Below, piece after piece: positions 1 through 64,000 of a stretch of DNA of 64,000 bases. The number at the start of each line of letters is the position of its first letter. The first letter of the stretch is position 1. Made by a program: the position numbers and the translations under genes. Below the pieces are notes generated by a model. It had not been told where the DNA came from. It made no database searches and was given only the letters and a program-made list of their open reading frames with translations. The stretch comes from Histomonas meleagridis. Taxonomy: Eukaryota > Parabasalia > Tritrichomonadida > Dientamoebidae. The stretch covers positions 124,001-188,000 of the forward strand of contig WSYJ01000025.1 of assembly GCA_020186115.1 (NCBI GenBank), read 5' to 3'.

Positions 1-670
1 AACCTACAGCAAGTAATTTTCGATTCAAATGATAAAAACATTGATGATACCATAGAATCTCTCTTAGCTAACTTTCCACAAGTTTTCATATTCATACAAT
101 TTAATTATAAGTAATTTAATATACTCATTTTATATATCAAAAGGAATTGATCAGTTATTCTTAGAATTTTTAAAAAAATTGGAATTAAAAGAAAATGAAA
201 TTGGTTACATTAATAACAAAATCATTAATATATTTATAAAATGCTTAATATCTGAAGGTACTCAAGAATCAAATTATCTTTTGGAAAAAATGATTTCAAT
301 TGAAAACAATATTTCTGATTCTTTAATTTGTAAAAACAAATCAACACCAGACTTTGCACATCTTATTTCAAATGACAAAAAAAATAGAATCAAATGAATT
401 ATATAAATACTTTTGTAAAGCACGAATCCATATTTCGTACATTACATTACAAATGAAGCAATAAATATAATAAGAAACGATAAAGATAGTTAAATTATTT
501 CTTGAACAAAAAGGAATTGATATTAATGCTAAAGAGATTTATTTTATTTGTGATTTATTTTACTAATTTTCTATTTCAAAATAATAACAGAAAATTAATT
601 AAAGTATTTCGTACAGCGCATATGGATTCAAAAGGTTATATAAATATAGTTAAATTACGCGTCGGCCGAT
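1..670 (+). pseudogene. Decayed DUF3447/ankyrin gene relic
   Basis: Three pieces in different frames read like the usual trichomonad DUF3447-plus-ankyrin proteins. Bases 1-111 encode NLQQVIFDSNDKNIDD and more. Bases about 179-395 encode an ESNYLLEKMI-type segment like the one in the better preserved copy near 23.7 kb. Bases about 490-550 encode IVKLFLEQKGIDINAKEIYF, an ankyrin half-repeat, followed by about 64 nt of AT-rich spacer and then a TAHMDSKGYINIVKL piece. Stops and frameshifts break the frame throughout and there is no convincing start, so I read this as a dead copy. The left end is cut by the window. Confidence 0.6.
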
Positions 671-1043
671 AAAAATACTCATTAAATTAAAACTAAAAGT
701 TCAAACAAAGAAAGAAGAGTATGTGGAAAATATAAAATTCAATCATAAGAGTAATTATTTTGATTATTATTTGTTTTTAAAAATTCATATTCAAATTGTA
801 TTATAATTATTTTTTGTTATTTAATAAACATACCAGAAATGTATGCATTTTATGCATTACTTTTTATCATTTAATTTTTATTTATGGAGATAAAGATGTT
901 GGAAATACGAACAAAACGATTATCTGACTTGTTCAAATTTGACAGAGTCAGATTGATTTTGTTTGAATTGAATATTTGAAAAGAACCGTACATCTCAAAG
1001 TTCAATTGATACGATTATTTTTGATAGAATCTGTCCAGAATAG

Positions 1044-1049
1044 ACCGTT
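1044..1049 (+). promoter_or_regulatory. M3-like promoter element ACCGTT
   Basis: ACCGTT lies 15 nt before the ATG at 1065, the position expected for a trichomonad core-promoter element. Confidence 0.5.
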
Positions 1050-1064
1050 ACCCACAAAAGCCAG

Positions 1065-1646
1065 ATGGAAGGAGAATTAAAGATAAATATCCAATGGCTT
1101 CCTGGTGCAATCATTCCTGTCCTTATACATAAATCATGTACAGCAGAAAGATTATCAGATTTATTACAATTTTCTTGTTTTGAAAATGAAAAGGTTTATT
1201 TATTTTTTAATGGAATAGTTTTAAATCCTGATGAAACTTTAATTAAACAAGGAATTAAAAATGGTGATATCATTGAATGTAAAATTGTCAGTAAAATTCA
1301 GAATATTGAGGATTTATTTAAGAAAGAAGATCAAACCATTTCACGAGAAATTGCACGAGTTTTAGATATGCAAACAGATAAATTGAGACCAAGAAATGAA
1401 ATCAAAAAACTTGATACAAACTCATCGTATTCAGATTCAGATTCAGATTCATACCAGTTTTTGTTTTTACAAAGTAATGACCTTACACCATCCAATAATA
1501 TTTCGACAGAACCTCTTCCGATTCTCTGGCAAAATGAAGATTATGGTGATGCTATCTATAAATATGGAACAAACGTAGAAAGTCATCAAAATGAAGATAA
1601 CTCTGATTCATTTGATGAAATGAAGAAAGCTTTACCAGAAGAATAA
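1065..1646 (+). CDS. Ubiquitin-like domain protein
   Basis: A 193-residue protein. Residues about 5-75 look like a ubiquitin fold: beta-rich LKINIQWLPG, then LFFNGIVLNPDETLIKQGIK and GDIIECKI, matching the 'x-F-x-G-x-x-L-x-D-x-x-T-L-x-x-x-x-I-x-x-G-x-x-I' pattern of this family. There is no terminal diglycine, so it is not a conjugated modifier; the domain more likely acts as a docking module. The C-terminal half is polar, with a short Ser-Asp run (SSYSDSDSDSYQ), and is probably disordered. The ATG is chosen because a promoter-like ACCGTT sits just upstream. Function beyond ubiquitin-like binding is unknown. Confidence 0.7.
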   Translation: MEGELKINIQWLPGAIIPVLIHKSCTAERLSDLLQFSCFENEKVYLFFNGIVLNPDETLIKQGIKNGDIIECKIVSKIQNIEDLFKKEDQTISREIARVLDMQTDKLRPRNEIKKLDTNSSYSDSDSDSYQFLFLQSNDLTPSNNISTEPLPILWQNEDYGDAIYKYGTNVESHQNEDNSDSFDEMKKALPEE

Positions 1647-2504
1647 CATGCATAAAATGTATTCATATTTGTTTTAATTTCTTATAGTTTTTTTCATTTG
1701 TTAAACAAAACGTTTCGCAAAACAAATTTTGAACCAACTCAAACAACTTTGATGGAAAATTTTGAGTCGATGTGGTTGAATTCATTCAAAACTGGATTTG
1801 AGTACGCGAACCGCCAATAATCATAGAAATATTTCAGTTAAAACGGAACAGTATTGAGAGTAAATATCCGGAAAATGTTCGTTTCTAATGAAAGTGAAGT
1901 GAACAGGTCAATTTGAATACATATTTGAATTTTTTAAATAACTTTATTCTTGTTTATGTTCATATTATGAAATATTTTATTCAATAATATTATATAATAA
2001 TTCGATTAATATATTATATCAATGATATAATGAATTATTTTTGAAAATAATCCGCATAAAATGATATTCCAAATTTTCATTAAATTGTATTAAAATGAAA
2101 TTTTTCATAGATAATCTATGAAATGAATGCGTTTTTTATAACGAATTTCAATACCCATACCCAGAAAATCATTGTTTTGAGGTTACAAAATGTTTTAAAA
2201 AAGAGATTTTGATCAAGAAGCTTTAATTCCATAGTGCGTTTAAGAAAAACAAACAAATTATGATCCCTTTAAATCAAAAAAATCAATTATCCAAAATTCG
2301 AAAGTTCCAATTATTATTTTTATATTTTCATGAAAATTGTGATATGTATAATTCAATTATTGCAATTGTTAACACAAAACTATATGATTAACAAAATATT
2401 TGTACTTGATAGGAAACTTTTCAATCATTATTCAAATTAAAACATATGCAAACATATTTATACTTATGGCATAATACCCCAATTTTTTCTTATTTCTTTA
2501 TTTT
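1647..2504. other. Intergenic, AT-rich
   Basis: No gene seen. Bases about 2120-2250 are one copy of a direct repeat whose second copy lies at about 4400-4528; both look like fragments of DUF3447 genes. Confidence 0.5.
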
Positions 2505-2938
2505 TTATAAAATATCTTTTTGTTCAAGAAGTAATTTAACTATTTCTGTATAACCATTCCAAGATGCTAAAATAAGTGCTGTGTAAAATAATTTAAATAA
2601 TTTCCAAATATTATTTTGAAATATCAAATTATTATAAAAAATACAAAATAAAACAAATAAATATCTTGAGCATTAATATCAATCCCTTCTTGTTCAAGAA
2701 GTAATTGAATTATATCTGTAACACAACCATAAGATGCCCATATAAGTGCTGATTCAAATGTATCGAATATATTTTATATTTTTATATTAAACCCAATAAT
2801 GTTAAAACAAATATAGTTTTCATTCATATCGATTCCTCTTTTGATACAAAAATCTTTGAGTTTTTTATTGCCATCTAAATTCTTCGTGATTTTAATTTCA
2901 CTGGTATTCGGGATTTCGGCCATACAAAGTGAAGGCAT
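2505..2938 (-). CDS. Small ankyrin gene in three open blocks separated by 48- and 68-nt spacers
   Basis: Reading the minus strand, an ATG at 2938 opens a 45-codon block (2938-2804) that begins MPSLCMAEIPNT and ends GIDMNENYICF, like the cap before the ankyrin array of the lipase gene at 49.2 kb. A 48-nt AT-rich spacer (2803-2756) with in-frame stops follows. Next comes a 34-codon ankyrin block (2755-2654, ESALIWAS ... INAQDIYL), a 68-nt spacer (2653-2586), and a last 27-codon block (2585-2505, YTALILAS ... LLLEQKDIL, stop). If both spacers are removed the frame is exact and encodes 105 residues. A promoter-like ACCGTT lies 33 nt upstream. It could be a live gene with unusual intervening sequences or a pseudogene; the spacers have no GT-AG ends. 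Confidence 0.45.
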
Positions 2939-2971
2939 TTTTTTGAGTTCAAATTAATATTTCGCTTGGCA

Positions 2972-2977
2972 ACCGTT
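2972..2977 (-). promoter_or_regulatory. M3-like element upstream of the small ankyrin gene
   Basis: ACCGTT on the plus strand (AACGGT in sense), 33 nt before the ATG at 2938. Its presence argues that this ankyrin locus was, or still is, a transcribed gene. Confidence 0.4.
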
Positions 2978-3338
2978 TGGTTACAAAAATAAACGGATCA
3001 TGATGATATCATTTCCCATAATCAAAAACGATCAGTTTCGAGTGAATTATTTTACAAAAAGTTTTATCAGACTTTTGGTTATCATTTAAATCAGATCGCA
3101 TTTATTTACTATAGCATATTCATTTAATTTCAACATGAGTACAATAATGTATAGATCTTGTCGCGACACACCCACAAAAGATCTTTCCGGAAATTATAAA
3201 ATAAATATCAATTGATATTTAGAATTCTAAATATAGAATTTCTTCAATTAGTGACTCAGTGTTTATATTTTCGAGCAACGAAACTTCAAATATTTTATAA
3301 TGATACTTTCCTCCCATATATGTTTCTTATTTCTCTTT

Positions 3339-3846
3339 TCAATCATCTATTGTAAAGTATTTTTCATAAGATTTATCTCTTTTTGCATTATACACTATAA
3401 TGATTTCGCATTGCCAACTATAAATCCGATAGTCTCTTTCTGGATCAATAGTTTTCAAAGAATTTGGTTGATCAGGACTAAAAACCATAATAAGCTTATC
3501 CGAACCAAGGGTATAGATTGGGATAAGAGCTGAATATTGCTCATCTCCTGACGTATCCCAAAGGCATATTTTCTTGTCATTTAAAAAAAAGGCTTCAGCT
3601 ATTTTCGTTGGATTATAATCACCATGATGATCAACGCCTTTCAAAAACTTACAAAGGGTTGTTTTTCCTGTTGTGCCGTAACCCTATGATAGTGACCTTC
3701 TTTATTGTATTAGGATCGTTATTTGTTTCACCAATTGGTGCTAATCCTGTGATATAACCCTTGAATCGCCCCCACCTATCTCTTATAACGTGTCCATCAT
3801 CATTACGAGATCGAACAGAGTAAATTGTGCTTTGGATTGCCCCCAT
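3339..3846 (-). pseudogene. Ras/Rab-like small GTPase with a frameshift in the P-loop
   Basis: Starting at the ATG at 3846 the protein begins MGAIQS, which fits an N-myristoylation signal, followed by about 45 extra residues before the GTPase fold. A P-loop, GYGTTGKTT, is split between two frames by one extra base near 3680-3684. Downstream are the switch-II motif WDTSGDEQYSALIPIYTLGSDK and a hydrophobic strand. The G4 motif (NKxD) is degenerate (YNAKRDK), there is no SAK motif, and the C-terminus has no prenylation cysteine. I call it a broken or atypical GTPase. A single-base sequencing error in the P-loop cannot be excluded. Length (about 169 residues after frame repair) is short for Rab. 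Confidence 0.6.
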
Positions 3847-4329
3847 TTTGGGGAGGAAACAACTTTTTAAATTAGAATAAAGTAAACAAAAACTCGTATC
3901 GAAATTCTGTTGTTTATCCAAAGCTAAAGAGATAACACTTGTTGTTTGAATTCTTTAAAAGATATTACAGATTTCTTCAAAAAGAATTAATTTCACTAAA
4001 TTAAGCAGATGAAGATAACTTGATACACAAAAAATAATGCTCCATCTTTTTATTTAAATTTTTATATATATGGAGCTTCACACTAATTTTATGATGCATT
4101 CAAAGTAGGTACTTGAATTTGTTCCATGTCAGCAACAGTGTTTACCACTTTCAAATTCTTTATTAGACATTTCGACCACAAAAAAAAAAAAAAAAAGTTA
4201 ACGAAACAAATAATTTGATATATTTCGATTTCATTCATTTTTATCGACGTTAATATTCGATCGAATTTATATCACAAGTAATATTGATGAAGAAATTAAT
4301 CAAAGATTAATTGGAAAGTTATTATTTAA
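3847..4329. other. Intergenic
   Basis: No gene seen. There is a run of 16-17 A near 4180. Confidence 0.4.
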
Positions 4330-4528
4330 GCCGAAATTATTTAAACCATTATATTTCTTATGAAGTTCCCAATCATTCTTTGATAGTTCTTCATAATCTC
4401 TGAAATAAATGCGTTTTTTATAACGAATTTCAATACCCATACCCAGAAAATCATTGTTTTGAGGTTACAAAATGTTTTAAAAAAGATTTTGATCGAGAAG
4501 CTTTAATTTCATAGTGCGTTTAAGAAAA
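4330..4528 (-). pseudogene. DUF3447 fragment plus repeat copy 2
   Basis: On the minus strand bases 4400-4330 encode FRDYEELSKNDWELHKKYNG, clearly the same segment as FRDHYEELSENDWELHKKY in the gene near 23.9 kb. It is preceded in sense by a segment (4528-4400) that is nearly identical to 2120-2250. The frame is broken by stops. This is a remnant of a DUF3447-ankyrin gene. Confidence 0.6.
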
Positions 4529-6005
4529 CCAATTTAACAATAGTCACTATATAGCGAAAACTCGATTCTTTCAAATTATCGAGTTTCTTTTATTTCGATG
4601 AAATATTAATGATAATTATATTTTAACAAATTTCTTTATTGCAATTCTTTTCACAAATCTATTTGGTCAGCATTATTTCAAATTTTACTTGAGGCTAAAT
4701 TTCTGAAATTATTATCTATATCCAAGAAGTTAATTAACAATTTCTCTGAAACATCTTGCAGACGCACACATAATAATGTTTTTCAAATGATTTGTATAAT
4801 ATCTAAATATTATTTTGAGTTTTCAAATTATTAATATAAATTTTATTTACATTATTAAACAATTTAGAAATTATTACGAGCAAATATGTAGAATCCTTAT
4901 TTTGATAAAGGAGGAGCTTTATTTGGCATGAAAAAATGAAACTATTTTGTCTTTTTTTTCATTAATAAATTAACGTTTTTTGATCGGCGTTACCACTTTT
5001 TATAAATAACATGTTATGTTATGTACGTAAGCATCAAATTCAGTTTTCTTCAATAACTGAGTGATTATATTTTTTATTAATGAAATGTGCGTATATAAAT
5101 TTTATATACATTCTTAGATCGCACTGAAATGAGCTTCGCTTTTAAATTTAATGTCACGAATTTTTCATATGATTTATCTCTTCATTGTAAACTAAAAATG
5201 ATTTGAAGATATTCTTTTCTCTAAAATGACGATGTCTGTTCCTTTTGTTGTTTATACCTTGTAAAAAAAAAACTGATGTATTTCTGTTTTATTTGTTGTT
5301 TTAGTAATATTAGTTATAATGCACACCATATTAATACGTAAAAGATACGACGAAAATAAAAGAAAACATGTTGAGATGTTCTTTAAAATTACAACATGTC
5401 GCAATGGCTGCAAAGTTAATATCAAAAGCCAAAGACAAACAAGCAGTTCCCTTTAAAGGGGACAACTACCAAAAGGGAACCTAACCCCAATTTATTTCAT
5501 GCAATGTTAACTTGAGTAATAAACAAAATCTTAACAGAAGTACAAAAAATTTATCTAATTTTAATTTGCTTAAAAAAAGTTACAAAGTGAAGCGTCAATT
5601 CAAAAATTGAACAGAAAACAATCGTTTGTTATTCAATTATCACTCAATTTCCATATCGGCCAGACACTTTCGCATGACTGTACAGAAGAACCTGTAGACC
5701 TACGCCTTAATTTACGCTCGTACCGTAACATTAGCCATATTTGATAATTTGTTTCAATTTCAATTTGTAATTTTCGCAATATTCCAATTTTTCACTCACT
5801 TCACTTAAGAGAACGTTAACATAAACAATTTTTTTTTTTTTTTTTTTTGGATTTCTTTTAGTGTTTAAATTAATTTTTTAGTGACTGAAGACATTGGCAA
5901 CAAACGACATAAAAATTGATAAATTTTTGTTGTTGGCATATACCAAATGCATAAAAGAAAGAAACAAAAGATAAACGGTTTACTTATGATTTGGGGTGCC
6001 CCAAA
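4529..6005. other. Intergenic with ankyrin crumbs
   Basis: Bases about 4690-4860 (minus strand) keep a very worn ankyrin half-repeat (LLCASARCFREIVN). A poly-T run lies near 5828-5848. Nothing else is recognised. Confidence 0.4.
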
Positions 6006-6998
6006 TTACAATTTTGAATAAATTCGACTGATTCCAAACCTTTTGATTTGCTTTGTTTGTTCGTGGGAATTCTCTTCGAACATTTCAATTACCGACTTAA
6101 ACCCAAGTTTCACAAAGTCGGCGTTTGTTTTCAGATATAATTTCTCAAGTTGATACACTTCGTTTTTTGCAAATTTTTCAATTGTTTTACAAAAACTTTT
6201 TTGCAAAACTATTTTCAAAATGGAATTTAACATCGGAAGCAACGTAACGTCGTTCATGATGTCAGCGATGTAATTATAAAAATATTGGAAACAGCCATTT
6301 CGTATGAAAATTAAACATATCTCATCATCATCAACAAAGTTCCGAAAGAAAAACATTGACAGTTGTCGAATTTGTGGATCACAGAACAAATCATTGGTAT
6401 CAAAAATGACTTTGAAGAGATCGGCATTTTCTGATACAAACCAAAATCGTATGTTTTTCTTTCCAATTTCATTTGCCGAAATGTTGACTAAAATGCCCAA
6501 CGATTTTAATGCGATTTCTTTTGATTCAACTTCTTTAAGGATTAAATAGATTGAATCGAGTAATGGATTATAACTTAATAAACTTTCCGTGTTTGCAGAC
6601 TTGTTCGTTAAGTTCCATATTACATCAAGAAGTGGTACAACACGCCTTTTCCGAATGATTTCGGCATGATTAAGAATTGACTTTGATAAATTTTTTGCGC
6701 TTTCAAGTTCTATTTTAAGTTCAGTGTGTTTATCTAAAGCCAATGTTGAATTTTTCTCATTAACACAAGATTGAATAAAGAATCTTGATCTAATTCCCTT
6801 GATTTGCGCTAAAGAATCAGAAAGTAAATGAGGTATTTCATTTAGGTAATTCCATATTTCAGTTGTATTTGAAGTCATGATGTTTTCATAATACATTGAT
6901 TGATTAGAAACATTTGCAAAATCTTGAATTGTTTGGATCAGTTCTTTTTGAAGTTGTTCTCTTTCTTCGTTTGCCCGAATCATTTCGCTTTCGATCAT
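6006..6998 (-). CDS. Hypothetical helical-repeat (armadillo-like) protein
   Basis: A 330-residue protein starting MIESEMIRANEEREQ; the frame is open a little further upstream but with no other ATG. The N-terminus (residues 5-35) is a short coiled coil. The rest is a series of amphipathic helices with features of ARM/HEAT repeats, for example LLDVIWNLTNKS and SLGILVNISANEIGKKN, the classic 'L-x-x-L-x-N-L-S' pattern. Such proteins are scaffolds; no specific partner can be named. A promoter-like AACGGT (in sense) lies 41 nt upstream. Confidence 0.7.
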   Translation of the reverse strand: MIESEMIRANEEREQLQKELIQTIQDFANVSNQSMYYENIMTSNTTEIWNYLNEIPHLLSDSLAQIKGIRSRFFIQSCVNEKNSTLALDKHTELKIELESAKNLSKSILNHAEIIRKRRVVPLLDVIWNLTNKSANTESLLSYNPLLDSIYLILKEVESKEIALKSLGILVNISANEIGKKNIRFWFVSENADLFKVIFDTNDLFCDPQIRQLSMFFFRNFVDDDEICLIFIRNGCFQYFYNYIADIMNDVTLLPMLNSILKIVLQKSFCKTIEKFAKNEVYQLEKLYLKTNADFVKLGFKSVIEMFEENSHEQTKQIKRFGISRIYSKL

Positions 6999-7038
6999 AA
7001 AAACAAAATGTGTTATCACATCAAAACTCCATCAAAAA

Positions 7039-7044
7039 ACCGTT
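7039..7044 (-). promoter_or_regulatory. M3-like element
   Basis: ACCGTT on plus (AACGGT in sense) 41 nt before the ATG at 6998. Confidence 0.45.
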
Positions 7045-7790
7045 TGTCGCACGTTAATTTGATTTTTTTCTTCTAATAAAAAATATTCGAGTTTTATTTG
7101 AGTGTAGCTTCCATTGCTGCTATGAAAAGAGAGGAGAATGCAAATTCCTTAATAGGTCAATTTTTTCTCGTTAGCTTATTCGATACCAAACAATATTTGG
7201 AAATTAAATTTCCTTAAAACAACACTTATATGTTTGCATCTGAATATGGTTATAATACAGAAATTCCTAAGTTACTTCTTGGTGTTAAAAACAAATGCTT
7301 GTATGGAATGATCTTTTTAAATTATAATATTGTTATTTAACTAAATCCATTTATTTATGTTGTTACAGTTTCTGACAATTAAAAATGACATTTTAATGAT
7401 AAAAAAATACTTAATAAATTAAAATGAGGTTTTTACTAAGCAAAGAAATTCAGGTAATTTTGCAAAATTTTAATTCTATTTTTTGTTATAGTTAGCGCAT
7501 GGAATGTCAGCAAACGCTTTCTAATGGATATTAAATAATTTATTGTGATAGTAAATGATAAAATTTCTCATACACTGAAAATTTTGACTATTTCCAAGAA
7601 TTGCAATAAAATGTAAAGTTATTAATTTTTAATTCAATTTTTCGCATAAATTAATTTGAGTATTTTGAAATATTTGCATGATGCCAAAAAATTGTAAAAA
7701 AAATTAGTTAATATTTTATCCAAATAAAATAATTGATTGAATTATGAAATCTTATTTTAGAGGAATGATTTTTGTTATTTCTTAATATAC
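7045..7790. other. Intergenic
   Basis: Very AT-rich; no gene seen. Promoter signals for the BspA-like gene starting at 7791 are not obvious. Confidence 0.4.
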
Positions 7791-9128
7791 ATGCAAATAT
7801 TGTTTCTTTTTTTTAACATTTTTTTAATATTATTCAAACATGCCGACTTAATAATATTAAACTATATTGATATGCCAACCATATATCGCACTCAACCAAA
7901 TCATACTGTTCATACAGTAATCATAGGAGAAGGTGTTCATACAATTGGAAATGGGGCATTTCTTCGATGGAGTCGATTAACGAAAGTTGTTATTTCGGAT
8001 TCATTAGTATTTATTGGTAACAGTGCATTTAAATTATGTCTTAGATTAAAAGAAATAACATTTGGTAATGGTATTATTCGTATTGGTTCTCAAGCGTTTT
8101 CAAATTGTGTCGATCTTGAAAATATCATTTTACCTGACTCATTAGTTGAAATTGGGATGAAAGGATTTTATAGTTGCAAAAAGGCAACAACAATTACTTT
8201 TGGTGATAGATTAGTATACATTGGTTCAGGAGGGTTTGCCAAATGTGAAACAGTAAAAAATATTATTATTCCAAACTCAGTGAATGAACTTGAATTCGAC
8301 GCCTTTAAACATTGTTTAAGTTTAGAATCAGTTGTAATTGGAGATAATGTTCATATAATTAATGTCGAGACATTTTCTAATTGCATAAGCTTAGAAGAAA
8401 TTGATCTTAACTTTGTCGAAGTAATTGAATTACGCGCATTTGAATATTGTTTAAGCTTAAGAATAGTTATAATTGGTGAAGCTCTTACATTCATTAACTC
8501 CAATCCATTTCAATTTTGCGCTTCTTTAGAAAACATTTATGTAAATCCATTAAATACTGCTTATGCAAATCATCAAAATGATGGAGTCCTTTATGATAGA
8601 GCCATCTCAACGATTATATGTTTTCCGACGTCGAAAAAACTCAAAAATTATACATATGTCTTTCCAGAATTCATCGAATCAGTTCAAGAATATGCATTTT
8701 ATGCATGCAATACATTTAAGTTTCTGGAAATTAATAGATTTATGAAGGTTATTGGTTCTCGTTCATTTCAAGAATGCCAAAAATTATTAGAAGTAATGTT
8801 TCCAAATTCATTACGATTTATTGATGAATATGCTTTCTTAAGATGTACCAAATTAACATCAATATTTTTGGGAAAGGATATTATTCTTATAAGATCTCAT
8901 GCTTTTGCACAATGTATCGCCCTTAGATGCATTTACTTCTTCGGAGATAAAGAATTAAAGGGTTTAGCAAGTGATGCGTTTTCAAAATGCTGTTTCCTAA
9001 CAGTAATAACGAGGAAAACTTATGAAGGAAATACTTTTGCAGGTATAAGAGTATTCAAGGGAGAAGCTTATGGAAGTTGTCCGCCGATCAAATTATATGA
9101 TAATGATTATCCAATAGAAAATGCATAA
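7791..9128 (+). CDS. BspA-like leucine-rich repeat protein
   Basis: A 445-residue protein. The first 20 residues (MQILFLFFNIFLILFKHADL) are strongly hydrophobic and could be a signal peptide or anchor. From about residue 40 to 410 it consists of 23-residue BspA/LRR_5 repeats, such as VVISDSLVFIGNSAFKLCLR and IILPDSLVEIGMKGFYSCKK, with the I-G-x-x-A-F-x-x-C core. These form a beta-solenoid and in trichomonads are surface or secreted proteins implicated in adhesion. Unlike the other BspA-like genes in the window there is no Ser/Thr-rich stalk or C-terminal membrane helix; it ends PIKLYDNDYPIENA. It may be secreted. The frame is intact. Confidence 0.85.
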   Translation: MQILFLFFNIFLILFKHADLIILNYIDMPTIYRTQPNHTVHTVIIGEGVHTIGNGAFLRWSRLTKVVISDSLVFIGNSAFKLCLRLKEITFGNGIIRIGSQAFSNCVDLENIILPDSLVEIGMKGFYSCKKATTITFGDRLVYIGSGGFAKCETVKNIIIPNSVNELEFDAFKHCLSLESVVIGDNVHIINVETFSNCISLEEIDLNFVEVIELRAFEYCLSLRIVIIGEALTFINSNPFQFCASLENIYVNPLNTAYANHQNDGVLYDRAISTIICFPTSKKLKNYTYVFPEFIESVQEYAFYACNTFKFLEINRFMKVIGSRSFQECQKLLEVMFPNSLRFIDEYAFLRCTKLTSIFLGKDIILIRSHAFAQCIALRCIYFFGDKELKGLASDAFSKCCFLTVITRKTYEGNTFAGIRVFKGEAYGSCPPIKLYDNDYPIENA

Positions 9129-9442
9129 AATCATTTAAGTAAAAATAATTGATAAAATTTTGATTTATGAAATATGTTGAAATGTTTCGTATCTTTTTCG
9201 GATATGAATAAAACAAATGAAGATGTAGTAAAAAATTGTTAAAGTTGTCATTTTGAGATTAGTTTTGATGGAAGAATAATATGAAAAATTCAAAGAATAT
9301 GGTGTTGGTCAAATTTCATGAAGTATAACTTACTGATCACGGATGTTAAAAAAATATTGTTGTCTTGTTTAGTTGAGATTTTGCATTATCTTATTCTTGC
9401 AAGAATTGTGGCACAAAAAATGAATGTATTTTGATCACCCAA
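9129..9442. other. Intergenic
   Basis: No gene seen; holds the promoter of the next gene at its right edge. Confidence 0.4.
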
Positions 9443-9448
9443 AACGGT
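9443..9448 (+). promoter_or_regulatory. M3-like element AACGGT
   Basis: AACGGT 6 nt before the ATG at 9455, one of the closest spacings in the window. Confidence 0.45.
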
Positions 9449-9454
9449 TGTAAC

Positions 9455-10864
9455 ATGAGATTAGCTGGATTTAAATCCAATGAAACACAGAAAAAAGGAC
9501 AATTAGAGAGAATGTATTTAATCGCACAGAAGCCACAAGATAAGGATTCGGCTTTATATTTTTCATTTGATAAATTTGATGATGATTCTTTTAATGATAT
9601 AATTCAACAATTCCAAAATTTTCTAAAAAAACCAGACTTTAATGAAAGCGACTCGTTTAAAAACATATTTCTTCTTCCAAAAAATGTTTTTGAATGTTTG
9701 ATCAAAAATTTAACAAATGAAGAATATCAAGCAATCCACGAATTACTTACAGTGAATCGAGATATGTGTGAAAATGTATTACGTTTTGTTATTTATTCTC
9801 TTGAAAATTTTCCATATTCAATACAAAGATTAGATTTTTTTCTTCCATTAATATATAGTAAAATACCACTTAAGTCTGCAGTTGAAGCTATTGAGAAATA
9901 TGCAATTATTAATCCAGAATTATTAAAAACTCAATTAAATCAAGATTTTGATTTTCTTTTCGAAAAAATAGATCATTTCTCTACTATGTATCCACAATTA
10001 TCAACTCTTATTTCATGTTTAGATATTTTTTTCCGTTCAGATATAATAGATAATGAAGATGCAAAAAAATTTCTTTCTTATCTTGCACATAGGGTTCAAA
10101 ACCTGAGAATTGATGGTTCAGTTCATGAATGCATTTTAAATCTTTTTTCACACTTAACCAATCCATTCCATTTATCCATCCTTTTTGAGAATGAAACGAT
10201 CGGCTTTCTAATGAAAAATTTCACAATATTTCCATCGTCGTCATCAAAGAACAGCATCTTAATTTTAATAGGGAACACAGTTCAGGAACCGTTTATTGGG
10301 GAACTATCCAAATTAAACGTTCTCTATTTCTTGTTTGTTGTAGTTGGAGTTATTTCAGATGTTTACATCAACAAGAAAAAGTCAAATGAATCTTTGTTAT
10401 TTTTATCATCAGCCATTTCTATTGCTGTTTCGTTAGTTCGCTTTTCACCAGAAATTAGAGAATCTATTTCTACATCTGATTTCACTCAAAGATTACGAAA
10501 TGATTATAACACATATTCATTTTCACATAAAGTGGAAGCATTGAGATACGTTTTCTCTTACATAGATTTCATATCTGAAAGCCCTGCAATAAATTTAGTG
10601 ATGTCTTTTGATATCATCGCAATAATTTCGGAAATGATTTATTCGGATGAAAGTGAAGTCTTAAGAATGCTATTGCATACGTTTTCGATTGCTTTGGAGG
10701 ACGAAATTAACAACGCGACGAATCCCGTGCTGAATGCATTGATCGAGTTCTCGAAAACGGACGATTTCTATTCTGCATTTCAAATTCTTTTAGACCAACA
10801 AGAAGCAGACATAGCTGAAAAGGCGCAGCTGCTGATTGATCATTTGGCAGAAAATGACATGTAA
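9455..10864 (+). CDS. Hypothetical helical-repeat protein
   Basis: A 469-residue protein from the ATG at 9455 (MRLAGFKSNETQ); the frame is open upstream but without an earlier ATG. The sequence is a succession of predicted helices of 15-20 residues (FIGELSKLNVLYFLFVVVGV, LLLHTFSIALEDEINN), like a HEAT/ARM scaffold. There is no signal peptide; the hydrophobic helix around residues 285-305 is more likely buried than membrane-spanning. No catalytic motif is visible and I do not recognise the family. It ends convergently with the coiled-coil gene at 11122-12138. Confidence 0.75.
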   Translation: MRLAGFKSNETQKKGQLERMYLIAQKPQDKDSALYFSFDKFDDDSFNDIIQQFQNFLKKPDFNESDSFKNIFLLPKNVFECLIKNLTNEEYQAIHELLTVNRDMCENVLRFVIYSLENFPYSIQRLDFFLPLIYSKIPLKSAVEAIEKYAIINPELLKTQLNQDFDFLFEKIDHFSTMYPQLSTLISCLDIFFRSDIIDNEDAKKFLSYLAHRVQNLRIDGSVHECILNLFSHLTNPFHLSILFENETIGFLMKNFTIFPSSSSKNSILILIGNTVQEPFIGELSKLNVLYFLFVVVGVISDVYINKKKSNESLLFLSSAISIAVSLVRFSPEIRESISTSDFTQRLRNDYNTYSFSHKVEALRYVFSYIDFISESPAINLVMSFDIIAIISEMIYSDESEVLRMLLHTFSIALEDEINNATNPVLNALIEFSKTDDFYSAFQILLDQQEADIAEKAQLLIDHLAENDM

Positions 10865-11121
10865 AATGCAAAAATAAATTTCTATAACAATAAACTATCA
10901 AATAACTTCTTTGTTAATCAGAGAAATATTTTAATAAATTTAATAGGCGAATGCAAAATAGTTGTTAATTAGATTTATGTTTCGTAAACTAACATTAGAA
11001 TATTGTGCTCTAATTTAATTGGATATGTATTAAAAATTTTATTGATAAAATTCATAACGAGTGTTTAATGTGCAGAAGATATACATAACAAAAATCAAAT
11101 AAAAATACATTTTATTAATAA

Positions 11122-12138
11122 TTACATTTTAATGCGATTTTTGAGCATTTCTATTTCTTTTTGATGTTTTTCTTTAAGTTTTTTGATTTCTTTTTCTTTC
11201 TTTTCAGTTATTTCGTTCAAATCGGAAACTAATTCATTAATTTTCCCGTTTAATATTTCGATTGCGTTACATCTTTCTTCGAGTTCCTTCGAGAGATCGT
11301 TGTTCTTATTCTGTATTTCATTAATTTGTGTTCCAATTTCTGTGTTCAACTTTGCGATTTCGTCTTTTGTTTCTTTTTCGGCTCTTTTAAGTGAACTTTC
11401 TAAGTCATTAAAAGAGATCATTGGTAAAAGCTTTTCATATTCAGTCTGAAGAACATTAATTTCATTGTTAAGTTCTTTGATTTCTGTTTCAAATTTTTCG
11501 ATTCTCGATTGAAAATAAATATTCTCTTGTTTATACCCATCGTTTATGGTTACAGCAAGTTGTATTTCATCTTCAAATTCTTTTTTGTGATTTTGAGCGT
11601 TTGTCATTTTTATTTGAAGTTGTAAAACTTCTGAATTGATATGATGCTGAATTTGTTTTTTAGCTAAATCAAGAATTTCATCATTCTCAAATGGAATCAA
11701 ATCTATTAATTTTTCGAGTTCATTAATTTGATTATTGACTTCAGTGATTGCCAGGTTGATATTAGTTTTCGATTTTTGAAGTCGTTGAATTTCTTGTTGA
11801 CATTCAATTATTAAATTTTGTATATTTAGATCGTTGCTTGATTCGCTTGATGTTATTTTTTGACTTGTTTCTTCAAGAGAATTGATAACATTTAATTGCT
11901 GTGAAATTATTTCATTTAATTTAGTTTTCTTTTGTATAAACATCGATTTGGTTGCTTCCAAAGAAACATCTAATTCTTCAGATTTTCTTTTTTTTGAATT
12001 TAATAGATCATCATATTTTTCTTGCATCGATTTTATTCTTTCTTTAATTTTTTCATTATCTCGTCGAGTTATTTCGATAGCATCTCTGTTATTTTCTCCT
12101 GCAGGTTTCTTTGTGAGCTTTGGAATCACAAAAACCAT
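11122..12138 (-). CDS. Coiled-coil protein
   Basis: A 338-residue protein, MVFVIPKLTKKPAG, then almost continuous heptad-patterned coiled coil from residue 25 to the end (Glu, Lys, Asn and Leu rich, e.g. KKKEFEDEIQLAV-like segments and HQKEIEMLKNRIKM at the C-terminus). No globular domain is seen. It may be cytoskeletal or a tether. The first 15 residues are basic and proline-containing. It is divergent to the VPS9-like gene, and both would share the short gap 12139-12180. Confidence 0.75.
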   Translation of the reverse strand: MVFVIPKLTKKPAGENNRDAIEITRRDNEKIKERIKSMQEKYDDLLNSKKRKSEELDVSLEATKSMFIQKKTKLNEIISQQLNVINSLEETSQKITSSESSNDLNIQNLIIECQQEIQRLQKSKTNINLAITEVNNQINELEKLIDLIPFENDEILDLAKKQIQHHINSEVLQLQIKMTNAQNHKKEFEDEIQLAVTINDGYKQENIYFQSRIEKFETEIKELNNEINVLQTEYEKLLPMISFNDLESSLKRAEKETKDEIAKLNTEIGTQINEIQNKNNDLSKELEERCNAIEILNGKINELVSDLNEITEKKEKEIKKLKEKHQKEIEMLKNRIKM

Positions 12139-12150
12139 CGAAAAATTTTT

Positions 12151-12156
12151 AAACGT
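12151..12156. promoter_or_regulatory. AAACGT element in a divergent promoter gap
   Basis: A weak M3-like AAACGT lies 12 nt upstream of the coiled-coil ATG and just before the frame of the rightward VPS9-like gene. It is the only such element in the 40-nt gap. Confidence 0.3.
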
Positions 12157-12180
12157 CTTTCGGTGTTGTAAACCATTTAA

Positions 12181-13560
12181 AAGCTCTACAAATTACTAAC
12201 GAGAAATAAACATAATCTAAAGCGTGTTTTAAGTTATGACATACTTGGGCCAAAGGTTTATGAAAGCCTAGACCAGTGGCTCCAAAATCACCCACAATTA
12301 ACACAATATTTAACAATAATCAGTTCATCTTCAGAAGATCAAAAAAGAACGCAATTACATCAAAGTTCAATCAGAGACTTAACATTATTTTTTGATTCTA
12401 TTGATGCATTTGGGCAAAAATTACAAAAACAAGTTGAAATTTTAAATACAAAATTAATTTCCGTTCCACATATCATTTATTCACACAAATCAGAAAACTT
12501 CAAAGTTCGCGTTCTTTCATATGTTGACCAATTTTTAATCGATTCGCAACAAGAAATGATATCTAAAAAACTATTTCAAATAATGGAAAAAGAATCACAA
12601 GTGAAATCAATCATAGGTCTTCTCCAAAGTAGCCTTATTGGAGAAGATAAAACGTGTCTTGTTTCATCATCATTTTTTCATATGAATTTTTCAGAAAACA
12701 CCAATACAATAGAAACCACCAGACTTCGTACTTTCCAAGTTTACCTCAAATCACAAGTTAGTCATTTCCAAGAACCTCTTTGGGTGACAAATTTTGAATT
12801 ATTTTTCTCCGAAATAATCAAGAAATACGAGAAGGAAATGGAGCCCAACCTCATTTATTCACAACGCATCTCATTTAAAGACGAAGTTTCACTTTGGATC
12901 ACCCAAAATCATCACAAAGAGATCATTCATGTCATCAATTGTAACTTAATTGAGTTACCCGATTGTATCTATGATACTGTTCTACGTGTCCATCCAAAAT
13001 GGAGCTGGATGACAAATACACAGCTTGCAATTTCGCAACTCATTTTTTTCGTTGTCATTTTCGACATTGCGTACGTTAACAGAAGTGATGTGAATTTCAC
13101 CAGTTCACCAGAACGACTTAGTTGCTTCTACGCACGCGCGAATCTTCCTTTCAGTAGTTTAAATCTTCCTATTTGCTTTGGGTTGAATGAAAACAAAAAT
13201 CTTTCGATTCGAGATTTCTTTATGCAGATCTCCGATTTCGATGAAGCTCGTAATGAGTTTTTGTTTGCAAACTTTTCATCTAATCCTTTCGATGTTGTTT
13301 TTAGAGTTCATAAGGCTTTGACAAGTATTGAATGTTTTGTAAGAAAACAATTGAACGAAGAAAACAAAGGTAAAGCATTGGCATTCGATGATTTGTTCGT
13401 GTTGTTCTATGGAGCTTTCTTGTCTTCAGACTTTTGTGATGTATTTGCTGCATCGAGATTAATTAATTCATTCTTGAAGAAATTCCATTTATGTCCGGCA
13501 TTCGAATATGCCAAAGCAACATTGGAAGCACTTGTTATTTACTTGGAATCTCCGATTTAA
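12181..13560 (+). CDS. VPS9-like (Rab5 GEF-type) protein, start codon unclear
   Basis: The frame is open from 12181 (after a TAA at 12178-12180), but its first ATG is at 12556. The 125 codons before that ATG look fully coding (SYDILGPKVYESLDQWL ... FKVRVLSYVDQFLI), so the true start is missing, mutated or non-standard. From 12556 the protein has 334 residues. The C-terminal stretch LAFDDLFVLFYGAFLSS ... SRLINSFLKKF ... EYAKATLEALVIYLE resembles a VPS9 domain: 'A-x-D-D-L-x-x-x-L', then the helix ending Y-x-x-x-T-L-x-A. VPS9 proteins load GTP on Rab5-type GTPases on endosomes. The spacing of the Tyr/Thr pair is one residue off consensus, so the assignment is moderate. Confidence 0.5.
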   Translation, partial: KLYKLLTRNKHNLKRVLSYDILGPKVYESLDQWLQNHPQLTQYLTIISSSSEDQKRTQLHQSSIRDLTLFFDSIDAFGQKLQKQVEILNTKLISVPHIIYSHKSENFKVRVLSYVDQFLIDSQQEMISKKLFQIMEKESQVKSIIGLLQSSLIGEDKTCLVSSSFFHMNFSENTNTIETTRLRTFQVYLKSQVSHFQEPLWVTNFELFFSEIIKKYEKEMEPNLIYSQRISFKDEVSLWITQNHHKEIIHVINCNLIELPDCIYDTVLRVHPKWSWMTNTQLAISQLIFFVVIFDIAYVNRSDVNFTSSPERLSCFYARANLPFSSLNLPICFGLNENKNLSIRDFFMQISDFDEARNEFLFANFSSNPFDVVFRVHKALTSIECFVRKQLNEENKGKALAFDDLFVLFYGAFLSSDFCDVFAASRLINSFLKKFHLCPAFEYAKATLEALVIYLESPI

Positions 13561-13715
13561 ATAATTGTAAGTAAAATTTGCATGAGTTTGTTTATGGCGG
13601 TTATGTAAAAGAACGATACTATAGAATTAACAACTTTTAGAATGAAAACCGCTTTAACTGTAATTTACAATAGTTTATTACATAAAAGTGACAAATATCC
13701 ATCAAAAAGAAATAT

Positions 13716-14663
13716 TTAACTTTTGCGCCCTGAACGCCTCTTTCTCTTCTTAATTGTGCTTTTAAGATAGATAAAGTTTTCGTTCTCTATGTTTCTTTTT
13801 CTTGCAATTGCTCTATATTTGTCGAGTTTTTTCATTAATTCATCCCTAAGTTCTTCCATCTGTGGTTTTACTCTGTTTTCAAGTTCGTTACTAATTTCAT
13901 CTATTTCATATTGAGTCGGATTAGATGATTTTTCAAAATTGAATTCATCAAATCCAGCTCCCTCCAACTCGAACAAAAGTCTTTCAGTGAAGCCATATTG
14001 CATATAACAATCACATTCCTCAATTAGAGGTGGTAAGTAGTGATATGGAATCTTCCTATCTGATTTGGATGGTTGCTGCAAAGGGTCATTAGGAGGCAAA
14101 ACAGCTGGAACAAGAGAACTCAAAAGCAAGTTCAAAACGTTGGATTTGTTTTCTTGGATATCTTCTGTTTCAAAATGGAGTTCGAAATTATGACGTGGAA
14201 CAAGTGCCATAGGTGATGAATTCATGGCAATTTGAGCCAGGTGAGCTCCAACGTTGTCATTAGTTGATGGTAAATCTGGAAAATTTATCTTGAACATTTT
14301 TTCATATTGATCTTGACTGGGAATAGGAACAAAAAATCGATTAGTAAGCAACCACGGGTTTTTCTCTGGGGGAATTATAGTACTTTCACCATTTGGACTA
14401 GCGCTAATGATTGGTCGCTTATTCCTGCTTTTTACATCGTTTTGATTCGAAAAGCGTCGAAGCCTATTGTTGAGTTTTAAGCGGCTCTGTCTAAATAATT
14501 TGTAGCTATCACGGAAACGAGTTTTGCATATTAAGATTTCATCTCTGATATCTTCTAAAGCATCTTTTGATAAACGCTTATTTTTTGATTGGATAGCATT
14601 TAATATGGATGGAAAAAAATTGATATCTATTATGAGTTTATTCTCATCTAGAATTGGAATCAT
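13716..14663 (-). CDS. Ada3-like HAT-complex subunit (probable)
   Basis: A 315-residue protein. Residues about 215-300 (YMQYGFTERLLFELEGAGF ... YEIDEISNELENRVKPQMEE) follow the pattern of the Ada3 C-terminal region, 'L-E-x-R-I-K-x-E-L-x-x-x-G-L ... D-E-I-x-x-E-L-x-x-x-Q-x-E-L', continuing into a basic helix. The C-terminus KKRKRRSGRK is a nuclear localisation signal. In other eukaryotes Ada3 joins Gcn5 and Ada2 in the SAGA/ADA histone acetyltransferase module. The N-terminal part has a basic helix (residues 40-85) and a proline-rich linker. The protein is shorter than animal and yeast Ada3, and the match rests on pattern alone. Confidence 0.5.
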   Translation of the reverse strand: MIPILDENKLIIDINFFPSILNAIQSKNKRLSKDALEDIRDEILICKTRFRDSYKLFRQSRLKLNNRLRRFSNQNDVKSRNKRPIISASPNGESTIIPPEKNPWLLTNRFFVPIPSQDQYEKMFKINFPDLPSTNDNVGAHLAQIAMNSSPMALVPRHNFELHFETEDIQENKSNVLNLLLSSLVPAVLPPNDPLQQPSKSDRKIPYHYLPPLIEECDCYMQYGFTERLLFELEGAGFDEFNFEKSSNPTQYEIDEISNELENRVKPQMEELRDELMKKLDKYRAIARKRNIENENFIYLKSTIKKRKRRSGRKS

Positions 14664-14680
14664 AAAACTTTTTGATAGCG

Positions 14681-14686
14681 AACGGT
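14681..14686 (-). promoter_or_regulatory. M3-like element
   Basis: AACGGT on plus (ACCGTT in sense), 17 nt before the ATG at 14663. Confidence 0.5.
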
Positions 14687-14769
14687 TTTGTAGTGAAGAA
14701 AGCGTGCACTTTTTGATTAACCATTCAAAAACTATTCATCAAACCCAACAATATTTGAATTTTCGATGT

Positions 14770-15159
14770 GTCAAATACTTGTGTATCCAAATAATTTATA
14801 AATAGTATTTTAAAATATTAAACAATTAAAATAAATATCAATCAAAACAAATGAATATCTCTTGAGATGACATCAATTCCTTGTTTTAAAATATGCTCAC
14901 AAGCTCAGCATTATTTGATCGAATAGAAAATATTATATAATTTAGAGATTTATTTTCAAGAAAATGTTTAACAAGATATAAGCCACAATATTTATATTTA
15001 AGAACAAGGAAATTTAAAAATTTTGTTATATCATATAAAATCATCAAAAAATTGTAATATTATCAGTATATATATATATATAATTTTATTAATGCTTATC
15101 TTTATTATTTAAACATTTTTTAAATCAATTATAAGCTTTTATTAAACAAAAATTAATAT
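14770..15159 (-). pseudogene. Worn ankyrin relic in a 350-nt gap
   Basis: Minus-strand bases about 14960-14840 keep NAELVSIF and, in another frame, GIDVISRDIHL, which is an ankyrin half-repeat ending in the D-I-x-L signature. About 60 nt of AT-rich spacer follows, as at the other ankyrin loci. Stops break it. The remainder to 15159 is plain AT-rich sequence with a TATATA run. Confidence 0.4.
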
Positions 15160-16647
15160 TTATTCAAAATCATACAAATTATCATTCATTTGTACAAATC
15201 TTCTTATTCTAAAACCTTTTGCTCCCAAAGTGAGCGCGTACATATTTTCTTTATCGAACATAATATGCTTAACTCCGTCCATTTGGAATTCCTTAATAAT
15301 TTGACCGAACTTATCCAAAAACACATAATGCCTATTCGTTATCGCCAGAAATATATCCAACTCAGGAATAGCTCTTAATTCAACGCACGGAGCTGCCAAC
15401 ACACCGCAATCGCGATGTTGTATTACAGTATTCCACACGTGAATTTTTCTATCACTTGTTATAAACAGCAAATTACCCGCACAAAATGCCATAAACTCAA
15501 CATCATATCCAACATCTAAACTCAAAGGAGTCAAACTCGAAAACGGTATCACTTTAAGATGATCCGCTTTCTTATTTCTCACTCTTAAAACTAAAGCTTC
15601 GCCATCACAATTTAATATATCGTGTGACTCGGCTAAATAAAATGTCAAAATTTTTTTCTCATTATAATCAAATATTTTTATGTCGTTATTATTCTCACAT
15701 ATTATTAAAAGACGTTGACCTTTAAGCCAACGGAAATAATTCGAATTAACAATTATCTTAAAACGCTCATACTCATGAAAAATTAAATTACATTTCCAAA
15801 CAAAAATACAGTCATTGCCTTCGATATCTTGGGAGTTTCCGGCAAAAATAAAAACATTTTCGTCAATGTCTTTATATGGATATCCAATTAATTGCGTAGG
15901 AATGATTTCGCATGGAATGCTCCAATTCGAAAATGTTTGGACTTCTTCGTCAGAAAAGTTGGAAACATATTTAATGCACTTGCGCAAGTCAAAAAATGTT
16001 AATAAATTGCATTCGTAGATGCAACATGAATTTCGATAATTGGTACAAAAAATTCGATGTGTGACTGTAGTAAAGCTGGATTGATTGTTAAAGAGACGTC
16101 GATGTGGAAATGTGCCATTAGTTTTGACTAAAAGAGGACTTTTCGGTTGAAAGAACATGGCAAAATATAAATGATTAATCGGAGAGATAGTAAGTTGGTC
16201 AAGATCTTGTTGATAATTGGGTGGGATACCACTAATATCTGTTTCAAAACATTTTAATTGAATGGATTGAGGAGTTTCAATATCATCAATAAAATTGGGT
16301 GATTTAAATGTAACAACATCACTAAGATAATTCATAATACTTTGGTAATTTCTATTGATTGAACGAACTTTGAAGTCTTCACTACTTGGATTATAATTTT
16401 CTCTCATTAATTGATATGGGATCATGTTGACAGGTATTGATTGATTACGAAATCTTTGGATAGCGCAGTATGTTAAGATTTTGTTTTCTTCTTTAACTGA
16501 ATATGGAACATGAACACTAACATTTTTTAAAAGACCTTTTTGTGACGAATTTTTATACATATCGCGCATTTGCTGACGGATGTATGGTTTATATGAATGG
16601 TTCTTTGATTTCTCTTGTTTTGGAGGATCGTCAACAAAAGCATCCAT
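15160..16647 (-). CDS. Hypothetical WD40-like beta-propeller protein
   Basis: A 495-residue protein, MDAFVDDPPKQEKSKNHSYK. The N-terminal 160 residues are polar. From about residue 190 there are repeated beta-strand blades: RIFCTNYRNSCCIYECNLL, DCIFVWKCNL, NDIKIFDYNEKKIL and DRKIHVWNTVIQ, with the W/F-D pattern typical of WD40 propellers. No signal peptide or membrane helix is seen. Such proteins are interaction platforms; the specific role is unknown. The ATG at 16647 is preceded at 8 nt by an M3-like element. Confidence 0.65.
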   Translation of the reverse strand: MDAFVDDPPKQEKSKNHSYKPYIRQQMRDMYKNSSQKGLLKNVSVHVPYSVKEENKILTYCAIQRFRNQSIPVNMIPYQLMRENYNPSSEDFKVRSINRNYQSIMNYLSDVVTFKSPNFIDDIETPQSIQLKCFETDISGIPPNYQQDLDQLTISPINHLYFAMFFQPKSPLLVKTNGTFPHRRLFNNQSSFTTVTHRIFCTNYRNSCCIYECNLLTFFDLRKCIKYVSNFSDEEVQTFSNWSIPCEIIPTQLIGYPYKDIDENVFIFAGNSQDIEGNDCIFVWKCNLIFHEYERFKIIVNSNYFRWLKGQRLLIICENNNDIKIFDYNEKKILTFYLAESHDILNCDGEALVLRVRNKKADHLKVIPFSSLTPLSLDVGYDVEFMAFCAGNLLFITSDRKIHVWNTVIQHRDCGVLAAPCVELRAIPELDIFLAITNRHYVFLDKFGQIIKEFQMDGVKHIMFDKENMYALTLGAKGFRIRRFVQMNDNLYDFE

Positions 16648-16654
16648 TGCAACG

Positions 16655-16660
16655 ACCGTT
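16655..16660 (-). promoter_or_regulatory. M3-like element
   Basis: ACCGTT on plus (AACGGT in sense), 7 nt upstream of the ATG at 16647. Confidence 0.5.
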
Positions 16661-16701
16661 AATTATAAAAAGCAGATTTGTTTTATAAAATAATGTTTTA
16701 A

Positions 16702-17172
16702 TCAAATTACCATGAACACATAAATTAAATTTCGATTTTTCAATTTCTCAATTAGAAAAAAACATTCAGGCTCATAAATTTCAGATATGGAATAGAAGAA
16801 AATTTGAATTATTTTGTTTATTTCTTCTTCTTTAATTTGAATTATTTCTAAATAATTTAAGTACATATGTACTATTATTATTTTTATAAATATTATTATT
16901 TTTACAATACTTTTTTTATATAAATAATAATAATAATAATAAAAATTGATAATTGTTGTTTTTTCAATTGAAAAATCAAGATTTTCTTCAGTTAAATCAA
17001 ACACGATATGTTCAAGTGGAATTAGTAATTTTTTGTATATATTTGTAATGTCATGTGTTTTTTCTTTTGAAGTATTTAACATGTTAACATGGATAAAATA
17101 TGATGAAAAACCCTTCATATCCACCTTCAAAGAAACTACACCAAGGTGAAGCATAAGACTCGTAAAAGCCAT
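16702..17172 (-). pseudogene. DUF3447 N-terminal remnant
   Basis: An open frame of 156 codons. Its end, IKEEEINKIIQIFFYSISEI and FFLIEKLKNRNLI, matches the TKEEEIKNIAKLI ... YYLIEQMIEQNLI segment of the DUF3447-ankyrin gene at 23.6-24.2 kb. The centre is a run of Tyr codons (TAT repeats, minus strand near 16925-16945) that looks like microsatellite expansion. It stops before the conserved DWELHKKY segment and has no ankyrin repeats, so I treat it as a truncated copy. Confidence 0.5.
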
Positions 17173-17438
17173 AGACTATTATTCGCATAACAACAGCATG
17201 CTAGTATTACTGTAACTTGAAACGTCGATTCTTCAAAAATCGATTATCTTTATTTTTTATTTTTATTTTATTTTAAGATTTAATCTTCCCCTTTTATAAG
17301 TAAAATTCAAACGATTGTAGTTTCTACCTTATGTTGTTGATCTTCTTATAAAGTAAAAACATTGTAAGCGGTCAAAACATTTATTTAAAATTTAATGGAA
17401 ATTATCATCAAAAAGATTTTATTAATAGCTACACCACA

Positions 17439-18152
17439 TTATTCGTCACTCTCCAGTATTTTCAACATGATGTCATCATTTGGGAAAATTATAAATGATT
17501 TATCGATATTTTCATCTTCACATTCAGATCTTGGGAGCTTCTTTAATACGTATAGAAAAATCGTCTGTTCCTTATTTGTTGGATTTTTAAAGTTGCTTGT
17601 CTTCAGAAGTTCCCAGTTGAGCTTATTTCCTTTAAATACAGAGTTCGTAAGGTTTGGATGAAAAAGGCCGCATGTCATAATGACAAGAAGGCCGTTCGTT
17701 TTCAGCGTTCTAGAGCATTCTAAGATCGCTGAATAAGTCATTTCTTTAAAATTATCTGAACATAAAATTGCATCAATTGTTGCCTTGTCAAAAATAACAT
17801 CAAAAAATTCATCTTCATATTTAAGTTCAGCACAATCCATTTGTTCCCATATAAGATTTTTTTCATTTGAATATTTTTCCTTCATTTGATTAATAACGTT
17901 ATTTGAGATATCCATATTATAAATTTTTTTGAATGAATTCCGCATTTCGTAAGGCATCCGTGAGTTTCCACAGCCTAAATTTAATACAACTTCCCTTCCA
18001 TTGCATATATTTTCAAGTTTTTCTTTCAAAAAATCCCATCCGAAATACCACTCATAATCTTCAGGTGATGATGCGTATCTATTTTCCCAATATTCTGGGT
18101 TTCCAAAGTCTTCAACTTCTTCTTCCTCTTCTTCTTCTTCGAACGCTTCCAT
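17439..18152 (-). CDS. Class I SAM methyltransferase, EEF1AKMT4/METTL13-like
   Basis: A 237-residue protein. After an acidic leader (EAFEEEEEEEEVEDF) comes GNPEYWENRYASSPEDYEWY, the hallmark N-terminal motif of the eEF1A lysine methyltransferase 4 / METTL13 family. SAM-binding motif I is VVLNLGCGNSRMPYEM, followed by acidic motif II (YNMDISNNVINQM) and the DVIFDKATIDAILC segment. The family methylates lysines of elongation factor 1A. Length fits the family. The frame is intact. The substrate is inferred from the family, not shown. Confidence 0.8.
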   Translation of the reverse strand: MEAFEEEEEEEEVEDFGNPEYWENRYASSPEDYEWYFGWDFLKEKLENICNGREVVLNLGCGNSRMPYEMRNSFKKIYNMDISNNVINQMKEKYSNEKNLIWEQMDCAELKYEDEFFDVIFDKATIDAILCSDNFKEMTYSAILECSRTLKTNGLLVIMTCGLFHPNLTNSVFKGNKLNWELLKTSNFKNPTNKEQTIFLYVLKKLPRSECEDENIDKSFIIFPNDDIMLKILESDE

Positions 18153-18393
18153 TTGCCATTCAATTTTTTAATAGTTTATATGATCGGCTGTTATTTTTTT
18201 TCTTTCTAGAAAGAAAGAAAATCGCTTTATTTTATGAGAAAGATCTTTTTAAAATCTTAAAGTAAAACAGTGTAAGTTTTTTAAATAAATATTAATATTC
18301 TTTAAAATAAATTTAATGTAATAAAATTGAAAATTAACAATTTATCAAAAATAATATAAAGACATTGTTTAAACAAAGTATTTAGAAAACAAA

Positions 18394-19050
18394 TTAATCA
18401 CTTGTGTTATCAGATGATTGATTTTGAAGCTTTTGGATTTCGCTCATTAGTTTATCTCTTTCTATTCTTAATAACGACCTCTCTTTATTCACTTGTTCGA
18501 ACTTCTTTTTGAGTTCTTCAAGTGCAGGTTCTAGTTTCATTTGATCTTTTTTCATTTTTCGCAAGTCAGCTGTGAGTTGTTCTTTTTCTTTTTTAAGAGC
18601 ATTTAATCCATCTCTGTGATAGTTTCTCTCTTGCTTTAAGCGATCCCATGTTTGTTGAACTTCATCACAAATATTTTGCCATTTCTTTTTTTCGGCTTCC
18701 ATCTGTGTAATTTTTTGTTTAATATCAGCAACCTCTTCAGACAGGTCACGAAAATTAGTTTTTCGTTCTGTTGAATACCATTCACGTTGAAATGTTGCAA
18801 GTGATTCTTCCATATTCATTTTTTTAAAGAAATTACGAATGAAATCATCAACGACTTCATTGTGCTTTATAACAACAGGTTGGTCACTTGTTAAAGCTGA
18901 TTCAGGTAATTCAAAAATTTCTTCTTCTTCCTTTTCATTATCTTTTAAATCTTCTACCTCTACTTCAACATATTCCCCGTCACTATCATCACTGATTTCT
19001 AATTCAGCTTCTTCAAGGATGTATGATCCATTATCAATTGCATGATTCAT
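18394..19050 (-). CDS. PF20/SPAG16-like N-terminal coiled-coil protein without WD repeats
   Basis: A 218-residue protein. After an acidic N-terminus (EAELEISDDSDGEYVEVEVE) comes VVDDFIRNFFKKMNMEESLA plus TFQREWY, which matches the start of the axonemal central-pair protein PF20/SPAG16 (DDFLRNFLVKMGM...CFQxEWY). A continuous coiled coil runs from residue 90 to the end. SPAG16 proteins then carry seven WD40 repeats, which are absent here because a stop follows NQSSDNTSD. The role is likely flagellar axoneme assembly. The gene is divergent to the RBBP6-like gene, 70 nt away. Confidence 0.65.
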   Translation of the reverse strand: MNHAIDNGSYILEEAELEISDDSDGEYVEVEVEDLKDNEKEEEEIFELPESALTSDQPVVIKHNEVVDDFIRNFFKKMNMEESLATFQREWYSTERKTNFRDLSEEVADIKQKITQMEAEKKKWQNICDEVQQTWDRLKQERNYHRDGLNALKKEKEQLTADLRKMKKDQMKLEPALEELKKKFEQVNKERSLLRIERDKLMSEIQKLQNQSSDNTSD

Positions 19051-19067
19051 TTGTACGTTACGTGGAG

Positions 19068-19073
19068 ACCGTT
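19068..19073. promoter_or_regulatory. Single M3-like element in a bidirectional promoter
   Basis: ACCGTT sits in the 70-nt gap between the divergent PF20-like (ATG at 19050, minus) and RBBP6-like (ATG at 19121, plus) genes, 17 and 47 nt from their starts. It is the only such element in the gap. Confidence 0.4.
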
Positions 19074-19120
19074 AAGTACCAATCTATTCGATTCAAACAG
19101 AGATAGTGAATTGGTACAAG

Positions 19121-20656
19121 ATGTCTTCAAGAATTGAGTATCGTTTTAGGTGTAAAAAGAAGTCATCATATGTCACTATCACTGGCCAAAGTATCCCTCT
19201 TTATCGTCTTCGCGATCTCATCATGAAACAAGAGCATTTAGACCAACGACAAGACATCACATTAGTAATCCAAAATGCCCAAAATCAAAAAACGTATAAT
19301 GATCCAAACGAATATATACACCGTAATGCATCAGTTGTAGTTTCACGTCTTCCCAAAGCGATATTAGAAGCTGCACAAAAACAAGAAGTGGCACAAGCAT
19401 CAAATCTTGCAACTGAAAACGGACCAAATGCCGAAGCACCAACTGCACCTGTACCGCAGGCAGCGATTCCACGTCAGACTGATGAAACAGAGAAGGAACA
19501 ACAAAAATTTTTTTATGGAAAATCACAAATGCCTCGAAGCTTTGTATTCCGTCCCACTCGTGGCCGTGTCATATTACCGTACGGTGAGGTTTCATGTTTC
19601 CAACGTACAGATGAACCACCGCTTAGTGAAGATCGATGGAATCTCGACGACTTAAAGCGATGGCTATGTCCAATATGTCATCGCTTATTACGTACTGCCA
19701 CGAGTACTCCATGTTGCAACACAGCATATTGCGATTCGTGTATTACGAATGCATTATTGGCAGATGATCAACAAAGATGTCCGAACCCGAAGTGTCTTCG
19801 CACGGGAATTTCGCCGCTATTACTCATAGAGGAAACGCAGCTCCGCGAAGAAATTAAAGAGTGGCAAAGATATGATCCGGATAAATTAAAAGGAAGCGAA
19901 GAATACAAACGAATGGTCGAAAACAATAGCTCGAGAGCGAAGGACTTCGGCGGCCAAGGGATTGTTGAAGAAATGGACGAAAACCCCCGCGGATATAATA
20001 AGCCGAAACATCAGAACAATAAAAGAGAATTTAGAAGAGACGATGAGGACGAAAATGATCGCGAAGGGCCAAGGAGAAGAGAAGAGGAGAGAAGGAGAAG
20101 AGAAGAAGAAAGAAAAAGAGGTGATGAAAGAAGAAGATATAGAGATGATGACAGACGGAGAGATGATGAAAGAAGGTATAGGGATGATGACAGAAGGTAT
20201 AGGGATGATGATCGGAGAAGAGATGATGATCGAAGACGGGATGATGACAGAAGGAGAGATGATGATAGGAGATATAGGGAAGATGATCGGAGAAGAGATG
20301 ATGACAGAAGACGGGATGATGATCGGAGACACAGAGATGATGATCGGAGAAGAGACGATGACAGGAGAAGGGATGATGATCGAAGGAGAGACGATGATAG
20401 AAGGTATAGAGATGATGACAGACGGAGAGATGACGACCGGAGGAGAGATGATGATCGTAGAAGGGATGATGACAGAAGGAGAGATGACGACCGGAGGAGA
20501 GATGATGACAGAAGATATAGGGATGATGATAGAAGGAAAGATGATGATAGAAGATATAGAGATGATGATGATAGGAGAGGCGACAGGTACTCGAGGAGAG
20601 ATAGATCACCTCCAAGAGGATCACGAGATGACAGGAGAGGACGTGATCGCAGATAA
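19121..20656 (+). CDS. RBBP6/Mpe1-like DWNN-RING protein
   Basis: A 511-residue protein from the ATG at 19121 (MSSRIEYRFRCKKK). Residues 2-75 form a DWNN domain (ubiquitin-like; YVTITGQSIPLYRLRDLIMK, then NASVVVSRLP). A RING/U-box-like zinc domain follows at about residues 183-230 with the spacing CPICHRLL ... CCNTAYCDSCI ... CPNPKC. The last 190 residues are an Arg/Asp repeat (RRRDDDRR, RYRDDDRR). RBBP6/Mpe1 proteins belong to the pre-mRNA 3' cleavage and polyadenylation factor and are E3-like. The CCHC zinc knuckle usual between DWNN and RING is not visible. Confidence 0.85.
   Translation: MSSRIEYRFRCKKKSSYVTITGQSIPLYRLRDLIMKQEHLDQRQDITLVIQNAQNQKTYNDPNEYIHRNASVVVSRLPKAILEAAQKQEVAQASNLATENGPNAEAPTAPVPQAAIPRQTDETEKEQQKFFYGKSQMPRSFVFRPTRGRVILPYGEVSCFQRTDEPPLSEDRWNLDDLKRWLCPICHRLLRTATSTPCCNTAYCDSCITNALLADDQQRCPNPKCLRTGISPLLLIEETQLREEIKEWQRYDPDKLKGSEEYKRMVENNSSRAKDFGGQGIVEEMDENPRGYNKPKHQNNKREFRRDDEDENDREGPRRREEERRRREEERKRGDERRRYRDDDRRRDDERRYRDDDRRYRDDDRRRDDDRRRDDDRRRDDDRRYREDDRRRDDDRRRDDDRRHRDDDRRRDDDRRRDDDRRRDDDRRYRDDDRRRDDDRRRDDDRRRDDDRRRDDDRRRDDDRRYRDDDRRKDDDRRYRDDDDRRGDRYSRRDRSPPRGSRDDRRGRDRR
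20106..20640 (+). repeat. In-frame minisatellite encoding Arg-Asp repeats
   Basis: Imperfect repeats of GAGATGATGAC / CGGAGAAGAGATGATGAT-type units, 18-24 nt, coding for RRDDDR and YRDDDR. The codons vary (AGA, AGG, CGG, CGA; GAT, GAC) while the protein pattern is kept, which points to selection on charge pattern. All other frames are also open here by composition. Confidence 0.8.
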
Positions 20657-20729
20657 TATAATAAATTCATCACTCATTTTTATTTTTGTTTCCACATCAA
20701 ATCTTTTGATACATTCGGTGTGCCCCGAG

Positions 20730-20735
20730 ACCGTT
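20730..20735 (+). promoter_or_regulatory. M3-like element ACCGTT
   Basis: 6 nt before the ATG at 20742 and only 74 nt after the stop of the RBBP6-like gene, so the DnaJ gene has its own promoter rather than being co-transcribed. Confidence 0.5.
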
Positions 20736-20741
20736 TACCAA

Positions 20742-21707
20742 ATGATTTTTGTTGCTTTAATTTTATTCTTTGTTAAACACATCAATTTCACTGATATTAA
20801 GATAGACCTCTACAAAACAATTGGATTAGATCAAGATACTTCAGATCGGAATATATTAAAGAGTTATAAAAGATTTCAAGTTCAAAAGAATCGTCAAAAA
20901 AATCCAAACGAAAAAACTTTACGGTTGTGGAATCAAATGGAAATTGCTTATGATGTTTTACTGGATGCTTCAAGTCGAAAACTTTATGATTCATATGGTA
21001 TTGGAATTATCAACGAAACAGGATTTTCTGTTTATGGCTATCAAGACGATCTTAAAATTTCTCTTATTAAAAAATATTATTCTCAACAATACCAAATTGA
21101 AGGGGATGATGAATTTGGTGGGATAATCACGTATCCACTCCAATTTCAACTCATTGATTTTATGAATGGTGCTGAAAAAGTTATTAAATCCATACAAACA
21201 GTTCCATGTTATTGTCCTCGTGGTGGTGTTAAGTGTGCCAAATGTAGAAAAAATCCATTTATGACACAAATTGTTGAACACACAGTTCATCTTCCCCCAG
21301 GAGCTCCTGAGTTCCATAGAATCTTTGTACGTGATCTCGGTGATAATAAAGCTGATCGCGGTGCCTGTGACGTTGTTTTCATTGCCCAATGCTCAAAACA
21401 TCCATCGTTCGAACGATACAAGTCAAATTTGTATACAAACTTAACGGTCTCTCTCTATGATGTGCTTAATGGAAGCGAAGTCGAAGTAAAAAATATTGAT
21501 GAAGAAATATTAAAAATTCCTATTGATGGAATTAAAAGTGGTGATGTAAAGGTGGTAAAAGGAAAAGGATTACCAATTCTTGACGCTAATGGAAAAAGAG
21601 GCGATTTAATGGTAACAATTTTTATTGAGTTTCCAAAAAAGATTTCAAATGAACAAAAGAAGGTAATTAATGAAATACTTCCAGATGATATATCTGAATA
21701 TAATTAA
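20742..21707 (+). CDS. ER-type DnaJ (Hsp40) with J domain lacking HPD
   Basis: A 321-residue protein starting MIFVALILFFVKHINF, a probable signal peptide. A J domain follows at about residues 20-90: helix II KSYKRFQVQ, then KNRQKNPNE where HPDKNP is expected, then IAYDVLLDASSRKLYDSYG. The catalytic HPD is replaced by KNR, so it should not stimulate Hsp70 ATPase in the usual way. The zinc domain is reduced to CYCPRGGVKCAKC. The two C-terminal substrate-binding domains are present (VHLPPGAPE, DLGDNKADRGACDVVF, then TVSLYDVLNGSEVEV and GRGDLM-like KRGDLMVTI). It resembles Scj1/ERdj3 in plan. Confidence 0.8.
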   Translation: MIFVALILFFVKHINFTDIKIDLYKTIGLDQDTSDRNILKSYKRFQVQKNRQKNPNEKTLRLWNQMEIAYDVLLDASSRKLYDSYGIGIINETGFSVYGYQDDLKISLIKKYYSQQYQIEGDDEFGGIITYPLQFQLIDFMNGAEKVIKSIQTVPCYCPRGGVKCAKCRKNPFMTQIVEHTVHLPPGAPEFHRIFVRDLGDNKADRGACDVVFIAQCSKHPSFERYKSNLYTNLTVSLYDVLNGSEVEVKNIDEEILKIPIDGIKSGDVKVVKGKGLPILDANGKRGDLMVTIFIEFPKKISNEQKKVINEILPDDISEYN

Positions 21708-22054
21708 ACTGTGAATAAATTATGTAATCTTTTATTAACATGTTAATAAAATTTAACCTGCTTTAATTGGTTAACCAAATTTTTAAGTTAGAACAATTCG
21801 TTTGCACTGAATGAAAATGTTTTCCAAAATTAAATTTCATTTAACATTTCGCTCATATTGTTTTCTTCATGTATTTCAGTAGCAACTTCACAAAGCACTC
21901 AAATAAACAAAGTTTTTTAAAGCAACTCTGGTTACAGCCAATGAAAGGTCAACTCTAAATATAGGTTTCAGTAAATACATATGTTAAAAATCGTTACAGA
22001 ATTTAGTTAAATTAATTTAATATCCAATTCTTTACTCAACAGGTTACTTGAAAA
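21708..22054. other. Intergenic between convergent genes
   Basis: No gene seen. Confidence 0.4.
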
Positions 22055-22444
22055 TTATTTTGAAGAAGTTTCCTCTGATTTTTGATTTTCTGATTTTTCA
22101 ACCATTCTATTTGCCCACATTCGAAGATAAAGTACACTTGCTTCTGTTGCTTGACAAGATTCGAAAGGTCTTAGAATCATGGTTTCTTTTGAAACAGCAA
22201 CTTTCTGTGGCTTCTTTCTTCTGATTTCTAAATTTTGCTCTTGTCTCAAAGTATTCCATCCAGATAGCATTGCGTCGTCTTCAAACATAGATATAGACAT
22301 ATCTTCCAGTGACATTGGATTAATTTCGGGAATACTCTCTGGTGACAAATTCATACCATAATCAACACCTTCTTCATTTCTTTGAAGCTGTGCAAAACCT
22401 ATCGATTCATCGTCGAACATCAAGGAAAATGAATTGCTCCTCAT
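22055..22444 (-). CDS. Small hypothetical acidic protein
   Basis: A 129-residue protein, MRSNSFSLMFDDESIGFAQL, polar and acidic in the first 75 residues with a basic patch RRKKPQKVAVSK, then a helix EASVLYLRMWANRMVEKSE. There is no signal peptide or recognised domain. AACGTT lies 22 nt upstream of the ATG at 22444. Codon composition resembles the neighbouring genes. Function unknown. Confidence 0.55.
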   Translation of the reverse strand: MRSNSFSLMFDDESIGFAQLQRNEEGVDYGMNLSPESIPEINPMSLEDMSISMFEDDAMLSGWNTLRQEQNLEIRRKKPQKVAVSKETMILRPFESCQATEASVLYLRMWANRMVEKSENQKSEETSSK

Positions 22445-22466
22445 CCCGCCACTTCCGAAATCTTAT

Positions 22467-22472
22467 AACGTT
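22467..22472 (-). promoter_or_regulatory. AACGTT element
   Basis: A self-complementary, M3-like AACGTT 22 nt before the ATG at 22444. Confidence 0.3.
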
Positions 22473-23415
22473 TCTCTATGTAAATTATTCAATTTTGACT
22501 CAGAAAAAATGGCGCCGAAATTACCCGGTTAAACGGGCTTCTATCTGTTAAAGGTAAATTCCAACAATTAATAAAATGTGAGTTTCTTAAATTTGAAATT
22601 TTTTGGATAACCATGCACAAATAAGTGCTGTATAAAATAATTTTTTGATTTAGAAAGAATTTAACCAAGTCATCATCACAAAGTTGGGCTTCCTTTAATA
22701 ATGATTATTTAATATTAAATAACTTGAATGATGTAAGATTATAATCAAGGTAATATTCTCATCAAAGTAGCACATGGAACAGAAACCAACAAACAGGTAT
22801 GTTAACTAATTCACAGTGAGACAGGTTTAACAGGTTTTTGAACAAATTCAAAGAATGATTATCTAATATGAGTAATGAGATTCATTGGATAGTTGAGTAT
22901 TACACCAGACAATTGTACGTGACTGACTAAACAACATGGTTTTGTGGATAATTTTTGTTAAACATTTGGAAAAATGGGGTGGATAGAGCTTTTTCATACG
23001 GCTACACATCTTTTTTTAGTACATGAAATAAGAACTTTAATAATAGCAGTTGGATAGAAATGCATTTATTTTCAAGTTTTTTAAAATTTCCCAAAAAAAT
23101 TATAATCAATAAAAATATCAATATTTTTTAAATTTTAAAGATACAAATTTAGTCAATGTGTGCTTGGTTACATTTAATTTGAAGACATATCTTGTTACAA
23201 ATAGGTATTTTTTGAATAACTTTTTGCAATTGTTCATTTTTCAAGTAACATCTTTTTTTAGAATATGACATAGAATTTTAATAGCAGTAGCTGGGCTTAA
23301 TGCATTTCTTATCAAACTCCTAATATTTTCAAAAAAAATTGAAATCACTAAAAATATCAAAAATTAATCTTTTAAAGTAAGACAATATGTGGTTTGTCTC
23401 ATTTTATTTAAAGCT
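22473..23415. other. AT-rich stretch with relics
   Basis: Bases about 22605-22655 (minus) keep a TALICAWLS ankyrin scrap. Bases about 23010-23200 and 23255-23420 are an imperfect tandem duplication (shared words around GAACTTTAATAATAGCAG and ATGCATTT). No intact gene seen. Confidence 0.45.
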
Positions 23416-24217
23416 ATGATTTCGCTAAAGCACATGCTTAATGATGATACTGCCATAAACACAGGAGATAAAAATTTGAATAATTTATCATCCTGCTTGA
23501 AATTCCAAATTGAGCTTGAGAAAACTTTCAGCCGTCTGTTAAAAAAATATTGGAATTATTCGATTCAAATTATCCCTACACATTTAATATTATTACAACT
23601 AACATCATTTATAATGCATTTTCATCACCAAAGTGTGTATTCGATATTTACTTAAATTTTTTAAAAACACTTCAAACGAAAGAAGAAGAAATTAAAAATA
23701 TTGCTAAACTAATTTCAATTTTTATCAAACGTATATCTACAATGAACACACAAGAATCATATTATTTAATCGAACAAATGATTGAACAAAATTTAATTGA
23801 TAAAAATATCACTAAAAATATTAAATCGAAATATTTTTCGCATTATAAAGCAAAAGAAGAAAACCAAAATCATTCAGTATTTGGGTCTGATCGAAGTGAT
23901 CCAATAGAAAGATACTTTAGAGATCATTATGAAGAACTTTCAGAGAATGATTGGGAACTTCATAAGAAATATATTAAAGAAGGAGTTAACCCAAATGAAA
24001 TTGCGAAAATAATTCGAAATGACGAAATAGAAAAACTTCAAGAAATATCATCACAAACAAACTTTGATTTTAATCAAACAAATGAACCATCACTTTATGA
24101 AAGATGTTCATTTATTAATCAAAAGAATGTTTCATTAATTGATTATGCAGCATTCTTTAGATCAATTAAATGCTTTAAATATTTACTAATGAATGTATGT
24201 TAATATAAAAACTATTC

Positions 24218-24333
24218 ATTTGAATAATTTTGGATTTGTTTTAATAATTTAGAATATGTTTTAATAATTTGTAATATTTTTTAATAATTTGTAATATGTT
24301 ATAATAATTTGAAATGTGTTTTAATAATTTGAA
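24218..24333 (+). repeat. 20-bp tandem repeat spacer (5 units + 8 nt)
   Basis: After ATTCATTTG come five units of the form AATAATTTxxAATATGTTTT and a terminal AATAATTT, directly before the GAAACAGCACTT that opens the next ankyrin block. Length is 5x20+8 = 108 nt. Confidence 0.7.
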
Positions 24334-24426
24334 ACAGCACTTCATATAGCAGTTAAAAATAATAATATAGAAATAGTAAAATTACTTTTAGATAAAGAAA
24401 GAATTGGTTAATGCAAAAAATATTCA

Positions 24427-24520
24427 TTTGAATAATTTAATATATGTTTTAATAATTTAATATATGTTTTAATAATTTGGAATATGTTTTAATAATTTAA
24501 TATATGTTTTAATAATTTGA
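24427..24520 (+). repeat. 20-bp tandem repeat spacer (4 units + 8 nt)
   Basis: The same unit as at 24218-24333, four times plus AATAATTT (88 nt), again between D/N-I-x-L and x-T-A-L codons of successive ankyrin blocks. Confidence 0.7.
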
Positions 24521-24730
24521 AACAGCACTTCAAATTGCATAACAATTAGGTTACACAGAAATAGTAAATTTACTTCGTGCAAAAAATATAAACGAAAATT
24601 CTCAATCAAAATCTTCTTCCATAAACATCAAATCTTCACTTTCAATAAGAAATGGAAATGAAGCGTATATTGCTAATAATCAAAATCAACTCAAAGACCA
24701 AACGTTCACAGAAAACATTAGAAAGAAAAT

Positions 24731-25346
24731 TACCAAAACAAAAGTTGATATAAACATACAAGCATATGAAAATCATCAAAATCGCAATATACATTATACA
24801 TTTTACCTATTAACAAATATGTTGACAAAGCAAAGTATAAATACATAAATACAATAATATTATCAAGTGTATTATAAGAAAAACTCCAACAAAAAAGTGT
24901 TGGCAACAATAGTAACATTTGATAAATTTTCACACAATTTAAACTCTGATTCTCCAAACAATAACCGGAGAAGATTACCGCGCTTAAAAAAGTGGCATTT
25001 GGAGGGTGCCCCATAAACGGTTGTTTGCCAGGCACTTTTAAATAACGATAGAATTCTGAATGAATCTGACATACTTGTCTAACCGCCTATATTGGCGAAC
25101 GTTATGGGGGTAGTCAAATTTAACGGAAATAATTTAAAAATTTTTTTTCATAATTTTGAATAATGCAAATCAATTCTTTGTCCAATTAAATAGTGACTTT
25201 ATTATACTTTGTATAGGTATTTACTTGGAATACATCAAACTTTAAGTTTCATTTCAATAATGTGCATGTGATGAAGATCATTTTAAAAAAAAAGAAAAAT
25301 TGAGAATATGTTTTGAAATGAAAACGAAGGAAACAAATGATTGCAA
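24731..25346. other. Intergenic with a less AT-rich island
   Basis: Bases 24955-25120 are clearly richer in G and C than the surroundings and contain AACGGT (25016-25021). A short open stretch on the minus strand reads MPGKQPFMGHPPNATFLS. I do not recognise it. It may be the 5' end of a lost gene. Confidence 0.35.
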
Positions 25347-25652
25347 TTATACAAATGTTAATGAAGAATTTATCAAAAATGATTTCGTAAATGTGTTTGA
25401 ATTTGTAAGTTTATTCAAATTAGAAAATGCATTCGAAAAGAAAAATGTATTTGAATTAAAATATGTATTCGATTGTGAGTATGTAAATGTCATTAACCTT
25501 GAACTATCATTGGATATCAAATTTTGTTTTTTTGAGGAATTTGTTGAAGGAATCAAATAATGATCATGATAATCAGATTTTGTATCAGGCATTATTTGAT
25601 GAATATGGTTAGAAGTAATGATAATCTCTAATTGGCAAATATCAAAGATCAT
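25347..25652 (-). pseudogene. BspA-like stalk remnant
   Basis: The minus-strand frame contains SQSNTYFNSNTFFFSNAFSN and NSNTFTKSF, the same Ser/Asn/Thr/Phe stalk repeat that ends the BspA-like genes at 30.1 and 42.5 kb. No leucine-rich repeats precede it and no membrane helix follows, so it is an isolated gene end. Confidence 0.55.
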
Positions 25653-26060
25653 ATTCTAAATTATTAATAAAATAAATTCGAAAGAAAACATGTTTTGATT
25701 TGAATATATAAATAAATTTGATATATATATTTCTAATATTAATTTAATAAGATATATCTTATTATCCTATCCTTCAATAAAATGAATGATCATACATATA
25801 TATTGCTAAAAATTTGATTTCGTTCTCGGAATACACTAAAATTGAAACTTGTACTAAATCATACTGAAGTTCCTGCTTTTTACTTTTGGGCTTAATTCGA
25901 CACGAAATTTATGGCCAAAAAGAACCAAACAATTACAAATGAGTTTTCGAATCTGATTTTTATTATAATTTATCCTCAATATTTGTGAGAAACCGAAAAT
26001 TTTTATACGCGTAAACTTAACAAAAAATTTAGAACGTTTATGCGGGAACAAAATATATGA
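25653..26060. other. Intergenic
   Basis: AT-rich, no gene seen; upstream region of the kinase gene. Confidence 0.4.
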
Positions 26061-27032
26061 ATGGAAAAATATAGGAAAATTCAAAAAATTAGTAATGAAT
26101 TCAATGGGAAAGTATTACTTGTACAGCACATTTCAACAAAAGAAATGTATGCACTCAAAAAAATACCGATTTATTTTTGTCATGAAGAAGTTGATAATAT
26201 TACAAGTATATATGAAACCTTTAAAACATTTACTCACCCAAATATTGTGCAGGTATACGAATGTTTCGAAAACACAAGAAATGTAAATGTTATTATGGAA
26301 TATGCCAAAGGAGGAAATTTAGCAAAAATGATAAACTACCTGCATAAAGAAATGCCAGAAGCTCAAGTGTTACATTATTTTATTCAAATATCAAGTGCAA
26401 TCAAATATCTTCATGAGAATAAAATTATTCATTGTGACTTAAAACCACAAAACATATTACTTGATGAAAGTAATAACATCAAACTTGCTGATTTTGATAG
26501 TATTCAAATATTGGAATCTATCCATCAACATTGTTTAACACATGTAGGGACGCCATTATATATGTCACCTGAGCTCATTGACTTTAGTTCGTATGACTAT
26601 AAAACTGATATTTGGTCTTTAGGTTGTATTCTCTATGAATTATGTGCACGTACACCACCTTTTAAAGTCAACAACTCCCTTGCATCACTACGTAAAGATA
26701 TTAAGAAAGGAAAATATCCACCTATCCCAAAACATTATAATCAAAACATAGAAAAACTTATTTCAAGAATGCTATCAATTAACCCCAAGAAAAGACCAAC
26801 AACAAACGATATACTTGCGGTACCATTTATTCGTCAGATGAATTCTCTATTCAAGAAAATCAAAAAATGTAAATCCATAACAAATTATGACGAAATTTTG
26901 CCAATTATTTACAAAAAGTTAAAAAAACATCACTTTTCTGAAGAGGAGATCAAAATTCAAACAATTACAAAGAAAAATGTCAAAATATTATTTTTACAGA
27001 ACCCAAAACATCATCAATTTGTTATGCCTTAA
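26061..27032 (+). CDS. Nek-like protein kinase with DFD in place of DFG
   Basis: A 323-residue protein. The kinase domain spans residues 4-258. The Gly loop is weak (ISNEFNGKVLLVQ). The ATP lysine is in YALKKI. The catalytic loop is HCDLKPQN (HRD changed to HCD but with the essential Asp, Lys and Asn). The metal-binding motif is LADFDS (DFG changed to DFD). The activation segment ends GTPLYMSPEL and the sub-domain IX motif is YKTDIWSLGCILYELC. It resembles Nek/CAMK kinases. About 65 lysine-rich residues follow. Activity is doubtful but possible. Just beyond the stop, in another frame, a second kinase-like sequence begins. Confidence 0.8.
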   Translation: MEKYRKIQKISNEFNGKVLLVQHISTKEMYALKKIPIYFCHEEVDNITSIYETFKTFTHPNIVQVYECFENTRNVNVIMEYAKGGNLAKMINYLHKEMPEAQVLHYFIQISSAIKYLHENKIIHCDLKPQNILLDESNNIKLADFDSIQILESIHQHCLTHVGTPLYMSPELIDFSSYDYKTDIWSLGCILYELCARTPPFKVNNSLASLRKDIKKGKYPPIPKHYNQNIEKLISRMLSINPKKRPTTNDILAVPFIRQMNSLFKKIKKCKSITNYDEILPIIYKKLKKHHFSEEEIKIQTITKKNVKILFLQNPKHHQFVMP

Positions 27033-27319
27033 AACAAATACCAATTAATAAACATTCTTTAGACGATTTTAAAAAATTAAAAGGGCCGGATGAAATTTTC
27101 GAGAAATTAATTAAACAAAATAACAATAAAATATCAAATTTTTTTTCAGATAAAGAAAATTTATATATTCTCATAGAATATGCACAAATTAATGTTTTAG
27201 CACAAGCAATGAATGAAATGGAATTGCAAAAGATAAAAGAAGCTGATGCTTTTTATTATCTTATACAGATTATGTTTGTGCTGAATTTCTTCATGATTTT
27301 AATAACATTGTTCAGAATA
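27010..27319 (+). pseudogene. Kinase N-lobe relic (possible front of a kinase-WD40 gene)
   Basis: A frame overlapping the end of the preceding kinase reads YALKQIPINKHSLDDFKKLK, then ENLYILIEYAQINVLAQAM and ADAFYYLIQIM. These are the beta-3 strand with its lysine, the hinge and helix E of a kinase. No ATG, catalytic loop or activation segment remains. The WD40 relic to the right is in the same orientation and may have belonged to it. Confidence 0.5.
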
Positions 27320-27369
27320 TAATAAACAATATTATTTATTGCTTTAATGATATTTATGATATTTTTCTT

Positions 27370-28498
27370 TTGTACACTAATTTTAAATTTGTTGTTTTAT
27401 TTAAATTTAAGTTCAATAACCTAAAAATTCAAAATAATATTAATAATTATTTCATATCATTTGCTACAACACTAATGTATGGATCTTCCATTGATTATGA
27501 TGAAAGTTTAGGAGATTTAATATATGAACAACAACAAGAACAATCAATATCACCAGCAGAACAAGATGATGCTATTGTTAGACGACATAGGAATTCAAAC
27601 AACATAAAAGAAAAAGAAATTATTGAAAGTTTCCATAAAAATGTTTTAACAAATAATGAAACATTTAAATATTTATCTTGTAATAATGGAATAAGTTTTA
27701 CTACAAATAATAATAATATATTATATATCGATGAAAAATTGGATATCATCGAATATAAACTAGAAAATATATCAATCGAAACTATCGAAACCTATTTTAA
27801 TTGTATTAAATGGAAATGATCATATAGTAGTATCAGCAAATGATGGATGTATATTCTTTTGGGAACCTATAAAGAATCAAATTAATTATATGTTTAGAGT
27901 TGACTTTCGATTTGATGAAGAAAATTTGATTTTTAATTCATTGTTTATTGATGAAGAGCATTTTTATACTGTTACATCGAATGGTTCGATAAAATTATGG
28001 AATTTAAAGACACAAAAATTAATATCTGAATGGGATATAGATATTAATTATGAATTAAAAGTTTTGTCTTCAACTTATATAAATGATTTGTTTTATTTAA
28101 GTTGTAATGATGGAAATCTTTATTCATATAATATACAAAACGAAAAATTAATTAAATTCGATCATAATAATTTAAATATTATAAAATTAATACCAAATGT
28201 TAATAATAATAAATCTTTGTTATGTTTATGCGAAAATGGCGAAATTGATATATTCGAAAATGATAAATTTTCAAAAGTTTTCTTACAGTTTAAAGTAAAA
28301 TGTTGGGAATTTGTTGATGATGATAAAATTTTATTATATTCATGCGAAAATAAAATTTATGTCTTCGATTTGGTAAATGGAAAATTGGACGAATGTAACG
28401 ATGAAAAGGATATATGTTTGTGTTCGTACATACAGAATGGACAGTTGTTGGTGTTGTGTGGAAATGATGGATCTATAACGGTTAAACAGATTCAATAA
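27370..28498 (+). pseudogene. WD40-repeat relic with a frameshift
   Basis: Two frames join at about 27812. The first gives LSCNNGISFTTNNNNILYID. The second begins GNDHIVVSANDGCIFFWEPI and continues FYTVTSNGSIKLWNLKTQKL, FYLSCNDGNLYSYN and LLVLCGNDGSITVKQIQ, which are WD40 blades. The only early in-frame ATG is near 27475. One frameshift could be a sequencing error, but the neighbouring kinase relic suggests decay. Confidence 0.55.
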
Positions 28499-28752
28499 AT
28501 ATTAATTATTGATAAATTATTTTGGGAATATGTATTTGTGGAACATTGATACTTATTCCATTATAGAGTTTAAATGCCTTTTTATTCAACGTTAAACAGA
28601 AGATTACATTAGGAATTTATCACTGCAACTATATATGTTCTTCTAATTTTCATAAGTTCTTAAGTTTCTTTTTCGATTTTCCTCAAACTTCTTTATTTTT
28701 TATCAAGCTTTTTTTTTGTATTTTGATTTTGTTTTCGATTATATTTAAGAAT

Positions 28753-30578
28753 ATGCATAGAATTAAAAATATTATTTCCAAAGGAATTTATCACAAAGAT
28801 TTTCTTATTTCATTTGTTTTCTTTTTCACGCTGTCATTAGAAACATTCGTCAATGCAACAAATACACTCAATATATCTAATGAGACTGAATATAAAGACA
28901 GAGAGGAATATAAAAGTTAAACTCAATATCTTATGATATCTGGTATTAAGATTATTCAAAGTAGTGTTTCAGTACAAATTAATGAACCTATCACAACAAT
29001 TGAAGGAAGTGCACTAATACAGTAAATTCTATTGGAACAAATGTTTTTATAGGATGTTCAGGTCTAGAATTTATTAATGTATCAGATGAAAATAACAATT
29101 ATTATAACAGTGATAATGGTATTCTTTATGATTGGAATATCTCAACCCTTATTTGTTATCCAGCAGGAATTACAAATGAAACACTGTTACAATTATAGAA
29201 ACTTCTGCATTTTATGGATGTTGTTGGTTAAAAAATATAACAATTCCATGGTCAGTTACAATAATAAAAGAATTTGCATTTTATCAATGTAATAACTTGG
29301 AAATAGTTCTTATTGGAGAAAATGTGGAAATAATCAGTTCTAATGCATTCATATATTGCAAATCTTTAAAAAACATACCAATTCCTAAATCAGTAACATT
29401 CATTGGATCAGGTGTTTTTAAAGGATGTTCAAGTCTTCAATTTATCAATGTATCGAAAGAAAATAAAAATTATTCTAATAGTGATAATGGAGTACTTTAT
29501 GATAAAAACTTTACAACAATTGTTTGTTATCCAATAGGAATTACGAACAAAACATTTGAAATGCCAGAAACTGTTAATACAATCGGAAATTATGCATTTT
29601 CTGGATTTTTAATAACTAACTCGTTTGCATTTGGTTACTGTTTTAATTTAGAAACAGTTATTATTGGTGAAAATGTTAACACAATTGAGGGCCATGCATT
29701 TTTTGAATGTTATTTATTAACTAATATTACAATTCCTGATTCAGTAATATCAATTGGACCATCTGCATTTCAATATTGTGATAATTTGACAACAGTTATT
29801 ATTGGGAAAAATGTAACTTCAATTGGAGGTTCTGCATTTCAATGTAAAAATCTCAAATGTATTTATTTCACTGGATATCAACATCCAATAGAAATAGATC
29901 CCAATTCTTTTGTTGATACACCAGCGAAATATGTTATGACATCAGATTTATATCAAAACATAACATTTGGTAATCTTAGCGTATCCAAAGGTTCTTCAAT
30001 TGAAGATTGCGAAGCGTATCAATGGCCAACACATCCATTTACTAATTCCTTTTCTAATTCCGATACATTTACTAAGCCAAACACATTTTCTAATACACAT
30101 GCAATTACTAAATCGAACGCATTTACCAAGTCGAATACATTTGCAGACTTATCACATTTTCCAACAACATTTTCGTTTTCATATATATTAACGAAAACTT
30201 ATTCAATTACGCAAACATTAACATTACATAATAAATTTTCAACGCATTCATTCACCTTTACTTATACTGATTCAATATCGACATATATTAACTCTCAATT
30301 TATATATTACGAATATTCTATTTAGCAATATTCTACTTATTATTTCTATTATTCCAATTACTTTACTATATTTCCACAAACTAAAACACAAGAAAATCAA
30401 ATTCCGACAAATGTTTTAATTGGTATTATATGTGGTTCTGTTATCGTAATTTTATTGATTATTTGTAATCCGCAAAGGTCAAAATAATATTTCAAAATCA
30501 ACTTCTAATGTTCCATCTAAATCTTCTTCATATAATATATCAGAAAATGTTGACAAAGGAATCACTCTAATCTTATAA
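28753..30578 (+). pseudogene. BspA-like surface protein, many lesions
   Basis: Starts MHRIKNIISKGIYHKDF with a hydrophobic segment (LISFVFFFTLSLETFV), then a TAA at 28918 and several frame changes up to 29180. From 29180 to 30325 the frame is open and shows BspA repeats (VVIGENVNTIEGHAFFECY-type), a SKSNTF/FTKSNTF stalk and SNPNTF-like elements. A TAG at 30323-30325 separates this from an in-frame continuation containing a membrane helix (NVLIGIICGSVIVILLIIC) and, after another shift, a Ser-rich cytoplasmic tail. This is the normal layout of a type I BspA-like protein, broken at several points. Confidence 0.7.
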
Positions 30579-31209
30579 ATAATGAAACAGATAAATGGAT
30601 ATGATTTAAATAAAATGCTTCTAATGGTTCACAAAATAATCGCACTGAAAATATATGAAAGAACTCAGTTTAAACCTATTTAATATAAAATATTAAATAA
30701 ATGCTATTTAGTGAATTATCATATTTTAAAATCCCATTTTGAAATTTTTGGCAATTAAATGAAATAATGTCATACAAATAATATGAACATGATAAAATAT
30801 TCCATTTTAACTTTAACCAGGCTCCATGGTTCACAAGGCTGCCCATGGGCAAAATTGAATGGGGGTGGGCATCAACGATACACTCTGAAAAACAGGCAAT
30901 TTGGTGTGCAAGTTTGAATGGTATTCAAAATATTTATCGTTATTCTGAAAATTTGAGTATGCTTTGAATTTTTTTGGGTCCGAATATAAACGGTCACGTT
31001 TTCATAAAAATGACAAAAATCTATATATGGCCAATTAAGAAGTCAAAAAATCAATAAGTAATTTGTTTTACTAATTTTTTGGAAATCACTGTTTTGGGCT
31101 TAAGGAGAAGCCATAATAATTTGTTCTCTTTTGTAAATGATTATATTAATGCACTCCTTTAACTTTATTAAAAAAAATATTTTTCATTTAATATTTTTAT
31201 TTATAATAA
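30579..31209. other. Intergenic between convergent loci
   Basis: No gene seen. A slightly G-rich stretch lies at 30815-30880. Confidence 0.4.
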
Positions 31210-33348
31210 TTATTCCCAAACGAATTCCAATTGTAAATCCAAAAGTTCTTTTTGCATTTTTGTTGGCATTTCCAACATTCCAGCGAAAGCCATTAAAGCG
31301 TCACTTCGTTCTTTAATTCCTTCGGCCATATTTTTTTCCAAACTATTAACTTTTACTAAAGCCTTCATGTTCATAATGATTGTTGCCGGCAATACATTTT
31401 TCACGAAATCATTTCTATGCTTTAATCTTTCCGTGAATTCCTTAACCCTTAACTTGGAGAGAGGAATTAGTTCCGAAGCCTCGATTTCATTTAATGCCTT
31501 TTGATAAGCATCGATTTTATCGACGTTAAATAACCGAAATGCACAGCCGATACGTAATAAAGCTCTGAAATCTTCAAAAAGTTGCGGGTTTATGTCAATT
31601 TGATATTTTGACATTTCATTGTATGTCAAAATAATGTTCGGTACGATGTCATTGTTTATAAACCCTTGAATATATTGGCATAATTTTTTGCATTCAATTC
31701 TGATGACAGATGAATAATCTGGAATCAATCGATAAAACTTACTCGATTTTGTAAGCTGGTCTTGGAGTTCAGACTCTTTAGCAGCAGTTTCTAAGACTAA
31801 GTTTTGTTCGGAATAAATTAATATTTGTGAGATATATGACATTTCGGTTTGAGAATTAAAGATTATTTCCCCATTATCAACTTCAATGATTAGGTCTGAA
31901 ATCGCTTTAATTCGATCTGCTGATGAATCAATATATGATAAATATCGGATGGAATTTAAGGGACTAGCTTTAAATAGCTTTTTAGCATAGTCTAGTAATG
32001 GTGATTTAATGTTATTGTATAACAATTTGGAACTGATAAATTTGGTGATATGCATAATTAAAACTGAATGCAAATTGCATTGGATATTATTGCTATCATT
32101 TAAAAAGATTTCAGCAGCTTCTTCAAATTGACCAATTAACAATAAAATTTGGCCATGTAAAAATGGATTAGAAGAATCACTAAAAACTACATTCTTTTCA
32201 TGGAATTCATTCGAAATACTATTTAAGTCAGGATTAAGATGTAACATTAACCAAAGCCAATCTTCAATAGTGTTTATAACATCGTTTGATGGGATTATGC
32301 GGGAGCCCGTTAAAACCGCCAACGATAGAATTTTGAATGGATCTTGAGTGACAAGTGTGGCCTCCCTGTTAAGGGAGGACACCAAGGAATTATAACGTGA
32401 CTCGTCAAGCTCGTGGCCCATGCTTCGAAGCTTTAATGCTAGTATTACATCGTTATCAAAATCAGTACTATGTGCATTTGCATATTCAAGTGCGGAATTA
32501 ATTTCCCCACATCGCAAAGCATAATATATAACTGCCCAAGAACTTTGATAGAATTTGTGCCTTTGAATATTCAAATATCCTTGGATTGTTTGGATTATTC
32601 CAATTGTTCCTCCACGTTTAGCTTTACTAAGATTAGAGTTAACTTCAATTTGAATAAATCGTTTAGCTTTTTCTTCAAGGAATTCAAGGGACCCGGCAAT
32701 AATGTCACTTGGATATTTACGTAATGTATTCAGAATAATAAATATGTCACAATATGGTTTTTGAAGCTCGCCGAGGTAAGAAAACAAAGGAGAGGAAACA
32801 GTCTCCAAAAAGCCTTCAAGTATATCGTTAGGATTACTTGTTAAAGCAATAATAAACGAATTAGCAGAAGATGTAAGTTCCATTTTGGTGCCTTCAAGAA
32901 CTTTCCCTTCAATTTGATTGACAGGAACAGCAATAGATGATTGCTCAACACTTTCATGATGACCTTGTATATAATTTTGTAAATTTTCATTGAAGAAATT
33001 CTGAAATTGCTTATGCGTAATTTGGTGTACATTAGTTATGGAAGATACAATTGATGTTTGATAACATTCTTGGCTTCTATCGCTAAATGATAAATAATTA
33101 TCTTCTTCGACAGTTTCAATTTTTAGATTTCGCAGAATTTCAGCTGAACGAGGAAAGTCCTCATTGCCTGCAAGGAAATGTTGCCCTTTACGAATTGCAT
33201 CATCATTATTTTGATCTTTTTGAATCATCCTTGTAGAATGAATAATATCTGTAAGAGGCATCTGTATTTGAAACTGTGATAATGTTTCAAGTCGCATAGA
33301 TCTTGAAAGAATATCATCAAGTTGGCTTTCATCAAAACGACCCTCCAT
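31210..33348 (-). CDS. Nucleoporin Nup93/Nic96 family
   Basis: A 712-residue, almost wholly alpha-helical protein. Motifs recognisable from Nup93/Nic96 are SSWAVIYYALRCGEINSALE (animal WALIYYCLRCGDLxAALE), TIEDWLWLMLHLN and the C-terminal LLDLQLEFVW. This is the linker nucleoporin that joins inner-ring elements of the nuclear pore. The N-terminal 150 residues are polar with weak coiled coil, as in the family. Length is slightly below the usual 820. The start at 33348 is supported by two M3-like elements just upstream. Confidence 0.8.
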   Translation of the reverse strand: MEGRFDESQLDDILSRSMRLETLSQFQIQMPLTDIIHSTRMIQKDQNNDDAIRKGQHFLAGNEDFPRSAEILRNLKIETVEEDNYLSFSDRSQECYQTSIVSSITNVHQITHKQFQNFFNENLQNYIQGHHESVEQSSIAVPVNQIEGKVLEGTKMELTSSANSFIIALTSNPNDILEGFLETVSSPLFSYLGELQKPYCDIFIILNTLRKYPSDIIAGSLEFLEEKAKRFIQIEVNSNLSKAKRGGTIGIIQTIQGYLNIQRHKFYQSSWAVIYYALRCGEINSALEYANAHSTDFDNDVILALKLRSMGHELDESRYNSLVSSLNREATLVTQDPFKILSLAVLTGSRIIPSNDVINTIEDWLWLMLHLNPDLNSISNEFHEKNVVFSDSSNPFLHGQILLLIGQFEEAAEIFLNDSNNIQCNLHSVLIMHITKFISSKLLYNNIKSPLLDYAKKLFKASPLNSIRYLSYIDSSADRIKAISDLIIEVDNGEIIFNSQTEMSYISQILIYSEQNLVLETAAKESELQDQLTKSSKFYRLIPDYSSVIRIECKKLCQYIQGFINNDIVPNIILTYNEMSKYQIDINPQLFEDFRALLRIGCAFRLFNVDKIDAYQKALNEIEASELIPLSKLRVKEFTERLKHRNDFVKNVLPATIIMNMKALVKVNSLEKNMAEGIKERSDALMAFAGMLEMPTKMQKELLDLQLEFVWE

Positions 33349-33367
33349 CGCTGAAGCCTCTAATGTT

Positions 33368-33373
33368 AACGGT
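33368..33373 (-). promoter_or_regulatory. M3-like element, proximal
   Basis: AACGGT on plus (ACCGTT in sense), 19 nt before the Nup93 ATG. Confidence 0.5.
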
Positions 33374-33382
33374 CGCGTATTA

Positions 33383-33388
33383 AACGGT
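33383..33388 (-). promoter_or_regulatory. M3-like element, distal
   Basis: A second AACGGT in the same orientation, 15 nt from the first. Doubling is seen clearly only at this gene. Confidence 0.45.
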
Positions 33389-33630
33389 TTCTCATGTTGT
33401 AGTTGCAGATGAAAAAAGACTGAAGTTAAATCGTGAAATAAAATATATATTGGAATTATTCACTAAAATGCTAAAATAAATTCAATTTTATATAATTGGA
33501 TTCAAATTTTAGCAGTTTATCTTAGAATCAGATTAACTTAATTTGATGCTCAAAAACTGTTGATAATACTTTTGATGCTCATAAAGTAAACATAATATAG
33601 CAAAAATTTTTAAGTTAAATAATTACAGTT

Positions 33631-34145
33631 TTATTCAGTATGTTCGCTTTCATCTTCTTCCTCCTTCAAAATAATATCTTTTTTCCTTTTTTTGAACCAA
33701 AGTGTAAAAATGAGATACATAGTTGTGACTAATATGTGAAAGCATGATGTTACAACACCTAAAATTCCCGCAAAAAAGAAAACAATTATTGCCATTAAAA
33801 TATTAAACAGAAAATTTGACCATACACCATAACCAATCTATGTGTTAGAAACTAAAAATACGGTTTTTTTGTTTTTTTCAAGAGGAAGAAAATATCTGAC
33901 GAATAAAATAAAACAAATAAATATGATAACAATACTGTCAACAACACTACCTAAACGTAGGTTTGTGATTCCAGATGTGAGTTCTAATTCAGGGAAAAGT
34001 GATCTATTTGAAATAATTAGACTGTTGTTAAAAACTAAACAAACAAATGAATTCTGTGCGTTAGAAAGAAAGCATACACCGATGTTACAATAAGAGCAAT
34101 AAGTGATAATCCAAATAAAACATCTAAGATTTTGGGGATTATCAT
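33631..34145 (-). CDS. Four-helix membrane protein gene with 23-24-nt introns
   Basis: The minus strand from ATG 34145 to TAA 33631 is broken by stops unless short segments are removed: 34077-34054 (24 nt, GTATGC ... TCTAACGCACAG), 34044-34022 (23 nt, GTTTGT ... TTAACAACAG) and 33861-33838 (24 nt, GTATTT ... TCTAACACATAG). All have trichomonad-type 5' GTATNN-like and 3' TAAC...AG signals. Removal leaves 444 nt, exactly 148 codons, for a 147-residue protein with four hydrophobic helices: VLFGLSLIALIVTSV; VVDSIVIIFICFILFVRYF; FLFNILMAIIVFFFAGILG; CFHILVTTMYLIFTLWF. A basic-then-acidic cytoplasmic tail follows (KKRKKDIILKEEEDESEHTE). The layout is tetraspan/MARVEL-like; function unknown. Confidence 0.7.
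33838..33861 (-). other. Candidate 24-nt intron
   Basis: In sense it begins GTATTTTTAG and ends TTTCTAACACATAG. It contains the in-frame TAG that would otherwise end the protein, and its removal restores the frame (ACC|ATT). The branch-type CTAAC is 5 nt before the final AG-containing triplet, as in short T. vaginalis introns. Confidence 0.75.
34022..34044 (-). other. Candidate 23-nt intron
   Basis: In sense GTTTGTTTAG ... TTAACAACAG. Its removal is needed to change frame between the first helix and the second exon. It may instead be the 3' part of one 56-nt intron that starts at 34077. Confidence 0.6.
34054..34077 (-). other. Candidate 24-nt intron
   Basis: In sense GTATGCTTTC ... TCTAACGCACAG. 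It matches the consensus best of the three. Removal does not change the frame, so coding evidence alone does not demand it. Confidence 0.6.
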
Positions 34146-34812
34146 TTTTGCAAATTTATTCAAAAAATTGATTGTGTTATATGAAAAAGTTTAAATATCC
34201 CGAAAGTCAAAAACGATTATTTGTTATTGAATTTATTTGTTCAAACAAGATGCAATTGTAGATGCCCATTTCAGACTTAAGCTAATGTTCGTATCGCTCT
34301 CAGGTAACAAAATACGGACGTTGCTTCCTTGTTTTGCAATGCTATATAACAAACTTTGGATGGTATAATATGAATAAGTTGAAGTGACTTAACGTCTTTT
34401 TTCTTGTTTTTTCCTATTCTCATGGAGATAATAAGGTATTATCACAGATAAAAGCAGTACTGCTCAAGGTAAACATGTTATACTTATTTAAAAATTAAAA
34501 TATCTTTCTTTTGCTTTTTGGAAAAATAATGCATTTTTACTGTAATATCTTTCGATTAATATAATATTTACTTTCCTTGCAATGCGTTTGTTATTTGGAT
34601 AAATATTTTGTTAAGACAATAAATGCTTTAAGAAATATATAACAACGTTGTAAGAAAAAAAAGTGGAAGAAATCTTTCTTGTTATTTATATATATATATA
34701 TACATCTTTGACTAAAAATTAGTTCATTAAAAATTCCATAAAGCTTTATTTTTGTTTTGTTAATTTTTTTAAGATCATGTAAATTAAAAAGTGACGCTTT
34801 GGTCGCCTAAAA
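34146..34812. other. Intergenic between divergent genes
   Basis: No gene seen. A TATATA run lies near 34687-34702. No ACCGTT element is near either start. Confidence 0.4.
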
Positions 34813-35289
34813 ATGAAGAAAAAGCTTACTGAAGAAGAATGTAAAAATTTATTCGAGCAAAAACTTAAAGACCTTCATGAAGATCTAGGAGACGAAAACA
34901 CTAATTTTGTTGAAACTTTTTCGATGAATTTTTCAAGATCACCAGATCTTACAGGTGATTACGAACAAGAGTTTTTGACATTAGCGCTCGAAGGTGTAAC
35001 TGAAGCAAAGGAAATTATGCTTAAAAATAAAATCCTAATTGAGCGTCCTCCAGATATGTTTGCAGAGATGGTTCGTACTGATGAAGAATTGCAACGAATC
35101 AGAGATAGCCTTGATGAGCAAAGGCAGAAGAAGGAAAAGATATTATCTCGAAAGCAGCAATCCAGAGAACTGAAAGAAAAGCCTAAGAAGCAAAATAAGC
35201 AAAAGCGACCAGGAATGGTTATGAAGAAAGATGTAAGCAAAAAACAACAGAAGCGTGACAAACAACGACAAAGGCAAAGACAGCTTTAA
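34813..35289 (+). CDS. EBP2: rRNA-processing protein Ebp2 family
   Basis: A 158-residue protein. The Ebp2 core is clear: DYEQEFLTLALEGVTEAKEI, then ERPPDMFAEMVRTDEELQRI (family: RPDDFFAEMVKSDEHMxKV), followed by a basic coiled coil and a Lys/Arg/Gln-rich tail (KKQQKRDKQRQRQRQ) suited to nucleolar RNA binding. Ebp2 acts in 27S pre-rRNA processing and 60S assembly. The protein is shorter than yeast or human Ebp2 because the N-terminal acidic region is nearly absent. Confidence 0.85.
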   Translation: MKKKLTEEECKNLFEQKLKDLHEDLGDENTNFVETFSMNFSRSPDLTGDYEQEFLTLALEGVTEAKEIMLKNKILIERPPDMFAEMVRTDEELQRIRDSLDEQRQKKEKILSRKQQSRELKEKPKKQNKQKRPGMVMKKDVSKKQQKRDKQRQRQRQL

Positions 35290-35653
35290 TATTATTTCTC
35301 AATCAATAAATATAAATCTTGTAAAACCCAACAATTTTTCTTATAAAAAATTGAAACTATTGCCTTTTTTATAAGAAAAATTCATACATGTGAAAATATG
35401 CAATGTTATAACAAATATACATTTTCATTTTTTTTCAAATATATCGCGAATCAGCTTATAACAGCTCTTATAATTCTCTCCTGAAAAAGTATCAAAAAAT
35501 AAAAACATCAAAATGATCATTTAATTTTGGGATGTACAGTCAAATGAAGAATCATTACCAACCAAAGCATCAAATAAGAACCATAACATATACTTTATTT
35601 AGTTTTTAGAATGAACAAAAATTTTGTACTTGACATCATTATATTTAGATGAA
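35290..35653. other. Intergenic
   Basis: No gene seen between these convergent genes. Confidence 0.4.
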
Positions 35654-36121
35654 TTAAAAAATATCTGAGTGATTATTTTTTGTTAAAAAAGGAAATGGCT
35701 TTAATGCTCTATATCCACTTCCATCTGCTGGTCCAACAATCTGGAATGATATTAAAATACAATCAACAAAGTATCCGAACAAAAACATTCCGCACGTAAA
35801 AAGCTTAAGAATTCCATATGTATAATATCCGAGATAAAATCTGTCAACTCCAAAAAATCCAAAGAAAAAAGATAATAAAACAGCTAATCCATAATGTGCA
35901 CCATTTTGATTTGGACACCATTTCTGTATTGTAAATGTGCGATTTCCATCACAAATAACATCGTCAAAAACTTCACATGTTTGATTCCAATAATAATTTT
36001 TCAAGCAGTGTTCCTTTGCCCAAGTAATATTTGATGGGTCTCCATCTTCGCATTTATATTGCCAACTATATAAGTCTGTACATTCTTTTGATTTTCCGAA
36101 TACGAACAACAAGTAAAACAT
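35654..36121 (-). CDS. TM2-domain membrane protein
   Basis: A 155-residue protein. The N-terminus MFYLLFVFG is a short signal-like segment. A Cys-rich lumenal part follows (CTDLYSWQYKCEDG, HCLKNYYWNQTCEVF, ICDGNR, KWCPNQNG; two or three N-glycosylation sites). The TM2 domain at residues 75-135 has two helices around the hallmark FFGVDRFYLGY. The plan is that of TM2D family proteins, found on the surface or in secretory membranes and of uncertain function. The frame is intact. Confidence 0.85.
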   Translation of the reverse strand: MFYLLFVFGKSKECTDLYSWQYKCEDGDPSNITWAKEHCLKNYYWNQTCEVFDDVICDGNRTFTIQKWCPNQNGAHYGLAVLLSFFFGFFGVDRFYLGYYTYGILKLFTCGMFLFGYFVDCILISFQIVGPADGSGYRALKPFPFLTKNNHSDIF

Positions 36122-36744
36122 AATTCATTTTCATATAACATTTCACATGATAACGATTATAATGAATTTAAATATTTGTCAAAAATAAAATTTTAATATT
36201 TCATGAAATTTGTCTAAAAAAATTCAAAATTTTGATATTTTAAATAAATATCTATAGCGTGTTAATATATTTTTTTATTATGAAGAAATTTCAATTATTT
36301 GAAAATGAGAACAGTTGAACTGTTCATAAGCATCAAATAAGACACTTACACACACTGACTCAAACTAAGATCTAAATAAGACAGTCGTAACAGCGAGTAA
36401 TGGAATGTCGTTTAAAAGGAAAATAAAAATTTTATTAGAATTTATAAATTCTCATTATTGTGATTTTCAACAAATTGGAATTCGATATTAGTAAATCCAT
36501 TTTATGTTAGGTTCTTTCTTACAAATCAAACTGAATTCCGTTAACAAAAATTTCATTTCGAAATGGGTATCAATTATCGAAAGAAGATACTTTATTGTTT
36601 CAAAACAACGAAGTACTTCAACTCATAGAAAAAAGACATAAGATAAGAAACAATTTTCAACCTTATAAAGTAATTAAAAAATCTGATGAAAAATATACCA
36701 ATTTCGCGTTTAAACATTAATATTGATATATATCATTAACTGTC
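36122..36744. other. Intergenic
   Basis: No gene recognised. Confidence 0.35.
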
Positions 36745-37097
36745 AAACAAACAAACGAATGGAAAAAGATTTTCTTTGAAACCAAAAACATATTAAAGTT
36801 AATGAATGGTGGTAATGAATTCTTTCGTATGGATACTATTACCGATATTCTTCAAACTTTGGATTTAATTGAAAATTCGATGCAAGACATTGTAGAAATA
36901 ATTTCAGTATACTTTAGATTGTGTTACGGAGAAGTTCCTTCAAAGGCATTATGGACGCCGGCAATTACTTAGTTTGTTTGGCATCAGATCCCGGCGAATT
37001 TGTTGTGATAATCAAAAACTTGTCTGAAATAGGAATATATTTGATGAGTTACAACGCACCAAATAACAAATATTCAATCGATGATTTAATTATCTGA
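36745..37097 (+). pseudogene. Unidentified coding remnant, one frameshift
   Basis: One frame reads EWKKIFFETKNILKLMNGGN, then FFRMDTITDILQTLDLIENS up to LCYGEVPSKALW. After a one-base shift near 36960 another frame reads GNYLVCLASDPGEFVVIIKN up to NNKYSIDDLII-stop. Both look like protein rather than chance, but I do not recognise the family. Confidence 0.35.
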
Positions 37098-37481
37098 AAT
37101 TCTATGTTTGTATTTGATAGCGCTTTAGAAGTTTTGGTGCGTTGTAAAAGAAAATTCTTGATGATCCAATGGACACTTTCTTATTTTGGTGTGAATTTAA
37201 CAACACGCGTTGTTGAATAATGCATAATAGCAAATAGTTTGGCATGAATTTTTATGATATTTAAATTTATATTTAAAATTTATGAATAATTCTCAAAAAG
37301 AGAAACATATTTTATTAATTGAATGAACACATTTTATGTTTCTTGTGTTGCATGTAACGTGCTCAGTAATTGGCTTCCGAATTCACACGCAAAACTCATA
37401 TCACTCGAAACGTGACCCGTCACATTCACCGAAAACTTAAACGGTCAAAATGAAAGTTCTTGAGGGGGTTTAGTGAATTAA
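37098..37481. other. Intergenic
   Basis: No gene seen. Confidence 0.4.
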
Positions 37482-38807
37482 TTATACGTCAACTTCTGAT
37501 TGAGGACGTACGTCATCCATGACGAGGTAATTGTCTTCATCAGAAAGGACGAGAGGAGCCGTTACAATTCTTGATCGTGCTTGGTTCTGCCAGTTAGATG
37601 CGTCGTAAAGGTTATTTGTGTAGTTGTAGATAAGTTCCTTTACGTATGCGTTCTTGCCCAGTCCGCCGTGGTTGAAGTCGCTGGCGGAGTTCTTGAAGTC
37701 GTAGCAGATCAATGCCTTATCAGCAGCCCAATTCTTGCAGCCCCATTCTGGTCCCTTTGAAGGAACTGTGCCATCACCAGATGTGTAGAGGTTGATTGGG
37801 TCACTGTCGTAGCCATTTTCAAAGCTAAGGCCAATCAATGTTTGGATATATGAATTGTATATCATTAATAATGGAACTCCTGGATCAGCTGGAGCAACTT
37901 TAGAGATCTCAAGGTTCTTGTTGAGCATCTTGATTGAGTCTCCAACTAATTTCTGATGATCAATGAAGAATTGCGCAACTGATTCTGGGCCTAATTTGGT
38001 GCCGTCCTCTGTGATAATGATTGTATCGCCTTTGAAGACAACATGGTTTGGATATAAGACATGAACACATGGCATATTCATGATTGCATTCTTGATAGAT
38101 TCATCTTGAAGGAAGGTGGCAATTGGGAATTGTTGAGACCATGAAACTGGAAGTGTATCACCGGCGCCTGCAAATGCTGGTGCTAAGAATATTGCTTTGT
38201 CGATGTACTTATTCTTCCATGCTGTTGTGATTTCGGGTGTGTTACCTAAGAATTGGGAAAGCATCATGCCACCAAGTGAATAACCTAAGACAGTGACCTT
38301 TTGTTTGCTGACGGAATATGCCTTTTCACAAAGAGCTTTAAGATCGGTGAAGAATGTTGTATGTCTTAAGCCGGCAACAGCGAGTCTCCAATCGTACGGT
38401 GCTCCGAATAAGTTCTTTTGTACTTCATAACCCTTATCTAAAAGATAATCAATTAATGAGTCAAATGATTCCATAACTTTGATACCAAAGACATCAATTA
38501 CCTTTCTGATACCTTCTACACCTCCATAATCGTGTGGGTGAAGATCTAATTTCGGCTTGTTTGATATTATGCCCTTATCGTTATCATAATAACCTTCAAG
38601 AATTTCGAACAAACAGTTGTATAAAGGTGGAATTACATATGCTGCGTCAACCCAAACTACTTCGTCGTTTAATGATGTAGCACAATACCAGTATTTTGTG
38701 TCGAAATCTTCAGTTGTTCCATAAATTTGTGAACCATAAAGTCCAGGCATGAGAATCAATGGTTTAAGTTCTTCGCATAGAGCGTATGCTGCGAGGAGCG
38801 CAAACAT
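37482..38807 (-). CDS. LCAT-like phospholipid acyltransferase/lipase
   Basis: A 441-residue protein beginning MFALLAAYALCEELKPLILM, with a signal peptide cleaved near residue 12. The fold is LCAT (lecithin:cholesterol acyltransferase): PLILMPGLYGSQIYGT, PYDWRLA and the nucleophile elbow VTVLGYSLGGMM (Ser). The acid is in YTSGDGTVPS (Asp) and the base in DFNHGGL (His), so the triad is complete. These enzymes transfer or release acyl chains from phospholipids at the cell surface or in the secretory pathway. The gene is richer in G and C than its neighbours, which suggests strong expression. Confidence 0.9.
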   Translation of the reverse strand: MFALLAAYALCEELKPLILMPGLYGSQIYGTTEDFDTKYWYCATSLNDEVVWVDAAYVIPPLYNCLFEILEGYYDNDKGIISNKPKLDLHPHDYGGVEGIRKVIDVFGIKVMESFDSLIDYLLDKGYEVQKNLFGAPYDWRLAVAGLRHTTFFTDLKALCEKAYSVSKQKVTVLGYSLGGMMLSQFLGNTPEITTAWKNKYIDKAIFLAPAFAGAGDTLPVSWSQQFPIATFLQDESIKNAIMNMPCVHVLYPNHVVFKGDTIIITEDGTKLGPESVAQFFIDHQKLVGDSIKMLNKNLEISKVAPADPGVPLLMIYNSYIQTLIGLSFENGYDSDPINLYTSGDGTVPSKGPEWGCKNWAADKALICYDFKNSASDFNHGGLGKNAYVKELIYNYTNNLYDASNWQNQARSRIVTAPLVLSDEDNYLVMDDVRPQSEVDV

Positions 38808-39482
38808 CGGTTTGAAATCGTGCTGTATTGAAAATGCAGAAAGTGTAAAAAGTTAACCTTTTTTGGTCAAATAGGTTTATTTCATTTTGTTTAAGGAGTA
38901 TGCAATATTTTTTCTGGATATAGATTTTATTTTATCTAATTATAATATTTTCCAAATTAATTCAAAGTATTTAGAATAGATTATGAGAAAAATAAGTTTT
39001 TATAAAAATGGATATTTGTGGTGGTTATGGCGTTGCCGTCAATTTGACATGATGGTTTAAATTTGAATACTGGATTTGTGGCACTCAAAAATTTTGTGTA
39101 ATAAAAACAGGTTTATCTCTATTATCTCTAATTTCTATCATTGTTGATTGAAAATATGTATGATATTATTTGTGCGTGTTTCAGTAAATGAATATATAAT
39201 GATATTTTTAATTAGAATTTCGTAATTTTATGTTTTCATTCCAATTATTCAATTTTCAGTGCTCTATCGTAGTCACAGTATAAGTTGTGTCTGATTTATT
39301 AGTTTGATGTGCGGGAGATTTATTCCTTTTTCTTTATAATATTTGTTAATAACTTGTCAAGAATAAATATTTTTTTGTATAAGTATTGGTCAAAAAAAAA
39401 TGTCAATTGATATTTTTATCACATTATCAAATATTATTTTAAAAAACAAAAAATACTTGATAAAGATTAAGATGATAGGTTT
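38808..39482. other. Intergenic
   Basis: No gene seen in this 675-nt stretch. Confidence 0.4.
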
Positions 39483-39761
39483 TTACTCTAACTTTGTGGC
39501 TTTACTTTTCATACGATATACAAGGAAGAAAAGTACAACAAACAAAAGAACCGAACAAGGGATCATAAGTTTTTTATATTGAGGATGTTTTCCTATATAA
39601 ATGCCGCCAATAATAGAAACAACAAATATCAATATAAAAATGATCCATTCAATTAAGTTTCCTTGGGTATTTTTTTGTTTGGATTTGCTTTTATTTGTTG
39701 ATGGTGTTGGTGTTTTTATTGGTGTAACAGGAGTGGATTTCTTTACTGGTGTTGAAGACAT
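39483..39761 (-). CDS. Small two-helix membrane protein
   Basis: A 92-residue protein with a Ser/Thr/Pro/Lys N-terminus (STPVKKSTPVTPIKTPTPST) and two hydrophobic helices: IEWIIFILIFVVSIIGGIYI and MIPCSVLLFVVLFFLVYRM. The end is basic. The arrangement suggests a helical hairpin with a phosphorylatable cytosolic N-terminus. No family is recognised. An M3-like element 26 nt upstream supports it as a real gene. Confidence 0.6.
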   Translation of the reverse strand: MSSTPVKKSTPVTPIKTPTPSTNKSKSKQKNTQGNLIEWIIFILIFVVSIIGGIYIGKHPQYKKLMIPCSVLLFVVLFFLVYRMKSKATKLE

Positions 39762-39786
39762 TTGATATTTCTAAACGTCTGTAATA

Positions 39787-39792
39787 AACGGT
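39787..39792 (-). promoter_or_regulatory. M3-like element
   Basis: AACGGT on plus (ACCGTT in sense), 25 nt before the ATG at 39761. Confidence 0.5.
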
Positions 39793-39905
39793 AAGGAAAA
39801 AAATAAACGTAAAAAACCGAACATTCGACCAAACAAGTGGACTTACCCAAAAAGTGTCAAGGTAAAAGTAGAACGTTTATTTTCGTATAAATGTTTATTA
39901 ACAAA

Positions 39906-40958
39906 TTATTCTGTGTACTCTCCAAATTTACTTTCAGAAGAAAGAAGAGAATCGTTTAAGCGAGAAAGCTCTTCAATTGAAAGATCACTTGTTGAGTATT
40001 TTGGAATATTCAACTTATTGTAATCTTTTTGAAGTTTATTTGTAAGGTTAATAAGCTGATTTACATGGTTCCCATAACTCTTTCGGATGGATCCATATGT
40101 GTTTTCCTTTTCAGCTATTGAATCATCAATTTCATACTTTCTATGAAAAGAAAGCATTGATGACTCACTAAAATCTCCTTCGAAATAAGATCCATCACTG
40201 CTTAAATTACTTTTTGCAAGCTTGTGATTCATGGACTTATTTTTTGGGATTGAATGATTTTTAGTTTTATGTTTAGTAAATGTTTCGCTGCTTCCGCTGT
40301 CATCTGATAATGAATGAGTTGGGATTGGCTTTAATGCTTTAGCTTCAAATTCATTATTTTGGATAAGTTTTGTTTGAGTATGAATTTGTCTTTTTATAAG
40401 TTGTGAAAGCTTTTGAACTTTACGTTCTAATTCGGGGTCATTTGTATTTTCTTTGGGTAATGCATCGATTTCTTGTGAAATTTGCTGATTTTTTTCTTGA
40501 AGCTCTTTAATTTCTAGTTTACAATTTTGGTATTTTTCTTTAAGTCGCATATATTCTTTCGTTTGCTTTGGAGTAATTGCTAAGTCACAAAGTTTGCTTA
40601 CAAGATCGACTAAAATTGCTCTTTTGTCACTTCCTGTTTTAAAACGAATGTTTGAAACAGGAACAACTTGACCAATCATGGAAACTAAGTGATGCCACAT
40701 TGAATTCCATTGCTGTATTTCGAATTCTAATTTTTCGTCTGTTGCAAAAGTCAAATTTTCATTAGAAGAAATATAATCAGACTGCTCTTCTTCAATATGA
40801 TTTGAAAGAACGCCCATTAAATTATGGTATTTTTTTCTAATTTCATTAAAATCATCATAAATATTATTTAATTCATTTTTATTATCCTTGCTTTCATTTT
40901 CAGTTGATTTGCTCATTTTGCTTGATTCTTTTGAACTTTGTGATGGAGAAAAATCCAT
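39906..40958 (-). CDS. Coiled-coil hypothetical protein
   Basis: A 350-residue protein. A Ser-rich start (MDFSPSQSSKESSKMSKS) is followed by an alpha-helical part (NNIYDDFNEIRKKYHNLMGV, IQQWNSMWHHLVSMIGQV), a coiled coil at about residues 135-210, a Ser-rich linker and a final helix. No known domain. It could be cytoskeletal. It is divergent to the small gene at 41098, with a shared element between. Confidence 0.65.
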   Translation of the reverse strand: MDFSPSQSSKESSKMSKSTENESKDNKNELNNIYDDFNEIRKKYHNLMGVLSNHIEEEQSDYISSNENLTFATDEKLEFEIQQWNSMWHHLVSMIGQVVPVSNIRFKTGSDKRAILVDLVSKLCDLAITPKQTKEYMRLKEKYQNCKLEIKELQEKNQQISQEIDALPKENTNDPELERKVQKLSQLIKRQIHTQTKLIQNNEFEAKALKPIPTHSLSDDSGSSETFTKHKTKNHSIPKNKSMNHKLAKSNLSSDGSYFEGDFSESSMLSFHRKYEIDDSIAEKENTYGSIRKSYGNHVNQLINLTNKLQKDYNKLNIPKYSTSDLSIEELSRLNDSLLSSESKFGEYTE

Positions 40959-41007
40959 GTTTAGTTCTGATTGGAGTTGCCCGTTTAGCTTAACGTCCGG
41001 TGAAGAG

Positions 41008-41013
41008 ACCGTT
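41008..41013. promoter_or_regulatory. M3-like element in a divergent gap
   Basis: ACCGTT between the genes starting at 40958 (minus, 49 nt away) and 41098 (plus, 84 nt away). Looser CCCGTTT (40979) and TTAACGTC (40990) lie closer to the leftward gene. Confidence 0.35.
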
Positions 41014-41097
41014 TAAAGAAAGAATTGCCCTTTTTTTGGTCGCGATTTTGTAATTGAAATTTTGTGAAGTAAAAATCTCAGCAAAAAAAATTTTGCA

Positions 41098-41424
41098 ATG
41101 AGCAGAAAATCACGCTGTGATAGACCAAGTAGAACTCGTGATGGGGAAAAACCTGTCGCAGATGATCTTTTAGGAGATTTTGTTGCAGAAGGAAGTCGGG
41201 GAGATCAATTACTTAATCTTTTTTTTGACAAAAAAGTTACTGTTAATCGAGCAGTTTCGTTAGCATTTGTATTGTCTAAACTAACAGGAGTACCTTTTCC
41301 AAGAAATTATACTCGAAGAAAAGATCTTGCAATTCTTTGGTTTGACCAGAATTATGATTCAATTGTTCCCTTTTTAAAATATGTAAAATTCAATGAAGCT
41401 GATGAGCAAGTAACCAATGTATAA
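41098..41424 (+). CDS. Small basic hypothetical protein
   Basis: A 108-residue protein. MSRKSRCDRPSRTRDGEKPV is basic, then the remainder looks like a compact helical domain (DQLLNLFFDKKVTVNRAVSL, LSKLTGVPFPRNYTRRKDLA, NYDSIVPFLKYVKFNE). The order RNYTRRKDLAILWFDQNYD suggests a folded, perhaps DNA- or protein-binding domain, but I do not recognise it. Confidence 0.55.
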   Translation: MSRKSRCDRPSRTRDGEKPVADDLLGDFVAEGSRGDQLLNLFFDKKVTVNRAVSLAFVLSKLTGVPFPRNYTRRKDLAILWFDQNYDSIVPFLKYVKFNEADEQVTNV

Positions 41425-42043
41425 GGAAATTGTTATAAAATGTAATTTTATTATGAAATTACTAAAAATATTTTTAGTTCTTATTATACAAAGTTTTAAA
41501 AGGCTTAAAACAACCATTGAGAATATGTTTTGTTTATGTAAGAAAATGGAAAAAAAAATAACTGTTTCAACTTTTTATTTATATTGATTAAAAATTTCAA
41601 TCAAAATTTGTATAATGTTTGGTTACTAACAAAATGTTAAACAAGTTTACTTCTAAGCACGAAATCATAACGTAACATTTCAAGATTAGCTACTTATCAA
41701 AAGAGACTGTATTTTTTTTAAAAATGCTATTCAAGGAAGTTCATTTGAAAAAAAAAAAAAAAAATTATGAATATAAAGTTTCATTTATAAAATATTTGTG
41801 ATAGCATGCTATATGCATATATTATGGAAAAAAACATAAAAAATTACAAGCAAACCAAAGTTAACAAATTTTGATAGACAACTCTTTTTTTTAATTTGTA
41901 TTGATATTGAAGTAAATCACTTTTCTTATAGTATAAAAATTTTAATATGAGCAATACCGATTTTATAATTTTTTAAAATATTTCTTTTGTTTTCTTGATA
42001 ATTTTTTGTATAAATAAATCTAAATGAAGCATTTTTTTTTAAA
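41425..42043. other. Intergenic
   Basis: No gene seen. It has a long A run near 41748. Confidence 0.4.
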
Positions 42044-44006
42044 TTATATCCATTGGTCAGCTTCATCAACAATAAAATTATTAAATTCTTTATTAACAAC
42101 TTCAGTTTGACCAACATTTGCAAGACTTTTGGATGATGATTTCGAACTTGAACTTAATTTTTTTCCTTTACTTCTTTTAGTTACAAAAATAATAATACCA
42201 ATGATTAGAAGAATAATAGCAAATGATCCGCATATACATGAAATAATATGATGAATATTTATAAACTATATAATCATAGTAAATATATTCAGATAAAATA
42301 TAAGTAAAATCTGAATTAATAAATGTAATTGATAATGAATTGGTTATAAATGTTTGGCGAAGAAATGTTTGAGTTAGAGATAGATAATGCAATATGGTTA
42401 TGGACATGGTTAAATTCAAAAGAAATGACTGTGTAAATGTATTTGATTGTGAAAATGTATTAGATCGTGAAAATGTATCTGATTGTGAAAATGTATCTGA
42501 TTGTGTAAATGTATTTGATTGTGAAAATGTATTAGATCGTGAAAATGCATCTGATTGTGAAAATGTATTTGATTGTGAAAATGTATTTGATTGTGAAAAC
42601 GTATTACTTTGGGAATATGTATTTGATTGTGAAAATGTATCTGATTGTGAAAATGTATTTGATTGTGAAAACGTATTAGATTGTGAAAATGTATTACTTT
42701 GAGTAAATGTATGTGTAGGCCATGGATATAGATCGCATTGATCAAATGCTAAGCCTTTTAAAACATTAATTTCGCCAAATTTTTCACTTTGATATAAATC
42801 AGATGTCATAACATACGCTGTATTTAAATCATAAAAGGCATTCAGTGCAATATAATTTGGTTGTTCATAACCTGTAAAATAAACACAAGTAAGATTTTTG
42901 CAGCTCTTAAAAGCATTATTTCCAATTGATTCTATATTTTCTCCAATAATTACTGTTTTTAAACAAGAACAGTATGCAAAGGAATTACTTCCTATTAAAA
43001 TAACCGATATTGGAATTTCGATATATATTAAAGATTTACAGTAATAAAAAGTAAAATTTTCAATTGATGTGATTAAATTTGGTATTGTGATATCTTTTAA
43101 TTTCTCGCAATAAAAAAATGCATTATCACCAATATTGTTTACATTTTCCCCGATATTAATTGTTTCTAAATTACCACATTGATAAAATGTATAACTTCCA
43201 ATTCTTGTTATGTTTTCTCCATTAAAAACTATTTTTAATTTTTCACATTGATAAAATGCATAATCGCCAATTGAAGTAACTGAATTTGGAATTGTTATAT
43301 TTATTAATAATCCACAATTAGAAAATGCATAGCATCCAATTATTATCGCTGAGTTTGGAATTTCAAATGTTTCATTAGCAATTTTTGCTGGGTAACAAAT
43401 AATTTTCTTTAAGTTTTCATCATAAAGAATTCCATTAATATCAAAATAATTAATATTTTCTTCAGACACATTTATAAATTGAAGACTTGAACATCTTGCA
43501 AAAATAGCTTCTTCAATCAAAGATACTGATTTTGGAATTGTTATATTGGTTAATGCACTACAAAAATCAAATGCATTATTTCTGATTGTGGTTATATTTT
43601 CTCCAATTTCTATTAATTTCAAAGAATTACGTAGATAAAATGCTTTTTCACCTATCTCTTTTACATAATTTCCAATTTTTACTGATATTAATGATACCCA
43701 CTGACTGAAAGCATTTGACTCTATTACATCAATACCAATAATACTAACATGTTCACTATATTCATATGAAGTTCGATTATCGAATTCACTTTGACAAGTT
43801 ATAATAAGTGTGGAATTTTCTTCATAAAATCTTTCAAATGAATTCATAAAATATAGTGCAAATAAAAAAGGAATAATATGCTTAAACTTTTCTTTGTGAT
43901 TACCAACTTCAAAAATCGTGTTACATAAATTAGGTCCTGCTTTGAATAATTGTAAAATCAAACTAATGATACAAAAAGTAATCATTACAATAAATTTGTG
44001 AGTCAT
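42044..44006 (-). CDS. BspA-like surface protein, frameshift before the membrane anchor
   Basis: From ATG 44006 (MTHKFIVMITFCIISLILQL) the protein has a hydrophobic leader, BspA repeats (residues about 80-440: LIEIGENITTIRNNAFDFCS, ITIPNSVTSIGDYAFYQCEK), and a stalk of about 17 SQSNTF hexapeptides encoded by 18-bp repeats (42416-42712). The frame then continues to 42177 without an anchor. In the next frame lie CICGSFAIILLIIGIIIFVT, a basic stop-transfer and a Ser-rich tail ending at a TAA at 42044. A one-base shift near 42235-42250 thus separates the ectodomain from the membrane helix. The frame is also open upstream to 44435, but with no BspA similarity. Confidence 0.65.
42416..42712 (-). 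repeat. 18-bp repeats encoding the SQSNTF stalk
   Basis: About 17 tandem units of the type AATACATTTTCACAATCA (in sense), coding for Ser-Gln-Ser-Asn-Thr-Phe with variants (SRSNTF, TQSDTF). It probably forms an extended, O-glycosylated stalk. Confidence 0.8.
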
Positions 44007-44244
44007 AAAAAATGTATTTAAACATCTATGAACTATTTTAGAGCATGTTATACAATTTGTTGATGCAAAAAAATTTGAAAAAGTATTATTAATCCTTCTG
44101 TGTTGAAATTTTATTGAATTATTATAATAATTCAAATGAAATAAGAAGTAACTCTCTAGCCCTTGTCGAAACTTAAGTTTAGGTTTATTTGACTTGATAC
44201 TTAGAGGTAATTGGAAATCAAATTTTTGATATTGAATATTGCTC

Positions 44245-44400
44245 GCTAATTTTAAGGTCTCTTGAGTGCCCACCATATGCACGTACAAACATATATGCAA
44301 TAAATGTGAAAGAAATTGGGTACGCATGGAACCAAGGAGTGAGCGATATTTTTTACGTGCTATTGAAAAAGTTCGTATAAACCACTGACATCTGTTTTTT
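44245..44400 (+). pseudogene. Possible TBC (RabGAP) domain scrap
   Basis: The plus strand reads IYAINVKEIGYAWNQGVSDI, then FYVLLKKFV, stop. This resembles the TBC core 'aYa-x-N-x-x-I-GY-x-QGMsDIxxxLL', with three extra residues. It lies in antisense over the open region before the BspA-like ATG. No other TBC motif is seen. Confidence 0.2.
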
Positions 44401-44435
44401 ATTATCAAAACGTTATTTACCAAAAAATTTTTCAA

Positions 44436-45353
44436 TGAAAATTTAAATTATTCAATCAAACTTTTTCAATGTTTAACATCAGACGTTAAATGGATTTTGA
44501 GCAAAAAAATTAATTTACTTTTTTCAAAAAGAAGTTTAACTAATTTGGATTGGAATCATTCATAAATCAAAAAGAATGACTTACTGAGACACATTTTTCC
44601 CAAAATTAATATCTAATTCTTCTGTCGAATGAAAAGAAAATTTTTGCCCTATTATAAATATGATCCTTATGATTCTTATTAAATGTGCACATTTAAGATA
44701 AACACAAAATAATTTTGGAATGTTTTGTGTATACCATTACTTTTTGGATTAAATGTTAAGTCCATCAATTGTTTCTTCGTTGTTGCACCATCAGAAAAAG
44801 GTTTTTCAATAGAGACCATAAATGTCAATATAATCTTATACACAAACATTATGAAAAAAAGCTGGATGAACAATGGTCAACTTAATTTATCCACACCTTT
44901 TCCACTTGATTTTCAGCAAATTATTTGGAAAATAAGTCACTATTTAAGCCTTGATATATTGATGAAGTACAGAAATTTCAAAATCAAACAATTGATTATC
45001 AAATATAAGCAAGCATTGCAAAACTTAGTATACCTTTACGTGGCTTTATAGCTTTTTCTAATATGAGACATCTTTTTTCAATTTTTTTGATATTTAATTT
45101 AAGGATGGGTGACTTCAGGCACATCACGATTAAATTATATTCAAAAAGTTTACATACGATCAAAACATATTCAACCATTTTTAAATTTCAAAATTAGTTC
45201 AAGATTTTAATTTTATATAAAATTATCCATTGTAATTTCATTTTTATTAGCCTATTTAAATCATAAAATGAGATATTTTTGTATAATAAGATTTGAATCT
45301 CTATTTTAATGATATCTCTGATGATATTAAAAAACTTTAATACTAACATTACT
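44436..45353. other. Intergenic, downstream of the ankyrin array
   Basis: A 108-codon open frame on the plus strand (44725-45051) has no recognisable domain and I cannot support it as a gene. Confidence 0.35.
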
Positions 45354-48300
45354 TCATTTTTGTTCAAGAAGTTCTTGAGCTATTTCCTTTGATAACTTCG
45401 AATTTCTTATATACTCAATTGCTGTTCCAAATATTTAAAATAATTTCCAAATGTTATTTTGATATATAAAATTATTAAAATAAATTCTAAATAAAACAAA
45501 TATATATCTTTAGCATTAATATCAATTCCTTCTTGTTCAAGAAGTAATTTAACTATTTCTGTGTAACCATTTAAAGATGCATTAATAAGTGCTGTATCAA
45601 ATATTTAAAATAATTTCCAAATATTATTTTGAAATATAAATATAAAATAAAACAAATAAATATCTTTAGCATTAATATCAATTCCTTTTTGTTCAAGAAG
45701 TAATTTAACTATTTCTATTTTACCATTTTTAGATGCTAATATAAGTGCTGTTACAAATAATTTGAATAATTTCCAAATATTGTTTTGAAATAGAAATTTC
45801 GAATAAAACAAAAAAATATCTTTAGCATTAATATCAATTCCTTCTTGTTCAAGAAGTAATTTAACTATTTCTAAATGATTTTTGTCGCATGCAATCATAA
45901 GTGCTGTATAAAATAATTTAAATAAATTCTAAATATTATTTTGATATATGAAATTATTAAAATAAATATAAAATAAAACAAATAAATATCTTTAGTATTG
46001 ATATCAATTCCTTCTTGTTCAAGAAGTATTTTAACTATTTCTGTATGACCATTGTAAGATGCTTTAATAAGTGCTGTTTCAAATATTTAAAATAATTTCC
46101 AAATATTATTTTGAAATATTAAATTATTAAAATAAATATTAAATAAAACAAATAAATATCGTCAGCATTAACATCAATTCCTTTTTGTTCAAGAAGTAAT
46201 TTGGCTATTTCAGTGTAACCATTTAAAGATGCATACATAATTGCTGTTTGAAATATTTGAAATAATTTTCAAATATTATTTTGGAATATTAAATTATTAA
46301 AATAAAATATAAATAAAACAAATAAATATTTTGAGCATTAATATCAATTCCTTTTTGTGCAAGAAGTAATCTAACTATTTCTGTATATCCATTTTCAGAT
46401 GCCCATAAAAGTGCTGTATAAAATATTTTAAATAATTTTCAAATATTATTTTGAAATATCAAATTATTAAAATAAATTTTAAATAAAACAAATAAATATC
46501 TTGAACATTGATTTTAATTCCTCTCTTTTTCAGGAATAATTTAACAATATCAGTATGACCATTTTTAGATGCATAAATAAGTGCTGTTCTAAATTTTTCA
46601 AATGATTTCGGAATATTATATTAAAATATCAAATTATTAAAATAAATTTTAAATAAAACAAATAAATATCTTGAGCATTGATTTGTATTCCTATTTTGTC
46701 AATGAGTAATTTAACAATTTCTTTATGACCATTTTCAGATGCATAAATAAGAGGTGTTTTAAATCTTATAAATGATTCTCAAATAATATTTTGAGATATA
46801 AAATTATTTAAATAAATACCTAATTGTATAAATAAATATCTTTAGAATTGATTTTATTTTTCTTTATGAAGAGTTTAGCCATATCTATAAAACCATGTTT
46901 AGCTGCCCAAATAAGTGCTGTCTGAAATAATTTACACAATTTCCAAATATTATTATAAAACATTAAAATATTTAAATAAATTTCAAACAAAACAAATAAA
47001 CATTTTCACCAGTTACATCAATTCCTTTTTGTGTAACAAATAATTTAACTAGTTCTGGATAATTTTTACTGAATGCAAAAATAAAAGCTGTTTGATATTA
47101 TTTAAATGATCATTAAGCAATATTTTGGAATATTCTGTTGTTAAAACAAATATTATATAAAGCAAATAAATATTTTTAGCATTAATATGAATTTTTTTAT
47201 TATCAATGAGTAATTTAACAATATCTTCATAACCTTTTTCTGTAGCAAAAATAAGAGCTGTATTAAATATTGTTAATAGTCTCCAAATATTATTTAGTAA
47301 TATTTTGAGATTAAAATAATCTTTGAATAGTAGAAACAAACATCTTTTGAATTGATATCAAATAAATTACGTTCAAGATAAAATTTAACAGTTTCGTATT
47401 GTCCAGAATCACATGCATACATGAATGCTGTTTTAATAATTTTTAATAAACACCTTAAAATTAATAAACAACTAAAATGATTTCCGAAAAACATTGAACT
47501 TTTCATTTAAACATCTGTTGTAGTTATATTTACACCTTTCTTTATTAGGATTTTAATGATTTCTATGTTACCACATGAAGATGCATACATAAAAGGTGTT
47601 ATAAACAAACAAAATAAACTCCAAAACATGACAATATATATCAAAATAAAAAAATAAATTTTATATCAAATAATAAAATATTTTTAGCATTAATATCAAT
47701 TCCTTTTTGTTCTAGAAGTAATTTAACAATTTCAAGATTACCGCATTGAGATGCCTTTATAAGTGCTGTATCAAATATTTCAAGTATTTTCCAAATATTG
47801 ATATTAAACCTTAAATTTTTAAGGCTATTATTGTATGAAATAAAAAAATTTCAGCTTCATTAATATATATTCCTTTTTGTTCTAGAAGTAATTGAACGAT
47901 TTCTATGTGACCTTCTTTTGATGAGAAGATAAGTGCAGTATAAAATAAAGCAAGTCAATACCAAACATTATTTTAAAACATTGAATTATTTAGAGAATTT
48001 CTAAATGTAATAAGTGAATTTCTTTTTCATTTAAATCAATTGATTTTTGTTCAAGAAGTAATTTAACAATTTCTGTATGACCTTCTTTTGATGCTAGCAT
48101 AAGAGCAGTATTAAATAAAGCAAGTCAATACCAAACATTATTTTAAAACATTGAATTATTTAGAGAATTTCTAAATGTAATAAGTGAATTTCTTTTTCAT
48201 TTAAATCAATTGATTTTTGTTCAAGAAGTAATTTAACAATTTCTGTATGACCTTCTTTTGATGCTAGCATAAGAGCAGTATTAAATAAAGCAAGTCAATA

Positions 48301-49134
48301 CCAAACATTATTTTTAAAACATTGAATTATTTAGAGAATTTCGAAATGTAATACGTGAATTTCTTTTTCATTTAAATCAATTGATTTTTGTTCAAGAAGT
48401 AATTTAACAATTTCTGTATGACCTTCTTTTGATGCTAGCATAAGAGCAGTATTAAATAAAGCAAGTCAATACCAAACATTATTTTAAAACATTGAATTAT
48501 TTAGAGAATTTCTAAATGTAATAAGTGAATTTCTTTTTCATTTAAATCAATTGATTTTTGTTCAAGAAGTAATTTAACAATTTCTGTATGACCTTCTTTT
48601 GATGATAAGATAAGTGCAGTATAAAATAAAGCAAGTCAATACCAAACATTATTTTAAAACATTGAATTATTTAGAGAATTTCTAAATGTAATAAGTGAAT
48701 TTCTTTTTCATTTAAATCAATTGATTTTTGTTCAAGAAGTAATTTAACAATTTCTGTGTGGCCTTCTTTTGATGATAAGATAAGTGCAGTATTAAATAAT
48801 TACAATATTTTTTAAATATTTTTTTGTTACTTCAAATCATTGATAAGAATTTCATATAAAAAAATTGAATATCTTTGATATTAATTTTAATTTTTTCTTG
48901 TTGAAGAAGTAATTTAACTATTTCTGTATGTCCATTTTTTGATGCTAACATGAGTGCTGTCCAAAATAACTAAAATTTTATACCAAATTTTAAATTTAAA
49001 CAATATAAAATTTAAATAAACTTCAAAACAAATAAAGATATATCTTTAGAATTAATATGAACTCCTTTTTGTTCAAGAATTAAAGAAACTATTTTTGTCA
49101 CTCCTTTTTTGGAAGCAACTCTAAGTGCTGCATC
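45354..49134 (-). repeat. Array of 23 ankyrin blocks with AT-rich spacers, period mostly about 170 bp
   Basis: Each unit is a 102-nt open ankyrin block plus a spacer. Spacers measured are 68 nt in most of the junctions I counted (for example at 49202-49135, after the 46187, 46016 and 45534 units, and in the 48-kb copies) and 54 nt in the two around 45.7-45.8 kb. The spacer ends in A(T/A)ATATTT just before the x-Thr-Ala-Leu codons, and most carry CAAAATAATATTTGGAAATT. The blocks themselves are diverged like normal ankyrin repeats, and none has a stop. Confidence 0.8.
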
Positions 49135-50567
49135 ATGTGTTTAAAATAATTTCTAAATGTTAATTTGAAATCCAAAATACAAAAAAGAAACTTTTTATAT
49201 GTAAAACAAATATTTTCATTAATATCGATTCCTTCTTTCTTTGCAAATTTTATAAGTTCATCAAGAGGTTCAATATTTTCGTCAATTTCATCTTCTTCAT
49301 CTTCATTTTTATCTTCTTCTTTGTTGCTTTCATCATTAATTAAAGGTTTTCCATCATCTTGTTGAGAATTTTTATAAATGAATTCTAAGTATTCAGGTGG
49401 TTCTTCTTTCTTTTCTGTTAATTTTACAATGTCATCAATATTTTCTAATATATATCTTTCTGTATCACGATTATCACATTCAGTTGGAGCACCATGTAAT
49501 AACCTATGTGAACCGTTCATTTTAACAGCTTTGTTATTTTGAATACGATCTCCCATTGATATATAATTTATTAATGAATGATTATTAACAAATATTTTGT
49601 TAATAGATTTTTTATTCAATTTAATTTTCATATTAGAAGCTTTACCTGATGAAACAACTTTTGACATCAAAATTGATTGTTTTCGTTCTTTACATGTAAC
49701 TATTTGATCTTGAATATAAATTAATCTTCCTGGAATTATGTATTTATTATATGTAAATTTAGATTTTTCTTCATAAAGGCCTGAAATTACATCAGTTAAA
49801 TTTTCAAATGAAATTTTTCCACCACTTTTAATTATAGAAACTGCTGCATTTTTAATTAATATCCAAAAGAAATTTGCTATGTTAACTCCAATTGTATGAC
49901 CTTTAGATGCAACAATATCATCAGTATTACATACTGTAAGTAAAAATTTTTCTTTTTGATTTTCTTCATTAATTCTTTCATCTAATGGACTACAAACACA
50001 TGGTGGTGTACCAAATGTAAATGCTTTAACATTAATATTATCAATAAAACGAAGAAGCGTTGCCGCTAAAGCTGCGATTGCTCCACCTATAGAATGTCCA
50101 ATAAATATCATTTCTTTATAATAGTTGTTCTTATATTTGTCACCATTAATTCCTTTAAAATGTGATATAATTTCTTTGGCTGCATTATAATATCCTTCAT
50201 GCATTTTACATCCTTCAATTACATAATTATCAATACCTTCAACTGGTTGATTCTTCATTGATATCATAGTATCCTTAAGTGTGGAAAGATCTGAACCATC
50301 AATCCAGATAAAAAGAGATATTTCACCTTGTGGATTAATATATTTTAAATATCTAAATTTCGGCGTTAATTTATCAATTGTTATATCATATGTTTTAGAT
50401 ACATTAAATGTATAATAAATCCCTTGATCATGAAACTGAATGATATCTTCTAATTCCCCTAATTCTTTGATTTTTCCATAAAGTTTAATAATTCCAACAG
50501 AAGAAATAGTTTTTGTTATATTAGGTATTTTCATTGGAGATAATTGCTTTTGTTCAGTTATAGACAT
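45354..50567 (-). CDS. Class 3 lipase-ankyrin gene with 23 spacer-separated ankyrin blocks
   Basis: From ATG 50567 a 455-codon block encodes a class 3 (fungal type) lipase: KEMIFIGHSIGGAIAALAAT contains the Ser nucleophile (GHSIGG), and TFGTPPCVCSP and VCNTDDIVASKGHTIG carry the expected Asp and His region. An acidic linker (EEDKNEDEEDEIDEN) leads to the ankyrin cap KKEGIDINENICF ending at 49203. A 68-nt spacer (49202-49135) follows, then 23 ankyrin blocks, most of 34 codons (x-TAL ... EIVKLLLEQ-GIDINAKD-IYL), each preceded by such a spacer. The last (GTAIEYIRNS ... LLEQK) ends in TGA at 45354. Without spacers the protein would be about 1,200 residues. Translated straight, only the lipase plus 34 extra residues results. 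Confidence 0.6.
47941..48800 (-). repeat. Near-identical 170-bp units
   Basis: Five successive copies of GCAAGTCAATACCAAACATT-containing units start at 47950, 48120, 48290, 48461 and 48631 (steps 170, 170, 171, 170). They are almost identical, so they were amplified recently within the older, diverged array. Confidence 0.9.
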
Positions 50568-52000
50568 TTTTGCCTGAGATTATTTTGCAACAAATAGTAA
50601 AAGAAAAAAATGCCATACTATTGAAATTTATATAGTTTATTATTTGGTCATCCAATTTTGAAATAAATGGTTATGATCGTAATCACAAAAAGTTGTTTTA
50701 TGAAAAAATCAAAATAAGACGCTGTCAACCAAATAAACGGTCGTTTCGAATCAGAAAATCAATTTTTTTTTTTTTCATTTTCCACTGAACTAAATCTAAA
50801 GAATATAAATAAAGAGATATTGTATTCAATTAAAATATTAGAGTCAAATTTTGTTATCTCAGTTTTTTATGAGCAATCTCCAAAATTTCAAAATGCATTT
50901 TTTGGCTTTAGAATTAATAACAGAAGTTCAAATTCAAAACATATATAGAACTAATAATGGTTAATATCAATTTATATAATTTTTGTTTAGTTTTCATTTA
51001 GTTTTTAAGTTATACAAGATTTTCAATATCTCGAGACCAGAGCAAAAATTCCAAAATCTATCTTTGCAATTTTTTATAATTTATTTGTGCTATAAATAGG
51101 ATAATTCTTGGAACAATTTATTCATTATTGGAGGCTCTGGACAAAGAAGAACAACTCCAGTTTTTGCTTTGATGACCGTTTGTGTATTGTATCGTACACG
51201 AATTTAAAAGTTACGGAATTCAAAGAAAATTTATAAAAAATTATTATATCTTCATGAAACTTTGTCTAATGTCCTTATAAATTTATTCAATGATCAAAAT
51301 TCTGATTTTTATTATAAAGAGTATACATTAATTTCATTAAAATTTTTCGTGTTTTTGTGATACTTAAAAATGTTTTTCAATTCACATGTCACATCATACC
51401 ATTGAAATTTGTTGTTGGTTAAATGGAAAATTTCTCTAAAATGTACGAAAGAATTTTGATAAAATCTTTCTTAAATACAAAATATTGATTGTATTCTATT
51501 TATGGTACTTCAAATTTTAAATTACCATTGTGGGATTTTTGTAACAAATCGAAATAATAACATATGAAAAAAAATTAAACATTGTGTAAAATTTTATATA
51601 AAAACAATTCCATTATAACTTTACCATTATCTGATAATAAATGAACCAAAATATTCAATTAAAATAAAAATATTTCAATATTTTGAGAATTTCAAAATTA
51701 CAAAATTATATTTATTAAGGTATCTCTATATAGAAAAAATTTGGCTTGATTTTAAAGGTTCATTTTTTGGGAGTTTTTTTTTTTCGCTTACTTCACTCTA
51801 ATTTTGTTTCATTTTCAAAATGCACCATTTAATTTGTGTTTCTATGTAATACAAATTACATTTTTAAGATATAAAATTGCTTCAAATATATAAGAAATAT
51901 ATTGTCTTCCGTATAAACATTTAAAAAGGATGTAACAAAGAAAAACTCATAATATCATGAATTCGCGCATAACTTAAAAAGAGACATCATAACATTTTTA
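50568..52000. other. Long intergenic stretch
   Basis: 1.4 kb with no gene seen. AACGGT at 50736-50741 is about 170 nt from the lipase ATG, further than usual. ACCGTT occurs at about 51174 without a gene after it. Confidence 0.4.
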
Positions 52001-52687
52001 TTATTCAGATAACAATAAATAAAGTTCTTCTTTAATCCGCCTTCTAGCATGAGGAATATCCCTTTGGGAGAATGAATGCAGATTATATCCAAACAGATAG
52101 CAACGAACAAACTCCATTACAAAAACACCGCAATCATCAGCATTATGTTGTTGGGGAACAGATTCATAAAATAGCTCAAAAGCTGGAATTCCCATGTATA
52201 TTAGATATGTGTTTAAAACTTTTCCGATATGTCCATAATGAATATTCAATGAATCACAAAAAACTAGCTTCTGATTAATAAAGTCGAAACATGCAAGAAT
52301 CCAGTGAGCTCCGCAACATATTGGTACGAGAAATTTTTGATATGTGTTTATTGGTCTTTCTTTTACACCTTGCCAACAAGATGCAGCTTGAGCTCCATCT
52401 CTCTCTAATTTTTTATAGAAAAATGAATTTGTAAATCCGACGTTTGGATTGTTTGCCTGAATTGCCATATATTTTATATAAGAATTTAAAACTTCGTCAT
52501 TTATCCACTCTCCTTCGTCAAGGCATTGTAAATCTTCTTCTGAAAAAGAAAAGTTTCTATCAAATTTTTTTGGGAATTGAGTTGACAAGAATTCCATTCT
52601 ACATGGTGTGATATAATTGCTTTCTTGATTTTGTTCCTTTAAGTTTTCTATATGCATAAAAATATGATCAAAAAGAGGACATTCCAT
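52001..52687 (-). CDS. Ulp1/SENP-family cysteine protease (C48)
   Basis: A 228-residue protein from ATG 52687 (MECPLFDH). The catalytic set is complete: the EEDLQCLDEGEWINDEVLNS entry motif, His in CGAHWILACFD, Asp in LVFCDSLN, Gln in SVPQQHN and Cys in DDCGVFVMEFVR. These enzymes mature SUMO-type or Nedd8-type modifiers and remove them from proteins. The N-terminal extension is only about 45 residues, much shorter than in yeast Ulp1, so it is almost only the protease domain. Substrate class (SUMO or Nedd8) is not decided. Confidence 0.9.
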   Translation of the reverse strand: MECPLFDHIFMHIENLKEQNQESNYITPCRMEFLSTQFPKKFDRNFSFSEEDLQCLDEGEWINDEVLNSYIKYMAIQANNPNVGFTNSFFYKKLERDGAQAASCWQGVKERPINTYQKFLVPICCGAHWILACFDFINQKLVFCDSLNIHYGHIGKVLNTYLIYMGIPAFELFYESVPQQHNADDCGVFVMEFVRCYLFGYNLHSFSQRDIPHARRRIKEELYLLLSE

Positions 52688-53170
52688 CACAAAAAAATTT
52701 TTTTAAGTACGTTAAGATGAATCTATCGTTCAGCTCCAATAGGGAATGTGTTTTTGTTTGAGTTCAACTGGTAAATCTTGTATTGACAACTATCCTAACT
52801 TCATAGCCTGGAATTAGTTTTCACTCTAAACAATTTTTCAGATTAAATACAGATTATTAAAGGATCGGTGCATAATTATTGAGCAGCATAAGATAACTTG
52901 CAGTTCTATCTCACTAAAATTAAAATTACTTTGCTATTCACGTATATTTCAAATCACCACCATATCAATACTTGGTATCGATCACAAAAAGATAAAAATA
53001 TTTAATAGCTGATTATGTCATCAACATTACACCAAACAAAGAATAAGTCAATGACACAGACACTCACAAGAATCACGAGACAAAAACCCAAAAATTACCC
53101 GAGGATTTATCGGATTTATTGAAAAAGTGATACCAAAATCAGGTGTCAAATAACTTGACTTCACTTTTTC
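52688..53170. other. Intergenic
   Basis: No gene seen. Confidence 0.4.
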
Positions 53171-54269
53171 ATGCGCAGCACAGCAAAACCAATTATCCTC
53201 CAGGATCCAATCCAATCTCTTGGGCTTTTTATGATTGCAGATTAGAGTGACGAATCTGGTAATGTTGTTCTTTCTCCATATTCAGCATTTGTTACTCTTT
53301 TAATGGCAGTTTCCATCACTCAAGAGCCAACACGTAAACAAGCTCTTGAAGCACTTAAGATTAGATCCAACTCTACCGTTGAAGAGCTTCTTACATCTCT
53401 TAAAAATCTCATGGGAATTATTGGAAAAGAAGGAAAGGACAGTGTTATTAAATCAGGAAACAATGTCTGGCCAAACAAAGAAGCTCCCATTGATCTTCAA
53501 ATTTATAATCCACTTGTTCAAATTCTTGGTGTTGATTTTACTCCAGTTTCATTTCCACAACCAGGTTGTGACATCATCAATCAAAAGATTGAAGAGCTCA
53601 CTTCAGGTCTTATTCAAAATCTTCTCGATCCTTCAATGCTCCCATCAAAAATCAACTCTGTTCTTACCAATGCCATCTATTTCAACTCCAAATGGAAGAA
53701 GCCATTCATTAAATCGAAAACCAAAAAAGGTGATTTCAAACTTTTTGACAATTCCAAACAATCCACATCGATGATGACGAACACAGACAATTATTTCTAT
53801 ACAGAAGACTCTGCAGCCCAAGTTCTCTCCATGGAATATGTCAATGACTTCTCGATGGTTGTTGTTCTTCCGAAGAAAAAAGATTTGGAGTCTTTCCGAT
53901 CAGTTAAAAAGTTCACTTAACAAAGGCAAATACCAAATATACATTGATATGTTAGGACCGCAAAAGGTTAATGTGCAATTCCCTAAGTTTAAGCACATAT
54001 GGGGCACAAAGTCATTACTCGAAATGCTTCGTAAGTTGGGAATTGTTAATCTCTTCGATGAAAGCGCTGATCCAAACTCAGTTTCGGACATTGTACAAAA
54101 GGCAGTAATCGAAGTTGACGAAGAGAAAACAGTCGCTGCTGCCGCCACCGCCGCAATGACGAGAAGTCTCCCGGCGCAGTTCGTTGCTGATCATCCATTC
54201 CTTTATTTCATCACGCATAAAAACGGAACAATTTTATTTGCTGGCTCTTACATAAAGCCAGAAAATTGA
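53171..54269 (+). pseudogene. Serpin with a premature stop and a frameshift
   Basis: From ATG 53171 the frame reads MRSTAKPIILQDPIQSLGLF, MIAD, then TAG (53243-53245), then SDESGNVVLSPYSAFVTLLM, which is the serpin helix A-B region (NVxxSPxSxxxxLxMxxxGA). The frame continues through TNAIYFNSKWKKPF and SMEYVNDFSMVVVLPKKKDL, shifts near 53895, and resumes KGKYQIYIDMLGPQKVNVQF to the hinge and reactive-loop region VDEEKTVAAAATAAMTRSLP and DHPFLYFITHKNGTILFAGS. The hinge resembles inhibitory serpins, although the usual Gly after EE is Lys. Two lesions suggest a pseudogene; sequencing error at both is less likely. Confidence 0.75.
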
Positions 54270-54647
54270 TAAATAAACAAAAGTATTTTCTCAGACTTCT
54301 GTAATTTTATTTGTTGGTAGCTATAAAAAATAAAGTTATTGTCGGATGACGAATACGCATTGGGTACATGTTCTGTGATGGAAATATGATCAATGAGATT
54401 AATATAATGAATACAAATGTATTACTAAAAACAAATGTTTTATCACGTTATTTTTTGATGTTGATAACAAAATAATGCTTTTTGTTTGGAAATTGTATAA
54501 ATACATGAGAAATGTTCATATATAAAAACCATCATAATACATGAAAAAACAATTTTTACATGTTAAAATAACAAACCCTTGTTTGAATCGAAAATTTAAT
54601 TTGAAATAAATCTCATTAACAAAAATATTTCCCTTAAAAGTTAAAAT
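54270..54647. other. Intergenic between convergent genes
   Basis: No gene seen. Confidence 0.4.
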
Positions 54648-54995
<348 letters not shown>

Positions 54996-55158
54996 TTATT
55001 AAATGTCGTTTCGATCCCATAATTATTCAATATCTACAAAACGAAATATGAGGAACCATTTCTCATGAGAGGTATTGTTTTTTCATCGGTTGATTCCTCT
55101 GAAATTTTTTGAAAAGACAAAAAGTGTCATCTCCTTGAATTATGCATAATAACACACA

Positions 55159-55164
55159 ACCGTT
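55159..55164 (+). promoter_or_regulatory. M3-like element ACCGTT
   Basis: 18 nt before the ATG at 55183. Confidence 0.5.
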
Positions 55165-55182
55165 TGGGTGAGTTGAATTCAA

Positions 55183-57853
55183 ATGTTTCTCTGGTTCTTT
55201 GCAATTTTTTTAGTTTATACCCAACAGATATTCATTGAAGGTAATGATACATTGATAATTCTCAATGAAGCTGATTTCACTGATGGATACAAAAATATGG
55301 CTAAGCATATTTTGATTTATGGTGAAATTCAAACTATACCAAAATATGCATTCAGCGCATGGCCAAATATTATTTCAGTCAGTATGGGTAATTCAGTCCG
55401 TTTGATTGAATCACATGCTTTTTCACAATGTAATAAATTAGAGAACATAAACTTTGGCGAAAACTTGATAACTATTGGTCCAGAAGCATTTCATGGTTGT
55501 ACTTCTTTAACGTATGTCAACCTTCCGAATTCGGTTACAACAATTGGTATTTTTGCATTTTCAAATTGTATATCATTAGAGAAGATTATTTTTGGTGAAA
55601 ACATAAAAAACATTAGCAGACATGCATTTTTTTTCTGCTACATGCTTCAAAGTATTAAAATTCCACCTTTACTTTCAATCATTAATGAATATACATTCCA
55701 AGAATGCACGAACTTATCGACAGTTATATTCAATGACAACCTAAAAGTCATTGAATACCAAGCATTTTATAAATGTTATTCGTTACGAAACATTACAATA
55801 CCAAATTCAGTTACTACGTTAGGATACAATGTATTTTTAGGATGTTCTAATTTAGAAACTGTAATTTTAAGCGAAAGTTTAACATGTATTAATTCTATGG
55901 TGTTTGGTGAATGTATTTTATTACGAAACATTACTATTCCAAATTCAGTTACCAAACTTGGTAATAATGTTTTTAACCTCTGTACAAATTTGGAAGCGAT
56001 TTATGGCGGCGAAAACATCGAAATCATTGAATATCGTGCATTTCATTCTTGTTACAAATTAAAAATTTTTCATTTTAATAAATTAACCACAATTAACGAA
56101 AATGCATTTGAATCATGTTTAAGTATCGAAACGATTTCTTTTCCATCTGTAACTTATATTGGCAATGAATGTTTTTTACATTGTCCAAATCTCAAAAATG
56201 TTTCGTTACCTAAAATCGAAAAATGTTCGAGTGGATGTTTTTCGGAATGTACGCATTTAATACATGTTGATATGCCTAATGTTAAATATATTGGCAATTA
56301 TTCGTTTTCTTATTGCTCTATAGTAAACATTGATTTCCCAAATGTTGAATTAATTAACGAAACAGCATTTTATTGTTGTTTACAACTTATTTCAGTTCGA
56401 TTCGAAAATGTTAAAACTATTTGTGATAAAGCATTTGAGAAATGTCTTTATTTAACGAATTGTTATTTCCCAAAACTTATTGAAGCAGGCGATTATTTAT
56501 TTAAAGAATGCAAATCTTTAACAACTTTTGAAGCACCTAAACTTATAAAATGTGGCCAAAAATTGTTTCAAGGACAATATCGAAAATTTCTATCTTTCAA
56601 GTCTCGAAGCAGCGCCAGATTATTTATTTTCGAACACTTTAAGTATAAATAAAATTGATTTACCAAATTGTAAAACGTTTGGGAAATCATGTTTCATGAA
56701 CACAAGTTTACTGAATGTTAATAACAATCAATTTAATGTGATATCTATTGATGATTATTGTTTCCATAATTGTGTATTCCTTTCTAATGTTAAGTTTCCA
56801 TATTTGGAACATATTGGTAATTATTCATTTTGTAATTCCAATATAAAATTTTTTGATTTTCCTTCTTTAAAAATTTGTGGAGATTGTGCTTTTAAAAATT
56901 GTAAAATTTTAAGTTTCGATTTTAATTTGTCGAATTTGGAATTTCTTGGTAATGACGTTTTTGATGATATAACAATTGTGAAATTCACTGCGCCAAAGTT
57001 ACGCGAAATTGGCGATCGATTTTTTATTAATCAACAAAAATTAAATAACATTTATATTCCAAATGTAGAAAAACTTGGAGAATGTTTTATGAATTCTAGT
57101 ATCGAAAATATTAATTTTGATAAATTAATAACAATTGGAGAAAAATGTTTTTATAATTGTCATAACTTAATAAATATTTCATTAGAAAACATAGAAGAAA
57201 TTGGAACATTTGAGTTTTGTAATTGTTTTTCTATTACAAAAATTGAAATGAACAAATTGAGTACTTTACAGAGTAATGTATTTGAAAATTGTAAATCATT
57301 GAAAACTGCGAAATTTGGAATTTTACATGAAATTAAAGGTGATTATTGTTTTAGAAATTGTATATCACTTGAATTGATTCATATGCCTTCATTAATATCA
57401 ATTCCATTAAATCTGAGAAATGTATTTGAAAATTGTTCTTCACTTTCTATTGTTTCATTTCCTGATGAACCACCGAATATGAATTCGTATATATTTAGTA
57501 ACACTAATCGAAATATTATTAAAGAAGAAGGACATTTAGTTTATGACATTAAATTATGTTTACCATTTAAAAAGAATTATGCGAATTAAGACGTGAACAA
57601 GACGAAAGTTTGGAATAATATTTTGGCGATTGAACCTGATAACTATTTCGATGTTTGCATATATGCAAAAGATACTGAAAGTAACCAAACAGGCTTCATT
57701 GTCGCTATTGTTGTTTCTTCTGTTGTTTTCGTTTTGATTATTGTGATTGTCTCAGTATTGTATTATATGAAGAATAAAAAGAATCAGAGACTGAGAGCCG
57801 AAATCGATGAACATATTTTGTTGTCTTCGGCTGTTGTAACAGATTTTGGCTAA
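55183..57853 (+). CDS. Large BspA-like surface protein, one frameshift and one in-frame stop
   Basis: A signal peptide (MFLWFFAIFLVYTQQIFI) is followed by about 30 BspA repeats. The first frame ends at 56652; the repeats continue in the next frame from about 56555 (KNCFKDNIENFYLSSLEAAP), so a single base is lost or gained in the AAAAA run near 56558. The second part ends in TAA at 57587-57589 (KKNYAN-stop). In the same frame the sequence goes on to TESNQTGFIVAIVVSSVVFV, a membrane helix, a basic stop-transfer (YYMKNKKNQRLRAE) and the end VVTDFG at 57853. The original product was about 890 residues, type I membrane. The M3-like promoter is intact. Confidence 0.7.
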
Positions 57854-58233
57854 ATACGTGTGTTGAATAAATGTTATCTATCAAAGCGTTTTGTTTTTAT
57901 TATTGATTTTGACATGACTAATTCTTCTGACTTAAAACGTTAACATGAAAATTGTTTTCAGAAATAGTAATTTTTTTGTAAAAATAACTATGCTGAAGGT
58001 GATGGGAACACAAAATAATATTTACCAAATCCATATCTATTCATGAAGAACTATATTCATTATTATAAGAATTTATATGTCAAATTATGAATAATTAAAT
58101 AATATTGATAAATAAAATTGTTTCATTAATTATACAAATTTTTGGATATATCTGTAATAATTAATTCTAAGTATTTATTAAAATTAAAAATTATTTTTTT
58201 ATTATTAAGAAAATTACATGGTTTTTATTATAT
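57854..58233. other. Intergenic between convergent genes
   Basis: No gene seen. Confidence 0.4.
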
Positions 58234-59172
58234 TTAATTCTTATCCAAAGGATTTTTTCTTTTATATACAGTAAAGCTATTGTCCACTGCAGTCACCACG
58301 AATTCAGCATCTTTTGATACGCCAATCATTAATTGCGAATTCGGATCCGATTCCAATTTTATGTTCCAAAGAATTTTCCTATTGATTGCATTATAGCACA
58401 TTATATTATTTGATTCTGATGCAACAATTAATTCTACGTTCGGATTATTATAACAAATTGTAATCGAATTTCGAATATTTGTTTCATCTGAATTACTATT
58501 ATTATATGAATTTATCATTAAACCATTCGAAATGTCAATTAAAAATAATTTATTATTTGTTGTCGTTACTAAAATAAATTTCTCACTAGGACTAAAAAGA
58601 GAATATGTTATGCCATAGCTATTCGCTGTATAAGTTCGAAGAAGAAAAAGATTATTCGTGTCAAAAATACGACAAAGCCCATCTATAGATGATGTAAGAA
58701 TAAATTTCCCACTACTGTTAAAGTGAACAGATGTAATGATTTCGTTATGTGCTGGCGTATAATGAATTTGCTGAGATGAAGATGTTGACCATAGATGAAG
58801 TAATGTATCTGCACCACCAGCTGCTATCATATCATTATAAAGTGATATGTCACACGCAAAGAGAGCTTCAAGAGAACCAAAATATTCTCGTACAATTTTG
58901 AAATTTAAAGTATTTAACAAAATAAGTTTGGAATCATTCGAACACGCAACAATATATTTATCATCTTTTGACCATGTAATACAATTGATGTTATTTGCAA
59001 AAATAGGTTTCTTTTGCAATATTTCTTCTGAATTAACTTGATAAATATATATCCACCCAGTATCAAGGCCAATTGCAAAATTATTACCAGTTGATGAAAA
59101 TCCAATTGATGTTATGGTTTGAGGAACTTTAACATCTGAAATTTTGGTATAAATTTTTGTTCCTTCTTTCAT
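58234..59172 (-). CDS. WDR5/Swd3-like WD40 protein
   Basis: A 312-residue seven-bladed propeller. Blades are evident: ITSIGFSSTGNNFAIGLDTG, INCITWSKDDKYIVACSNDS, MIAAGGADTLLHLWSTSSSQ, ITSVHFNSSGKFILTSSIDG-LCRIFD (WDR5: [26 protein letters not shown]) and SLFSPSEKFILVTTTNNKLF. Length and blade wording are closest to WDR5/Swd3, a core subunit of the COMPASS/MLL histone H3K4 methyltransferase. The arginine-binding pocket cannot be judged by eye. TTAACGTT lies just upstream of the ATG. Confidence 0.7.
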   Translation of the reverse strand: MKEGTKIYTKISDVKVPQTITSIGFSSTGNNFAIGLDTGWIYIYQVNSEEILQKKPIFANNINCITWSKDDKYIVACSNDSKLILLNTLNFKIVREYFGSLEALFACDISLYNDMIAAGGADTLLHLWSTSSSQQIHYTPAHNEIITSVHFNSSGKFILTSSIDGLCRIFDTNNLFLLRTYTANSYGITYSLFSPSEKFILVTTTNNKLFLIDISNGLMINSYNNSNSDETNIRNSITICYNNPNVELIVASESNNIMCYNAINRKILWNIKLESDPNSQLMIGVSKDAEFVVTAVDNSFTVYKRKNPLDKN

Positions 59173-59177
59173 TTTCC

Positions 59178-59185
59178 TTAACGTT
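59178..59185 (-). promoter_or_regulatory. AACGTT element
   Basis: TTAACGTT 5 nt before the ATG at 59172; an M3-like but self-complementary variant. Confidence 0.3.
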
Positions 59186-59465
59186 CTAAAAACGCCAAAC
59201 CGCCATACATTTTAAACGTGCGACATTTAAACGTTATTTAATTCAATTATTTTAGAACAAAACCGTAAAAACGATAAATAAACCAATTTGAAGAAATCAT
59301 AATATTTTTTTGTGCCTTCAGTGTTGAAAGATTATTATACAGAAATATTTCTGCTATTGCTTGAATGTTTAAAATATGATATTGTAAAACAAATATATAA
59401 TTCCATTCCTTTTTTTATTTATTTTATTTTATAGTTCTGATATACTCTAATAAAAATAAATTTAG

Positions 59466-59651
59466 ATGTTAAGGACGAAATACTTTGAGATGGAAAAATC
59501 ATACGTTTGCAAAAATACAATATTCAAAAAAACATTGTTTGTTTCCAAAACAATAAATGATCATCAGGACCAGATTGCTGAAGCAATAAATCACCTTAGT
59601 CAGTTGTATTGTTTTAGCCAGCTTCAAATTATTGTTAACGCACCCTCATAA
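59466..59651 (+). CDS. Very small hypothetical protein
   Basis: A 61-residue open frame, MLRTKYFEMEKSYVCKNTIF, with a helical middle (TINDHQDQIAEAINHLSQL). It lies 45 nt before the gamma-tubulin-complex gene in the same orientation. The amino-acid order looks protein-like but no family is recognised, and no promoter element is evident. It may be chance. Confidence 0.3.
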   Translation: MLRTKYFEMEKSYVCKNTIFKKTLFVSKTINDHQDQIAEAINHLSQLYCFSQLQIIVNAPS

Positions 59652-59667
59652 ACTACGATACAGGAAA

Positions 59668-59673
59668 GCCGTT
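59668..59673 (+). promoter_or_regulatory. M3-like variant GCCGTT
   Basis: 22 nt before the ATG at 59696. Confidence 0.35.
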
Positions 59674-59695
59674 TAGAAATTTATGATTTAATTCT

Positions 59696-61411
59696 ATGGA
59701 AAATTGTTTATCTCTTCTTTTAAACAATCATACTTCAATAAAAACCCAAATAATTCCTGAGATACATCTTATTGAAAGCATACGGTCTTTATTTTTCCAT
59801 TTATCCCCTTCTTCTTATATAATTTTCGATAATGGAATTTTTTCAATAAATCCAATAATATCAACAAAAAATTATACACCAAAATCAATAAGACAATTGC
59901 TTCGATTGCCTCTTTTAGCAGCCACAAATTTGTATCAGATTAAAGCATTTATTTCCAGAATATCAAAATCACCAATACAAGCAGCATTACAAGAAGGCCT
60001 TCAGTTGTATATAGTTACACCCTTTTATCAAAATTTAGAAAACATTCATTCAAATTCATTATTAGATTTTTTATTCCAATCAAGACCAATATTTCTAAAA
60101 CTAAAAACAACGGTTCCAATAGTTAATTCACCAAATCCATTAGAAGAATTCTTTTTATTGGCCAAACATGGATCAAAAACGATGCTTCAAATTTCAGTCA
60201 TATGCTTAAACCTTATATCTAATTATTGTAAGGAGCTCATTTTAAACCAAAACTCTCTTATTCTTGATGCGCAATGGCTTTTTAATAAAGACCAAAACAA
60301 AACCGAAGTAATTTCGATGAATGTTCCATCATTAATTCCACAAGAGTTCATCAGAGATATTATTTATGCAGCGAATTCTATTACAATAAAATCGATGACA
60401 ATTCCAATTGATGAATCTCTCAATGAAAAAACATCAAATTTCGATGAAGAAAATACACCAAATGTCCCACTGTCTTTTGAACTTATTTTGCCAAACGAAA
60501 TTCCACAATTCGAATCACCAAATGAATCAATTTCAAGTTTTCGAGCTGCTGCTTGGGGAATAAATATACCGAAAAAGAAACACTCAAGTAGACAAAAGAC
60601 ATATAATTCACTCGATGAAGCAATTCAACTGATTTTATTAAAGCCAATTTGGAAATCAGCAAAAAAACTACAAAAAGAATTTGTTGGATATTTACTAAAA
60701 GAATGTTATCTTATAGATATCATAAAAATGTTATCATCGTTATATCTAATGAAAAGAGGAGATTTGCATCAAATTTATATTATGGGAAAAATTCCTCCGG
60801 ACAAAATAACAAATTATTTTTCGCAGTTTCTGAATCCAATCCCTTACTTTAGTTATAGATTTATTAGTCAAAACTCAATAGTTGTGAATATCCCATTTAA
60901 ATTAAGAAAAATAATTACATCACAACAATTAAAAACTTATCACACTTACCACCAATGGGCATTTCGTGTTCGGAAACTAATATATGGATTAACAATAATG
61001 CCATTAAATAAATCTATTTCTTCATTACGTATGGAATTTCTCCAGTTTTTGACTTCAATTTATCAATCAATGTTTTCATATATCGAATGTGGATTGTTTG
61101 AATTATTCGAATCATTTAATAAGGCGTTAAACTTTGATGATTTAATAACCGCTCATGCTAAGTTTGTTGAACATATTTCATATTCTTGTTTACCTAACTA
61201 TGAAAGTGTATTCAATCAAGTGAATCAAGTACTTGAAACATGTGAAATGTTTGTTTTCAGATCAAACGATATCGGAAATGATGAAATATACCAAGCTAAG
61301 CAACAATTAGTCTCCTTGAGCACATTCTTAAATGGAGTCCTTTCTGTGGTATCAAAGAAAAACCCTAATGGGTTTGCTGCAAATTTATTATTATCTCTTC
61401 CAGCACGATGA
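59696..61411 (+). CDS. Gamma-tubulin complex component (GCP/Spc97-Spc98 family)
   Basis: A 571-residue protein. The C-terminal GRIP2-type region is clear: LKECYLIDIIKMLSSLYLMK, RGDLHQIYI, YHQWAFRVRKLIYGL, EFLQFLTSIYQSMFSYIECG and DDLITAHAKFVEHISYSCLP. The last of these matches the D-F-x-x-L-x-x-x-H-x-x-Y-L pattern of GCPs. The N-terminal part (residues 15-200) has the GRIP1-type helical layout. GCPs form the ring that nucleates microtubules at basal bodies and mitotic poles. It is short, so closest to the GCP4 size class; the paralog cannot be fixed. Confidence 0.75.
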   Translation: MENCLSLLLNNHTSIKTQIIPEIHLIESIRSLFFHLSPSSYIIFDNGIFSINPIISTKNYTPKSIRQLLRLPLLAATNLYQIKAFISRISKSPIQAALQEGLQLYIVTPFYQNLENIHSNSLLDFLFQSRPIFLKLKTTVPIVNSPNPLEEFFLLAKHGSKTMLQISVICLNLISNYCKELILNQNSLILDAQWLFNKDQNKTEVISMNVPSLIPQEFIRDIIYAANSITIKSMTIPIDESLNEKTSNFDEENTPNVPLSFELILPNEIPQFESPNESISSFRAAAWGINIPKKKHSSRQKTYNSLDEAIQLILLKPIWKSAKKLQKEFVGYLLKECYLIDIIKMLSSLYLMKRGDLHQIYIMGKIPPDKITNYFSQFLNPIPYFSYRFISQNSIVVNIPFKLRKIITSQQLKTYHTYHQWAFRVRKLIYGLTIMPLNKSISSLRMEFLQFLTSIYQSMFSYIECGLFELFESFNKALNFDDLITAHAKFVEHISYSCLPNYESVFNQVNQVLETCEMFVFRSNDIGNDEIYQAKQQLVSLSTFLNGVLSVVSKKNPNGFAANLLLSLPAR

Positions 61412-61459
61412 TTTTTTTCAATGGCGAACCACCACTTTTTGAATTAGTTGTTTTTGCTA

Positions 61460-61465
61460 AACGGT
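61460..61465 (+). promoter_or_regulatory. M3-like element AACGGT
   Basis: 6 nt before the ATG at 61472 and 48 nt after the stop of the preceding gene. Confidence 0.5.
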
Positions 61466-61471
61466 TATTTC

Positions 61472-62380
61472 ATGCTGCTCACCATCGATGATTATTATTG
61501 TCTAGTTGGAACAACATTCGAAGATTGTGGGGCCAACCCTTTTTTGGTTATCCTTATCATTGCTCAAGGAATTTCTTCTCTTGTGTTAGTTTATTTTTTT
61601 GCTCACTATGCACGTAATTTCTTTATCAATCCAACAAAAGCCAATCGAAAAATGACCTTTTTGGTTTTCCCTGGCGTTTTTTATTCCATTGTCAATACTA
61701 TTCTTTGCTTTTATCCATATTATGAAGAAAAAATTCAATCATTTTATTTAATAAGTTCAGCACTCAAAAGCTTCAGCTACCTTGTAGCCACAAGTCAAGC
61801 CATATTTCTCATTAAGCTTATGAACTCAAAGCTTGGTACAGTATTATATTTTATAATGTATTTTATCACCATAATCACAGCATTATACATAATTTTTGTT
61901 ATTTGCGCCATTTGCTTTGATATAGTGGATCGAATCTTTTATCAATTTGCCTCAATAATTATTGAAAATTTAGGAATCACATTATATACCATTACATGCG
62001 TCCTGGCTTACATTACTTCCGATCAAGCTGAGTGGATAGTTTCACCAGGATTTTGCAAAGCCATGAGATATATACTTTTTGCAAATGCATTATTGAACTT
62101 TTTATACGTTATTTTCAACATCATTGGTTCTTTTGGTGATCCTGAGACGATATTTAACATTTTATTTGTGGTTTACGATTATGATTTTAATAAGCGAAGA
62201 TCGATCAATCTTTCGGTCGCGTTAATAAGAACTTTCGTTTTGGGAAATTTGCCCGTTATGATCATTGTTATCACTATGTTGTACATGAAGCCAAAGGATA
62301 ACATCAAAGATGATGACGATTCAGTTGAAATGGGTTCAGAAGAACTTTCAAAGGATTTACTGCATGACAATTTGATGTAG
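61472..62380 (+). CDS. Seven-helix membrane protein
   Basis: A 302-residue protein from ATG 61472 (MLLTIDDYYCLVGTTFEDCG). Seven hydrophobic helices: LVILIIAQGISSLVLVYFFA; FLVFPGVFYSIVNTILCFY; SALKSFSYLVATSQAIFLI; VLYFIMYFITIITALYIIFV; IENLGITLYTITCVLAYI; YILFANALLNFLYVIFNIIG; LIRTFVLGNLPVMIIVITML. The short N-terminus has two cysteines and the C-terminus is acidic (KDDDDSVEMGSEE). The topology would suit a receptor-like or transporter-like protein. No GPCR motif (DRY, NPxxY) is seen, so the family is open. Confidence 0.7.
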   Translation: MLLTIDDYYCLVGTTFEDCGANPFLVILIIAQGISSLVLVYFFAHYARNFFINPTKANRKMTFLVFPGVFYSIVNTILCFYPYYEEKIQSFYLISSALKSFSYLVATSQAIFLIKLMNSKLGTVLYFIMYFITIITALYIIFVICAICFDIVDRIFYQFASIIIENLGITLYTITCVLAYITSDQAEWIVSPGFCKAMRYILFANALLNFLYVIFNIIGSFGDPETIFNILFVVYDYDFNKRRSINLSVALIRTFVLGNLPVMIIVITMLYMKPKDNIKDDDDSVEMGSEELSKDLLHDNLM

Positions 62381-62924
62381 AGCTGTTATATAAATAAATA
62401 ACTTTTTGCTGATATGAAACTTAGTGTTATATTGAATAGATATGAGATCTATAAATTGAATTGTTGGATTTGCTTTGATGATTAAAATTGAATTAAGAAT
62501 TGGATGTAAAACTTAAAATTTGATTTCTTATTCAAAAACAATGAAACAGCAATCAGATATAAATCTTACTGATATACATGTTTTAATATTTTCTTTAATC
62601 ATATAATCAATAAGGTAACATGATCCATTTGTATCTTCTTGAGAATGTTATACATAAATGATGTAAGCATAATAAAATTATACTATTTCTGATTAAAAAT
62701 ATTAATCAAAGAAATCAATGACTGTGCATTGTTTTTATTTATTTAAATTAAATGTGATTAGTCCGATTGATTATGATATTTCCCAATCATTTTTCAATTT
62801 TTTGTTGTTTTTCATTTTGGATCGGAATTCGTAACGTCCTTCATTCCCTATCGTTCTGTAACAAATGTAAACAATTCAATATCATAATTGTAAAAAATAA
62901 AACACAGAAAACATGTGAGGAAAC
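62381..62924. other. Intergenic
   Basis: No gene seen. Confidence 0.4.
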
Positions 62925-62930
62925 AACGGT
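62925..62930 (+). promoter_or_regulatory. M3-like element AACGGT
   Basis: 16 nt before the ATG at 62947. Confidence 0.5.
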
Positions 62931-62946
62931 TTAGTGCAAGACTTGA

Positions 62947-64000
62947 ATGCTGATTCTGGTTGCAGACCTTGATGAAGCATATCGGCAAATTGTTGAGGCT
63001 TCCATGACAAATGATCAAAGGGTATCAGTTCTTACATTCGTTCCATTAACAGTTGACTCAATTGCAGCTTGTTGCATACTTGACGAAATTCTCCAAAAAA
63101 ACCATATTTTAAATCATTTTACAATCATAACAGGTTACAGTGATCTCACAAGATCAATTGAAAAAGGAGTTGAAGATGAAACATTACCACCTTCAATAAT
63201 TTTGATCAATTGTGGTGCTTCAATCAGTTTGTTCCGCAAGTTTCAGAATGCCCTTAATAGTTCCACCATTTATGTTGTTGATTCACATAGACCAGTAAAT
63301 TTTGAGAATCTTGATAATAGACTCGAACAGATAAAAGTATTTGATGATTCTCTTTCAATTTTCGATGAAGTTTGTGGCCTTCCTGATTCCACTCTTGATG
63401 AAGACAATTCCATTATTATTCAAGGAAAAAGAAAAACAAGATCATCAAGTACGCAAATAATTAAAAAGATCATCGATCCAAATTCTCCTGAATCGATCAG
63501 TTATCTCCAAAACGAGCGATTTTCCGATCCTGCCAGCATTCAATTTTACATGCTTGCATCTGCTCTCAATCTTACTTCCCTCACAATTCTTTGGTATGCC
63601 ATTCTTGGGCTTACTGAACATTTTCTTCTCGAACATATAAGTAATGAGCGATATGAAACTTTGTTTAATGCACTACAAAACGAAGCATCAAGACTAACCG
63701 GCGGAATTGAATTGTTTACTGTACTTTCAGACGAAAACGATAGCGAAGTTGTTTCGCCCGTTAACTCCGTAACGGTCCCCATTTCTGCACAAAATTATAT
63801 TCAACCATGTATTGATCTACGATGTAATTTAATGAGGCATTGGACTTTATCTGAATCAATGTCTGCATCACCATTTGTAGTATCAAGATTAAAATTATGG
63901 TATCATTCAGGAAAAGAAAGGCTTCAACTTTTTTTTGCAAAAATGGGAGTTCCTTTAAGGGATGCTAATACATCATATATATCAATGAGTGCGGATATTA
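62947..64000 (+). CDS. CDC45: CDC45 DNA replication initiation factor, 5' part
   Basis: The frame is open from ATG 62947 to the window end, about 351 codons. Residues 20-70 (RVSVLTFVPLTVDSIAACCI, LDEILQKNHILNHFTIITGY) match the CDC45 start (the DHH-like 'D-x-D-A/S-x-C-A-x-K/C-I-L' region). INCGASISL and TIYVVDSHRPVNFENL follow, the equivalent of 'VLDSHRPxNLxN'. SDPASIQFYMLASALN, LWYAILGLTEHFL and MRHWTLSESMSASPFVVSRL then match the later CDC45 blocks ('LxRHWSLYDSM...SxxTAxRL'). CDC45 is part of the CMG replicative helicase with MCM2-7 and GINS. The C-terminal part lies outside the window. Confidence 0.9.
   Translation, partial: MLILVADLDEAYRQIVEASMTNDQRVSVLTFVPLTVDSIAACCILDEILQKNHILNHFTIITGYSDLTRSIEKGVEDETLPPSIILINCGASISLFRKFQNALNSSTIYVVDSHRPVNFENLDNRLEQIKVFDDSLSIFDEVCGLPDSTLDEDNSIIIQGKRKTRSSSTQIIKKIIDPNSPESISYLQNERFSDPASIQFYMLASALNLTSLTILWYAILGLTEHFLLEHISNERYETLFNALQNEASRLTGGIELFTVLSDENDSEVVSPVNSVTVPISAQNYIQPCIDLRCNLMRHWTLSESMSASPFVVSRLKLWYHSGKERLQLFFAKMGVPLRDANTSYISMSADI

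What the first reader, a model, noticed from the sequence alone, without database searches (positions are those of the whole stretch)
45354..50567. A lipase-ankyrin gene cut into 24 open blocks by short AT-rich spacers of near-constant length
Seen directly: every one of 23 ankyrin blocks after the lipase is open, most being exactly 34 codons. Each is preceded by an AT-rich spacer that is 68 nt in most junctions I measured (54 nt in two). Spacers carry stops, and 68 is not a multiple of three, so straight translation fails. The blocks differ from one another as functional ankyrin repeats do, including silent and replacement changes in the D-I/V-x-L/F end, yet none has a stop. The array starts with an intact enzyme and ends with a capped repeat and TGA. 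In about 2.3 kb of 25-30% GC pseudogene many stops would be expected. Spacer ends are not GT-AG. Inference: the spacers are removed (unusual introns, RNA-level or DNA-level excision) or bypassed. Alternative: a peculiar pseudogene array kept uniform by duplication.
Basis: partly seen in the sequence, partly recalled or inferred. Interest (0 to 1): 0.88.

Follow-up and report, generated by a model that had tools for sequence, protein, structure and literature searches.

The report
Ankyrin gene split codon by codon
In a parasite of turkeys and chickens, ankyrin genes are interrupted so finely that single codons stand alone between 17-letter AT-rich inserts; the protein makes sense only if the inserts are removed, and no known kind of intron does quite this.

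Summary
Between ankyrin blocks the "68-nt spacer" is four 17-nt AT-rich elements, each followed by a codon: KD-[17]-x-[17]-x-[17]-G-[17]-x-TAL. The first three codons stand alone; the fourth opens the next block. Together they spell the ankyrin hairpin x-x-G-x. The window array parses into 23 spacers with 90 elements: 85 of 17 nt, 3 of 18, 2 of 23. In 1,037 exact junctions the lone codon is TAT/TGT 365 times, a stop never; in a second family GAA/GGA 671 times, TAA/TGA twice. Some genes mix uninterrupted loops with loops holding 1-3 elements. Elements diverge less than synonymous sites in 11 of 12 bins; loop codons diverge most. One of 556 elements has GT..AG ends; end pairing is near chance and hop-matching codons are rare. 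Best reading: unconventional ultra-short introns between one-codon exons. Removal is strongly inferred; its level and machinery are not shown, as no transcript could be examined.

The parts
49212..50567 (-). Class 3 lipase domain and linker, contiguous, up to codon AAT at 49212-49214; the ORF reads on into the first spacer and stops at 49098
   Evidence: PF01764 E 1.8e-16; ORF 49098-50567; boundary by parse
45357..49131 (-). Ankyrin array: blocks starting (TAL codon) at 49131, 48960, 48790, 48620, 48450, 48279, 48109, 47939, 47769, 47599, 47431, 47261, 47091, 46921, 46757, 46587, 46417, 46247, 46077, 45907, 45751, 45595 (30 codons each; 47599 has 29, 46921 has 28) and the last block at 45425
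   Evidence: block scan and frame check, no stop in any of 22 blocks
49132..49211 (-). Spacer 1, 80 nt: 4 elements of 17 nt, loop codons K W R D
48961..49041 (-). Spacer 2, 81 nt: elements 17,17,17,18; loop codons E I G W
48791..48870 (-). Spacer 3, 80 nt: 4x17; loop codons E E K N
48621..48700 (-). Spacer 4, 80 nt: 4x17; loop codons R N G Y
48451..48530 (-). Spacer 5, 80 nt: 4x17; loop codons R N G N
48280..48360 (-). Spacer 6, 81 nt: 17,17,18,17; loop codons R N G N
48110..48189 (-). Spacer 7, 80 nt: 4x17; loop codons R N G N
47940..48019 (-). Spacer 8, 80 nt: 4x17; loop codons R N G Y
47770..47849 (-). Spacer 9, 80 nt: 4x17; loop codons N K G D
47600..47679 (-). Spacer 10, 80 nt: 4x17; loop codons K D G I
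47432..47512 (-). Spacer 11, 81 nt: three 17-mers and one 18-mer. The computed parse puts a stop (TAG) in the second slot; by eye another place for the 18-mer gives no stop (N L G K). The only slot in the window array with a possible stop
47262..47341 (-). Spacer 12, 80 nt: 4x17; loop codons K N G N; first element starts GTTTGT
47092..47171 (-). Spacer 13, 80 nt: 4x17; loop codons N N N Q
46922..47001 (-). Spacer 14, 80 nt: 4x17; loop codons E N G Q
46758..46837 (-). Spacer 15, 80 nt: 4x17; loop codons G Y E K
46588..46667 (-). Spacer 16, 80 nt: 4x17; loop codons K D R R
46418..46497 (-). Spacer 17, 80 nt: 4x17; loop codons K D E Y
46248..46327 (-). Spacer 18, 80 nt: 4x17; loop codons I N E Q
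46078..46157 (-). Spacer 19, 80 nt: 4x17; loop codons N N G E
45908..45987 (-). Spacer 20, 80 nt: 4x17; loop codons Y H R Y
45752..45817 (-). Spacer 21, 66 nt: two 17-mers and one 23-mer; three loop codons, S G V in the computed parse (the first is ambiguous)
45596..45661 (-). Spacer 22, 66 nt: two 17-mers and one 23-mer; loop codons Y G D
45426..45505 (-). Spacer 23, 80 nt: 4x17; loop codons R Y G G
45354..45425 (-). Last ankyrin block (TAIEYIRNSKLSKEIAQELLEQK) and TGA

Best explanation
The gene encodes a lipase joined to about 23 ankyrin repeats, and each hairpin loop between repeats is written one codon at a time: codons alternate with 17-nt AT-rich intervening elements (three codons of a four-codon loop stand alone, the fourth opens the next block). 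SHOWN from sequence: the 17+3 layout, its recurrence genome-wide, ankyrin meaning of the loop codons, near-absence of stops in them, selection on the blocks, slow divergence of the elements, and loops with 0, 1, 2, 3 or 4 elements across genes, up to three of these states within one gene. INFERRED: the elements are removed before or during translation, so that the loop reads D-x-x-G-x-T. Most likely (inferred, not shown) removal acts on RNA, as a class of unconventional ultra-short introns that tend to start R-T-T-T-R-T (GTTT in several elements of the mixed, less amplified genes; ATTT or ATAT in most amplified ones) and end T-T without AG. The elements spread within ankyrin genes by duplication of repeats and of the 20-nt unit (element plus codon); each such duplication adds one codon and one element and so keeps the frame.
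For: Stops: 0 of 539 loop codons in held DNA (expected 25.3, 2.8 and 7.1 in the three classes by column shuffle; 80-class minimum 15 in 2,000 shuffles); 1 of 719 slots in tandem 20-nt runs, one run 45 units long. Genome-wide: 0 TAA/TGA/TAG in 1,037 exact main-family junctions, where TAT/TGT stands 365 times; in the second family 2 TAA/TGA against 671 GAA/GGA (TAG not tried there). Meaning: the third loop codon is Gly in 55 of 82 distinct 80-nt and 29 of 37 distinct 63-nt spacers, against 26 of 43 uninterrupted loops of the same genome; the 17+3 register scores best of 19 shifts in both classes. Within-gene contrast: L037, L038 and L044 carry gap-12 loops beside loops with gaps 29, 30, 46, 47, 63 or 64. 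Selection: 58 disjoint unit pairs give pN/pS 0.47 at core and 1.23 at surface positions; 554 substitutions would give about 27 stops if neutral, but 1 of 151 units has one. Elements diverge less than synonymous sites in 11 of 12 distance bins, e.g. 0.076 against 0.146, loop codons 0.463. GC: elements 7.3%, slots 32.1%, blocks 26.6%. A spliceosome exists: Prp8 domain in a 2,333-aa ORF; a U6 candidate at 43.7 bits, just under the 44-bit cut-off.
Against: No transcript or peptide was seen. Only 1 of 556 elements has GT..AG ends and the T. vaginalis intron motif was not found (0 matches), so ordinary spliceosomal removal is not supported. No excess of 17-nt inserts was found in 323,876 bases outside ankyrin DNA in the held loci (4 candidates at 17 nt, 1 to 5 at each other length from 12 to 26), which is odd for a general splicing system. 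20 of 39 63-nt spacers are open in frame 0, so that class could partly be read through. Overall pN/pS is 0.77; one bin of the 60-nt class reaches 1.55; 17 of 392 blocks hold a stop. In one of 12 bins (two pairs) elements changed more than synonymous sites, and in the farthest 63-nt bin they are about equal (0.209, 0.214). In the 63-nt class alone the lack of stops is within chance. Low divergence of elements could also come from gene conversion. The window's own array has one slot whose computed parse is a stop.
Confidence: 0.6

Rival explanations
1. Relic: the arrays are a large family of untranslated pseudogenes or donor cassettes; elements were inserted or amplified and the sense of the loop codons is inherited from a working past.
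For: 17 of 392 blocks have stops; overall pN/pS 0.77. A decayed copy with a broken block lies in this window at 24190-24540 +.
Against: Stops are all but absent from the slots genome-wide (0 of 1,037; 2 against 671) although TAT to TAA and GAA to TAA are single changes. Core positions change less than synonymous sites. 17 of 32 arrays have an upstream in-frame ORF of 60 aa or more as far as the scan saw, with DUF3447 in 9 of the 10 scanned. Loop codons diverge fastest in 12 of 12 bins, so uniformity by gene conversion does not explain them.
Confidence: 0.2
2. The elements are removed at DNA level: a somatic or expressed copy of the genome lacks them, as with internal eliminated sequences of ciliates.
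For: Presence or absence at codon boundaries; AT-rich, short, thousands of copies.
Against: No TA boundaries (start dinucleotide TA in 11 of 556). No nuclear dimorphism is known in parabasalids (recalled).
Confidence: 0.06
3. Ribosome bypassing: translation hops over each 17-nt element.
For: Single codons between elements are no obstacle to a hopping ribosome; no splice consensus is needed (inference, no call).
Against: The codon before the element equals the last triplet of the element in only 10 of 556 cases, whereas known bypassing uses matched take-off and landing codons (recalled). Some 90 hops per protein would be needed here.
Confidence: 0.07
4. Programmed -1 frameshifting: each 17-nt element is translated as six residues with one slip that restores the frame.
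For: 17 is one short of 18; only 118 of 556 elements have a stop in frame 0; 20 of 39 63-nt spacers are open throughout.
Against: It would put about 24 residues into every four-element hairpin, so loop codons spelling x-x-G-x would have no meaning. 18-nt and 23-nt variants do not fit the scheme.
Confidence: 0.04
5. Ordinary introns that each cover a whole spacer.
For: Several elements of mixed genes start GT; one 17-mer in L044, read by eye, ends in AG.
Against: Whole-spacer removal would discard stop-free, Gly-bearing codons and leave a loop lacking x-x-G-x; 1 of 556 elements is GT..AG.
Confidence: 0.03

Closest known systems
Short (type B) spliceosomal introns of Trichomonas vaginalis, 23-25 nt (PMC12316389, section 8 and passages read)
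   Same: Parabasalid; T-rich, tiny; 5' half GT[AT][CT]..TT resembles GTTTGTTTT of some elements in L037 and L038.
   Different: Those end in a branch-site/AG motif, and the paper counts 63 introns in 63 genes. The RTATGT..CTAACACACAG form was not found here.
15-nt introns of Stentor and 18-nt introns of Bigelowiella (named in a passage of PMC12316389; not read further)
   Same: Length in the same range, so 15-18 nt is physically possible for an intron.
   Different: Those are GT-AG spliceosomal introns in many unrelated genes (recalled); these are not GT-AG, were seen only in ankyrin loops, and are separated by single codons.
Nonconventional introns of euglenids (PMC6221363, abstract read)
   Same: No conserved spliceosomal borders; removal route unknown.
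   Different: Euglenid ones form a secondary structure joining both ends; here terminal pairing is near the shuffled level (2.37 against 2.27, sd 0.06).
Byps, translational bypassing elements in yeast mitochondria (recalled; one search listed no paper that I read)
   Same: Many short inserts within one reading frame.
   Different: Here no matched take-off and landing codon (10 of 556); not a mitochondrial genome.
Internal eliminated sequences of Paramecium (PMC3464196, search listing only)
   Same: Thousands of short AT-rich inserts within coding sequence.
   Different: No TA boundary here; 17 nt rather than 26 and more (recalled).
DARPin libraries, designed ankyrins (recalled)
   Same: The randomised loop positions of D-x-x-G-x-T are the variable loop codons here.
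   Different: Natural, and the variable codons are flanked by intervening elements.

Membership tests
Ankyrin repeat proteins with DUF3447 (trichomonad type) | Ankyrin repeat match and N-terminal DUF3447 | tested here: met
   10 of the 17 upstream ORFs offered were scanned: DUF3447 in 9, an ankyrin family in 10, at E <= 0.01. The window's own array instead has Lipase_3.
U2-type spliceosomal intron | GT..AG ends | tested here: not met
   1 of 556 elements
U2-type spliceosomal intron | Spliceosome present in the organism | tested here: met
   Prp8 domain PF08083 E 5.5e-206 in a 2,333-aa ORF; U6 candidate at 43.7 bits, cut-off 44
U2-type spliceosomal intron | Branch adenosine inside the intron | tested here: inconclusive
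   All 286 distinct elements of the main classes hold an A; one element in L038, read by eye, has none; no fixed branch motif was sought by computation
U2-type spliceosomal intron | Absent from mature mRNA | not testable with these tools
   no transcript data available
T. vaginalis type A/B intron | RTATGT start and CTAACACACAG end | tested here: not met
   0 matches genome-wide with 6-30 nt between the two motifs; looser type B ends were not searched
Euglenid nonconventional intron | Secondary structure bringing intron ends together | tested here: not met
   terminal 5-bp pairing 2.37 against 2.27 shuffled, sd 0.06
Programmed ribosomal bypassing (byps) | Matched take-off and landing codons | tested here: not met
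   10 of 556
Ciliate internal eliminated sequence | TA at the boundaries | tested here: not met
   TA start in 11 of 556 elements
Ciliate internal eliminated sequence | Germline and somatic copies of the genome | not testable with these tools
   one assembly only
Pseudogene array | Stops and frame breaks accumulate neutrally | tested here: not met
   0 of 1,037 and 2 against 671 slots; 1 of 151 units with a stop against about 27 expected

The most novel reading that the evidence does not exclude
A genome writes the variable, target-facing codons of thousands of ankyrin loops as one-codon exons between 17-nt elements that are cut out of RNA by an unconventional machinery. Because neighbouring elements are alike and the codons between them are free to vary, the layout also lets recombination and 20-nt unit duplication shuffle single codons: a natural, codon-by-codon diversity system for binding proteins.
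Probability: 0.3. Interest if true: 0.97.

Novelty: categorically new. Interest (0 to 1): 0.92.

Why it matters
If the elements are removed, exons can be a single codon long, many times in a row (one locus has 45 consecutive 17+3 units), and introns can be 17 nt without GT-AG: both outside what splicing is known to do (recalled). The published annotation reports at most one intron per gene, and the word ankyrin does not occur in its main text (PMC8529796, passages and term counts), so this gene family may have been missed by it. The layout also offers thousands of natural variants in one genome for testing how small an intron can be and which ends it needs.

Tried and rejected
Searched for the same kind of insert outside ankyrin DNA in the held sequence: no excess at 17 nt. 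Searched for the Trichomonas intron motif: none. Searched protein relatives of the lipase ORF: none at E <= 0.001 among 7,994 scored candidates. Rfam at gathering thresholds and the tRNA scan of the window: nothing. Considered one 68-nt intron per spacer: rejected, since it would discard stop-free codons that carry the ankyrin glycine. Considered hop-matched bypassing, end-paired introns and TA-bounded elimination: not met. Considered a strict nested order of element gain: not upheld, since two-element loops in L038 and L044 occupy different positions and L042 seems to have a first-position element alone (read by eye). The 18S search for the organism's name did not complete twice. The name rests on contig C120, 3,384,422 bases, equal to the largest contig of the H. 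meleagridis virulent strain in PMC8529796 Table 1; totals differ (43,276,120 in 121 contigs here, 43,414,808 in 187 there). Looked in print with 10 searches of one open-access library: no description of such elements in the listings and passages seen; most subscription papers are not held.


Full report
What was checked. The finding lies on the minus strand of a 64-kb window of a eukaryote genome held as G000 (window = C21:124001-188000; 43,276,120 bases, 121 contigs). Its contig C120 has 3,384,422 bases, the length of the largest contig of Histomonas meleagridis virulent strain (PMC8529796, Table 1, passages read). The neighbours fit a parabasalid: BspA leucine-rich repeats, Nup93, DnaJ, gamma-tubulin complex. 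The lipase domain is sound (PF01764, E 1.8e-16) and is followed by ankyrin blocks separated by AT-rich spacers.

The unit is 17+3. In the window and in 20 loci first fetched from the same genome, the distance from the KD codon to the TAL codon is mostly 60, 63, 80, 81, 83 or 100. An 80-nt spacer is four times a 17-nt element followed by a triplet; a 63-nt spacer is one codon and three such units; a 60-nt spacer three such units. The first triplets of a spacer stand alone between elements; the last one is joined to the next block. The elements differ by position: most often ATTTATTTGTTTTATTT, ATTTATTTTAATAATTT, ATTTCAAAATAATATTT, AATTATTTAAATTATTT in the main family, and ATATGTTTTAATAATTT repeated in the second family. 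The third of four triplets is mostly GGA or GGT. For the window array a parse against element profiles from the other loci gives 23 spacers and 90 elements: 85 of 17 nt, 3 of 18, 2 of 23; 67 of the 90 slots stand alone, 23 open the next block.

The triplets are codons. Loop codons contain 0 stops in 539: 328 in the 80-nt class (both element families), 148 in the 63-nt class (37 of these being the first codon, still joined to the block before) and 63 in the 60-nt class. Shuffling each column gives 25.3, 2.8 and 7.1; in the 63-nt class alone the lack is not significant, since some shuffles also reach 0. In tandem runs of the second family 1 of 719 slots is a stop, in a short run on the minus strand of L020; the longest run has 45 units. 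Genome-wide, with flanks fixed exactly, 1,037 junctions of the main family hold TAT or TGT 365 times and TAA, TGA or TAG never; these slots all lie between two elements. The second family holds GAA or GGA 671 times and TAA or TGA twice, at C1:800155-800186 and C61:444125-444156; TAG was not tried there. In the window 1 of 90 slots reads TAG in the computed parse, at a spacer where an 18-nt element can by eye be placed another way (47432-47512). The encoded residues match those of 43 uninterrupted loops from 8 sources of the same genome, Gly at the third place being 55 of 82, 29 of 37 and 26 of 43; the chosen register scores best of 19 shifts in both classes tested.

The same loop with and without elements. 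Over 42 sources the gaps include 12 (43 times), 29 (2), 30 (1), 46 (2), 63 (43), 64 (3), 80 (87), 81 (9), 83 (8), near 12+17k, and for the second family 40 (4), 60 (25), 100 (2), with 57, 77 and 97 (35 together) where the scan set the next block one codon early. Off the grid are 54, 65, 66, 69, 71, 74 and 78 (14 together), and some larger values hide an unscored block. Three genes mix states: L037 (12, 29, 9, 12, 12, 63, 29, 12, 64), L038 (46, 12, 12, 12, 12, 30) and L044 (47, 63, 12, 12). In these, read by eye, elements often start GTTTGT or GTTT and are T-rich; 18-nt forms occur. Uninterrupted and interrupted loops therefore stand in one reading frame only if elements are skipped.

Selection. 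In pairs of units disjoint within each distance bin, loop codons change fastest in 12 of 12 bins, and elements change less than synonymous sites of the same unit's block in 11 of 12. 80-nt class, third bin: elements 0.076, synonymous 0.146, nonsynonymous 0.140, loop codons 0.463; 60-nt class, farthest bin: 0.056, 0.391, 0.300, 0.417. Against this, in the nearest 63-nt bin (two pairs) elements exceed synonymous sites (0.010, 0), in the farthest 63-nt bin they are about equal (0.209, 0.214), and pN/pS reaches 1.55 in one 60-nt bin. Over 58 pairs pN/pS is 0.47 at 13 core positions, 1.23 at 6 surface positions, 0.77 in all; 554 substitutions at a mean stop chance of 0.049 predict about 27 stops, and 1 of 151 units has one. 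Of 392 blocks in all 42 sources 17 have a stop, while 369 and 388 have one in the other two frames. Of 32 arrays listed, 17 have an upstream in-frame ORF of 60 aa or more before the first scanned block and 15 do not, in part because the first block was not scored; several last blocks end soon after the second helix. Ten of the 17 ORFs were scanned: DUF3447 in 9, ankyrin families in 10.

What the elements are not. GT..AG ends: 1 of 556. Start AT 356, AA 100, GT 42; end TT 479. The codon before an element equals its last triplet in 10 of 556. Terminal pairing 2.37 against 2.27 shuffled, sd 0.06. Trichomonas motif: 0. No excess of 17-nt inserts in 323,876 bases of held DNA outside ankyrin blocks; this is mostly flanking DNA, not the whole genome.

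Reading. That the elements do not reach the protein follows, by inference, from the codon sense of what lies between them; I put this near 0.75. That removal is from RNA is the simplest route in a eukaryote that has a spliceosome, but the ends are unlike spliceosomal ones, so a variant or different machinery must be assumed; hence 0.6 for the whole statement. The chief rival is a relic family. The most novel open reading is that the layout serves to shuffle and duplicate single variable codons.

Limits. Letters from G000 were limited, so spacer statistics rest on 42 sources (window and 41 loci, one of them the U6 locus) of a genome with 3,887 main-family junctions at up to 3 mismatches. Loci were chosen from Pfam hits and pattern hits and are not a random sample. 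Units related by duplication are not independent; disjoint pairing and distinct sequences reduce but do not remove this. No RNA, peptide or read-level DNA was seen.

Noticed in passing
window 24190-24540 (+): A second, decayed array of the other element family (20-nt units, slots W R V V E E and N N G N E, no stop) with a frame-broken ankyrin block between; a useful contrast to intact arrays.
   Followed up: partly
window 2493-2752 (-): Two more ankyrin blocks with an 80-nt spacer of the main family; the second runs into a stop.
   Followed up: no
window 53303-54269 (+): A serpin gene lies in two overlapping reading frames (PF00079 in both ORFs) without an AT-rich element at the break.
   Followed up: partly
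L014 (-) from 2778: A run of 45 consecutive 17+3 units; the slot codons are mostly Glu, Gly, Val and Ile and hold no stop.
   Followed up: partly
L026 (+) from 2565 and from 3012: Runs of 18 and 23 consecutive units; in the second the slot codons partly repeat E-Y-G, as if the 20-nt unit duplicated in small groups.
   Followed up: no
G000 C1:800155-800186 and C61:444125-444156: The only two exact junctions of the second family with TAA or TGA in the slot; their genes could show whether they are decayed.
   Followed up: no
L044 (+) after the last scanned block: By eye, a 17-mer in the last loop begins GT and ends AG, unlike the other elements.
   Followed up: no
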